Assembly: GCA_025358205.1 (NCBI GenBank) | Contig: JANYKG010000130.1 | Coordinates: forward strand, 1 to 42,200 | DNA: 42,200 bases | Source of the DNA: Armatimonadota bacterium | Lineage (GTDB): Bacteria > Armatimonadota > UBA5829 > DTJY01 | Reading direction: 5' to 3' | In this document: positions 1 through 42,200 of the stretch, one piece after another | How positions within the stretch are numbered: position 1 is the first letter of the stretch | How the letters are laid out: each line of letters opens with the position of its first letter | The notes under the pieces: model-generated | The model's input: the letters and a program-made list of their open reading frames with translations, nothing else | Told to the model about the DNA's origin: nothing | The model's database searches: none | Made by a program: the position numbers and the translations under genes

Positions 1-33
1 CCACGAGTTTACTGATGTACGTCTGGTTCACTA

Positions 34-771
34 TTATTTCTTGACGAATCGTCTGAGTCCAACCACTGACCCCAGACCCATGAAACCGAGAACCAAACTC
101 ATTGGCTCCGGTATGCACTTTGCTGTCAGATTGAGGTTGTCCACCCAAACGCGCTCGCCGGGTTTCTGGTCTATCAACACTTCTACTGATAGCCATCTCG
201 GCTGGAAGGTGCCCCATATTGGCTGATCTACCGTGCCGTAGTTCCATTTGAGAACCTGAGTATCCTGGACGAACGGATTGACCGCGTTCCAGATACCATT
301 TTCGTTCTCGGAGAAGCCGAACCACTTCCAATCGGAATAGGCTTGTGCCGGTGCGGTCGGTGGCGCCTGTGAGCCGTTCCACTCTGGTCCCCACCAGTCA
401 AACCGGAAGCCGATCTTGGAAATGGGATGACCAGGCGTGCCTTCATGCCAGTCGCACATGATGTCCGCCGTCAGGTCTATCATCTTCTGGTTCATATTCC
501 AGTTCCAGAGAGGGTTTTTTGTTTCGTCTACTACCTGACGGAGCAGAAGACTCAGATTAGGATTCTGGCAGCGAGCTGCATACTGATTGTTCGTTCCTGG
601 CACCAGGTCAACGTGCAGGCCGCCTCCATGCTCCCATGGTCCCCATGTACCCGTCTGGAAACCACCATTCACCAGTTCGTTAATTGAACCCGGTATAGGT
701 GTTGCGAAGACGGAAACCGTCATTGTGAGCAAAACGAAAGCTAGTGCCCCAATACCTAAATACTTTTTCAT
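34..771 (-). CDS. PEP-CTERM sorting-domain protein (tandem paralog 1)
   Basis: Exported protein of 245 aa with an N-terminal signal peptide (MKKYLGIGALAFVLL, cleavage near VFA-TPIPG) and a C-terminal PEP-CTERM anchor: CIPEPMSLVLG at about residues 219-229, a short hydrophobic helix, then the basic tail RRFVKK. In this family the tail is recognised by an exosortase, which cleaves and transfers the protein to the envelope or matrix; no exosortase lies in this window. The body is rich in Trp and Gly and beta-like, with no domain I recognise (possibly a carbohydrate-binding jelly roll). The start is firm: AAGGAGGTGACACT precedes the ATG. It is a clear paralog of the next gene upstream (894-1634), sharing long identical blocks such as KNPLWNW, PFVQD and QPRWLSVEVLIDQKPGE. 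The function of the body is unknown. Confidence 0.9.
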   Translation of the reverse strand: MKKYLGIGALAFVLLTMTVSVFATPIPGSINELVNGGFQTGTWGPWEHGGGLHVDLVPGTNNQYAARCQNPNLSLLLRQVVDETKNPLWNWNMNQKMIDLTADIMCDWHEGTPGHPISKIGFRFDWWGPEWNGSQAPPTAPAQAYSDWKWFGFSENENGIWNAVNPFVQDTQVLKWNYGTVDQPIWGTFQPRWLSVEVLIDQKPGERVWVDNLNLTAKCIPEPMSLVLGFMGLGSVVGLRRFVKK

Positions 772-861
772 AGTGTCACCTCCTTTACCCTAGGCTACAA
801 TTGCCCCAATTCCTGCGTGCTCCCCTGCTGGGTATTTACTTCAGCCCTTGCAGATGTTTGT

Positions 862-885
862 TCACGGCAGACTAGCCCGCCGTGA
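862..885 (-). terminator. stem-loop after the second PEP-CTERM gene
   Basis: TCACGGC and GCCGTGA form a perfect 7-bp stem with a 10-nt loop, 8 bases beyond the stop codon of the minus-strand gene ending at 894. No U-run follows, so termination is only suggested. The rest of the 122-bp spacer has only the strong ribosome-binding site of the downstream gene. Confidence 0.4.
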
Positions 886-893
886 GAATACTA

Positions 894-1634
894 TTATTTC
901 TTGACGAATCGTCTGAGTCCAACCACTGACCCCAGACCCATGAAACCGAGCGCCAAACTCATAGGCTCCGGTATGCACTTTGCTGTCAGGTTGAGGTTGT
1001 CCACCCACACGAACTCGCCGGGTTTCTGGTCTATCAACACTTCTACTGATAACCATCTCGGCTGGAACGGCTTGCCGTCCCACTGGAGAACCTGCTTATC
1101 CTGAACGAACGGATTGACTGTTCTCCAGATACCATTTCCGTTCGGTGAGAAGCCGTAAGTCACCCACTGAGACCATGCTTCTGCCGGCGCCGGAGCGCCC
1201 GTCGGCAACATTGGTCGAATCTCTGAGCCGTTCCACTGCGGCCCCCACCAATCAAACCGGAAGCTGATAGTGGATAATGGATGGGGTATATCCCCCTCGG
1301 CGCTCCACACGCATCTGATGTCTGCCATCAGGTCTATTTCTTTCTGGTTCATGCTCCAGTTCCAGAGCGGATTCTTTGTTTCGTCTACTACCTGACGTAG
1401 CAGCAACGCATTCGGATTGTTGGGGTCCGGCCCATTGCAATGAACCGCCCTGCCATATCCGGGTGCGGCCATTCCAAACGCCAGTCCAGACCCATGCTCC
1501 CATGACGTCCAGCCGTTAGCAAAATTGCCATTCGTCAACTCATTTATCGAGCCGGGAATCGGCGTCGCATAAGCGGCCACAGCCATTGCCAGGGCAACGC
1601 AGACCAAACAGATTATCATCAAGTACTTCTTCAT
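894..1634 (-). CDS. PEP-CTERM sorting-domain protein (tandem paralog 2)
   Basis: 246 aa from the ATG of MKKYLMIICL, which has AGGAAG seven bases upstream. The longer in-frame start at 1730 would overlap the preceding gene and put 32 residues before an obvious signal peptide. Layout matches its neighbour at 34-771: signal peptide (AYA-TPIPG), a Trp/Gly-rich body of unknown fold, then IPEPMSLALGFMGLGSVVG and a basic RRFVKK tail. The C-terminal codons are almost identical at DNA level to those of the neighbour, whereas the middle has diverged and carries small insertions. This suggests a recent tandem duplication or gene conversion over the sorting signal. It begins 41 bp after the stop of the PEP-CTERM/glycosyltransferase fusion and is probably cotranscribed with it. 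Confidence 0.9.
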   Translation of the reverse strand: MKKYLMIICLVCVALAMAVAAYATPIPGSINELTNGNFANGWTSWEHGSGLAFGMAAPGYGRAVHCNGPDPNNPNALLLRQVVDETKNPLWNWSMNQKEIDLMADIRCVWSAEGDIPHPLSTISFRFDWWGPQWNGSEIRPMLPTGAPAPAEAWSQWVTYGFSPNGNGIWRTVNPFVQDKQVLQWDGKPFQPRWLSVEVLIDQKPGEFVWVDNLNLTAKCIPEPMSLALGFMGLGSVVGLRRFVKK

Positions 1635-1675
1635 GACTTCACTTCCTAAAACGGCAAGATGAATCCAGCCCTGCT

Positions 1676-3016
1676 TTAGAACGCTCCACGTTTCAGCAAC
1701 ACTGCAGGCAATGTGCAGAGCAATACCCATATGTCTAAAGCCAGTGAACGCTGCTCTATATAAAGCATATCCAACTGCACACGTTTGTCATACGATACTT
1801 CGCTCCGGCCTTGAGTCTGCCAAAGTCCTGTGATGCCTGGCGTTACTGTTTTGAACTGCTCAACCGCGGGGCCATACATATCTAGTTCATCTTCAGCGAT
1901 CGGTCGCGGACCCACAAAGGTCATATCGCCTGAGAGCACGTTGATGAACTGCGGCAGTTCGTCAAGGCTGGTCTTGCGAAGGAACTTGCCGAGCCTGGTG
2001 ACTCTGGGATCGTCCTTCAGTTTGCAGCCATTTGTGTAATATTCTTCTCTTAGCGCCCCATCAGCCTGCAAGATCTGCTCTGCGTCAACAATCATCGTTC
2101 GGAACTTCAGCATGCCGAATGTTTTGCCGGACTTGCCTACAGCCATCCGTTTGAAAAAAATGGGGCCTGCGCTATCAAGGCGAACGAGCAGCATTATCAG
2201 CACGAACAAAGGTGCAAAGAAGAGCAGCGCCGCGAACGCCAGCATCATATCCACAGTGCGCTTTGCCATGTAGTAGCCCAAGCTCATGCCGTCGCGGAGT
2301 CGCTGATATCTGCGACGATGCTTTTCCAACGCCACGATCATTGCAAGACCACTGGGTCCCAATACCATGGCTGTAGCTTCAGGTATGTTGGGCGAAGGGT
2401 TCGGCTGCGAGTGCGTGTCCGGCCTGAGGATGTGATACGCAATGGACCCGTTTGCCGGATCATTCAAAGGATCGGTGTCAATGTCGGTGAACCCGGCATT
2501 CCAGACTGCATTATCCACACCGCCGACTTTGCCGTCCTTGACATAAAAATCACCCCATACCGGTGCGCGGTCGGAGTTAAACGCAATTGACACGTACTGG
2601 CCGGTCGGGTTGAAGCTTTCAAACTTGATGCCGTAAATGCCGCTTAAGGGCATAAAGGGGTTGGAATTTCCCTGCGCGGTGCGAGTCCAGGTGTCAATAG
2701 TCGCCTTGCTGAATCCGCTGAACCCCCATATATTCTGTGCAGTGAAGGTAGGCGAAGTTTCGATGATTAGATGGCTGACACCGCCGGGTTTGTCAACGCT
2801 ATAGTTGTAAGCATAGTTCCAGCTCGTGCCGGTCCATGTAACCACCCACGATAATCTGGGGTTGTCCGTCATCCAGTTACTTCCTGGAACGCCGGTGACT
2901 CCTCCAGTCAGCTTTGAGATACTACCGGTATATACCGGGCCAACCGGAGTTGCCCAGCACACCTGCAGTGTCGCAATTACTAAAAAAACAATCAGGATCA
3001 TTCTTTTCGCAATCAT
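1676..3016 (-). CDS. PEP-CTERM-like exported domain fused to a polyprenyl-phosphate sugar phosphotransferase
   Basis: 446 aa. The ATG at 3016 has GAGGGG seven bases upstream; starts further out have no such site and precede the signal peptide (MILIVFLVIATLQVCWA-TP). Residues about 25-205 are an exported domain of unknown fold. Residues 212-214 read PEA, followed by a hydrophobic stretch and a very basic segment (EKHRRRYQRLR), the layout of a PEP-CTERM anchor with its second Pro replaced. From about 248 to the end is a bacterial sugar transferase (phosphoglycosyl transferase) domain: membrane helix, KFRTM, SLDELPQ with the catalytic pair Asp352-Glu353, FVGPRP, and PGITGLWQ. Family members load the first sugar phosphate onto undecaprenyl phosphate at the inner face of the membrane, starting exopolysaccharide synthesis. 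Topology is consistent: exported domain outside, anchor helix across, enzyme inside. I see no internal start with a ribosome-binding site, so I treat it as one protein. Confidence 0.88.
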   Translation of the reverse strand: MIAKRMILIVFLVIATLQVCWATPVGPVYTGSISKLTGGVTGVPGSNWMTDNPRLSWVVTWTGTSWNYAYNYSVDKPGGVSHLIIETSPTFTAQNIWGFSGFSKATIDTWTRTAQGNSNPFMPLSGIYGIKFESFNPTGQYVSIAFNSDRAPVWGDFYVKDGKVGGVDNAVWNAGFTDIDTDPLNDPANGSIAYHILRPDTHSQPNPSPNIPEATAMVLGPSGLAMIVALEKHRRRYQRLRDGMSLGYYMAKRTVDMMLAFAALLFFAPLFVLIMLLVRLDSAGPIFFKRMAVGKSGKTFGMLKFRTMIVDAEQILQADGALREEYYTNGCKLKDDPRVTRLGKFLRKTSLDELPQFINVLSGDMTFVGPRPIAEDELDMYGPAVEQFKTVTPGITGLWQTQGRSEVSYDKRVQLDMLYIEQRSLALDIWVLLCTLPAVLLKRGAF

Positions 3017-3131
3017 TTTAGCGCCCCTCAATCTAATCTTGGGCATCCTGCCATCAACAATCAGTTCATCTGGACTGAAAGCCACCCCGGGTAATATACC
3101 CCCCGAGATGGCTAAGAAAACCAAAATCAAC

Positions 3132-3152
3132 ACTGAGTTTTTTTTGCTCAGT
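3132..3152 (-). terminator. stem-loop directly after the PEP-CTERM gene at 3153
   Basis: ACTGAG and CTCAGT form a 6-bp stem around a nine-base loop that is all A but for one C on the minus strand, starting one base after the stop codon. Only a weak T-rich stretch (GATTTT) follows. It separates the gene from the fusion gene downstream and may attenuate read-through. Confidence 0.35.
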
Positions 3153-3809
3153 TTAGCGTCGGAACCGCTTCAGGCCTACCACGGAGCCGAGTCCCATGAT
3201 GCCCAGCATGATGCTCATTGGCTCAGGAACGGTTGGTCCGGGTCCGGGAGGAGGCGCGGTTGCCGTGGTGATCTTGAATTGTACTCCGCAGTTGTAGTAA
3301 TGACAGTCGGGGTCAATTCCGAAACCGAAGTTACCATCTGTCAGCCAGGCAAACTGAGCAGGGTCTACGTTGTATACAAGCGTCTGCTTTGTCTGGCTCG
3401 CAAATGTACCCAACAGCACGCCTTGTCCAGCGAAGTTGTCACCACCGCCATCAGCGTCGGTTTTTGTGATGGTGATAGTCTTGTAGGAGTACCCGCCGGT
3501 TCCTACCCCATTTACGTAGTTTGGCGCTCTGTTGGCGGCGTTGGGGTCTACAACACTGTCCAGCAGATGCGTGTACAGTCTGGACTTGATGTCATGTTCC
3601 GTATCATAAATGTCTTTGTATGTGAGTGTGGCGCCGGTGATTACTTCAGTGGCCGGCATCACCCACTGAATCCCCCAAGTGTAGAAATTCCCGTGCGGGA
3701 GATCGCCAAGGTCTGAATCGGTGGGTGTGAAAGTGTATATCGCAGCATTTGCCGCTATGCAACCAATCACCATTAGCGCAACCAGAAACACGAAGAATAG
3801 CTTGTTCAT
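3153..3809 (-). CDS. PEP-CTERM sorting-domain protein
   Basis: 218 aa from the ATG with AAGGAGG eight bases upstream (MNKLFFVFLVALMVIGCIAANA signal peptide); the longer frame adds 11 residues without a ribosome-binding site. The C-terminus is a classic tripartite sorting signal: VPEPMSIMLG, hydrophobic GIMGLGSVVGL, basic KRFRR. A Pro/Gly linker (PPPGPGPTVPEP) separates it from the body. The body looks beta-rich (TITKTDADGGG, QTLVYNVDPAQF) and does not match a domain I can name. The sorting signal closely resembles those of the two tandem paralogs, so all three are probably handled by one exosortase, which is not in this window. The upstream region has paired TACGTAAAT/TACCTA repeats that may control it. 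Confidence 0.9.
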   Translation of the reverse strand: MNKLFFVFLVALMVIGCIAANAAIYTFTPTDSDLGDLPHGNFYTWGIQWVMPATEVITGATLTYKDIYDTEHDIKSRLYTHLLDSVVDPNAANRAPNYVNGVGTGGYSYKTITITKTDADGGGDNFAGQGVLLGTFASQTKQTLVYNVDPAQFAWLTDGNFGFGIDPDCHYYNCGVQFKITTATAPPPGPGPTVPEPMSIMLGIMGLGSVVGLKRFRR

Positions 3810-3863
3810 CAACCTTACCTCCTTAAGACGAAATGCATACATGTTGCCCGCATCGCCGGTATG

Positions 3864-3911
3864 CCCTACGTAAATACGGCTACCTATTGTACGTAAATCT
3901 ACCTAGTAGGG
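3864..3911 (-). promoter_or_regulatory. candidate operator: paired TACGTAAAT / TACCTA motifs
   Basis: Two copies of TACGTAAAT (3867-3875 and 3890-3898), each followed by TACCTA (3881-3886 and 3900-3905), at a 23-bp period, roughly two helix turns. The outer ends form CCCTAC/GTAGGG. It lies 55-100 bp upstream of the PEP-CTERM start at 3809. TACGTA-type half-sites suggest a NarL/LuxR-type regulator, but that is inference from the motif alone. Confidence 0.45.
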
Positions 3912-4233
3912 CCAGTGGCCCACTGGTGATTCTTTTCTAAATGAAAAAGGGTGTTAGACTACACACTGATGGCCAGTGTCTTCATCCACGGGCTGTCCTA
4001 GCCCCACCCCTGCACAAATCAAGCTGGCCAGCGCACCAATGTGTAGAGAACATACCAACCTGCCGCTCTCATCACAATAGTTTACATCCAGCTTACCCGA
4101 ATTATATCTGTCTAAACCCGGATTGTCAAGAATTTTACATAAAATAATCGGCTATCAGGCGAAAAACAGGTATTATTAACAGGTAACGTTCTGTCGCTTG
4201 TGTGGAAGAGGAGCGTGTCTGATGAAGTGGTCA

Positions 4234-4277
4234 ACCAGGCAAAGCGAGAGCTTTGCAGGTGGCTCGCCTTGCCTGGT
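4234..4277 (-). terminator. long hairpin after the polysaccharide-export gene
   Basis: ACCAGGCAA..GCGAG pairs with CTCGC..TTGCCTGGT: a stem of about 17 bp with two mismatches and a loop of about 9 bases, starting 14 bases beyond the stop codon of the minus-strand gene. No U-tract follows on either strand, so it could be a 3'-end stabiliser instead of an intrinsic terminator. Confidence 0.5.
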
Positions 4278-4291
4278 ATGGAGATGAGGAT

Positions 4292-5419
4292 TTATCTAAA
4301 AAGCCAAACGAAGGGTACGAGGCTCTGGATCACTTGCAGAACATTTGCCCCGCGCTTCTTCTCGGCGACGAAAATCAGGTCGCCGCGATGAACAATGGGG
4401 TCCTCGCCCGCACTGGCTATAACTTTGGTCAGATTAACATTGACGATCTTGCCCGGCTTTCCCGTCTCCGATGCTTGCGTAATGGAGATTTTCCCCAAGT
4501 CGCCTCGGTCCGGCGCCGCTCCACCTGCCATGCCCACCGCTTCGCTGAGCGTAACTTTGCCCTTTAGCGGGTACGGGCCGGGTTTCATCACGCCGCCCAT
4601 CACGGTGAAGAACGCGGTTTCGAGTTGAGGCACATAGATAGTATCACTAGGCTGCAGCGCCCGGTCGGCTGTAGGATCGCCCGCCATCGCCAGGGTGTAA
4701 TCTACCTTTATGAGATCGGTGGAACCCTCGCGCTTGATGGTGATCTTGTCCGTATCGGCATCCATGGCCACGCCGCCGATGAAGCCCATCGCTTCACGAA
4801 ACGTCATGCCCTGCTTCAACGGTATCTTGCCGGTTCTCGCAACTTGTCCCAGTATCATCACCGTTCCATTGGCGTCAAGTGCGGGTACCACTACCGTATC
4901 ACCGGATTGCAGTTCTATGTTCACGCCCAGGTCTTGTCCGCTGAGATAGTGCGTAAGGTCAAGTGTGGTTGCCTTGTCCCCTCGCCTCACACTGACGTGC
5001 GCTAGGTCCGCGGTATCGTCGTAACCCGATTGAGCCAGTGCCTGAACCACTTTGTCCCCGACTCCGACCGAGATCAGTCCGGGGGTTTTGACCTGGCCCA
5101 CCACAAACACCTGCATCTTCGCGCGCTCCACAAAACTGACCGATACCTGGGGATTGACCATCACATTTAGAAGCCCCTTGGTGATCGCTGCTGAAGCTTC
5201 AGACGTAGACATGTCGCGCACGCTGACCGGAGATATGTTGGATATGGTCACGCAGCCATTGGAGTCAATCTGATATTGCTTAGACAGGTCTTTCTCACCG
5301 TCCACGCTCAGCATTATGATATCCCCGGCAGCCAGCTTGGAGCCGTCAGCCCAAGCGCCGGGAGCAATGAATAACAGTAATGCCGGAATCAGCGCCAGAA
5401 TCATCCGTATCTTGAACAT
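4292..5419 (-). CDS. polysaccharide export protein, Wza/GumB-like, with SLBB repeats
   Basis: 375 aa from the ATG of MFKIRMILALIPALLLF, preceded by GAGGTGG; the longer frame adds 13 residues before the signal peptide. Signal peptide cleavage is near AWA-DGSKL. There is no lipobox cysteine, so unlike E. coli Wza it is not an obvious lipoprotein. A Poly_export region (LAAGDIIMLSV...ISPVSVRDMSTSEA) is followed by three SLBB-like units beginning at VFVVGQVKTPG, VMILGQVARTGKIPL and FFTVMGGVMKPGPYPL. Family members form the outer-membrane or periplasmic channel through which exopolysaccharide leaves. It is monocistronic here and close to the fusion glycosyltransferase that could start such a polymer; polymerase, flippase and tyrosine kinase are not in the window. 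The short C-terminal stretch FVWLFR is hydrophobic. Confidence 0.9.
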   Translation of the reverse strand: MFKIRMILALIPALLLFIAPGAWADGSKLAAGDIIMLSVDGEKDLSKQYQIDSNGCVTISNISPVSVRDMSTSEASAAITKGLLNVMVNPQVSVSFVERAKMQVFVVGQVKTPGLISVGVGDKVVQALAQSGYDDTADLAHVSVRRGDKATTLDLTHYLSGQDLGVNIELQSGDTVVVPALDANGTVMILGQVARTGKIPLKQGMTFREAMGFIGGVAMDADTDKITIKREGSTDLIKVDYTLAMAGDPTADRALQPSDTIYVPQLETAFFTVMGGVMKPGPYPLKGKVTLSEAVGMAGGAAPDRGDLGKISITQASETGKPGKIVNVNLTKVIASAGEDPIVHRGDLIFVAEKKRGANVLQVIQSLVPFVWLFR

Positions 5420-5737
5420 GTAAACCACCTCGCAATGAGATCGGCGTGCCATTAGCACCTACATCTTGATTATTCCAGAATGTGAACGTTTTGTCAACGA
5501 TTCCTTTGGGTAGCTAAAGTACATGGCGTTGTATTGCCGACCACCTGTTAGATATACCTGATTTTCCAGTTGATGAAACCATTGGCACGATTCATGCAAT
5601 TGGATTCTATGGAGTATTCTGTCCCAGAACCGTATTTCTCATTCTGTTTGTCGGCGGTATATCTATATTTGGGTTAGAATCGAAGTGGAATCGGTGTTTT
5701 TTCAGGCAATTGGCTGCCTATGCGCAAAGGGAAGACT
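5420..5737. other. 318-bp divergent intergenic region
   Basis: Lies between the minus-strand export gene and the plus-strand FGE-like gene, so it must hold promoters for both. The clearest signal is a sigma-54-type element at 5583-5598. I found no convincing -35/-10 pair for the export gene and no open frame with gene-like features. Confidence 0.6.
5583..5598 (+). promoter_or_regulatory. candidate sigma-54 (-24/-12) promoter
   Basis: TGGCAC-N5-ATGCA matches the consensus TGGCAC-N5-TTGCA, with GG and GC exactly 10 bases apart. Transcription would start near 5610, leaving a leader of about 130 nt before the FGE-like gene. PEP-CTERM systems are often tied to sigma-54 activators, which fits the neighbourhood. 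Confidence 0.5.
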
Positions 5738-6838
5738 GTGAACAAGCGAATATTACTGATAGGATTGATATGTGCCGTGATGGTGGTGTGCTTTGTCGCG
5801 CCATCGTCGGCTGTGTATGGAATTCGTGTTCAAGATCTGAGAAGTCTTCCTACTCCTCCCAACCCCATCAAGACCTGGGGCAAGGTCACTTCGCCGTCGC
5901 CGCTTACCATATCGGATGGTCAAGCAGAGATAACCGTGACTGGGTTGACGGGATTGACCGTTGGTGATTATCTGTTTGTCGAGGGTGATTGGGACGGCAG
6001 CGTCCTGTCGGCCAGTCAACTGCCGGGCAAGAATTCTGCTTACAGTGCGATACCGAATGTGGAGATGATGTACATTCCCGCCGGGAGTTTCCTGATGGGT
6101 TCCGATCCGGGCGCCCCGGCGGATGAGCAGCCGAAGCACTTGGTGCAACTCTCCGGCTACTGGGTGGGTAAGTTCGAGGTCACTCGGGGCGAATACCAGA
6201 AGTTCATTGACGCCGAAGGATACTCGCATGAATCGTACTGGTCGGCTGCCGGTTGGACATGGAAGCAGAACCAGAATCGCACTCGGCCTGCTTATTGGGA
6301 TGCTGACCAGGACTGGGGCTCCGGCGCATTTACACAGTCGAGTTCTCACCCAGCGCTCGGTGTCTCCTATCATGAGGCCGAAGCGTTCTGCGCTTGGGCG
6401 GGCGGTCAGTTGCCCACGGAGGCTCAGTGGGAGAAAGCTGCACGATGGACGGGTAGTTCCGCGAATGTGTATCCATGGGACAGCGTTTGGTTGACTGAGA
6501 ACTGCAACAACCTTGAGGATCACAATGCTGCCGGCGGTGGGTATAACGTGTTTCAGACGGCCCCGGTTGGCAGCTATCCGGGCGATGTCAGTCCGAACGG
6601 TTGCCGAGATATGGCAGGGAACCTGAGCGAATGGGTGGCGGACTGGTATGCGGCCGACTATTACTCGCAGACGCCCGCCGGCGGATGGGTTGACCCCGTG
6701 GGTCCGCTAACCGGCGCCGGCAGGATAGTCCGAGGCGGCGCTTGGTACCCAGTCACGCCGGATTATCGCAGTGCAAAGCGCTCCACGCTCGGCCCGCAGG
6801 TGAACTGGCTCTACTACGGCTTCCGTCTTGCTCGCTAG
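5738..6838 (+). CDS. exported formylglycine-generating-enzyme-fold (SUMF1-like) protein
   Basis: 366 aa from a GTG preceded by AAGGGA (MNKRILLIGL... signal peptide, APSSA-VYG). An ATG at 5720 adds six residues but has a poor ribosome-binding site. Residues about 25-95 form a small domain (TWGKVTSPSPLTI..LFVEGDW, OB/beta-like). From YIPAGSFLMGSDPGAPADEQPK on it is an FGE-sulfatase domain: EVTRGEYQKF, GVSYHEAEAFCAWAGGQLPTEAQWEKAAR, GCRDMAGNLSEWVADWY, RGGAW, YYGFRLAR. In true FGE the segment after RGGSW carries the two catalytic cysteines; here it reads RGGAWYPVTPDYRSAKR with none, so formylglycine synthesis is unlikely. Family members without the Cys pair are binding or other non-heme proteins. 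No sulfatase is nearby. Confidence 0.88.
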   Translation: MNKRILLIGLICAVMVVCFVAPSSAVYGIRVQDLRSLPTPPNPIKTWGKVTSPSPLTISDGQAEITVTGLTGLTVGDYLFVEGDWDGSVLSASQLPGKNSAYSAIPNVEMMYIPAGSFLMGSDPGAPADEQPKHLVQLSGYWVGKFEVTRGEYQKFIDAEGYSHESYWSAAGWTWKQNQNRTRPAYWDADQDWGSGAFTQSSSHPALGVSYHEAEAFCAWAGGQLPTEAQWEKAARWTGSSANVYPWDSVWLTENCNNLEDHNAAGGGYNVFQTAPVGSYPGDVSPNGCRDMAGNLSEWVADWYAADYYSQTPAGGWVDPVGPLTGAGRIVRGGAWYPVTPDYRSAKRSTLGPQVNWLYYGFRLAR

Positions 6839-6846
6839 ACTCTTCG

Positions 6847-9800
6847 CTATTGGGTTTGTGGGGTTACAGGGATAACGTCAAGCTCGGCGACGGCCGCCCA
6901 TGGATTGTTGTTGTACCCCTTCAGCGCGACCAGCCGGATGAACCGCCCTTTGCACGGCTTGTCGAATGTCACTACCTTTTCCGAGTCATCTGCGGCAAAT
7001 GATCCTCTAGCCGCTGGTGAACCCCAATTCTTGCTGTCTTCGCTTACGTAGAACTCGTAGTCGGTGAACCATCCGTTACTCATGTCCTGGCGCGGCAGAT
7101 ACTTGAAACCGCTCAACTCCACGGGTATACGCAGATCAATCCATATCTCGTGTGGGAACGGCGGGGTGGCGCTCTGCCACTGAGTGTCCCAGATCGTATC
7201 CGAGTCGCCGTCAATCGCATTGATCGCCGGGTTGGCGACATCCTCGCTGTCAAATCCGGCCACCACAGCCTCTAGTGAATGCATTGCCGTGAGCCGCTCT
7301 TCGCCGATAATGGTCTTTAGTTGCTCGACGGTCAGTTCCTGTTTCGGCTGGAAGTCGGATGAGGCCATGTAGTCGGCAATGCTCTTGTACATCTGGGTCG
7401 CGGAACTGCTCATCGGCTGGCGGTTGATCGGCATCGTACACACCATCAGCTTACCGTTGCCCACCCGGGCCTCGATGAGATTTCCCATCTTGCGGTTCTT
7501 GATGAAGTTGTCTATTACCTGAACGATGGGCCGGAACGACTTTGGGGTCGCAGTCAGGTTCATGTTCCACGATCCCTGCAGCAGGTCATACCACTGCCAG
7601 TTCGTGTAAAAGTCCGTGGGAAACTCCGCGAGCGCCGGATGCTTCGGATCGCACAGGATGCCCAGTCCCTGCTTCGCCTGTGTCCTGAATAGGATGGGAC
7701 TCCAGAACACCGGGGTGAAAGCGCCGGTCCCCGGGTCCACCAAGTCCTTGCGACGGGCGAGAAGCAGAACCTTCTTCCCGGATCGCAGCCCGGAGAGGGC
7801 ATCGTTCAACGATTGAGTGACCGTGACATCCGCAGGCGTCTTGAGGTCTACCTTCGATGGATAGACCCAGATGTTCCAGCTATTCGAGGCGTTCGTGCCC
7901 TTCAGTGAGACGGTGATGGTAAGCTCTATGGGCGTTTTGAGCTTGGCGAGTGGTAACGATATGCTTCCGAGGTCATAGAGGTCGCCGGTCGGGATCTTCT
8001 TCTCCGGCAGCGTGCCGGATGCGATCATTGTGCCGTCCTGGGTTATCGCGTTCCAGACCGGTTCGGCAGTGATGCTCTTCGGGCCAAAGTGGGCAAGTTG
8101 TGCCTTGGCGCTGAACGTCTCAGCGGTCGTCCAGGTTCGTTTGGACATGCGGAGCAGGGGAACCGTCGGTCCGCAGAACCTTCGCCACTCCTCCGGTTTG
8201 ATGATCCCCTTCGAGTCCCAGAACGCGTCGAGTATCCCCACAAGCGCGGTACCCTGGCCGGGGAAATCGTGCAGGTCCAGCAGTTGGAAGCCGCCGTGCC
8301 CGGGGGTTCTCAGCAATACTTCGATCTCCTCCTTGTACAGCTCGGCGGAGAGCCTGCCGGACGCCTGGGTAAACGCGGCAGCCTGGTCGAGCATCCCATT
8401 CTCCTTCAGCATGTTGCGGACCAACTCGAAGTTGCGCGCGCGAGTGACGCCGGTGTACTTCGGAATCTCAGCCATGTTTGGAAAGACGCTCCACTGGCCG
8501 ACCTCATGCGTGACAACCGGCACATTGAACTTGGCGTCGGCAGCGGCGAAATCGGCGTCTGTCGTCGGGCCGTGCAGTCCGCGTCCTCCGCCTACGTCGT
8601 AGTCGTCGTTCTCGCCGTGCGACCAGGCCGTGGACGGGGTGTACAGGTGCCGCGGATCGTGCTTCTTTCCCGTGACGACCAACCGCTGCAGGAAGTCTTC
8701 ATCACCGCGCAGCTCATTGCCCATGCACAGCATGCCGAACGAGGGGTGATTGCCGTAGGTGTCCAGAATCCGCATCATTTCGGCGGTGATGAACTCGTCG
8801 CGGGGTTTGTCCTTGCCTGCATCGCCCACCCATTGCGGGAGTTCCACGTGCAGAAGGAAGCCCATCTGATCGGCTGCCTGAAACGCCGCATCGGGCGGGC
8901 ACCAGGAGTGGAAGCGCATGTGGTTCAGCCCGTAGGACTTTGCGATCTTGAAGATTCGAAGCCAGGAGTCAACATCGGTCGGCGGGTAACCGGTCTTTGG
9001 GAAGATGCAGCATTCCAGTGTCCCGCGCAGGAAGATGTTTCGCCCGTTCACGGTAATTCGCTTGTCCTTCACCTTCAGATTGCGCATGCCGAAATTGGTG
9101 CGGAATACATCGGACCTCACCAAGTACGTTGCGTCGAAAGTGCCGGCCAACACTGCCAGGCTATACAAATTCGGCGAGAACTCATCCCATGCTTGTGTCC
9201 CCTTAGGCATTGGTACCGTGAACTCGATAGGCTGCTCACCGCTGAAGTCGGTAATCTCGTGCTTGCCGTTTGGAAGGTCCACCCCTGTCCAGAATGCCGC
9301 CTCCTTCTCATCAGTCTTGTATATCTGGTAGCTCAGTCCGTACGGCAGTTCATGTCCGTCGCGCAGGCCGGGCTTACCTCGTACCCACGCCTTCACTCGA
9401 ATTGTTTTTTCGGCCAGGTTCGGGTAGACCTGCACGTTCTCTATCCATACCGGCGGAGTCGCCTGAAGCTCGATGCGTCCGACGATGCCGTTCCAGTTGG
9501 TCTGCGTTTCCTCGGTGATGCTGTGCGCCCAGCCGCCCACGTTGTACTTGATCGTGTTGTCCACCCGGATGGTTAGCTTGTGGACACCCGGCGCGAGGTT
9601 GGTTCCCAGCTCATGGACGTGAGGCGCGACCAGGCTGTCTTGCATCCCGCACGGCTTGCCGTCCAGCCAGACCTGCGTCTCCCAATGGCAGCGTTCCAGG
9701 AAGAGGACGATCCGCTCGCCCTTCCAGCTCTCGGGGATGGTAACGTCGCGCTGATACCATGCCGCTCCGGTGTACTCATATAAACGGCTCAGGTGCTGGA

Positions 9801-10041
9801 GGTCGGGCTTGCGGTTGTTCGGTGTACCTTTCTTGTTTGTGTCGGTCGAGCCGGGCAGCATTACCTTGTCGGCCAGGTTCTTGCCGAACCAGCCCTCGCT
9901 GATGCCAAGATTCTTCGAATCCAGGTCGAACCTCCACTGTCCGGCGAGTGAAAGGCTGTCAACTGCTCTGCCGGCAGGTACGGCCAACAACTGCCCGACT
10001 GCTACCAACATCAACGCTGCTATCAACAAGAAGGTTTTCAT
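6847..10041 (-). CDS. exported glycoside hydrolase family 2 (beta-galactosidase-like) with C-terminal discoidin domain
   Basis: 1064 aa from the ATG of MKTFLLIAALMLVAVG, with GGAGG nine bases upstream; earlier starts add residues before the signal peptide (LLA-VPAG). Order: GH2 sugar-binding jelly roll (LAGQWRFDLD..GSTD, WYQRDVTIPESWKG), immunoglobulin-like domain, TIM barrel with acid/base Glu443 (CMGNELRGDEDF) and nucleophile Glu513 (VVTHEVGQW). An amidotransferase-like or trimerisation-like region follows (GKKVLLLARRKDLV...GNGKLMVCTMPI). Residues about 920-1060 form an F5/8 type C (CBM32-like) domain (AIDGDSDTIWDTQW, FIRLVALKGY). It should release beta-linked sugars from a glycan outside the cytoplasm; the substrate cannot be read from the sequence. 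It converges on the FGE-like gene with an 8-bp gap and stands alone. Confidence 0.92.
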   Translation of the reverse strand: MKTFLLIAALMLVAVGQLLAVPAGRAVDSLSLAGQWRFDLDSKNLGISEGWFGKNLADKVMLPGSTDTNKKGTPNNRKPDLQHLSRLYEYTGAAWYQRDVTIPESWKGERIVLFLERCHWETQVWLDGKPCGMQDSLVAPHVHELGTNLAPGVHKLTIRVDNTIKYNVGGWAHSITEETQTNWNGIVGRIELQATPPVWIENVQVYPNLAEKTIRVKAWVRGKPGLRDGHELPYGLSYQIYKTDEKEAAFWTGVDLPNGKHEITDFSGEQPIEFTVPMPKGTQAWDEFSPNLYSLAVLAGTFDATYLVRSDVFRTNFGMRNLKVKDKRITVNGRNIFLRGTLECCIFPKTGYPPTDVDSWLRIFKIAKSYGLNHMRFHSWCPPDAAFQAADQMGFLLHVELPQWVGDAGKDKPRDEFITAEMMRILDTYGNHPSFGMLCMGNELRGDEDFLQRLVVTGKKHDPRHLYTPSTAWSHGENDDYDVGGGRGLHGPTTDADFAAADAKFNVPVVTHEVGQWSVFPNMAEIPKYTGVTRARNFELVRNMLKENGMLDQAAAFTQASGRLSAELYKEEIEVLLRTPGHGGFQLLDLHDFPGQGTALVGILDAFWDSKGIIKPEEWRRFCGPTVPLLRMSKRTWTTAETFSAKAQLAHFGPKSITAEPVWNAITQDGTMIASGTLPEKKIPTGDLYDLGSISLPLAKLKTPIELTITVSLKGTNASNSWNIWVYPSKVDLKTPADVTVTQSLNDALSGLRSGKKVLLLARRKDLVDPGTGAFTPVFWSPILFRTQAKQGLGILCDPKHPALAEFPTDFYTNWQWYDLLQGSWNMNLTATPKSFRPIVQVIDNFIKNRKMGNLIEARVGNGKLMVCTMPINRQPMSSSATQMYKSIADYMASSDFQPKQELTVEQLKTIIGEERLTAMHSLEAVVAGFDSEDVANPAINAIDGDSDTIWDTQWQSATPPFPHEIWIDLRIPVELSGFKYLPRQDMSNGWFTDYEFYVSEDSKNWGSPAARGSFAADDSEKVVTFDKPCKGRFIRLVALKGYNNNPWAAVAELDVIPVTPQTQ

Positions 10042-10105
10042 GCTCCACATCCTCCGCGTGAGGTGTTCAATATGCACGGGCCGTTGTCCTCCAGTCCGCA
10101 ATCAT

Positions 10106-10133
10106 TTGACGGCAGGGCGTCCCTTGGTATAGA
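10106..10133 (+). promoter_or_regulatory. sigma-70 type promoter of addB-addA
   Basis: TTGACG (10106-10111), 16-bp spacer, TATAGA (10128-10133). Transcription would begin near 10140, which argues against a TTG start at 10140 and for the ATG at 10155. Confidence 0.6.
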
Positions 10134-10154
10134 CTGCCATTGGGTGACAGAGAA

Positions 10155-13100
10155 ATGAATGTACAACTCATTACAGGTCCAGCCGGCAGCGGCAAAACCA
10201 CCAACGCTATAGAGGAGTTTGCGGGTCTGCTGAAGGCCGATCCCGCAGGCGCGGTCACTTCCCTGCGTTATGTCGTTCCCACCACCCGCATCGCCCGTCT
10301 GGTCGAAAAGCAGATCATGGAGATCGCCGGTCTATCCGGCATCATGGGCAACGTCGTCTGCACGTTCTACGGTCTGGCCGAGGAGATCATCGCTCAGTTT
10401 GGCCGCTCAGGATCCATGATATCCGACGTTCAGCGCACCATTCTCCTTGGCGACCTGGTTACCTCCGCTAAGCTCTCCTCCCTCGGTCGGTCGGCGGTAT
10501 ACCCCGGTTTCGTGAAGGCGCTTGGGCAGATCATCGGCGAGTTGAAAATATCGCTGGTGTCGCCGGATGACTTGGAGCAGCTTGTCTCATCCGCTCCGGG
10601 CAAGGTCGCAGAGTTGGCCGATCTCTACCGCAGATACCAGCAGGACGTGTTGGTCAAGCACTCGCTCCATGACCGTGAAGGTCTCATGGGCCGCGCGCTA
10701 GAGTACCTGTCGGCGATGGGGGATTCCGGCCTGAAGACTGTGGTGTTTGACGGTTTTGGCGAACTGAACGGCGTGCAGCGCGAGTTCATACGAAAGATAG
10801 CCGCATCCGCCGAGAGGGTGACGGTCCTGCTTGATTATGAGGCAGACAGGCCGGAGGTGTTCAAGACCGCCGAGCCAACACGTAAGTTCGTCCTGTCTCT
10901 CGGAGCATCGGAGATGGCAGTCATGCGGGCGGAGAGTCGCGGCCCCGTACTCAGGCACGTGGAGCAGTCCGTCTTCAGCGGCAGTGCGAAGATGATTGCA
11001 TCAGATGGGGCGGTCGGCATCATAGAAGGCGGCAGTCCGTATATCGAAGTTGAAATGATAGCCGAAGAGATACGAAGGCTGGTGCGCGACCGGGGATACT
11101 CCTTCGGTGAAATAGCGCTGGTCGGGCGGGATGTTGCGAGCTACCGGGCGCGAGTGGAGCGAGTGTTTCCGGAGTTCGACATACCGGTGGACACGGGCAA
11201 CAAACCGCTCTCCGGCGCCGCCATGGCGCGGACGCTGGGCGCGTGTCTCTCCGCCATGCGCACGGGCTGGCAGCGTACCGATGTCATTCGCCTCCTGAAG
11301 TCGGAGTATCTCAGCGAGGACGAGGATGCTGTTCGCAAGGCGTGTCTGGTGGATGTAAGCGCAAAGAAGATAGCCCTGTTTGAAGGGCGCACCCGCTGGC
11401 TCAGCAAATGGGCCGAGGATGATGATTTCCTGGACTTCCGCACCGAAACGCTTCAACCGCTTGCCGATTTCGAGGACGCGCTGAAGAACTCGGCCGGCAC
11501 GATGGGTCGCACCGCAGCCGTTGGGGAACTCGTCAAGCGCTTCCAGCAACGCAAGGATGATGGCGCTATGCAGGCTGAGGACTCCGCTGCAACTCACGCC
11601 ATTTCGCAGATACTGGATGACCTGGTGACCGCCGACCGTCTGCTGGGCAAGGATCAGGACAGAGCGGACTTCATGGACCTTCTGCAGATGTCCATCGCCG
11701 CTGCCTCGGTTCCAGCTGTGCGCGCGGCCTCCGATGTGGTCAGCTTGATCTCAACGAACGCGCTTGGCGGGCAGAGGTTCCGCGCGGTCTTTGTAACCGG
11801 GCTGCTGGAGAAGGTTTTTCCCCGCCAGGTCTCGGAGGATTCGTTCCTGCGCGACCGGGAGCGTGCGTTCCTGAACTCAAGCGCGGACAGGGTTTGCCTC
11901 AGCCTCGCGTCTGACCGGCAGGACGCCGAGCGGCTGGCGTTCTACAGCGCGGTGAGTTGCGCCACTGAGCGGCTGTACCTTTGCTATCCGCTTGCCGACG
12001 AAGCCGCCAAGGACAGCCTTCCGTCGTTCTATGTAGACGAGATTCGCAAGCTTTTCTCAGGTTCCATTCCGACCGCCAAACGTGATGTTTCGGATCTGGT
12101 CCCTCCGGTTGCCCAAGCGGAATGTCCGGCGGAGTTGCGACGAAGCTTCATATACTTCCTCGCGAATCCAGTGAATAGTTCCCTCGCTGAGCAGGCAGGC
12201 CTGTACCGGTGTTTCAGCGATGAAGACGCGAAACTGATAGCAGAATCGGCGCTGGGTTCGCAAGAGAAACCTGCCTCGCTGACCCAATCTACCGTGCTCA
12301 AGCATCTAACAGAGGACGGCAAGTCATACACATGCACAGAACTGGAGGCTTACGCGGCCTGCCCGTTCATGCACTTCTGCGGCCACACTCTGCGGCTGGA
12401 CTCGGTGCAGGAGGATGTGGGGCCGATGGACTTTGGCAGCCTGCTCCACAATGCGCTGTGTGCGGTGTTCACGCACTTCAGGAAACGCGCCGGTCGGCCA
12501 ATTGCGCTTACGGAACTCGACATTGGTGACGTGCTTCACGTAGCGTCCCAGTTGTTCAACGATCAGTTCAAAGACAACCGGCGGCTCATGAACCTGCCGA
12601 AGTACGAGATTGAGATCGTGAAGCGCAGTCTGTGGCTGTGCCTGAAACGCTATCTGCGGGCGGAGTACAGGAATCCATATCCGGGTTTCGTGCCGGAGTT
12701 TTTCGAGCTGCAGTTCGGCAAGAGCAGCCGCAAGGACCGGGATTTCGATGACAAGTCCACCGAGCAGCGCTTGGCGGTCGAGACCGGGGACGGCCCCCCG
12801 GTGCGCATCGTCGGCAAGATGGACAGGCTGGACACCTCTGAAGCCGGCGCGATGATAATAGACTACAAGCTTGGCTCCGGCACCGACATCACCGGCTTCG
12901 AGAAAGGGCTTGTGCTCCAGGCCATGATCTATGCGTTGGCCGTGCGAGACATCTTCGGCCTGAACCCGGTGGGCACCGAGTATCGCACACTCAAGAAATG
13001 GGACCCCAAGGGCTACTACGTGGGCGAAACCGGACCCAAGAACCGGACGTTCACGCCCGAGGAATTTGACGAAAAGCTGGAGCAGTGCAAGGATTACGTG

Positions 13101-13262
13101 CGGGAGATTGCGAAGGGCATCCGGTGCGGGGCGATTGCCGTGGAGCCGAAGCTGTGCAAGGACTACTGCGGCTTCAAGTCCGTCTGCCGAATTGACGTTC
13201 ACAAGCGTCTCAAACTGAACGAGGCGGAGGGCGTTGAGTCCGCCGAGGAGACACCGGAATGA
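10155..13262 (+). CDS. addB: AddB-type helicase/nuclease subunit of the AddAB recombination complex
   Basis: 1035 aa, usual AddB size. Together with AddA it resects double-strand breaks up to a recombination hotspot and loads RecA. Walker A GPAGSGKT is at residues 8-15. The middle is helicase-like but degenerate, as in AddB (SLISTNALGGQRFRAVFVTGL). The C-terminal nuclease has GKMDRLD (Asp890) and IIDYK (Asp903, Lys905). Cys736 (AACPF) with Cys1001, Cys1005 and Cys1011 (LCKDYCGFKSVC) match the one-plus-three pattern of the AddB iron-sulfur cluster. The ATG at 10155 is chosen because the promoter predicts a transcript start near 10140. Its stop overlaps the addA start (ATGA), implying translational coupling. 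Confidence 0.9.
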   Translation: MNVQLITGPAGSGKTTNAIEEFAGLLKADPAGAVTSLRYVVPTTRIARLVEKQIMEIAGLSGIMGNVVCTFYGLAEEIIAQFGRSGSMISDVQRTILLGDLVTSAKLSSLGRSAVYPGFVKALGQIIGELKISLVSPDDLEQLVSSAPGKVAELADLYRRYQQDVLVKHSLHDREGLMGRALEYLSAMGDSGLKTVVFDGFGELNGVQREFIRKIAASAERVTVLLDYEADRPEVFKTAEPTRKFVLSLGASEMAVMRAESRGPVLRHVEQSVFSGSAKMIASDGAVGIIEGGSPYIEVEMIAEEIRRLVRDRGYSFGEIALVGRDVASYRARVERVFPEFDIPVDTGNKPLSGAAMARTLGACLSAMRTGWQRTDVIRLLKSEYLSEDEDAVRKACLVDVSAKKIALFEGRTRWLSKWAEDDDFLDFRTETLQPLADFEDALKNSAGTMGRTAAVGELVKRFQQRKDDGAMQAEDSAATHAISQILDDLVTADRLLGKDQDRADFMDLLQMSIAAASVPAVRAASDVVSLISTNALGGQRFRAVFVTGLLEKVFPRQVSEDSFLRDRERAFLNSSADRVCLSLASDRQDAERLAFYSAVSCATERLYLCYPLADEAAKDSLPSFYVDEIRKLFSGSIPTAKRDVSDLVPPVAQAECPAELRRSFIYFLANPVNSSLAEQAGLYRCFSDEDAKLIAESALGSQEKPASLTQSTVLKHLTEDGKSYTCTELEAYAACPFMHFCGHTLRLDSVQEDVGPMDFGSLLHNALCAVFTHFRKRAGRPIALTELDIGDVLHVASQLFNDQFKDNRRLMNLPKYEIEIVKRSLWLCLKRYLRAEYRNPYPGFVPEFFELQFGKSSRKDRDFDDKSTEQRLAVETGDGPPVRIVGKMDRLDTSEAGAMIIDYKLGSGTDITGFEKGLVLQAMIYALAVRDIFGLNPVGTEYRTLKKWDPKGYYVGETGPKNRTFTPEEFDEKLEQCKDYVREIAKGIRCGAIAVEPKLCKDYCGFKSVCRIDVHKRLKLNEAEGVESAEETPE

Positions 13263-16200
13263 GACTGACTCCTAGCCAGGTCAAAGCTGTGGAAACGCTG
13301 GACATGACGGTGTCGGTTTCCGCGGGTGCGGGGTCGGGCAAGACCGAGGTGCTGGTGCAGCGGTTCTGCGGAATCGTGCGTGACGGCAGGGCGACGGTGG
13401 ACGAGATACTCGCCGTTACCTACACCGAGAAGGCCGCCAAGGAGATGAAGCAGCGGATAGTCAGGGAACTCACCGCGTTGTCTCAAGAGGCTGACGGTGC
13501 GCGGTTCGAGGAAGAGCGCAGGAGAGTTGAGTCTGCGTACATCGGCACTATCCACTCCTTCGCCACCAGGCTCCTGCGCGAGAACGCCTTCGAGGCGGGT
13601 GTTGATCCCCGCTACCGCGTGATGGATGAGGCGGAAGGGGAGACACTGAAGGATACCGTTCTGGACGACTTGATCGCGGATTGGCATGAGAAAGGCGTCG
13701 AAGCGTGTGTTGACCTGCTTCAGGCGTACGATATAGATTCGCTCAAGTCAGGCATCGTCGGTCTGCACCGCCACCTCAGGACGGCCGGCGACAGGGTGTG
13801 GCAGATACCTTCCGGCGGTGTAGTGTACGCCAGCCCCAGGGAGTTTCTTAACGGCTACACCAGGCTGGTTGATGACCTCATTCGCCTGGCGAAACTAGGC
13901 GAGCTAAACGGCAAGATAGGTGAGCAAATTCTGCAGTTTGCGCCGTCCTTCCCGTCCCTGAAAGCGGCGATGGAGGAGTTGTGCAGACGCGTGGAAGCGC
14001 TGGCCGATCCTCTGCGGGAGTACGCGCAGGAGTTCGACTGGGACCTGTATGAGGAGGCCCGCGCGGCCGGCGATTTCGTGAAGAACAACGTGGGATCAAA
14101 GGACATCAAGGAGGATTACGTCAAGCCCGCGAAGGCCTTCGCGCGCGACTTCCTGTTCGCCGTGATTGAGCCGCTTGCCGATCACTACATGGGCTGCCTG
14201 AGGACGATGACCGACGAGTTTGGCAGGCGTTATGAATCCGCAAAGATGCTCGCAGGCGCACTCGATTTCGACGACCTGCTGTTGAAGACTCGCGACCTGC
14301 TCGTCGGCCAGGACGGCCATTCCGCCGCGGCGGAGGAGTACCTGAACCGCTTCAAGTTTGTCATCATGGATGAGTTCCAGGACACGAATCTGCTTCAGAA
14401 GACCATCGTCGAATCGGTATGTCCCGCCGGTCGTTTCTTCTGCGTCGGCGACCCGAAACAGTCCATCTACAGGTTCAACAACGCGGACGTTTCGGTCTTC
14501 ATCGAGAACCATCGAAAAGTGAATAGCTCGCCGGATCGGGCCGCCATCTCGTTTATCGAGAACTTCCGCAGCAGGCCGGAGATTCTGAGTTTTGTGAACG
14601 CCCTCTTTGACAGACTTTGGGCGAGCGACCCTGATCTGGAGTTTGAGAAATTGGAGGCCAAGGCTGAGTTCGGCGACACCTCGGATGCTGTTGTGGAACT
14701 GCTGCTCGTCCCTCAGGAGAAGGATGCATCCCAGGCGAGACTGCTGGAATCCAGGGCTATCGCCTCGCGCATTTGCCAATTGCTCGGGTGCACCGGCGGC
14801 AGGCCGTTTCAGGTAACACGCAAGAGGAACCCGGACGACAAGCCGCGAGACCTGCAGCCGGGCGACATCATGATTCTCTTCCGCTCTACGGCGGAGATTC
14901 CGTTGTACGAGAAGGCGCTCTTTGACGCGGGCATTCCCTTCTACGTGGTCAGCGGCAGGGGGTTCTACGAAACGCACGAGGTGAGCGACATCCACAGCCT
15001 GCTGAAGGTGGTGGACAACGCGCTAGACGATGTGTCAATGGCCGCCGTCCTGCGCTCGCCGATGGTCGGCGTGTCCGATGACGCCCTGTGGTGGTTGACA
15101 CGCGCGCCCGATAGCTGCGAGACGAACCGCGAGATCGGCAAGCTGTACGCCGGTCTGCAGAACCTTGACGCCCTGCCGGAGATTGACCAGACCGACCGAG
15201 ACAAGCTGACAGCCTTTATCGAACTGCTAGACGAACTTCGCGGGCTGAGCGCGGGATGCGGGATCACCGACCTGCTGGACACCGCCATCCGCCGAACCGC
15301 CTACGATCTGAAGACGCTGGCCTCTTCCGACGGCAAGCGCAGGTACGCGAACATCCGAAAACTTCTCGATCTCGCGCAGAGCTGCCAGTCAACCGGTCAG
15401 TTCCACCTGCCGGATTTCATTCATCACATCGAAAGCTTGAAGGTAATGGCGCAGAGGGAAGGGGAGGCGCCGACTGAGACCGAGGACAGCCCGGTGGTGC
15501 GCATGATGACCGTTCACAAGGCGAAGGGCCTGCAGGCGCCGGTTGTGTTTGTTGCCGACAGTTCTCGCCCGCCCAGGTTGGCGCGCACCGATGCGTTCAT
15601 GTTCAGCAATGAGCAAGGGGTTTCGTGCAAACTAAAGAATCTCGCGACCGATGAAATGGTGGTCACGGCGGAGTATGAGCGGCAGAAGGCTGAGCTGAGG
15701 GACGCCGACCTCGCCGAGGAGAAGCGTCTGTTCTATGTGGCTGCCACTCGCGCTGAGGAGTTGCTGGTGATAAGCGGGCGGAGCAAGTACGACGGCAAAG
15801 CCGCGAAGAAGGGTATTGAGGAACACACATGCTGGTCCGGTTGGCTGGAATCAGTCCTCCAGATCGGCGAACGACCGTGCTCAGGCCGTGAGAGGAAATC
15901 TTACGGAGATTCCGAGTTCAACCTGCTTGACGGAACCGGTCTGGTTGATGTGTTTGCCTCCGACTCTGGGCAAACCCTCTCTGCTGTTGCGCGACTGGAG
16001 CAAGTGAAACTGGCGGCTGAGTACGGCGGCGAGGGCATGAACGAGGTGGCGGATAGGTGCCGCGCGGTCATCTCAGTGAGCCGGGACGCAGAACTTGTGC
16101 TCACCGTTAGCCGCATACTGGACTACGTTGCCTGCCCGCGCATGTACTACTGCCGGTGGGTGCTCGGCATCCAGGAGGAGTCGCCTGATCCCAAGGACAT

Positions 16201-16792
16201 GATACCGGACGATGAGGCCGATGTCTCATCCACCACTCTGGGCACGGCGGTCCATCAGGTTCTGCGCGCGGTGGACTTCAGTAAGGCACTGGAACCGCAG
16301 CTTGATGAGCTGGCGAAACTCCAGACGGGCAATCTGCTCGGTCCTATCGAAGATGCCTGCAAGAGATTCCTCGCGTCATCGTGGGCCGAGCGTATATGCC
16401 GAGGTTCACAATGGCTGCAGGAGGTTCCGCTTCGCCTGAAGCTGGGCACGTGCGACTTCCGCGGACGGGCCGACCTGCTGTTCAAGGACGAGAGCGGCTG
16501 GGTTGTTGCGGACTACAAGACAGGTGGCGGTGTTGATAGTGATCGGTATCGGCGGCAGGTAGGCATATACGCTCTGGCCGTTGAGCGGTGCCTGGGCGTT
16601 CCTCCGTCAGAAGCCGTGGTGATCAGCCTGCGCGGGGCCAAAGATTACGTGCAACAGGTCAACGATTCTCTCATCAACGAGACCGAGGCGATGGTCAACA
16701 GCGTGGCAGAAGGCATCCGCCGCGAGGACTTCGAGCCGTGCAAATCAGACGAGTGCGATCACTGCTCGTACAAAATCCATTGTGGTACCTAA
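13259..16792 (+). CDS. addA: AddA-type UvrD-family helicase with RecB-like nuclease domain
   Basis: 1177 aa. Motor subunit of AddAB: an ATP-driven 3'-5' helicase with its own nuclease. Motifs in order: LTPSQVKAV (Q motif), Walker A SAGAGSGKT (Lys28), TYTEKAAKEM, TIHSFA, Walker B IMDEFQDT (Asp371-Glu372), VGDPKQSIYRF, ENFRSRPEIL, MMTVHKAKGLQ, FYVAATRAEELL, then the nuclease residues Asp1072 (GRADLLF), Asp1085 and Lys1087 (VADYKTGGG). Unusually for AddA, Cys959 (YVACPRMYYC) and Cys1166-x2-Cys1169-x5-Cys1175 reproduce the iron-sulfur staple best known from AddB and Cas4. Its ATG lies in the 4-bp overlap with addB. Its stop overlaps by 4 bp the stop of the convergent glycyl radical enzyme gene. 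Confidence 0.94.
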   Translation: MRLTPSQVKAVETLDMTVSVSAGAGSGKTEVLVQRFCGIVRDGRATVDEILAVTYTEKAAKEMKQRIVRELTALSQEADGARFEEERRRVESAYIGTIHSFATRLLRENAFEAGVDPRYRVMDEAEGETLKDTVLDDLIADWHEKGVEACVDLLQAYDIDSLKSGIVGLHRHLRTAGDRVWQIPSGGVVYASPREFLNGYTRLVDDLIRLAKLGELNGKIGEQILQFAPSFPSLKAAMEELCRRVEALADPLREYAQEFDWDLYEEARAAGDFVKNNVGSKDIKEDYVKPAKAFARDFLFAVIEPLADHYMGCLRTMTDEFGRRYESAKMLAGALDFDDLLLKTRDLLVGQDGHSAAAEEYLNRFKFVIMDEFQDTNLLQKTIVESVCPAGRFFCVGDPKQSIYRFNNADVSVFIENHRKVNSSPDRAAISFIENFRSRPEILSFVNALFDRLWASDPDLEFEKLEAKAEFGDTSDAVVELLLVPQEKDASQARLLESRAIASRICQLLGCTGGRPFQVTRKRNPDDKPRDLQPGDIMILFRSTAEIPLYEKALFDAGIPFYVVSGRGFYETHEVSDIHSLLKVVDNALDDVSMAAVLRSPMVGVSDDALWWLTRAPDSCETNREIGKLYAGLQNLDALPEIDQTDRDKLTAFIELLDELRGLSAGCGITDLLDTAIRRTAYDLKTLASSDGKRRYANIRKLLDLAQSCQSTGQFHLPDFIHHIESLKVMAQREGEAPTETEDSPVVRMMTVHKAKGLQAPVVFVADSSRPPRLARTDAFMFSNEQGVSCKLKNLATDEMVVTAEYERQKAELRDADLAEEKRLFYVAATRAEELLVISGRSKYDGKAAKKGIEEHTCWSGWLESVLQIGERPCSGRERKSYGDSEFNLLDGTGLVDVFASDSGQTLSAVARLEQVKLAAEYGGEGMNEVADRCRAVISVSRDAELVLTVSRILDYVACPRMYYCRWVLGIQEESPDPKDMIPDDEADVSSTTLGTAVHQVLRAVDFSKALEPQLDELAKLQTGNLLGPIEDACKRFLASSWAERICRGSQWLQEVPLRLKLGTCDFRGRADLLFKDESGWVVADYKTGGGVDSDRYRRQVGIYALAVERCLGVPPSEAVVISLRGAKDYVQQVNDSLINETEAMVNSVAEGIRREDFEPCKSDECDHCSYKIHCGT

Positions 16793-18855
16793 TGCCCGTG
16801 CTCAGTGCGGGCTATGACCTCGGCCTGGAGCAGGGGATTGAGGTTCGTGAAGTAGTCTGAGTAGCCCGCTACCCTCACCAGCAGGTCCGCATACTCATCC
16901 GGGTGCGCCTGCGCCTGCCGGAGGATATCTGCGTCCACCACGTTGACTTGGATCTCGAACCCTCCGCGGCGCAGGTATGCCTCAATCAGTGCTCGCAAGG
17001 CCGCCAGGTCCGAGTCCGTGCGCAGAGAACCTCGCGAGAGCTTCAGGTTGTGTACCAGCCCGCCGAGCGCCCGTTTGTGCGACCACTTAGTTGTCGAGAG
17101 TATTGAAGCAGTCGGGCCTGCCGATTCCCGGCCTTGTGCAGCCCCAGCGCCGTCCGCGAGGGCGGTTCCGGCCTTGCGTCCGTCGGGAGTCGCGCCGGTC
17201 TGCCTGCCGAACTCGCCGTGCATGACCCAGCAGAAGAGGCCCGGAACGTAGGGGTTGCCGCCGATGGTGTTCGCGAGCGAGGTCTCCTGGATGAAGTCCG
17301 CCCACGCAATCGCCAGCGCGTCCGCCTCAGCGTCGTCTGTGCCGTAGCTCGGCAGCTTGTTCAGAATCTCCTGCCGTAGTTCCTCGTGGCCTGCGAAGTC
17401 GTTCTTCAGGATGTCGTGAAATTCGCTCAGTGACAACCTGCCGGATTCGAAGACCAGCCGTTTCACCGCGACCATGCTGTCAACCAGGTTCGCCAGGCCG
17501 ACGAACGAGTTCTCCACCCAGTTGTAGCGCGTGCCGCCCCGGTCGAAGTCCAGCCCACGCTCCAGGCAGTCGCTGATGACGCAACTCGCGAGCGGGAAGC
17601 CGCCGCGCGTGTACCGTTCCTGCCACACACGGTCGGAGTTCACGGCGGCCTGACGCACATCCTCGGCGAGGCTCTGTTTCACCAGTTCTGTGAACGCCTC
17701 AAAGTCGTCCGGAGGGCTGTCAGCGGTGTTTTCCATCACTCGAAGCATGGCGGCAGGGCAGTTGAAATAGGGGTTCGTCACCCAGATGTTGGACGCGCCG
17801 ACCGGCTTGATCTCAACGCAGGTCGCGTTCATGTAGTTGTGGGAATCCCGCTCACTAACGCCCATGTCACGCAGTCCGTCCGAAATCAACTCATCGTTGA
17901 AGAAGGCCGGGTCGCCGACACCGGTAGCGATCATCTCACAGGCGAAGTCGGTGAGTTCCCTCGGCGTTCCCTCGTGCCACGCGAGGCCGACGGTCGGGTA
18001 GACGAGGTGAGTGGCCAGCCGCCCCTCCAGGCACAGGTAAGTCAGGTCGTTGGTCGCGTCGTTGCCGTTCATGTCCCGACCGCCGACCAGCACAGAGATA
18101 GCCGCGCCGGGCCAGAGGATCATGCTGAGCTGGATGTACAGGCAGCAGATCAGGTCGAGCGCGCCCTCTGATGTGATGTGCCCTGCGGCGATGTCGGCCT
18201 CGTAGAACGGGCGAAGCGTCTGGTCCATCCTGCCGGGCGTACACATGACGTGGTCTTCGCCGAACCAGAGCGCGACGATCATCAGGAACATCAACTCTAT
18301 GGCTTCATGGAACGTTGACGGGGGTTCTGAGGCGAGTTTCCGGCACATTCGCACCAGAGCCGAGTCCGTGCAGGCATCGGCGACGTGAGTGATGTAGGTG
18401 GAGCACCCATCCAACGCGATCTCACAGGCGTCGTAGAATGCGCGCTTGTCCGTGCCGGCGGCATCCCGCCTTTGCCGAATCTCGTCCTTGATCCCGCCCA
18501 GGCCGATGCTTAGAATCTTCTCGAAGTCGGGGTGGAAATGCGCGGTGTCGCCTCCGGGGAACGGTGGAACGGATTCGAGTATCTTCCATGCCTTGCCGAA
18601 CTCTTCACCCTGGGGATCGGAGAACAGCGGCCGTCCGACTATCCGCTCACCGTCGAGGATTTCGACAGGCAGTGCGCTGAGCTTGGCGGCGGTCCGACGC
18701 GCGCGCCAGACAAGCCAGTCCTCTTCCCCGGTGTGCTTCCGCCAAGCCTCGGCCTCAGCCGGAACTACCTCCGGGCAACCCCACGGCCCCTTCCTGTGAA
18801 GCGCGATTTCCCTCAATGCGGCGATCTCAGGCGGCAGTTTGTGTGGTATGAGCAT
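16789..18855 (-). CDS. glycyl radical enzyme, dehydratase/eliminase class (PFL-like)
   Basis: 688 aa, a little short for the family (about 750-850). The glycyl radical loop is intact: RVAGYSDYF with Gly664, 24 residues from the end. The active-site thiyl motif is NATCVEIKPVG with Cys346 and Glu348. A Cys-x-Glu motif is typical of glycyl radical dehydratases, C-N lyases and decarboxylases, while pyruvate formate-lyase has Cys-Cys. I therefore infer a dehydratase or eliminase; the substrate is unknown. It is the last gene of an operon with a sugar ABC transporter and a glycosidase (9-bp gap to the gene before), so a sugar-derived diol or polyol is a fair guess. Such enzymes need a radical SAM activase, which is absent here, and are destroyed by oxygen, suggesting anaerobic growth. 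Confidence 0.88.
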   Translation of the reverse strand: MLIPHKLPPEIAALREIALHRKGPWGCPEVVPAEAEAWRKHTGEEDWLVWRARRTAAKLSALPVEILDGERIVGRPLFSDPQGEEFGKAWKILESVPPFPGGDTAHFHPDFEKILSIGLGGIKDEIRQRRDAAGTDKRAFYDACEIALDGCSTYITHVADACTDSALVRMCRKLASEPPSTFHEAIELMFLMIVALWFGEDHVMCTPGRMDQTLRPFYEADIAAGHITSEGALDLICCLYIQLSMILWPGAAISVLVGGRDMNGNDATNDLTYLCLEGRLATHLVYPTVGLAWHEGTPRELTDFACEMIATGVGDPAFFNDELISDGLRDMGVSERDSHNYMNATCVEIKPVGASNIWVTNPYFNCPAAMLRVMENTADSPPDDFEAFTELVKQSLAEDVRQAAVNSDRVWQERYTRGGFPLASCVISDCLERGLDFDRGGTRYNWVENSFVGLANLVDSMVAVKRLVFESGRLSLSEFHDILKNDFAGHEELRQEILNKLPSYGTDDAEADALAIAWADFIQETSLANTIGGNPYVPGLFCWVMHGEFGRQTGATPDGRKAGTALADGAGAAQGRESAGPTASILSTTKWSHKRALGGLVHNLKLSRGSLRTDSDLAALRALIEAYLRRGGFEIQVNVVDADILRQAQAHPDEYADLLVRVAGYSDYFTNLNPLLQAEVIARTEHGH

Positions 18856-18864
18856 GTAACAATC

Positions 18865-21309
18865 CTAATTCTCAAAGACCTGGAAACTCCAGAGCGAGTA
18901 CCCGAACTCGGTTCCTCGCGCGGTCCCGTACATCCGCACGTACCGAGCGGTGACCGGAGTGAACGTTATCTCCTCAAGCCCGCCCTTGCCGGTATCCGTG
19001 GAGTACGCATCAGTCCAAGTCCGCTTGTCGGTCGAGACCTGTATACGGTGGGACTTACCATAGGCGTTTTCCCAATCGAGCACAACGCGGCTGATGGTTT
19101 GCGGTTTGCCGAGATCAACCATGATCCACTGGGGATCGCTGAACTGGCTCGACCAGCGCGTACCCCGACGCCTGTCCACTGCGAAGTTGGGCGGACACCC
19201 CTGGTATTCCGATGACGCGGTTACCGGACGGTTGTCAGACAGGCTTACCAGTCGCCTGGCTTCTTCGGCGGTGACGATATCCACGTTTCGACGGCACTGA
19301 ACGCTTTCACCTTTTGCGGGGATAAGCTCCGCGACCAGGCGATACTTGCCCGGTTTCGTTGGCAGGGTCATGTTCACCTTCACCACGCTCTGCCCCAGGG
19401 CTTCCACTGCGAACCTGGCGGGATGAGCGCTGACCACCTTTGCATCGCTCAGGAGCTTCAGTGTGAGAGTGCCTGACTCCTTCGTGTATAGATCGTTTGT
19501 CACTATGATCAGGAACCGGCATTTCTCGCCGGGCGCGTAAGTAATCTCGGCATCGTCAATCATGACCGCGAGGGGCGAGAAGGCGTTGTGCATGTAGTCC
19601 AGGAAATGCGGCTCGATCACGGCGTTCGGCATGTCCGAGAAGTTGTCGCTGGTGACCATCCCCGGCTTGGAGTAGCTGAGGTAGCAGAACCACTGGACGC
19701 CCGCCGCCTGTCGCCGCGCCCGCCAGTATTCCGTTGTGAGTGCCGCGTTGTAGGCCAGCAACTCGCGCTTCTGATCGAGAGTCGCATTCGGGCCGAGCGC
19801 ATCCTCATACCACTTGCCGAACCAAGGGGCCTTGCCGCCGTCGCGAGCCATCCAGAAGGCATCGTATTCGTTGATGATGAGAGGGCCCGGAGCGAGTCTT
19901 GGGAAGGATTTATCGAGCGCACTGCCGATTCGCGAGGCCTCACCACGCCCAACCGACGTGTACGGATGCAGTTCGATTGCGTCAGTCGGGAGATTGCGCG
20001 GGCTGTAACCATTGTCCCAGGGACGGCCGGACCGGTCCATGCCTCGCACGGCTTTGATCAACTCGCCGGTTCGTGGGGTGAGAGTCTCGTTGCATGCGTC
20101 CCAGACCACGATAGAGGGATGATTGACACGCTCGTTGAGCCACTCGTAGAAGTCCCCCTCCAACTGATCCTGCCGCCACTCCTCTTTGAATCCCCAGATC
20201 GGATACTCGTCCTGCAGCAGCCAGCCTGTCTCGTCCGCGATGTCGTACCAGAACTCGGGGAACGGTGCGATGCAGACTCGTGCGGAGTTCCAGTGCAGCA
20301 ACTTCTTGGGCTGGGTCAGGACCTTGCGCACCCATTCGCGGTTCCAGGGCAGGCCGCCTCTCAACGGGTCCTCAAAGAACCTGAACATGCAGAAGTTTGA
20401 GCCGCGCAGGTAGTAAGGCTTGCCGTTCAGCATCGCCCGCCCGGTCTTCTGGTCGTACCGGAACTCGCGCATGCCGAACCGGACTTCCTGCGAATCCTCG
20501 CCGACAACGATCTTTGCCACGTAAAGGAACGGATCCTCAGGCGACCAGAGGCGCGGCTTCTTGATCTGGAGAGTGCGAAAATAGCTCAGAAGTAGGTTCG
20601 GCCCGATGTGCTCTTTTTCGCCGCCAGCCTTCGCTACTATCTTCCCAGACTTCCATTCGCGAACCGTGACGGACACGGGCACCTCCTGCCAGGTATCCTT
20701 GCGGTTACGGATGGACACCAGGAGATCCACGGTTCCGTTCTTGATCTGAGGGGTCAGACTGCACCAGCGGACATACACCGAACCAGTCAGTATGAGCGAC
20801 ACGGAATCATAGATCCCAGGCTGCCAGATCGTCTTCTCGTAGTCCGTCCCTGTTGGCACGCTCCTGTGTACGCTATCTTTTGTGTTGACACGCACGATGA
20901 GAGTGTTCTCGGCGTTGTAGCGAATCGCCTTGCCTGCATTGAACTCATACGGGGTGAAGCAACCCGGATGCTCTCCGATGAGCGTGCCATTCAGCCATAC
21001 CTTCGTGGTGAACATGGCCTTGTTGATTTTCAGCAGGGCAGTGCCGTGCGCAGGGCCGGGGACGAAGAAGGTTCGCTTGTACCAGAACGCCTGACGCTGG
21101 GCGCTGGGTATACCGACCTCCGTGAACGCAGGTTTCGCCATGTCAACAAGCCCGGGCACGGGAATGGAATGATCGAACACTTGTGGGATATCTGCCAACC
21201 CACCCTGCGCTATCTGCCACGTGCCGTCCAGCGATATGACCGTGCGCTCACAGTGGGCCGTGAGAGTGCTTACCACCAGAAGCGAGATGATGAGGAGAAT
21301 GCACTTCAC
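18865..21309 (-). CDS. exported glycoside hydrolase family 2 with C-terminal discoidin domain
   Basis: 814 aa. Start is GTG (MKCILLIISLLVV, signal peptide) with GGAGG five bases upstream. GH2 N-terminal sugar-binding domain (SLDGTWQIAQGG, FWYKRTFFV, KVWLNGTLIGEHPGCF), immunoglobulin-like domain, then a TIM barrel with acid/base Glu408 (VVWDACNETL) and nucleophile Glu481 (LIINEYDAFW). A beta domain follows, then an F5/8 type C module at about 685-814 (NRPVTASSEYQGCPPNFAVD, GTRWSSQFSDPQWIMVDLG). It should act on a glycan or glycoside in the periplasm or outside, perhaps as beta-galactosidase, glucuronidase or mannosidase; I cannot tell which. It sits 9 bp after the permease gene and 9 bp before the glycyl radical enzyme gene, suggesting that it supplies the sugar the transporter imports. 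Confidence 0.92.
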   Translation of the reverse strand: MKCILLIISLLVVSTLTAHCERTVISLDGTWQIAQGGLADIPQVFDHSIPVPGLVDMAKPAFTEVGIPSAQRQAFWYKRTFFVPGPAHGTALLKINKAMFTTKVWLNGTLIGEHPGCFTPYEFNAGKAIRYNAENTLIVRVNTKDSVHRSVPTGTDYEKTIWQPGIYDSVSLILTGSVYVRWCSLTPQIKNGTVDLLVSIRNRKDTWQEVPVSVTVREWKSGKIVAKAGGEKEHIGPNLLLSYFRTLQIKKPRLWSPEDPFLYVAKIVVGEDSQEVRFGMREFRYDQKTGRAMLNGKPYYLRGSNFCMFRFFEDPLRGGLPWNREWVRKVLTQPKKLLHWNSARVCIAPFPEFWYDIADETGWLLQDEYPIWGFKEEWRQDQLEGDFYEWLNERVNHPSIVVWDACNETLTPRTGELIKAVRGMDRSGRPWDNGYSPRNLPTDAIELHPYTSVGRGEASRIGSALDKSFPRLAPGPLIINEYDAFWMARDGGKAPWFGKWYEDALGPNATLDQKRELLAYNAALTTEYWRARRQAAGVQWFCYLSYSKPGMVTSDNFSDMPNAVIEPHFLDYMHNAFSPLAVMIDDAEITYAPGEKCRFLIIVTNDLYTKESGTLTLKLLSDAKVVSAHPARFAVEALGQSVVKVNMTLPTKPGKYRLVAELIPAKGESVQCRRNVDIVTAEEARRLVSLSDNRPVTASSEYQGCPPNFAVDRRRGTRWSSQFSDPQWIMVDLGKPQTISRVVLDWENAYGKSHRIQVSTDKRTWTDAYSTDTGKGGLEEITFTPVTARYVRMYGTARGTEFGYSLWSFQVFEN

Positions 21310-21318
21310 GAAGGCCTC

Positions 21319-22296
21319 CTACTCTTTGGTTCTCTGCCTCGATGCAAAGGTGTCCGCCATCACCGCCAGCAGCAGCGTCGCGCCGAGTACGAAGTCAATC
21401 CAGTTCAGTTCCACCCCGAGCAGATTGATGGAACTCACGATGATCGCCATGAGCAGCGCGCCGAGGAACGAGCCGAACACCGAGCCGACTCCGCCCTTCA
21501 GACTCGCGCCGCCGATGATGACCGCGGAAATCACGCGGAGTTCCAGCCCCTTGCCCGCCGAGGTTGACGCCGAACCCAGCCGTGCCGTGACGATGATCCC
21601 GGCGAGGGCCGCGAGCATCCCGGTCAGCGCATAGTTGAATACCTTCATCTTCTTGACGTTGATGCCGGAGAGGACCGCCGCTTTCTCGTTCGCGCCGATG
21701 TAGTAGTTCTGTCGGAAGAATCGCCCCCTCCTCAGCAGGAAATCGCCGACCGCGACCAGCAGGATGGATATGATGATAGGGTACTGGATGTTGAACAGAC
21801 TGCCCTGCCCGATGGCGGTGAACGATGCAGGCAGCCCGGAGATGTTTCTGCCGTCGGACACCACCATCAGCATACCGCGCGCAAGGCTCATCGTGCCTAG
21901 CGTGGTGATGAACGGGTTGATGCCGATCTCCGCGATGATCCAGCCGTTTATCAGCCCGATGAGCACGCCGACCGCAAGGCCGAGCAAGATGGCAAGTGGG
22001 ACCGGCAGCCCGAGGTTAAGCCAGATCGCGGTAGTCGCCCCGGAGAGCGCCATCGTGGAGCCGACGGACATATCGAATCCGCCTGAGACCATGAGCAGCG
22101 TCATCCCGATTGCGATGATGCTCTGATCGGCCAGCGCCAGGAGTATCGCCGAGGTGTTCTCGCGCGACATGAACTCCGGCACCGCGTAGACCATGGCTAT
22201 CACGCCGAGCACGATGATGTAGATGATCATGAACTCACGGCGGTCGGTTATGCGCATCATCTTAGCGGCTATGTTGTTCTTAACTCGATTGCCCAT
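21319..22296 (-). CDS. sugar ABC transporter permease, RbsC-type
   Basis: 325 aa with about nine to ten hydrophobic segments. Family hallmarks: FDMSVGSTMALSGATTAIW, GLINGWIIAEIGINPFITTLGTMSLARGM, ISAVIIGGASLKGGVGSVFGSFLGALLM, the conserved permease blocks of the ribose/xylose/galactose group. The start has GAGGG five bases upstream. It forms the membrane channel, presumably as a homodimer, with the ATPase encoded just upstream (57-bp gap with a hairpin) and the binding protein at the head of the operon. Confidence 0.94.
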   Translation of the reverse strand: MGNRVKNNIAAKMMRITDRREFMIIYIIVLGVIAMVYAVPEFMSRENTSAILLALADQSIIAIGMTLLMVSGGFDMSVGSTMALSGATTAIWLNLGLPVPLAILLGLAVGVLIGLINGWIIAEIGINPFITTLGTMSLARGMLMVVSDGRNISGLPASFTAIGQGSLFNIQYPIIISILLVAVGDFLLRRGRFFRQNYYIGANEKAAVLSGINVKKMKVFNYALTGMLAALAGIIVTARLGSASTSAGKGLELRVISAVIIGGASLKGGVGSVFGSFLGALLMAIIVSSINLLGVELNWIDFVLGATLLLAVMADTFASRQRTKE

Positions 22297-22320
22297 TCTA
22301 TCCCTCGAATATTATGATAA

Positions 22321-22370
22321 GTGATGAGTGATGAGTGAGCTGCTGAGTGAAGTTCACTCTTCACTCAGCA
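22321..22370. repeat. heptamer repeats and hairpin at the ATPase/permease junction
   Basis: GTGATGA repeated twice plus GTGA (22321-22338), then a perfect 12-bp stem, TGCTGAGTGAAG (22341-22352) with CTTCACTCAGCA (22359-22370), six-base loop. The hairpin spans the stop codon of the ATPase gene, so part of it encodes that protein's C-terminus. Confidence 0.7.
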
Positions 22371-23862
22371 CGCCCGATGCAACTGCAATCACTTTCTCCT
22401 CGGTTGCTTCTTCGCCGGTGAACTCCGCCGCGATCCTGCCCTCGCGCATCACCAGTATCCGGTCGCTCATGCCCAGGATCTCCGGCAGGTCCGACGAGAT
22501 CAGGAGTATGGAAACTCCCTCGGCGGCCAGTCCGCGCAGCATACGGTAGATATCGCTCTTTGCGCCCACGTCCACGCCACGCGTCGGTTCATCCGCAATG
22601 AGCAGCTTGGGTTTGATGCCTACCCACATGGAGAGCAGCACCTTCTGCTGGTTACCGCCTGAGAGCAGCCCGACGCTTTGATTGACATCAGGTGTAACGA
22701 TGTTGAACCGTTTCCTGAAGTCCTCCGCGAACTCCGTGACCGCGTTCTCGTCCATCAACCCCGCCCGTCCGCCGAACCGCGAGAGGCTGGGCGCGGCGCA
22801 GTTGTCCCGCACGGACATGTCCAGGAACAGCCCGTCGTCCTTGCGGTTCTCTGTGAGGTAGGCGATACCGTTCGCGATGGCGTCCTCGGGGCTGGTGATC
22901 GTCAACTCGCCGTCGTTAAGGTGGAATCTCGCCTCACCAAGCGGCTCAAGACCGAATATCGCACGTCCAAGTTCGGTTCGTCCGGCGCCCGCAAGTCCGG
23001 CGACGCCGACAATCTCGCCTGCTCTGACAGACAGGTTGACGTCGGCTGTTTCAAACCGGAACCGCTCCTCTCCGATAGCGGATTTCCGGCTGCCGTACAT
23101 GTCCGCCAACTCGCGCCCGACCATCTTCACGACCAGTTCGTTCTCCGTCACGTCCGAGACCTGGCACGTTTCAACAATCTTGCCGTCGCGCAGGACGGTT
23201 ACCCGGTCGGCGAGATCGAACACCTCGGCCAGGTGGTGCGAGATGTAGATCACCGACTGGCCGTTCTCTCTCATGCGCCGCACGTTTCGGTACAGCATCT
23301 CGGTTTCGGAGGCGGTCAGGGAGGAGGTCGGTTCGTCCAGCACAAGTACCCGTGGGTTCTGCGCCATCGCCTTGAGTATCTCGACCACCTGCCGTTTCGC
23401 GGTGGAAAGCTCGGCGACAAGCGTCTCAGGCGAGATATCCCAGTCGAACAGATCGAGCATCTCCTTCGTGTCGTTGTGGAGCGCGCACCAATCTATCAAC
23501 CCGAACGCGCCGATGGGCTGGCGGTTGGCAAAGATGTTCTCCGCGATGCTCAGGTTTTCGGAGAGGCTGAACTCCTGGTAAACCACGCTGATCCCGTGGA
23601 GCGCGGCCTGGTGGGTGTCAGCAAGTGTGACTGCCTCACCGCTCAGTAGAATCGCGCCCGAGTCCGGTTGGTAGACCCCGCCGAGTACGTGCATGAGCGT
23701 ACTCTTGCCCGCGCCGTTTTCGCCGACGAGCGCATGCACCTCGCCCTTCTCCAGTTCGAAGGAGACGTTGTCGAGCGCTCGCACGCCGGGGAAGGTCTTC
23801 ACTATCTCGCGCGCGAAGAGCAGCGGACTGGTTTTACCTTCGATTTTCTTGTTATCTGCCAT
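22354..23862 (-). CDS. sugar ABC transporter ATP-binding protein, RbsA/MglA/XylG-type
   Basis: 502 aa, the double-ATPase layout of this family. First domain: Walker A GENGAGKST, AELSTAKRQVVEI, Walker B VLVLDEPTSSL. Second domain: the usual degenerate P-loop VAGLAGAGRTELG, signature LLSGGNQQKV, Walker B LLIADEPTRGVDVG. It powers sugar uptake with the downstream permease. There is no strong ribosome-binding site before the ATG. Instead a 105-bp inverted-repeat element (23876-23980) lies right upstream, so its expression relative to the binding protein may depend on that element. Confidence 0.95.
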   Translation of the reverse strand: MADNKKIEGKTSPLLFAREIVKTFPGVRALDNVSFELEKGEVHALVGENGAGKSTLMHVLGGVYQPDSGAILLSGEAVTLADTHQAALHGISVVYQEFSLSENLSIAENIFANRQPIGAFGLIDWCALHNDTKEMLDLFDWDISPETLVAELSTAKRQVVEILKAMAQNPRVLVLDEPTSSLTASETEMLYRNVRRMRENGQSVIYISHHLAEVFDLADRVTVLRDGKIVETCQVSDVTENELVVKMVGRELADMYGSRKSAIGEERFRFETADVNLSVRAGEIVGVAGLAGAGRTELGRAIFGLEPLGEARFHLNDGELTITSPEDAIANGIAYLTENRKDDGLFLDMSVRDNCAAPSLSRFGGRAGLMDENAVTEFAEDFRKRFNIVTPDVNQSVGLLSGGNQQKVLLSMWVGIKPKLLIADEPTRGVDVGAKSDIYRMLRGLAAEGVSILLISSDLPEILGMSDRILVMREGRIAAEFTGEEATEEKVIAVASGVLSEE

Positions 23863-23875
23863 GGTTAGCTATGTT

Positions 23876-23980
23876 CTTTGGAGTGCGGTCGCGCAGTCGC
23901 AGACGGAACTGCCGCTTTGGCTTGTCTGTTGTCCGCATGCAAAGCGAAAGCTCCATTTCATTCCGCGTTCGCACTCCAAG
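23876..23980. repeat. inverted-repeat element inside the ABC operon (GGAGTGCGGT family)
   Basis: Terminal arms CTTTGGAGTGCG (23876-23887) and CGCACTCCAAG (23970-23980) pair, with CGCG pairing continuing inward. The interior has GCCGCTTTGGCTT opposite AAAGCGAAAGC, so the whole spacer can fold. GGAGTGCGGT and CCGCTTTG recur at the end of the window (42126-42200). It looks like a small non-coding dispersed repeat (MITE- or REP-like) that fills the 123-bp gap between binding-protein and ATPase genes. Confidence 0.65.
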
Positions 23981-23985
23981 GGCAT

Positions 23986-24993
23986 CTACTTCCTCAGGAA
24001 ATACTTGTAGTTGGATTTGTCCACGATGATGACGCCGGTGTCCACGTAATACGGCGCGGCTGAGACCCCGGCGGTCTTGTTGTCGCTGGTGATAGGCACA
24101 TTCTGGTTCGCAAGGTTGTACAGAATCTGCACCGCGTAGAACGGCATGATCGCTGTGCGCTGGGCCACTGCCGCGCTTATTACGCCCTTGCTGATCTGCT
24201 CCAGCACGGCGTTGTCTCGGTCCATTGCCACTATCTTGACCTTGCCCGCCAGTTTTGCCTCTTTGACGGCGGTCGATGCACCCTGTCCTCCTGCCGCCTC
24301 CACGCACCCGATTCCGGCCAGATCAGGGTTCTTCCTCAGGACTGCCGTTGCCACCTGAGCGGCGATAACAGCATCGGACTGAGTGTCAACGATCTGTACA
24401 ATCGTGATGCCGGGGAACTTGGCGAGGGCGTCCTTGTAGCCGCTGATGCGCTCTTCGAGGTTCGACTGTCCAACCTTTGTCATGAGCGCGACCTTGCCCT
24501 TGCCGCCTATCAGTTCCGCGAGCTTGGTGCCACCTTCGACGCCCGCCTTGTAGTTGCCGGTACCGACAAACGCTATCCGCTTGGAGTCCGGCAGGTCGGC
24601 ATCAACCGTGACCACCGGGATGCCTTTCTCCACGGCCTTGTTGATGATTGGGGTCAGCGCCGGCTCGAAGCCCACAACCACGATGCCTTTGAGGCCCTTC
24701 TTCGCCATCGCCTGCTCGAACGCGGTGATCATCGCTGGCATGTCGTACTCCGCCGGGCCGACGTACTCGGTCCGCACGCCCAGCGCCTCGCCCGCGAGCT
24801 TCATGCCCAGCTTGTGGTCATAGAAGTAGTCCAGGTTGCCGAGCGCGGACACCTCAACGTAGAGCTGATCCATGTGCGCCGCGCCAGCCTTCTGCGCACC
24901 GGGCTGCCCGGCGGACTCGCTGTTCCGTTTGGCGATGGTCGTCGCGGCCATCACGATTGCGAGCAGGAACATGGGAATCAAGAGCTTCTTCAT
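23986..24993 (-). CDS. periplasmic sugar-binding protein of the RbsB family
   Basis: 335 aa. Signal peptide MKKLLIPMFLLAIVMAATTIA with no lipobox cysteine. Type I periplasmic binding fold: YVEVSALGNLDYFYDHKLGMKLAGEALG, GIVVVGFEPALTPIINKAVEKGIPVVTVDADLPDSKR, AFVGTGNYKAGVEGG, GIGCVEAAGGQGASTAVKEA. It captures a sugar for the ATPase and permease encoded downstream. The ATG has GGAGG five bases upstream. As the first gene of a five-gene minus-strand operon (binding protein, ATPase, permease, GH2, glycyl radical enzyme) it has a good promoter at 25029-25058. Confidence 0.94.
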   Translation of the reverse strand: MKKLLIPMFLLAIVMAATTIAKRNSESAGQPGAQKAGAAHMDQLYVEVSALGNLDYFYDHKLGMKLAGEALGVRTEYVGPAEYDMPAMITAFEQAMAKKGLKGIVVVGFEPALTPIINKAVEKGIPVVTVDADLPDSKRIAFVGTGNYKAGVEGGTKLAELIGGKGKVALMTKVGQSNLEERISGYKDALAKFPGITIVQIVDTQSDAVIAAQVATAVLRKNPDLAGIGCVEAAGGQGASTAVKEAKLAGKVKIVAMDRDNAVLEQISKGVISAAVAQRTAIMPFYAVQILYNLANQNVPITSDNKTAGVSAAPYYVDTGVIIVDKSNYKYFLRK

Positions 24994-25028
24994 ATCTCCC
25001 TCCAGATCAGAACTGCGGAGTCAAGGGC

Positions 25029-25058
25029 ATTGTAGCTGATGATGGAGCGTCGGGTCAA
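25029..25058 (-). promoter_or_regulatory. sigma-70 type promoter of the sugar ABC/GH2/glycyl-radical operon
   Basis: On the minus strand TTGACC (25058-25053), 18-bp spacer, TACAAT (25034-25029), about 36 bp from the start codon of the binding-protein gene. The adjacent tandem 12-mer at 25061-25084 sits where an activator could bind. Confidence 0.55.
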
Positions 25059-25060
25059 TG

Positions 25061-25084
25061 CGCAAGAAGCAGCGCAAGAAGCAG
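25061..25084. repeat. tandem 12-mer CGCAAGAAGCAG x2
   Basis: Two exact head-to-tail copies directly upstream of the -35 box at 25053-25058. This is a possible activator site, or a simple duplication. Confidence 0.6.
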
Positions 25085-25231
25085 CATCCCGTTAGCAGAG
25101 AATAGCGATGGCGTAGCGGCGGCTGACAAGTGCGGTTGTGTGCATCATCCCCGCCGCGCGCGGTAGCTGCGCGTGCCATGCGGTCATGAGGGTTTGCTCT
25201 CAAACTACGCGTTTGATCGGCGCTGGACAAA

Positions 25232-25266
25232 CCTGCACGTGGTCGAGGGGCGAATCCACGTGCAGG
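25232..25266. repeat. perfect 11-bp inverted repeat
   Basis: CCTGCACGTGG (25232-25242) and CCACGTGCAGG (25256-25266) with a 13-base loop. It lies between two minus-strand operons and could stabilise or end the C39-operon transcript. Confidence 0.6.
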
Positions 25267-25286
25267 CGGGGATGTACTCTGTGGAT

Positions 25287-25379
25287 CTACGAGTTGTCGT
25301 CCGGGACGGGCAGTCCTGTATTTGCTTGAAGCGCTTCATCATCCAGGTGCTTGATGCTCTTTGTTGGAACTGCAGGCAT
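25287..25379 (-). CDS. possible 30-residue peptide, unsupported by homology
   Basis: ATG at 25379 preceded by GGAGGACT, encoding MPAVPTKSIKHLDDEALQ and 12 more residues. It lies 61 bp after the C39-DUF1573 gene in the same direction. The ribosome-binding site is strong but close (three bases), and nothing in the peptide is diagnostic. It could be a small operon member or chance. Confidence 0.2.
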   Translation of the reverse strand: MPAVPTKSIKHLDDEALQANTGLPVPDDNS

Positions 25380-25440
25380 AGTCCTCCGTGTTGAAGACAA
25401 CCGGGCTAACGTGGACACCGGACAACAGCGGCAAGTGGCC

Positions 25441-26853
25441 CTACTCCTCTTTTTGGGCAAACACGGGTATCTTGATCTCCGATTCGTCGTCATCATTGGT
25501 GTGAATGACGACCATACCGTGGATGAAACCAATCGGCGCATCGTCTTTCAGTGTGGCGATAATCACGTATTGTCCCTTGCTGTCTGCGCTGGATGTGACG
25601 TCTAAGTAGCGGAATGGGCTATCAAGTCTCTCTATCGTCAGTGGATACTTTGCTGTACTAGAGATGGTGATGGTTTTGGACGCGGCCTGCCCCTTCTTAA
25701 CAACGCCCAGGAAGAACTGTTTCGGGAAGGCTGCTAGGTTTCCGGCGACCTGTGCGGTGACCGGAATTGTCACTACTGGCTCCTTTGGATGGTTGCTGTA
25801 GATCATGATGTTGCTGCCGTACTGGCCAAATGGGGTGCTAGAGAGAAGTTCGACCTTTACGTGATAGACCAATCCATCGCTATTGTCGCGCGTTAGGGTG
25901 GTCCGCAAGTACTTGGAGTCACTCGTGACCTTAGTGACCACGAGAGAGCTGTTGCCTGGGTCTTCGATGGAGATATCGGCTGTAGCTCCAGAATGTCTTC
26001 GCAGGCTTCCGAGATAGAGCTTGCGCGTTGAGAAAGTCAAATATAGAGGCCGGACGAACCCGCCGATGCCAAATTGAACGGAGGGCGATACTGCATCGTT
26101 GGAGTGAACATAGACTGTTTGAGACTGGCCGCCGTCTCTGCCGCTACTATCGAACTCCACAGTTAGCTTCGCATTGCCGCCTGGCGGGATGCGTGTGCCA
26201 GCGGACAGGAATGCTTGCGTGCAGGAGCAGGTAGTCTCCACCCGCGAGATCAGCAAGTCCGCTGTTCCCTTGTTCGCTAGGGTGAAAACATGGCCCGGCC
26301 GGTCTCCGGGCTGAATGTAGCCAAGGTCATACGTGTACGCGTCAGCCCGGAGGTCCGGACCACTGGTATCTGCTGTTGGCAATGATTCCTTGTCCTTGGC
26401 GATGAACAGCGCAAATCCAGAGTATTGCCGCGAGAAGTCGTCATTTGACATGACAACGGACCTATCCGGAGGGCTCGTCACACTTAGGTTATCGTTATCA
26501 CCTTTAGTGACAACTACAAAATGGTTGCCCCAGAGATGAGCTATGGCCATTGCTGGGTACTTGGTCAGCTCCGTAGAACCAATTTTCATTGCTACACTCT
26601 GGAGACCCTTCGCACTAGCGGCTTTCTGAAGCCCCAGCAGTGACGTGCCCAATTTCTGGTCAAAGTCGCTGATCCCCTTAATATCCGTTATGTCTGTCTT
26701 GACCCCCAGCTGCTCACAGACCATAAGAAGACTCCGGGGGCCGCACATAACGTCGGGAGTCTTTGTGCCGTTTCCGCATTGAGCATATACCATCTGCGAT
26801 AGAATGAGAAGAGCAATGCCAGTTACTATCAGAGCGCGTGCTACGGACTTCAA
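25441..26853 (-). CDS. exported C39-family cysteine peptidase fused to DUF1573-type repeats
   Basis: 470 aa from a TTG start with AAGGAG nine bases upstream. The longer frame from 26925 has an extra 24 residues with no export character. Signal peptide MKSVARALIVTGIALLILSQ, cleavage near VYA-QCG. C39-like domain: Cys37 in DVMCGPRSLL and His111 in HLWGNHFVVVTKG; where the family usually has Asp-Pro this protein reads TSPPD, so the third catalytic residue is uncertain. From about residue 165 it has DUF1573/Ig-like beta repeats (YDLGYIQPGDRPGHVFTLANKG, CSCTQAFL, KLTVEFDSSG) up to the end. C39 peptidases cut leaders after Gly-Gly, usually as part of ABC exporters; this one has no ABC domain and would act outside the cytoplasm. 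It is in line with a gene encoding a double-glycine leader. Confidence 0.88.
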   Translation of the reverse strand: MKSVARALIVTGIALLILSQMVYAQCGNGTKTPDVMCGPRSLLMVCEQLGVKTDITDIKGISDFDQKLGTSLLGLQKAASAKGLQSVAMKIGSTELTKYPAMAIAHLWGNHFVVVTKGDNDNLSVTSPPDRSVVMSNDDFSRQYSGFALFIAKDKESLPTADTSGPDLRADAYTYDLGYIQPGDRPGHVFTLANKGTADLLISRVETTCSCTQAFLSAGTRIPPGGNAKLTVEFDSSGRDGGQSQTVYVHSNDAVSPSVQFGIGGFVRPLYLTFSTRKLYLGSLRRHSGATADISIEDPGNSSLVVTKVTSDSKYLRTTLTRDNSDGLVYHVKVELLSSTPFGQYGSNIMIYSNHPKEPVVTIPVTAQVAGNLAAFPKQFFLGVVKKGQAASKTITISSTAKYPLTIERLDSPFRYLDVTSSADSKGQYVIIATLKDDAPIGFIHGMVVIHTNDDDESEIKIPVFAQKEE

Positions 26854-26925
26854 GAGGGAACTCTCCTTCCTAGTCTCGCGGAAAAGATGGTCACTCGTTA
26901 CATCCTGCCAGCGCTGTGCTGACAA

Positions 26926-26945
26926 GATGAGAGATGAGAGATGAG
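26926..26945. repeat. heptamer repeat (GATGAGA)2-GATGAG
   Basis: Two exact heptamers plus six bases in the spacer between the LolA-like and C39 genes. Same unit length as the repeats at 22321 and 32149. Confidence 0.6.
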
Positions 26946-26951
26946 TGCTGT

Positions 26952-26984
26952 CCAGGGAGAATGACCGCGGAGCATCCTCCCTGG
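26952..26984 (-). terminator. stem-loop after the LolA-like gene
   Basis: CCAGGGAG (26952-26959) and CTCCCTGG (26977-26984) form an 8-bp stem, 10 bases beyond the stop codon. No U-run follows, so it may attenuate read-through into the C39 gene instead of ending transcription. Confidence 0.4.
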
Positions 26985-26994
26985 TGAATTTGCC

Positions 26995-27903
26995 TTACTT
27001 GACTACGTATGACATGGGCTTCTTTGCGCCAACAGGTAGCGTAAAGACCTTTGTGCCGGCCGGGAACGTTACGGTGAATTCGCTGTCTTCAATCTTCGTC
27101 CCAGCACTGGCTTTGATGACGCTCAGATTTAGCCCCGTACCATCGGCGTACTGAATTACATGTTTCATAGGGAGGAATACGTTGCCGCCCAGGGGCTTGT
27201 AGTCATCGAATCTCCTGGTTATCTCTTCACTCACGCTTCCATCCTTTTCGTATCGCTCCACTATGAGCCGAGGACATAGGCCTATGTCGGAATCAAGCCA
27301 TACGGTCCAGCCCACGCTTGTCCCATGATTCGTCGCGATGGCCTCCTGCGGGATGTCGACTCGCCAACACATGTGTCCATCTATCTGTTCCTGCTTATCG
27401 GTCACAACGCCCTTAGCGATTCGCTCGATAAGTGGTGCCGCGAGTAACGGGTAGTACACTACGTCTATCATGGGCTGAGAAGTGAATCGGTTAGGGTTAC
27501 CATGGGATATACGGCCTATGGATTTGCCGCTGCCGGCAGACACGCCAACCTGGCGGTTACCGCTAGTAGTTCTGTCGTGAACGCTTTTACTGGAATCCAG
27601 CGCCACCCAACTGCCAGTTGAGTCCATCCGCTCAGATTCCTCCTCAAGCAGCAGATTCGTGGGAGTTCGCAAATATCGAATAGTTGCACGCGTATCCCCT
27701 TTTGTCTGTGTGCCCAACGACACCCAGCTATAGGTGACATCAAGAGACGGCCCACAATTGTCGGCCTGCGCCTGTAGGGCCGCAACGATGAATTCGATGC
27801 TGGGTTGTGCCGACCCAAGCGCTGGAGAAGCCAAGAAAGACGTAGCGACACAGAGCAGAGCAACAAACAAAAGTGTAATGGTCTGAATCTTAGGTTGTTT
27901 CAT
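26995..27903 (-). CDS. exported LolA/RseB-like protein of unknown role
   Basis: 302 aa from the ATG with AAAGGAG upstream (MKQPKIQTITLLFVALLCVA; cleavage near ALG-SAQPS). The longer frame adds 13 residues without a ribosome-binding site. The mature part alternates beta strands as in LolA or RseB-like half-barrels: TRATIRYLRTPTNLLLEEE, VDIPQEAIATNHGTSVGWTVWLDSDIGLCPRLIVERYEKDGS, YKPLGGNVFLPMKHVIQYADG. Proteins of this type carry lipoproteins or sense envelope state. I infer the fold from pattern only. It follows the Cys-rich double-glycine gene by 20 bp and precedes the C39 peptidase, so it may be a chaperone or carrier for that product. Confidence 0.75.
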   Translation of the reverse strand: MKQPKIQTITLLFVALLCVATSFLASPALGSAQPSIEFIVAALQAQADNCGPSLDVTYSWVSLGTQTKGDTRATIRYLRTPTNLLLEEESERMDSTGSWVALDSSKSVHDRTTSGNRQVGVSAGSGKSIGRISHGNPNRFTSQPMIDVVYYPLLAAPLIERIAKGVVTDKQEQIDGHMCWRVDIPQEAIATNHGTSVGWTVWLDSDIGLCPRLIVERYEKDGSVSEEITRRFDDYKPLGGNVFLPMKHVIQYADGTGLNLSVIKASAGTKIEDSEFTVTFPAGTKVFTLPVGAKKPMSYVVK

Positions 27904-27923
27904 GTTATATTCTCCTTTCGGTG

Positions 27924-28349
27924 TTACATTGGATCTGGACACGTAGTTCCTGTCGCAGTCTGCTTGTCGCAGGATCCTCCGGGGTCAGACCAGACACAGC
28001 TACCGGTGATGCGGGCGACCGTCTTATATGCCTTGCCGCAACCGCCCGGTACACTGCCGCCAGGAGTACACGACGACAGGTTCTCACCAGGTGCCTGAGC
28101 GCATGATGACGTAGTAGCACCTCCCGCATTACAGCCAATGGGACAGTCTCCGACAGCGTCACACCCCCATTGTCCGTTTAAGTCGCATGGCAAGTCGAGA
28201 ACACAGGGGTAAGTGGGATAGCATCCGCCTTGAATGCTTTCCATGTCAGCGGTAGATAGGATCGCTGATGCCCACCCACCGTTCATCACCAACATTACAA
28301 CCAGGGACACCAACAGGAGCCGCAACAGACCTAGTGCTTTTGTTTTCAT
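27924..28349 (-). CDS. small Cys-rich protein with Sec signal plus double-glycine leader
   Basis: 141 aa from the ATG with GAGG six bases upstream (the ATG at 28361 has no ribosome-binding site). Residues 1-29 are a Sec signal peptide (RLLLVSLVVMLVMNGGWASA). Residues 31-42 read LSTADMESIQGG, which matches the bacteriocin leader consensus LSxxELxxIxGG at every position (Leu -12, Ser -11, Asp for Glu -8, Met for Leu -7, Ile -4, Gly -2, Gly -1). After Gly-Gly the chain starts with Cys43 and has 12 cysteines in about 99 residues (CYPTYPC, CDAVGDCPIGC, PGGC). The predicted product is a disulfide-rich exported peptide matured by the C39 peptidase of the same operon. Target or activity is unknown: toxin, signal or structural peptide are all possible. 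Confidence 0.78.
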   Translation of the reverse strand: MKTKALGLLRLLLVSLVVMLVMNGGWASAILSTADMESIQGGCYPTYPCVLDLPCDLNGQWGCDAVGDCPIGCNAGGATTSSCAQAPGENLSSCTPGGSVPGGCGKAYKTVARITGSCVWSDPGGSCDKQTATGTTCPDPM

Positions 28350-28431
28350 ATCTAACCTCATTTATGTGATGTTTTGGTATTCGACACCTTAGGGTGATCG
28401 CCTGCATGTCGCCGTGAGAGCAATCTAGTCC

Positions 28432-29970
28432 CTACTGCACTTCGCTCCACAGAGACAGCATTGCTTCGGCTTGCTTGCCTTTTCCCGTGTCCGGGTACTT
28501 GTCCGCTATTTCCTGCATTAGCCGCCGCGCTGCGTTCCTCATGTTTGTTTCCCAATAGCATCGAGCAAGTCCGTACATGCTGTCTACCCGCACAGCGTCT
28601 AGCAGATTATCTTCACGTGTCACCTCCTTAAACAGGCGGCTTGCTTCCTTATAGTTGCCCGCCTGCAAATAGTCATTAGCCACTCTGCAGAGCATAGCCG
28701 CGTCATGCGTACTCCTCGCCTGCGCCTCCATCATTGGTGCGCCCTGGTCCAGCTCGCCCATCATCCCGTATGACTCGTAGATGAGTTCTACGGCCGTTGG
28801 AACTAGCTCGGACCGCCTGCCAGCGGCAACCTGAGCAAGGATCTGCTTCTCTGCTTCGATGCAACCCTCATAGTCTTTGGGACCGTATAGCAGGACCGCT
28901 CCCCTGACTAGCAGATGCTCGTCCCACATCTCTGGCCTATTTTTGAAATACACTTCGATCGCGTCCAGGGCTTCTTGGCCTTTGCCTAGATTGAACATGC
29001 ATTCGCTCAGGAATATCTGTCCCTTCCTGATCTCCCACCGCCTAGGTGACGTGTCTATAACCTTTCTGAACAGCGGCTCTGCCTTCTCGTACTGCTTGTC
29101 CAACAGATAGTACCATCCGAGCCGCCACTGCCAGGCGGAGTAGTTGGGATACTCTTGAGTAAGCTTCTCTGCCAGAGTGATGGCTTTGCTGCGCTCCCCG
29201 ATATCAGAATGGCAATCAAGCAAAAAACGTTCTATGAAGGCGAAATTGTAGTAATCTTTCCTGGGGCAGAGCTTTGCGGCAGCGTCAAGATGCTGGATGG
29301 CCTTGTCGTAGTTCTGCTGTTCTCTATAGCCTCGTCCAATCTCCATTTCGCACATGTATGCGATCGCCGGATACTTTTTGATTAGCGATGATCCCAACTC
29401 ATCGACGTCTTTCCACCGCTTTTCCTCCCGCAAGCAATGCAGCAGCCAGTAGTTCGCGTCCGCAAGATCATCGTTGCTGTCCGCCTTGCCAAGCTGCACC
29501 GCCTTCCTCAGATCTAGCATTGCAGCCGAGTACTCATGTTTGAAGCACCTACGCCTTCCTACGGTGTAGTAGACTGTCGATAGTTGGTCGCGATAGTCTC
29601 CCTCTACTCGCTTGCGGAGAGACTGATATTTGTCGCTCTGGCCCTGCGCAAGGTAGTGATCCATAGCGCGGAGCCTCATCTCCCGTTCAGGGACAGAGCT
29701 TCGGTGTGTTCCTTGCAGTTCGTCAATGGACCGCCGAGCGTCGTCCCATCTGCCAAGTAGATCGTAGCACTGGCTTATCATCAGTAAAGCACGCGGGGCG
29801 GTCACAGGATCGCAGGCGATTACACTTTCCAGGACGGGGATGGCATCGTTGGCATACTCCAGATTGATAAGGTATCTCACACTATCTAGGTCAGACGGCG
29901 CAGAAACCTGCTCTGCCACTGCACCACCGAGAACCAAACACACTAATATCAGGCCAACTATGACTCGCAC
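28432..29970 (-). CDS. exported TPR-repeat protein
   Basis: 512 aa from a GTG preceded by GGAGG (MRVIVGLILVCLVLGGAVA-EQ signal peptide); the GTG at 29985 lies on the ribosome-binding site itself. At least eight tetratricopeptide-like units: LMISQCYDLLGRWDDARRSI, LHCLREEKRWKDVDELG, EIGRGYREQQNYDKAIQHLD, GWYYLLDKQYEKAEPLFRKV, SECMFNLGKGQEALDAIEVY, YGLARCYWETNMRNAARRLM. TPR domains bind other proteins and often hold envelope complexes together. It is the first gene of the operon that continues with the Cys-rich, LolA-like and C39-DUF1573 proteins (82-bp gap to the Cys-rich gene). It is a candidate scaffold for that system. Confidence 0.85.
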   Translation of the reverse strand: MRVIVGLILVCLVLGGAVAEQVSAPSDLDSVRYLINLEYANDAIPVLESVIACDPVTAPRALLMISQCYDLLGRWDDARRSIDELQGTHRSSVPEREMRLRAMDHYLAQGQSDKYQSLRKRVEGDYRDQLSTVYYTVGRRRCFKHEYSAAMLDLRKAVQLGKADSNDDLADANYWLLHCLREEKRWKDVDELGSSLIKKYPAIAYMCEMEIGRGYREQQNYDKAIQHLDAAAKLCPRKDYYNFAFIERFLLDCHSDIGERSKAITLAEKLTQEYPNYSAWQWRLGWYYLLDKQYEKAEPLFRKVIDTSPRRWEIRKGQIFLSECMFNLGKGQEALDAIEVYFKNRPEMWDEHLLVRGAVLLYGPKDYEGCIEAEKQILAQVAAGRRSELVPTAVELIYESYGMMGELDQGAPMMEAQARSTHDAAMLCRVANDYLQAGNYKEASRLFKEVTREDNLLDAVRVDSMYGLARCYWETNMRNAARRLMQEIADKYPDTGKGKQAEAMLSLWSEVQ

Positions 29971-30001
29971 AACAAGCTCCTCCACAACAATATCCTACGC
30001 T

Positions 30002-30010
30002 ATTATAGCA
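30002..30010 (-). promoter_or_regulatory. extended -10 promoter of the TPR/Cys-rich/C39 operon
   Basis: TGCTATAAT on the minus strand, a perfect -10 with the TGn extension, 32 bases before the GTG start. No good -35 at 16-18 bp, as is usual for extended -10 promoters. Confidence 0.5.
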
Positions 30011-30092
30011 TGCGGCTGTGTGCTATGCGTGTCCAAACAAATAAAAGATTGTTATATTTCTGTGAAGACCCAGACAGCGATGTCCATCGGTT

Positions 30093-31352
30093 TCATGCCT
30101 GCTCCCTCAGTTCCTCGTACATCGCCACCAGGTTCGCGACCGGCGTGTTGGCTTGGACATTGTGAATCGTGTTGAAGACGAACCCGCCGCCTTTGCTGAA
30201 TATCCTGATGCGCTCCTTGACCTCAGCGCGCACCTGTTCGGGCGTCCCGAAGGGGAGGGTCTGCTGCGTATCAACTCCGCCGCCCCAGAACGTCATCCGG
30301 TCGCCAAATCTGCTCTTCAACTCCTCTGCGCTCATGTCAGCCGCCGAGCACTGAACCGGGTTGAGTATATCAAACCCTGCCTCGATGAAGTCCTCCATCA
30401 GCGCTGTCACCGATCCGCAGGAATGGATGAACGTCTTCCACTCCGTGTGCTTGTGAATCCACTTGTTGACTGCTTTGTGGAACGGCATATACAGATCGCG
30501 GTAGGCTTCGGGCGAGATAAACGGTCCGCGTTGAGTGCCGAAATCGGTACCGGTGATGAAGACCGCCGAGACCCTATCACCGACCACGGCGTGAATCTTC
30601 GCCAGATTCCTGAGCGCGATCTCGCACTGCAGGGCGAAGACCTCATACACATAGTCGCGGCGGATGGCCGTGCTGATGTACCACTCCTCGATATCGCGGA
30701 TGCCTTTCGGGTGCTTGAGCCACGGCGCGGGCACCAGTGCGATGTCGCCAAACGCCGTGCCGCCGAAGTTCGCGAGTATCGCCTTGTCGGTCTGCGAGTA
30801 CAGGCGCTCGGCCTCCGTGCGAAAATGCTCCAGGTCGGCGTCGGTGATCGGGCCGAACTCCTCAAGGTTGTCCTGCGGGTCGAGTAGATCATCGTCAACC
30901 GGTGACTGGCGGACGATTGAGTCGAAGAAGAACCCACCTTTGGGCATCACTCCGCTGGGCGGCGCGGCTTTGTCGCCCTCTGGGTACAGGAACAGCGAAC
31001 CGTCCGGTTCGGGGATCGTGTTGAAGCCCTCAGGGACGAGCGCCGGCGTGCCGTCCAGGAGTTGCCATTCCTTCCAGCCTTTGTTCTCAAAACCGAAGAG
31101 AGTTCTTGGTCCGCCTAGTCCAACCACGTCCACGCCGAGCGCGTCCATCAGGTCCGGCGCGATCTCGCCGAGCATCTGGTACGGCTCCATCACCTTCACG
31201 GGAGTGCCCGGCGCATCCAGGCCGAGCGCCTGACGGAGGTTGTAGACCGTGCTCACGTGCATGCCGGTCACTGTGCTTGCGCCCAGGTCCAGCGGCACCC
31301 GGTCCGGCTCGCGGTGGCTAAGGGCGATATTTACGCGTTCTCTCGATGTCAT
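30093..31352 (-). CDS. uroporphyrinogen decarboxylase-family protein (methyltransferase-like)
   Basis: 419 aa. The fold is recognised from ERVNIALSHREPDRVPLDLG at the start, AVFITGTDFGTQRGPFISPEAYRDLYMPFHKAVNKWIHKH, and HSCGSVTALMEDFIEAGFDILNPVQ. His310-x-Cys312 is the zinc-ligand motif seen in MtaA/MtbA-type methyltransferases of this superfamily. True HemE instead has a different N-terminal signature and is about 350 aa. The role is therefore more likely methyl transfer or an unknown sugar-locus reaction than heme synthesis. The start has GAGGA upstream. It is divergent from the rubrerythrin gene and 122 bp upstream of the TPR operon. A second, distinct family member is at 39483-40595. Confidence 0.8.
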   Translation of the reverse strand: MTSRERVNIALSHREPDRVPLDLGASTVTGMHVSTVYNLRQALGLDAPGTPVKVMEPYQMLGEIAPDLMDALGVDVVGLGGPRTLFGFENKGWKEWQLLDGTPALVPEGFNTIPEPDGSLFLYPEGDKAAPPSGVMPKGGFFFDSIVRQSPVDDDLLDPQDNLEEFGPITDADLEHFRTEAERLYSQTDKAILANFGGTAFGDIALVPAPWLKHPKGIRDIEEWYISTAIRRDYVYEVFALQCEIALRNLAKIHAVVGDRVSAVFITGTDFGTQRGPFISPEAYRDLYMPFHKAVNKWIHKHTEWKTFIHSCGSVTALMEDFIEAGFDILNPVQCSAADMSAEELKSRFGDRMTFWGGGVDTQQTLPFGTPEQVRAEVKERIRIFSKGGGFVFNTIHNVQANTPVANLVAMYEELREQA

Positions 31353-31439
31353 GGTTTCCTCTGTCAGCAGTGGTTACAGTTTCATTCACCGAAGAGCATG
31401 AATCATCCTTCAGGCTATGTGTTTTGTTGGTTAGGAATG

Positions 31440-31512
31440 CCCGGGAGCGCGGGTGTCCTCACCCGCTCCCCGGGTCTTTCTATATCACAAAGATGCACGT
31501 GAGGACACGTGC
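31440..31512. repeat. two palindromes between the URO-D-like and rubrerythrin genes
   Basis: GGGAGCGCGGGTG-tcct-CACCCGCTCCC with outer CCCGGG pairing (31440-31474), and GCACGTG-AGGA-CACGTGC (31495-31512) followed by GCTCCC. The GGGAGCG...CGCTCCC theme returns at 40679-40705. Probably small dispersed repeats; they sit just upstream of the rubrerythrin promoter. Confidence 0.6.
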
Positions 31513-31522
31513 GCTCCCATTT

Positions 31523-31551
31523 TTGCGTTCCAAGTCACCGCATGATATACT
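31523..31551 (+). promoter_or_regulatory. promoter of the rubrerythrin-like gene
   Basis: TTGCGT (31523-31528), 17-bp spacer, TATACT (31546-31551) with a TGn extension. A second TATACT lies at 31559-31564. Confidence 0.45.
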
Positions 31552-31593
31552 TCTTGGGTATACTAGCCATGAATGCCACCAAGTGAGGTACAT

Positions 31594-32091
31594 ATGTCCA
31601 ACCAGTTCAATGCAGACGAGATTCTCGCGGTCGCGCAGCAGATAGAAGAGAACGGCATCAGGTTCTACACCGCGGCGGCGGATGCCGTGGATAACCCTGA
31701 AGAGAAAGAGCTTCTCAGCAACCTGGCCGGTTGGGAAGTCACCCACGTGGATATCTTCACAAAGATGCGCGCGTCGCTGACCGCGGACGAGAAGAAGCCG
31801 ACCGTCTTCGACCCCGACGATGAGCTGTGCGAGTATCTGAAGGCGATGGCGGACTCAGTGGTGTTTACGTCAAAAATGAACGCGGCGGAGATGTTCGGCG
31901 GCAAACCCACTTACAAGCACATCCTGGAGATCGCCCTGGAGCGGGAGCGTGATGCCGTGATCTACTATGCGGGTATCAAAGGCATGGTCCCGGCACGCCT
32001 GGGCCGAGAGAAGATAGAAGAGATTTTACAGGAAGAGGTCGGTCACGTGGCGCTGATCCAGAAGCGTCTGCGGCAGATCGGGGAAAGATAG
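31594..32091 (+). CDS. rubrerythrin/ferritin-like diiron protein
   Basis: 165 aa from the ATG with GAGG five bases upstream; the start at 31573 has none. Four-helix ferritin-like bundle with carboxylate and His ligands: IEENGIRFY (Glu19), GWEVTHVDIF (ExxH), LEIALERERDAVIYY and EEVGHVALIQ (ExxH). There is no C-terminal rubredoxin Cys4 site. Such proteins reduce peroxide or store iron and are common in anaerobes and microaerophiles, which fits the oxygen-sensitive glycyl radical enzyme nearby. The gene is single, with its own promoter, convergent with the symporter gene. Confidence 0.88.
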   Translation: MSNQFNADEILAVAQQIEENGIRFYTAAADAVDNPEEKELLSNLAGWEVTHVDIFTKMRASLTADEKKPTVFDPDDELCEYLKAMADSVVFTSKMNAAEMFGGKPTYKHILEIALERERDAVIYYAGIKGMVPARLGREKIEEILQEEVGHVALIQKRLRQIGER

Positions 32092-32102
32092 ACGATGGGA
32101 AA

Positions 32103-32161
32103 ATGGCTTATGGCTATGGTCAATTGGAAACCTGTCCCAGTAACAAATAGCCATAAGCCAT
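32103..32161. terminator. 15-bp perfect stem between convergent genes
   Basis: ATGGCTTATGGCTAT (32103-32117) pairs perfectly with ATAGCCATAAGCCAT (32147-32161), 29-base loop. It sits between the stop codons of the rubrerythrin and symporter genes, so it may serve both. The right arm continues as tandem AGCCATA heptamers (32149-32165). No U-run on either side. Confidence 0.5.
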
Positions 32162-32171
32162 AAGCTATTTC

Positions 32172-33836
32172 CTAATAACCATCAGTCATGTCCGGTTCTG
32201 ATTCCGGCAGCGGAAGGTCCTTTGCGGCGTAGTACGTGAGTGTGTAGATCCTGTCACCGGGATGAGGGAAGAACAGGCTCACCACCGACCCGACTACGCA
32301 TGATACCACAGTGGCGGTGAACCCGATCCACAGGAACGAGATGTCCGCCGGTAGACCGAAGATCGGTTTGGCGAAAAAGACTACTAGCGCTGCGATCAAC
32401 CCGGAGATCGTGCCCCAGATCGCCCCCTCGCTGTTCGCCCTCCGTGAGAATGCGCCTAGCAGGAACAGCCCCAACAGAGGACCGCCAAGCACCGCCATCA
32501 CGATGTTCACTGCCTTAACGATTGTGCCGAGTTTCGCCAGCACAAACAGCGCCAACAGAGTCGCGATGAGGCCGAAGACGACCGTCAGCCCCTTTGCCAT
32601 CAGGACCGTCGGCGGCGAACTGGTCTTCTTTCGGAAGTCCATAAGCGCAGTGGTCGCAAGTGAGTTGATCCCTGCGGACACCACTGCCATCGTCGCCCCG
32701 AGAATCGCCGCGATGAGCAGACCCGGCAGCGGCTTAGGCAGTTCATGCACCACGAAGTAGGGCAGGAGTTGGTCGCTCTTCAGCGGGCGCGTCGGCGTTC
32801 CCGGCTGCTGTGTTATGTCGGGAGGAGTTTTCTTCGTTGCTCGGTCGGTCAATTCCGCCAGCATTCCTGGGGCCTTCTGGTACAGACCAGGAACAGATGC
32901 CGCCGCCTCAAATGCCGGGACATGCTGCGGCATGGCTTTGTAGTAGCCGTAGATCATCGTGCCTGAGAAGTAAACCAGTCCCATGACCGGGAGCAGCAGT
33001 ACAAGTTTGAGCCACAGCGCTTTCTTGCATTCATTCAGCGAGACCGCGGTCAGATACCGCTGAACCGATATCTGATCAGTAACCATCTGGACCAGCGTAT
33101 TGCACACCCCGCCGAACAGCGCGCCCCAGAACGTTATGCGCACATATGGGCTGAATGAGAAATCGAAGAACTGGGTCTTGTGGTCCGCCCGAGCCAGGCT
33201 CCAGGCTGCCACTATTCCTCCGGGAATCTTGGTCGTACACATGGCGAATATCAGTACCAGGCCGCCGCAGAGAACTACGAACTGGATTGTGTCCGTCCAG
33301 ATGACCGCCTTCATTCCGCCGAGGGTTGTGTAGATTGTGGCGACAGTGCCGGTGATAAGGGCCGACACCCAGAATGGAATCCCCGTGATTGCGGCAATGG
33401 CCAGCGCCGGGGCGTAGATCGCAAACCCCACATAGCAGACGACTCTGGTGATGAACAAGCCGGATGCCATCAGTTGGAGCCGACGGTCGAACCGCTTCTC
33501 CAAGTACTCGTAGGCGGTGTACAGCTTCAGCTTGCGGAAGAACGGCACGAAGACGATGATCGTTATCGGCGTGGCGATGATGAGCGTGAGCGAGACCAGG
33601 ATGTACCCGGTCCCGTTGAAGAACATCTCCGCAGGCGCACCCAGGTAGGTGATTCCACTGAACAGCGCGGCAAGCACCGAAACGCCGACGATCACCCAGT
33701 GGACGTTCTGCTCGGCCAGCAGGTACGTCTTGATGCTCTTCTGCTGGCACGTGAAGTAGACTCCTACGCCGAAAAGGACCATCATGTATCCGGTGAACAC
33801 GATTATGTCCAGCGGTGAAAGCGTCGCACTATTCAT
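32172..33836 (-). CDS. sodium:solute symporter family (SSS) transporter
   Basis: 554 aa with about 13 hydrophobic segments. Family features: TYLLAEQNVHWVIVGVSVLAALFSGITYLGAPAEMF, EYLEKRFDRRLQL, TTLGGMKAVIWTDTIQFVVL, QRYLTAVSLNECKKALW, and ILGATMAVVSAGINSLATTALMDF, the sodium-site helix. It couples sodium entry to uptake of a sugar, vitamin or carboxylate; the substrate is not readable. A hydrophilic insert (residues about 325-370, TKKTPPDITQQPGTPTRPLK) is unusual. The start has AGGAGG nine bases upstream, and that site abuts the twin-hairpin repeat at 33849-33921. It may be cotranscribed with the osmC gene. Confidence 0.92.
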   Translation of the reverse strand: MNSATLSPLDIIVFTGYMMVLFGVGVYFTCQQKSIKTYLLAEQNVHWVIVGVSVLAALFSGITYLGAPAEMFFNGTGYILVSLTLIIATPITIIVFVPFFRKLKLYTAYEYLEKRFDRRLQLMASGLFITRVVCYVGFAIYAPALAIAAITGIPFWVSALITGTVATIYTTLGGMKAVIWTDTIQFVVLCGGLVLIFAMCTTKIPGGIVAAWSLARADHKTQFFDFSFSPYVRITFWGALFGGVCNTLVQMVTDQISVQRYLTAVSLNECKKALWLKLVLLLPVMGLVYFSGTMIYGYYKAMPQHVPAFEAAASVPGLYQKAPGMLAELTDRATKKTPPDITQQPGTPTRPLKSDQLLPYFVVHELPKPLPGLLIAAILGATMAVVSAGINSLATTALMDFRKKTSSPPTVLMAKGLTVVFGLIATLLALFVLAKLGTIVKAVNIVMAVLGGPLLGLFLLGAFSRRANSEGAIWGTISGLIAALVVFFAKPIFGLPADISFLWIGFTATVVSCVVGSVVSLFFPHPGDRIYTLTYYAAKDLPLPESEPDMTDGY

Positions 33837-33848
33837 TGGGCGATCCTC

Positions 33849-33921
33849 CTAGCGCGGATTATGCATGTCCCGCATAATCCGCGGCCTTCTGAGCATTATT
33901 CATGCTTTTCATGAATAATGC
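33849..33921 (-). repeat. twin-hairpin repeat unit, inverted copy
   Basis: Two perfect 12-bp stems: CGCGGATTATGC/GCATAATCCGCG (33853-33864, 33872-33883) and GCATTATTCATG/CATGAATAATGC (33893-33904, 33910-33921), with CTAG at 33849-33852. Read on the minus strand it is almost identical (about three differences in 73 bases) to the first unit at 34510-34589. It lies between osmC and the symporter gene. Confidence 0.85.
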
Positions 33922-33933
33922 GGGCTTGCGGCA

Positions 33934-34365
33934 TCATGCCATCTCAGCCTGAATCGTGATTTCGACGTTCCCGAGAGCCAGGCCAACCGGGCAGATGCTC
34001 TTTGCCTTCTCGATGTACTTGGCGAAAGCGGACTGGTCCAACCCCTGAGCCTCACACTGCACATGCAGGTGGATCGCCGCGACGGTGAAGCCCTTGCCCG
34101 TAGCATCCGGCTGCTTTATTACGCGGGCATCTGCGCAGATTCGCTTTGGGGTTACGTTAGCCTGCGCGAGAACCGCCGCCAACGCGCCCGTGAAGCACGT
34201 CGCCAGTGACGCCCCCAGCATTTCCATAGGGTTGGTGCCTGGCTCATCGCGGAAGATCGAGCCGAACGAGCAGGCCGACTCGACCGCGCTGCTGCCGGTC
34301 TTGACGGTCCCGCTCCCGGTCCTGAAATCGCCGATCCATTCCACTCGTGCAGTTGTGCTTGGCAT
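33934..34365 (-). CDS. OsmC/Ohr-family peroxide-reducing protein
   Basis: 143 aa, normal for the family. The two redox cysteines are present: Cys57 in LGASLATCFTGAL and Cys125 in KSICPVGLAL, with the N-terminal VEWIGDFRTGSG. OsmC/Ohr proteins reduce organic hydroperoxides with dithiol electron donors in the cytoplasm. Spacing and motifs fit the OsmC-like (YhfA-type) branch better than Ohr, with moderate certainty. The gene is flanked on both sides by the same twin-hairpin repeat in opposite orientations. Confidence 0.9.
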   Translation of the reverse strand: MPSTTARVEWIGDFRTGSGTVKTGSSAVESACSFGSIFRDEPGTNPMEMLGASLATCFTGALAAVLAQANVTPKRICADARVIKQPDATGKGFTVAAIHLHVQCEAQGLDQSAFAKYIEKAKSICPVGLALGNVEITIQAEMA

Positions 34366-34673
34366 GGTTTTCCATTCCTTGGCTGCGGGATGGCTAAACG
34401 CATCCTCAGATGAGATGCATCATTCTAGCAGGCGATAGGGAGAAGGTCAACGCACCAGGCAGGAAATCAGACGCCTATGACCGAACTCGGTTCTATCATC
34501 CACAGTGAACTAGTCCGCATTATTCATGAAAAACATGAATAATGCTCAGGAGGCCGCGGATTATGCGGGACACGCATAATCCGCGCTAGTCCGCATTATT
34601 CACGAATAACGCGAATAATGCTCTGAAGGCCCTGGATTATTCATTTTCTGAATAATCCAGGCTAGAGGTGCTT
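34366..34673. other. 308-bp divergent region upstream of osmC and the membrane-protein gene
   Basis: The left half (34366-34509) shows no gene and no clear promoter. The right half is the tandem twin-hairpin array (34510-34665). The ribosome-binding site of the membrane-protein gene (GAGG, 34665-34668) begins at the last base of the array's final CTAG. Confidence 0.6.
34510..34665 (+). repeat. tandem pair of 76-bp twin-hairpin units
   Basis: CTAG occurs at 34510, 34586 and 34662, an exact 76-bp period. Unit 1 stems: GCATTATTCATG/CATGAATAATGC (34517-34545) and CGCGGATTATGC/GCATAATCCGCG (34555-34585). Unit 2 stems: GCATTATTC..CG/CG..GAATAATGC (34593-34621) and CCTGGATTATTCA/TGAATAATCCAGG (34631-34661). 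In the second stem both arms changed together between units, so pairing is kept while sequence differs. Each unit has CT(C/G)A(G/A)GGCC-like DNA between its two hairpins. Confidence 0.88.
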
Positions 34674-36647
34674 ATGAACTCCGCCGACCGCGAAACCACT
34701 GGCTCCGGGATTTCTCTGAGGGGTCTGATCATTGGCCTGATCATGGTCATCATTGTCTGCTTGCTCGTCTCGTATGCCGAACTCGTCACCGCCGTCATCT
34801 TGGTCGGTTCCCAGCAGATTCCGCCCGCGGTTGTTGCCGTGTTCATGGTGCTTGTTCTTCTGAACGCAGGACTTCGACGGCTGCGGCAGAGTCTCGGTCT
34901 GAACGCCGCCGACTTGATCATGGTCTACTGCATGATGCTCCTTTCTGCCATGATCTCTGCCAGGGGCATAGTCGAGAAGCTTCTGCCGATGCTGGTCACC
35001 GGGAATTACTTCGCGGACAGCACGAACCGATGGCAGCAGTTGTTCTTTCCATACATGAAGAAATGGCTGGTTGCCTATGACCCGGCCGGCGACCCGAAGC
35101 AGTTCGTCTCAAAGGGCTTCTTCGAGGGGCTCCGCGCGGGTGAGCACATACCATGGGGTCTGTGGGCCGTCCCGCTCTTCGTCTGGGGTATTCTCTGTGT
35201 GCTGATCCTGTTCGCCTTCCTGTGTATGGCGTCCATCCTGAGGCGGCAGTGGGTGGACAACGAGAAGCTCACTTTTCCACTCGTCCAGCCGTCACTCGAG
35301 TTGATCCGCGACGGCGAGCGCGGGGGATCCGTGTTTCGAAACAGGCCGCTCTGGATCGGGTTCCTGCTGCCCGTTCTCTTCTATACATGGAACGGCCTGC
35401 ACAGCTGGTTCCCCAGCACGCCGCTCTTCACGGTGAGAAACGATCTGAGCGGCTTCCTGATCACTCCGCCCTGGAACGCCTGGGGCGGATGGGCCGCGTA
35501 CTTCTCGTTCGCGGCGATCGGCTTTTGCTTCCTGTTGCCGATGGATGTGCTCTTCTCACTCTGGTTCTTCTATGTGTTCGGCAAACTCCAGGCGGTCATC
35601 GCGGCGTCGTTCGGGATGCAGTTGGATGGAATGCCGATGTACCCGTGCTACCAGATGATCGGCTACCAGACCGCCGCCGCATATATCGTGCTCGCCGGCT
35701 ATATGATCTACTCGGCGCGCGGCCATCTCCGGGAAGTGTTTCGTGCGGCGTTCGGAGGTGCGCATGCGGATGATTCGGGCGAGATCATGCCGCATCGGAC
35801 CGCCGTCTGGGGCCTCATTATCTCGTTCGCGTTAGCGGTGGGATGGTGCTGCATGGCCGGGCTCTCACTCTGGGTGTCGGTCGGACTCATGGCGGTGTTC
35901 ATATTCGTGGTCGCGTTTGTGATGTCCCGCGCGACTGCAGAGGCAGGACTGTTCATGACGGAGGTCTCCTTTCGCCCGATTGACTTGTACCGCATGTTCC
36001 TGCCGGTCCATTCGCTCGGTCCGCAAAACATCACCGCGCTCGCATTCATGGATGGCGGGTTCATGCGCGACCAACGCGGACTGGTGCTTACCGGATTACT
36101 GGATGCCTTGAAATTGACGGACGGCGCGCGTATCAACCGCAGATCGTTCCTGCCGGGGATTATTCTGGCGATGATCCTTGCGTTGGTGACGGCAGGCGCC
36201 GTACACGTATGGCTCCCATACTCGAAGGGCGCGCTAACCATGTATTGGTATCCGTATCGGGGAAACAACCTCTGGGCGATGTGGGACTACCAGAACCACA
36301 TGTCTGGGATGGGTCGTCCGGCCGGGTGGGTAGGCATCACCTTCTTTGGGGTGGGGGCACTGTTCACAATCTTCTTGTCATACATGCGGGCGTCGTTCCC
36401 GTGGTGGCCGCTGCATCCTCTCGGATACGCGCTCTGCGGGTCCTGGAGCATGGTAGTGCTGTGGTTCTCATGCTTCGTGGTGTGGATGCTGAAGGGCGCG
36501 ATACTGCGGTACGGCGGAATGAAGCTCTACACGCGGGCGAGGCCTCTCTTCATCGGTATGATGCTCGGCGAGTTTACTATGGCCGCAGTCTGGACGCTCA
36601 TCAGTGCATTAACCGGGGCACCCGTGCCGGAGTTTCCGTGGCCCTGA
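34674..36647 (+). CDS. large polytopic membrane protein, DUF6785/DUF6784-like
   Basis: 657 aa from the ATG with GAGG five bases upstream; the GTG at 34668 overlaps that site. There are about 12-14 hydrophobic helices, starting with GLIIGLIMVIIVCLLVSYAEL. Recognisable blocks: LNAADLIMVYCMMLLSAMISARG, RRQWVDNEKLTFPLVQPSLELI, FVMSRATAEAGLFMTEVSFRPIDLYRMF, and LHPLGYALCGSWSMVVLWFSCFVVWMLKGAILRYGG. The pattern recalls the DUF6785/DUF6784 proteins of Planctomycetota and Armatimonadota, with a distant resemblance to oligopeptide transporters. The family assignment is from memory. Function and substrate are unknown. It converges on the Kelch gene with a 31-bp gap. Confidence 0.75.
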   Translation: MNSADRETTGSGISLRGLIIGLIMVIIVCLLVSYAELVTAVILVGSQQIPPAVVAVFMVLVLLNAGLRRLRQSLGLNAADLIMVYCMMLLSAMISARGIVEKLLPMLVTGNYFADSTNRWQQLFFPYMKKWLVAYDPAGDPKQFVSKGFFEGLRAGEHIPWGLWAVPLFVWGILCVLILFAFLCMASILRRQWVDNEKLTFPLVQPSLELIRDGERGGSVFRNRPLWIGFLLPVLFYTWNGLHSWFPSTPLFTVRNDLSGFLITPPWNAWGGWAAYFSFAAIGFCFLLPMDVLFSLWFFYVFGKLQAVIAASFGMQLDGMPMYPCYQMIGYQTAAAYIVLAGYMIYSARGHLREVFRAAFGGAHADDSGEIMPHRTAVWGLIISFALAVGWCCMAGLSLWVSVGLMAVFIFVVAFVMSRATAEAGLFMTEVSFRPIDLYRMFLPVHSLGPQNITALAFMDGGFMRDQRGLVLTGLLDALKLTDGARINRRSFLPGIILAMILALVTAGAVHVWLPYSKGALTMYWYPYRGNNLWAMWDYQNHMSGMGRPAGWVGITFFGVGALFTIFLSYMRASFPWWPLHPLGYALCGSWSMVVLWFSCFVVWMLKGAILRYGGMKLYTRARPLFIGMMLGEFTMAAVWTLISALTGAPVPEFPWP

Positions 36648-36678
36648 TCCACGGCCGGACGACCGAGTATCATCTGTA

Positions 36679-37668
36679 CTACTTCTCTGAGTTGCTTCCA
36701 ACGAAGAGCGCCGATGCCCGGTGCTTCGCGATGTCCTCACCGCCCGCTAGGTAGACCTTGCCGCCGATCACTCCTGCAGCCAGGTTGCATACCGGTAGCG
36801 GTATTGAGTCGGACTTGGCGTACGTATCGGTCTTGGCGTCGTATATGTACACATCCGGGATGAACCCCGGGGTCGGCCCTTCCGCATACCCACCGAACAG
36901 CCCGATACGGCGGGAGTCAAGCGCCAGTGCCGTAGCCCATCGCGTCGGGACCGGGGTGTCCTTCAGTTGTTTCCACGCGCCTCTGTCCAGCACCCACGAA
37001 TCCACGAAGTTCGCGAGCTTGTCGTCTTCGTGGATGCCGTGTCCGCCGAACACGTAGAGCCGGTCGCCTATGACTGCTGCGGCTGAGCCGGTTCGCGCAC
37101 GGAAACCATCCGGCAGCGGAGTTTCTTTCCAGGCCTTCGGGTTCTTCATGTCCAATTCAAGCAGAGTGGGTTTGGCCATGCGGAAACCTTCCTCGCCCTC
37201 ACCCCATGAGCCGCTGATCACCAGGAACTTGCTGCCGACAACTGCGCCCCTGACGCCGGAGACGGGGTGGGGCAAATCGGGCAGTTTCTTCCAAGCGTAT
37301 GTGTTATCGGTCTTCGCGAGACGAAAGCATGAGGTGAACACGGATTCGGTATTCGCCCCGCCCGCGATCAGCAGTTCGCCGTTATACACAGCACCAGCCC
37401 CGTATGCGCCAGCCTTGGGCATGAACGGCAGCTTCATCCACTTGCCGGTCTTGGGCGAATAGGCGATGGTGTCGGACAGATAGTGCTTTTGGTCGTCTTT
37501 CCAGTACGCGCCGCCCGCAACAACGAGCATGTTGTCCACAACCCCGAAAGCGAGGTTGTCACGGGCAGTGGGAACGTCCGGGCCGGGACTCCAGTTGAAC
37601 GACGGGGCCGCGTCCACGACCGACGCGAGCATGAGAACCGACAGCAGAATGATCGCGGTAGTATCCAT
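36679..37668 (-). CDS. exported Kelch-repeat beta-propeller protein
   Basis: 329 aa from the ATG with GGAGGAG upstream (MDTTAIILLSVLMLASVVDA-AP signal peptide); the longer frame runs through the upstream gene. Six Kelch-type blades, each with a Gly-Gly or equivalent and a distal Trp/Tyr: VVAGGAYWKDD, LIAGGANTESV, LVISGSWGEGEEG, YVFGGHGIHEDD, GLFGGYAEGPTPG, YLAGGEDIAKH. Exported bacterial Kelch propellers include sialic-acid mutarotase NanM and galactose-binding proteins, so a sugar-binding or mutarotase role is possible but not shown. It begins one base after the stop codon of the small Cys/His protein gene, so it is the third gene of that operon. Confidence 0.85.
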   Translation of the reverse strand: MDTTAIILLSVLMLASVVDAAPSFNWSPGPDVPTARDNLAFGVVDNMLVVAGGAYWKDDQKHYLSDTIAYSPKTGKWMKLPFMPKAGAYGAGAVYNGELLIAGGANTESVFTSCFRLAKTDNTYAWKKLPDLPHPVSGVRGAVVGSKFLVISGSWGEGEEGFRMAKPTLLELDMKNPKAWKETPLPDGFRARTGSAAAVIGDRLYVFGGHGIHEDDKLANFVDSWVLDRGAWKQLKDTPVPTRWATALALDSRRIGLFGGYAEGPTPGFIPDVYIYDAKTDTYAKSDSIPLPVCNLAAGVIGGKVYLAGGEDIAKHRASALFVGSNSEK

Positions 37669-37669
37669 C

Positions 37670-38116
37670 CTATTTCTCCTCCAGGTTCGCAGGACACGGA
37701 ACGACTCGCAGGGTGCATCGCCCATGTTCAGCATCGTGTACGGTCACCTCGCATTTGAAGCCAAACGGGTCAATGATCCGCCGGTAGAGTACCTTGCAGT
37801 GGTCGCAGTAGTCCTTGTACGGCTTAATATGCTTGTTCCGCCTGAGAATCGCTGTACTCGGGCAGTGGTGCATCTCCAGCCTGAACTCGCCGTCCGTCAG
37901 CGTCATGGTCTGGTCCGCGCCCTCTTCGGTAAGCGTGTGCGTCCAGTACTCGTGCATCCCCTCCAGGCCTTTTGCCGCCACCAGGTCGCGTAGGTTTTGC
38001 AGAAACTCGTCGGCCAGTTCCTCCCAGAACCTGTCCAGTTCCGCTCTGCCGTGCCGCTCCTCGATGAACGCGAACAACTCGCTGTACGCCATGATGAACT
38101 CGGTGCAGGAGATCAT
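37670..38116 (-). CDS. small Cys/His protein, paralog B (ATC-hydrolase-like?)
   Basis: 148 aa from the ATG overlapping the preceding gene's stop, with GGAGG six bases upstream. No signal peptide. Key features: HEYWTHTLTEEGAD, LEMHHCPS, KDYCDHCKVLYRRI, GFKCEVTVHDAEHGRC, RVVPCPA. The HxCP..YCxxC..GRC pattern recalls the L-2-amino-thiazoline-4-carboxylic acid hydrolase family (PF14196), but this is a pattern match only. It aligns end to end with the gene before it (38113-38547), sharing EGAD, HxCP, CxxxC/CxxC and GRC. Two coupled paralogs suggest a heteromer. Cysteines could bind metal. Confidence 0.7.
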   Translation of the reverse strand: MISCTEFIMAYSELFAFIEERHGRAELDRFWEELADEFLQNLRDLVAAKGLEGMHEYWTHTLTEEGADQTMTLTDGEFRLEMHHCPSTAILRRNKHIKPYKDYCDHCKVLYRRIIDPFGFKCEVTVHDAEHGRCTLRVVPCPANLEEK

Positions 38117-38547
38117 TCCGCGCCTCCTTTTCGGAAGCGTTGAACGCACCGTCCGGCGGCCTGATCGTATTCGGTCTCAGTAACGTACCCGGCCAGCGCG
38201 CATATCTCCTCGTTCACTATGCGCGTGGACTCGCAGAACCCTTCGCACACGTCGTACTTGAACTCGCGCATGTGACTGATCGCGGGGCATTTATGAATGG
38301 TCAACACCAGCGTGTCGTCGTTCTCGAAGTGCAGGTCGAAGTCCGCGCCCTCAAGGGTCATTATGTTGTTCCAATGATCCTGGAGGGCGGGAAGCCCACG
38401 CATACGCAGAGCTTCGATCAACGGCGCATAGACGTTACGGGCCGTTCGGCGCAGATACGCCTCGGTCTCTTCCGGCCCGTAGTTCGCGGTCAGAAACCTT
38501 AGCCCGAAGCTGAAACATCCGTGAAAGTCTTTGTGTACATTGGCCAT
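38113..38547 (-). CDS. small Cys/His protein, paralog A (ATC-hydrolase-like?)
   Basis: 144 aa. The ATG at 38547 is chosen because the promoter at 38568-38596 puts the transcript start near 38561, downstream of the longer frame's ATG at 38577. Features: HWNNIMTLEGADFDLHF, LTIHKCPAISHMREFKYD, CEGFCEST, GYVTETEYDQAAGRC. It shares the architecture of the following gene, with Cys-x3-Cys instead of Cys-x2-Cys. The two reading frames overlap by 4 bp (ATGA), so translation is coupled. A Kelch propeller gene follows. The reaction is unknown; if it is a true PF14196 member it would be a small hydrolase-like protein. Confidence 0.7.
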   Translation of the reverse strand: MANVHKDFHGCFSFGLRFLTANYGPEETEAYLRRTARNVYAPLIEALRMRGLPALQDHWNNIMTLEGADFDLHFENDDTLVLTIHKCPAISHMREFKYDVCEGFCESTRIVNEEICALAGYVTETEYDQAAGRCVQRFRKGGAE

Positions 38548-38567
38548 ACTGCAATCCCCAATGCCAT

Positions 38568-38596
38568 ATTCTACCAAGCAGCCGTTCTCCGGTCAA
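38568..38596 (-). promoter_or_regulatory. sigma-70 type promoter of the paralog pair/Kelch operon
   Basis: Minus strand TTGACC (38596-38591), 17-bp spacer, TAGAAT (38573-38568). The -35 overlaps an inverted repeat CCGGT-CAA-ACCGG (38589-38601), a possible repressor site between this operon and the divergent aldolase operon. Confidence 0.6.
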
Positions 38597-38626
38597 ACCG
38601 GATTCTATATATACAAAAGGGAAACG

Positions 38627-38656
38627 TTGTCACACTAGCCAATATGACGGTAATAC
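38627..38656 (+). promoter_or_regulatory. possible promoter of the aldolase/URO-D/isomerase operon
   Basis: TTGTCA (38627-38632), 18-bp spacer, TAATAC (38651-38656), 32 bp before the aldolase start. A short inverted repeat, CGCC-gcgta-GGCG, follows at 38658-38670. Confidence 0.4.
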
Positions 38657-38688
38657 ACGCCGCGTAGGCGTATGACAGGAGAACTACG

Positions 38689-39477
38689 ATGAACATGAGA
38701 CCCAGCCGCTTGCTTAGAAAGCTCAGAAATGGCGAGGTGGTCAGTGGTATTAAGCTCAACTATATCGATGCGCGAGGAGCGGAACTTGCGGCCATGTGCG
38801 GTTTCGACGTTGTCTGGGCCGATATGGAGCATTGTGCGAACGACTGGTCGGCTGTGGAGCAGCAGATTTGGGCGGCCAAGACCTGCGATGTGGACGTTAT
38901 GACCAGAGTCTCGCGCGGTGGGTACAGCGACTATGTCCGCGCGCTGGAGATGGACTCCGCAGGTATCATGGTGCCGCACATCATGAACCTTGAGGATGCG
39001 AAAAGAGTGGTGCATATCACGCGCTTCCACCCCATCGGCCGACGTCCCATTGACGGCGGAAATGCGGACGGCGCGTACACCATGGTCCCCGCGCTGGACT
39101 ACATTGAGCAGGCGAACGAGCAGCGTTTCGTCGCCATTCAGATCGAGGACCCCGAGCCGCTTGACCAGCTCGACGAGATCGCCGAACTTGAGGGCATAGA
39201 CATGCTCTTCTTCGGCCCGGCGGACTTCAGCCAGGGTATCGGCGCGCCTTGCCAATTCGATGATCCCAGGATCGCCGCGACCCGAAAGCGTGTTGCCGAA
39301 GTCGCCCTCAAGCACGGCAAGTTCGCTGGCACAGTGGGCCGCCCCGAGACGGTGAACGAGCTGGTTGACATGGGCTATCGCTTCATCAACATCGGCGCGG
39401 ACGTCATCGGTCTGATCTCCTACTACAAGGACCTTGTCAGCGATTTCAAGGCGAAGACGGACCACATCAAAGGCTGA
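38689..39477 (+). CDS. HpcH/HpaI-family aldolase
   Basis: 262 aa with AGGAG seven bases before the ATG. Class II (metal-dependent) aldolase fold: GFDVVWADMEH near the start, RVSRGGYSDYVRALEMDSAGIMVPHI, metal-site Glu in VAIQIEDPEPL, metal-site Asp in FFGPADFSQGIG, and the closing GYRFINIGADVIGL. The family splits 2-keto-3-deoxy acids or related hydroxy acids into pyruvate (or its analogue) and an aldehyde. The substrate probably derives from the sugar handled by the isomerase-like protein two genes on. It is followed after 5 bp by the URO-D-like gene, so the three form an operon. Confidence 0.9.
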   Translation: MNMRPSRLLRKLRNGEVVSGIKLNYIDARGAELAAMCGFDVVWADMEHCANDWSAVEQQIWAAKTCDVDVMTRVSRGGYSDYVRALEMDSAGIMVPHIMNLEDAKRVVHITRFHPIGRRPIDGGNADGAYTMVPALDYIEQANEQRFVAIQIEDPEPLDQLDEIAELEGIDMLFFGPADFSQGIGAPCQFDDPRIAATRKRVAEVALKHGKFAGTVGRPETVNELVDMGYRFINIGADVIGLISYYKDLVSDFKAKTDHIKG

Positions 39478-39482
39478 CGTCC

Positions 39483-40595
39483 ATGACCATCCGTGAGCGC
39501 ATTCTGGCGGTATACCGGGGCGAGACGCCTGATCTCGTCCCGTTCATGCTCGACCTGTCGCACTGGTTCTACCACAAGAACAAGATGGGTTGGGACATTA
39601 GCCGCGCCTATGAGTTGCCCGAGCGCGAACTGATTGACTACCACAAGCGGAACGGGGTTGGATTCTACATGCCGAATCTCGCGTCGTTCTACTCCGTGCG
39701 CCACACGAACGGCGTGACTGCGGAGGCCGAGAAGCGCACGGTTGACGGCAGGCCGGAGATCACCTGGCGATACCACACACCCGTCGGCAGCATCGAGCGC
39801 ACCCGCGTCTGGGAGGAACATACCTACGCGTGGGCGATCAGCAGTTGGCCGGTTGAAACGGAGCGAGACTTGCAGGCACTGGCCTGCGCGCTGGAGAACC
39901 GGGAGTTCGAGCCGCATTGGGACCGCTATCAGGCGTGGGCGGATTACGTTGGGGATTGCGGCGTGGTCTACATGCCCTTCGGATACAGCGGCATCGGGCA
40001 GTTGCTCAACTACTGGATGGGCGTTGAGGGCACGATGTACGCGGTTGCTGACTGGTCTGAGACCGTGCGCCAGGTGGTGGATCGGATCAACGAGAGCAAC
40101 CTGCGGCTGATTGACCTGCTCGCGTCCAGCCCCGCCGAGGTGATCGTCATGGGCGACAACATCTCGTCCGATGTTCAGCCACCGCGCTTCTTCGACGAAT
40201 GGTCGCGCGCCTTTTACACTGAGGCTGTGAATCGTCTGCACAAGGCGGGTAAGTACGCAGCGGTCCACATTGACGGCAAGCTGCGGGGCGCGTTGGCGAT
40301 GGTTGCCGCCACCGGGGCGGACTGTGCGGATGCGGTGACCCCAACTCCGATGGGCGACCTCACACCCGAGCAGTGCCGCGCGGAAGCCGGACGCGATTTC
40401 ATCCTGTCCGGCGGCGTGTCACCTGACCTGTGGCTGCCGAACGCGGATATCGAGGACTTCAAAGCCGCGGTCGTGCGCTGGCTTGATCTGAAGAAGATCA
40501 GTCCCAGGCTGATCGCCAACGCCGGAGACCAGGTGCCTCCCGGCGCGGATGAACAACGCATCCACATCATGCGCGATCTTGTGGAGAAGTGGTAG
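39483..40595 (+). CDS. uroporphyrinogen decarboxylase-family protein, sugar-locus type
   Basis: 370 aa. URO-D superfamily features: MTIRERILAVYRGETPDLVPFMLD at the N-terminus, VIVMGDNISSDVQPPRFFDEWSRAFYTEAVNRLHKAGKYAAVHIDG, and ILSGGVSPDLWLPN. Where methyltransferase-type relatives have HxCG, this one has VHIDG with no cysteine, so it lacks that zinc site and differs from its cousin at 30093-31352. Members of this branch are frequent in sugar-degradation loci, with no known reaction to my knowledge. It sits between an HpaI aldolase gene (5-bp gap) and a fucose-isomerase-like gene. A stem-loop follows its stop codon directly. Confidence 0.8.
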   Translation: MTIRERILAVYRGETPDLVPFMLDLSHWFYHKNKMGWDISRAYELPERELIDYHKRNGVGFYMPNLASFYSVRHTNGVTAEAEKRTVDGRPEITWRYHTPVGSIERTRVWEEHTYAWAISSWPVETERDLQALACALENREFEPHWDRYQAWADYVGDCGVVYMPFGYSGIGQLLNYWMGVEGTMYAVADWSETVRQVVDRINESNLRLIDLLASSPAEVIVMGDNISSDVQPPRFFDEWSRAFYTEAVNRLHKAGKYAAVHIDGKLRGALAMVAATGADCADAVTPTPMGDLTPEQCRAEAGRDFILSGGVSPDLWLPNADIEDFKAAVVRWLDLKKISPRLIANAGDQVPPGADEQRIHIMRDLVEKW

Positions 40596-40596
40596 C

Positions 40597-40615
40597 CGCA
40601 CCCTTCATGGGTGCG
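40597..40615 (+). terminator. stem-loop right after the URO-D-like gene
   Basis: CGCACCC-ttcat-GGGTGCG, a perfect 7-bp stem beginning two bases after the stop codon. No U-run, so attenuation or 3'-end protection is more likely than full termination. Confidence 0.4.
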
Positions 40616-40652
40616 TCCGGATACGGAAACGCTCGCACTGGGGAGAACTAAG

Positions 40653-40705
40653 CGCAGGCTGAAGCCTGCGACTACAGGGGGAGCGGACGGAGCGTCCGCG
40701 CTCCC
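40653..40705. repeat. two palindromes before the isomerase-like gene
   Basis: CGCAGGCT-ga-AGCCTGCG (40653-40670) and GGGAGCGGACG-gag-CGTCCGCGCTCCC (40679-40705). The second shares GGGAGCG...CGCTCCC with 31440-31474. They fill the 141-bp gap within an otherwise tight operon, and look like small dispersed repeats. Confidence 0.6.
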
Positions 40706-40736
40706 GATGAGAGCAAACCGACAAGGAGACTGAAAC

Positions 40737-42119
40737 ATGATCACACCTAAGGCCGGGTTTATCGTCTACGGCGTTCACAAGGATGGGCTACCGGACCCGA
40801 TGGGTATGCCGTTCATTGACGATGCCATCGTTGCGCAGTCGAAACAGGCTCTCCGCAGCGCAGGAATCGAACTTGCTGAGCACGACATCGTGGTCGCGTC
40901 GAAAGAAGAGACCAGGGCCGCGCTCAAACGCATGAAGGACGACGACACCATTGACTGCGTGATTCTGTTCACCGGCACCTGGGTCTGGGCCGCCCACATG
41001 ATCGCCGCGATACGCGACTTCGCGCTGACCGGCAAGCAGGTGCTGATCTGGACGCACCCCGGCTCCCAGGGCTGGCGTCCGGTCGGCGGGCTTGTCCTCC
41101 ACGGCGCGCTGGCGGAGGTCGGCATCCACCACAAGTTCGTCTACGGTTCCTCTGACGACCAGGCCGAGGTAGAGAAGATCGCCGTTTTCTGCCGGGCGGC
41201 GCACATGAAGAACATGCTCAATATGTCCACCATCGGCACGTTCGGCGGGCGCGGCATGGGCCAGACCTGCGGTGCGGCGGACCCTAGCCAGTGGATGCGC
41301 ATGTTCGGCGTGGACATTGACTCCCGCGACACGACCGAGCTTATCAAGACCGCGCAGGCGATCACTCAGGATGAGATTGACGCACTTGCGCCGCGTATCA
41401 AGCAGCTTTTCGGCGCGATGCCCGAGATGAACATCGTCAACGAGCGCTCCATCCGCCTCTATCTCGCCATCAGCAAGATCGTACAGAAGGAGAAATGGGA
41501 CTTCTACACCATTCAGTCGTTCCCCGGGCTGGGCGATGAGTACGCCGCCACCTGCTTCGCGCAGAGCATGATGCTGGAGGACGGGTGGGGGACATCTACG
41601 CTCGGCGACTTCAACACCGCGCTGACCGTTCTGCTGCTCACCAAGATGAGCGCGGAACCGGTCTACTACGGCGACCTCCAGCACATAGACAAGGCGCGCA
41701 AGGAGATCAAGATTATCGGCGACGGCGCGTGTCCGCCGTCACTGGCGAGCAAGCTCGGGCCGGCGGGGTTCGCGGAGCACGGCATACCCACGGAGGGCGA
41801 GGCGGGCGGTCTGTCCGTCAAGCTGGTCTGCAAGGTCGGCGAGGGCGTGCTTGCCAGGCTTGGGCGCACAAACGGGGAGTTCCGCATGGTCATCACCCGC
41901 GCGAGCATCTTCCAGCCGCCTGCTGATCAGTTGGAGAAACGCCAACTGGAGTGCGGCATCCCGTTCTGGCCGCACGGGTTCGTGACCGCGCACTGTGACA
42001 TGGATGTGATGCTGGAGAACTGGACGAACGAGTACGCCTGCCTGGGATACGGCGAGCACCTGTACGCCGCCCTGGTGGACTTCTGCGAGATGACCGGCAT
42101 CAAGGCGATACTGCCCTAG
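40737..42119 (+). CDS. L-fucose/L-arabinose isomerase-family protein
   Basis: 460 aa with AAGGAG nine bases upstream. Family pattern: N-terminal Rossmann-like domain (FIVYGVHKDGLPDPM...CVILFTGTWVWAAHM), GTFGGRGMGQTCGAADPSQW, QSFPGLGDEY, then GDFNTALTVLLL with Asp291 as likely metal ligand, and HGFVTAHCDMD with His419. In place of the usual Cys-Glu-Gly-Asp motif it reads TLGD, so the first metal carboxylate may come from elsewhere or be missing. Family enzymes convert aldoses to ketoses with manganese; some relatives act on other sugar acids or sulfosugars. It is the third gene of the aldolase/URO-D-like operon, separated by a palindrome-rich spacer. I would not assign a specific sugar. Confidence 0.85.
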   Translation: MITPKAGFIVYGVHKDGLPDPMGMPFIDDAIVAQSKQALRSAGIELAEHDIVVASKEETRAALKRMKDDDTIDCVILFTGTWVWAAHMIAAIRDFALTGKQVLIWTHPGSQGWRPVGGLVLHGALAEVGIHHKFVYGSSDDQAEVEKIAVFCRAAHMKNMLNMSTIGTFGGRGMGQTCGAADPSQWMRMFGVDIDSRDTTELIKTAQAITQDEIDALAPRIKQLFGAMPEMNIVNERSIRLYLAISKIVQKEKWDFYTIQSFPGLGDEYAATCFAQSMMLEDGWGTSTLGDFNTALTVLLLTKMSAEPVYYGDLQHIDKARKEIKIIGDGACPPSLASKLGPAGFAEHGIPTEGEAGGLSVKLVCKVGEGVLARLGRTNGEFRMVITRASIFQPPADQLEKRQLECGIPFWPHGFVTAHCDMDVMLENWTNEYACLGYGEHLYAALVDFCEMTGIKAILP

Positions 42120-42125
42120 CCGTAT

Positions 42126-42200
42126 GGAGTGCGGTGGCTCGACACCGCTTTGTCTTTGTATGAGGACTTGATCTGTCATCAAGGGAAAAGCGGTGTCGAG
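42126..42200. repeat. GGAGTGCGGT-family inverted-repeat element, cut by the window end
   Basis: CTCGACACCGCTTT (42138-42151) pairs with AAAAGCGGTGTCGAG (42186-42200) with one bulge; the outer arm GGAGTGCGGTGG (42126-42137) should find its partner beyond the window. Shares GGAGTGCGGT and CCGCTTTG with 23876-23980. Confidence 0.6.

What the first reader, a model, noticed from the sequence alone, without database searches (positions are those of the whole stretch)
25441..29970. Sec-exported double-glycine Cys-rich peptide with its own extracytoplasmic C39 peptidase
Seen: residues 31-42 of the 141-aa protein (27924-28349) match the LSxxELxxIxGG leader in every register position, directly after a complete Sec signal peptide, and a 12-cysteine chain begins at the next residue. 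In line in the same direction are a TPR protein, a LolA-like protein and an exported C39-like peptidase with DUF1573 repeats; all four have signal peptides. Known: double-glycine leaders are normally cut by C39 domains of ABC exporters in the cytoplasm, with no Sec signal. Inference: two-step maturation outside the cytoplasm (signal peptidase, then C39), without an ABC exporter. This would be an undescribed secretion/maturation layout.
Basis: partly seen in the sequence, partly recalled or inferred. Interest (0 to 1): 0.85.

Follow-up and report, generated by a model that had tools for sequence, protein, structure and literature searches.

The report
Exported peptide with exported leader peptidase
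Bacteria of the phylum Armatimonadota appear to send cysteine-rich mini-proteins out through the general Sec route and trim them a second time outside the cytoplasm, with an exported version of a peptidase that is otherwise part of bacteriocin-exporting ABC pumps.

Summary
The window (Armatimonadota MAG) encodes a Sec signal peptide followed at once by a canonical C39 leader (L-12, M-7, I-4, GG) and a 12-Cys core, in one operon with an exported TPR protein, a LolA-fold protein and an exported C39-peptidase/Ig(DUF1573) protein. The genome has exactly one other C39 gene; it sits in the same four-gene cassette with a different GG-leader Cys-rich protein. Across the phylum the pair recurs: all 30 signal-peptide+GG ORFs found near exported C39 genes lie on the same strand, usually about 1 kb upstream, against none in 386 kb of control DNA. 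Leaders are conserved and cores hypervariable. Independent support: secreted TPR-C39-RHS fusions carry the same motif just after the C39 domain, confirmed on two further fusions fetched as a test; other exported C39 genes neighbour RHS proteins that bear the motif near their N-terminus. Best reading: Sec export, signal peptidase, then C39 cleavage outside the cytoplasm, without an ABC exporter. Periplasmic C39 is known (FapD), but its substrate is not. Cleavage and the peptides' role remain untested. New variant of a known kind.

The parts
28263..28349 (-). Sec signal peptide of the Cys-rich protein (residues 1-29, MKTKALG...WASA)
   Evidence: sequence; hydrophobic-core score; no SignalP run
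28224..28259 (-). double-glycine C39 leader LSTADMESIQGG (residues 31-42)
   Evidence: motif score 27.5 bits, only hit in the window; register -12/-7/-4 + GG as in PMC10885120
27924..28223 (-). Cys-rich core (residues 43-141, 12 Cys) and stop codon
   Evidence: no Pfam or NCBIfam family
25441..26853 (-). exported C39 peptidase with Ig-like (DUF1573/HYDIN-type) domains, 470 aa, TTG start
26389..26745 (-). C39 peptidase domain; Cys codon 26743-26745 (Cys37 of the 470-aa protein), His codon 26521-26523 (His111)
   Evidence: sequence relatives ComA, PCAT1, LahT
26995..27903 (-). exported LolA-fold protein
   Evidence: model, fold match (3bk5, LolA, LolB, LprG)
28432..29970 (-). exported TPR protein, first gene of the cassette
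   Evidence: (TPR families), start

Best explanation
The four genes are one maturation cassette. The small protein leaves through Sec, and signal peptidase I cuts after Ala29. That cut exposes a 13-residue N-terminus that is a C39 recognition helix ending in GG. The exported C39-Ig protein cuts after Gly42 outside the cytoplasm and frees a 99-residue, probably disulfide-rich mini-protein whose core diversifies while the processing signal stays fixed. The LolA-fold and TPR proteins are probable holders, carriers or receptors of precursor or product. The same exported C39 machinery also serves RHS-repeat proteins, in trans or as a cis fusion. Shown: anatomy, recurrence, register, C39 Cys/His, cis fusions. 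Inferred: signal peptidase cut, C39 cut, disulfides, LolA/TPR roles. Most likely use of the product (about 0.4): an exported effector for antagonism or recognition, because of conotoxin-like leader/core evolution and the machinery shared with RHS proteins.
For: Second cassette with the same gene order in the same genome; those two C39 genes are the only ones, so no C39-ABC exporter was found there. 30 of 30 SP+GG ORFs near exported C39 genes are on the same strand, most with C39 about 0.8-1.5 kb downstream, against 0 in 386 kb of control. Leader register fits the ComA/LahT rule. C39 Cys and His are kept in loci with a substrate. TPR-C39-RHS fusions carry the motif right after C39: LSQQELASAWGG, ISAQEMKLVWGG, LSPEELRNAWGG, then LSMADLENAWGG and LASAEATSIVGG in two fusions fetched as a test. 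Trans RHS proteins with the motif beside exported C39: L053, L081, L082. One genome has 1 C39 gene and 5 such peptides; SP+leader 68-85% identical, cores 22-30% in the pairs compared. LolA-like and C39 domains are fused in L049, L052 and L070.
Against: No cleavage shown. The Gln of the C39 oxyanion hole is not at its usual place (Lys at -6 from Cys in the window). The third catalytic residue varies (Asp, Asn, Glu, Gly; Ser in the window protein), so some members could bind rather than cut. Some exported C39 loci show no substrate (L052, L069, L071, L072). Signal peptides were judged by hydrophobicity only. The motif matrix was trained on 17 of the first leaders, so only later loci are independent.
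Confidence: 0.78

Rival explanations
1. The exported C39 domain binds the GG leader without cutting it, as the C39-like domain of HlyB holds RTX substrates, and acts as a periplasmic chaperone or tether for the Cys-rich protein.
For: Oxyanion Gln absent and third catalytic residue variable; catalytically dead copies exist next to intact ones (L046 6423-7538, L065 4819-6270).
Against: Cys and His are kept in every substrate-associated locus examined; the GG/GA/GS/GT pair at the cut site is as conserved as the binding positions; FapD, also periplasmic, needs its active-site Cys (PMC5557850).
Confidence: 0.13
2. The motif is an N-terminal amphipathic anchor or a by-product of signal-peptide composition, and C39 acts on some other protein of the operon.
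For: The motif lies directly after the signal peptide; no cleavage data.
Against: The exact -12/-7/-4/GG register recurs across the phylum; the same motif lies after C39, far from any signal peptide, in the TPR-C39-RHS fusions; 0 hits in 386 kb control.
Confidence: 0.06
3. Same processing, other product: the cassette makes a structural or metal-binding envelope protein rather than a diffusible effector; C39 only licenses assembly, as FapD does for Fap amyloid. (This rival concerns the product's role, not the cleavage.)
For: FapD precedent; LolA-fold and TPR partners are typical envelope-assembly parts; no immunity gene recognised.
Against: Cores diverge strongly between paralogues of one genome while leaders do not; no FapF-like outer-membrane pore was recognised among the cassette genes; RHS proteins share the machinery.
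Confidence: 0.35

Closest known systems
FapD, periplasmic C39 peptidase of the Pseudomonas Fap amyloid system (PMC5557850)
   Same: C39 domain behind a Sec signal peptide, active outside the cytoplasm, no ABC transporter
   Different: FapD has no known canonical GG-leader substrate and works with the FapF pore; here there is an obvious GG-leader substrate, Ig domains, LolA-fold and TPR partners; NF058616 scores 12.7 bits against a cut-off of 330
PCAT/AMS exporters (ComA, PCAT1, LahT) with double-glycine peptides
   Same: C39 domain and leader register (L-12, hydrophobic -7, I/V -4, GG/GA/GS)
   Different: No ABC transporter; both partners carry Sec signal peptides; the leader is exposed by signal peptidase rather than being the N-terminus of the precursor
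Polymorphic RHS toxins with releasing peptidases (PMC3482391)
   Same: RHS proteins with a papain-like peptidase in cis
   Different: There C39-like domains are listed among the toxin domains (Tox-PLC39); here C39 precedes RHS and a GG motif separates the two
PA2778/PA2779 pair (C39-TPR protein and an exported small protein; recalled, not tested)
   Same: exported C39 peptidase next to an exported small protein
   Different: No GG leader tested there; the NCBIfam C39_PA2778 model matched only the TPR part of the cassette's TPR protein, far below its cut-off

Membership tests
Peptidase C39 (PF03412) | domain match over the curated cut-off | tested here: met
   69 bits, cut-off 22; ComA and PCAT1 relatives in PDB
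Peptidase C39 (PF03412) | catalytic Cys and His | tested here: met
   Cys37 and His111 of the 470-aa protein, conserved in substrate-associated relatives
Peptidase C39 (PF03412) | third catalytic Asp and oxyanion-hole Gln | tested here: not met
   Ser at the Asp position, Lys at Cys-6 in the window; Asp present in the paralogue L005; Asn, Glu or Gly elsewhere
PCAT (C39-ABC exporter) | ABC transporter fused to C39, cytoplasmic C39 | tested here: not met
   no ABC domain, signal peptide present; the only other C39 gene in the genome is also an exported one
Double-glycine peptide | LSxxELxxIxGG leader before the core | tested here: met
Double-glycine peptide | leader at the precursor N-terminus, no Sec signal peptide | tested here: not met
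   signal peptide precedes the leader
Fap system (FapD) | FapD equivalog score | tested here: not met
   12.7 bits, cut-off 330
Fap system (FapD) | FapF pore and FapB/C/E in the locus | tested here: not met
   cassette genes are TPR, Cys-rich, LolA-fold and C39-Ig; genome-wide search not made
LolA/LolB fold | fold match | tested here: met
   3bk5 E 3.7e-9; LolA and LolB entries at about 1e-6 to 1e-4
LolA family (sequence) | Pfam match | tested here: not met
   no LolA family hit
C39 proteolysis of GG leaders | cleavage after GG | not testable with these tools
   needs an enzyme assay or mass spectrometry

The most novel reading that the evidence does not exclude
Armatimonadota have a phylum-wide, ABC-independent protein maturation route: Sec export and signal peptidase expose a canonical double-glycine leader that a dedicated exported C39 peptidase removes outside the cytoplasm. 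It serves hypervariable Cys-rich mini-proteins and RHS proteins, in trans or by cis fusion. It would be the first extracytoplasmic C39 system with a recognisable substrate code.
Probability: 0.65. Interest if true: 0.85.

Novelty: new variant of a known kind. Interest (0 to 1): 0.76.

Why it matters
C39 peptidases and double-glycine leaders are textbook parts of ABC exporters, with the cut made on the cytoplasmic side. Here the same code seems to be read outside the cytoplasm after Sec export. FapD's substrate has been an open question since 2017; this system offers exported C39 enzymes with predicted substrates and cut sites, testable directly. It also gives a motif-based way to find a large unannotated family of secreted Cys-rich mini-proteins, and predicts how some secreted RHS proteins are released from their N-terminal part.

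Tried and rejected
Chance motif: rejected by control DNA and by the fusion proteins. Bacteriocin family TIGR03949: a 12.1-bit leader match, below its cut-off. The wide genome-contig search with the 12-row alignment failed for lack of conserved stretches; the 5-row alignment returned 6 loci, all Armatimonadota, so distribution outside the phylum is untested. Plasmid searches returned mostly ordinary C39-ABC transporters. The fold search with the full C39-Ig model was swamped by Ig folds; C39 was placed by sequence instead. L078 is a cNMP-C39-ABC exporter and L079 is its close homologue; both were left out of the tally. Literature: no paper in the held library has both DUF1573 and C39; the single Rhs + 'C39 peptidase' paper concerns type VI effectors; nothing found for PA2778/PA2779.

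Full report
What is there. On the minus strand of window 25441-29970 lie four genes read in one direction, each with an N-terminal signal peptide: a TPR protein (28432-29970), a 141-aa Cys-rich protein (27924-28349), a LolA-like protein (26995-27903) and a C39-DUF1573 protein (25441-26853). The gaps (82, 20 and 141 bases) fit an operon. Pfam gives Peptidase_C39 at 69 bits and DUF1573 at 88 bits for the last protein; its model has a C39 part followed by Ig-like domains. The LolA-like protein has no LolA family hit by sequence, but its model matches outer-membrane lipoprotein-sorting proteins, LolA, LolB and LprG.

The leader. LSTADMESIQGG has L at -12, M at -7, I at -4 and GG at -2/-1. These are the positions that C39 domains of ABC exporters read (F-15, I-12, L-7, I-4, then GG, GA or GS; review PMC10885120). 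The leader starts one residue after the predicted signal-peptidase site, so the first cut would expose the second signal.

Recurrence in the genome. The only other C39 gene of this genome (97% complete) is in contig C101, in an identical gene order: TPR, SP-LTPMDQASLSGG-Cys-rich protein, LolA-like lipoprotein, C39-DUF1573. A profile of the small proteins finds these two as its only significant matches in the genome. No C39-ABC exporter was found there.

Recurrence in the phylum. Named contigs show that the relatives are Armatimonadota. I read 41 loci with the C39 or C39-DUF1573 family. Two are ordinary C39-ABC exporters (L078 by Pfam; L079 by its close similarity). Of the other 39, 26 have an ORF with a hydrophobic signal core and a motif of at least 12 bits. 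Six more were found by inspection: fusions in L046 and L080; an RHS protein in L082 (LTPLELARIHGA); weaker motifs in L051 (VSDEEAALVSGL), L066 (MEAGEMKAVTGA) and L074 (VDEEEASSIMVG). The 7 left are L044 (a DUF1573 fragment without C39), L063 and L067 (contig ends), L052, L069, L071 and L072. All 30 automatic hits, after removing one that was the C39 gene itself, are on the C39 strand, mostly with one gene (LolA-like) between. Control: 386 kb from related genomes gave no hit at that threshold. The matrix was built from 17 leaders, nearly all of the first loci, so the later loci (L062-L082) are the independent part: 10 of 19 non-ABC loci by threshold, 14 of 19 with inspection.

Leader against core. 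Over 17 proteins the leader averages 38% pairwise identity, the signal peptide 20%, the core 22%, and 11% when shared Cys are dropped. In G283, peptides of one genome share 68-85% in signal peptide plus leader and 22-30% in the core; one other pair (L047/L048) does not show this. G283 has five such peptides and a single C39 gene, so one enzyme would serve several substrates. This is the pattern of conotoxins and of RiPP families with a fixed leader and variable cores (general knowledge). No Pfam or NCBIfam family covers the cores.

Independent link between C39 and the motif. Secreted proteins of about 1000-1570 aa fuse TPR, C39 and RHS repeats. In each the motif sits just behind the C39 domain: LSQQELASAWGG and ISAQEMKLVWGG (L080), LSPEELRNAWGG (L054), and a weak MTASAAMATLGG in L046. 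I then fetched two further long C39 proteins of G017 as a test; both have it 10-13 residues after C39 as the best match of the whole protein (LSMADLENAWGG and LASAEATSIVGG). A further stand-alone exported C39 gene (G065, L143) also had an SP-LSAEEMKDTGGR Cys-rich ORF upstream. Trans versions exist too: exported C39 genes next to RHS proteins with the motif near the N-terminus (L053 LSPTEMNAILGG, L081 LTNAEMGRLMGA, L082 LTPLELARIHGA). LolA-like domains are also fused to C39 (L049, L052, L070; LolA-like by sequence resemblance only), which ties the LolA-fold gene to the same process.

Is the peptidase active? Cys and His are kept in all loci that have a substrate. Copies that lost them sit beside intact ones: L046 next to a fusion with an intact C39, L065 next to an intact C39-DUF1573. 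The oxyanion Gln is not at its usual place and the third residue varies (Ser in the window, Asp in the paralogue), so activity of each copy must be tested.

What is known. Periplasmic C39 activity is known from FapD, whose Cys is needed for Fap secretion and whose substrate was unknown, with the remark that this class of C39 peptidases had yet to be characterised (PMC5557850, PMC6173800). The held library shows no paper with DUF1573 and C39. So the kind (C39 outside the cytoplasm) is known; the pairing with Sec-exported, canonical GG-leader substrates, the cassette, and the cis and trans RHS forms appear new.

Function of the product. Open. Fast core change, several paralogues per genome and machinery shared with RHS proteins favour an exported effector (about 0.4). 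Envelope assembly or metal binding stays possible (about 0.35). ECF sigma genes lie directly upstream in some cassettes (L042, L048), so regulated expression or signalling is also possible.

Noticed in passing
L048:8879-10357 (G066:C96): One ORF joins a glutaredoxin-like CGDC segment, a DsbD-like membrane part (weak) and an ECF sigma factor (regions 2 and 4), directly upstream of a Cys-rich peptide cassette; it could couple redox state to expression.
   Followed up: partly
L042:4153-6493 (G020:C239): ECF sigma factor gene followed by the cassette's TPR protein, which has a cytoplasmic-looking N-terminus and a membrane segment, like an anti-sigma/TPR fusion.
   Followed up: partly
L046:6423-7538 and L065:4819-6270: C39 domains without catalytic Cys/His, each beside an intact C39 (a TPR-C39-RHS fusion, and a C39-DUF1573 gene).
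   Followed up: partly
L041:12576-15188 (G080:C110): Second SP-GG Cys-rich gene with its own LolA-like gene but no second C39 gene nearby; the genome has one C39 domain in all.
   Followed up: no
L142:3554-8128 and L046:3318-6305, just after the GG: In some TPR-C39-RHS fusions the stretch after GG is itself Cys-rich (CCRERDGNDPC...CRCRQG), resembling the cores of the small proteins.
   Followed up: no
window 21319-24993: Sugar-type ABC transporter genes (permease, ATPase, binding protein) downstream of the cassette; look ordinary from the translations.
   Followed up: no
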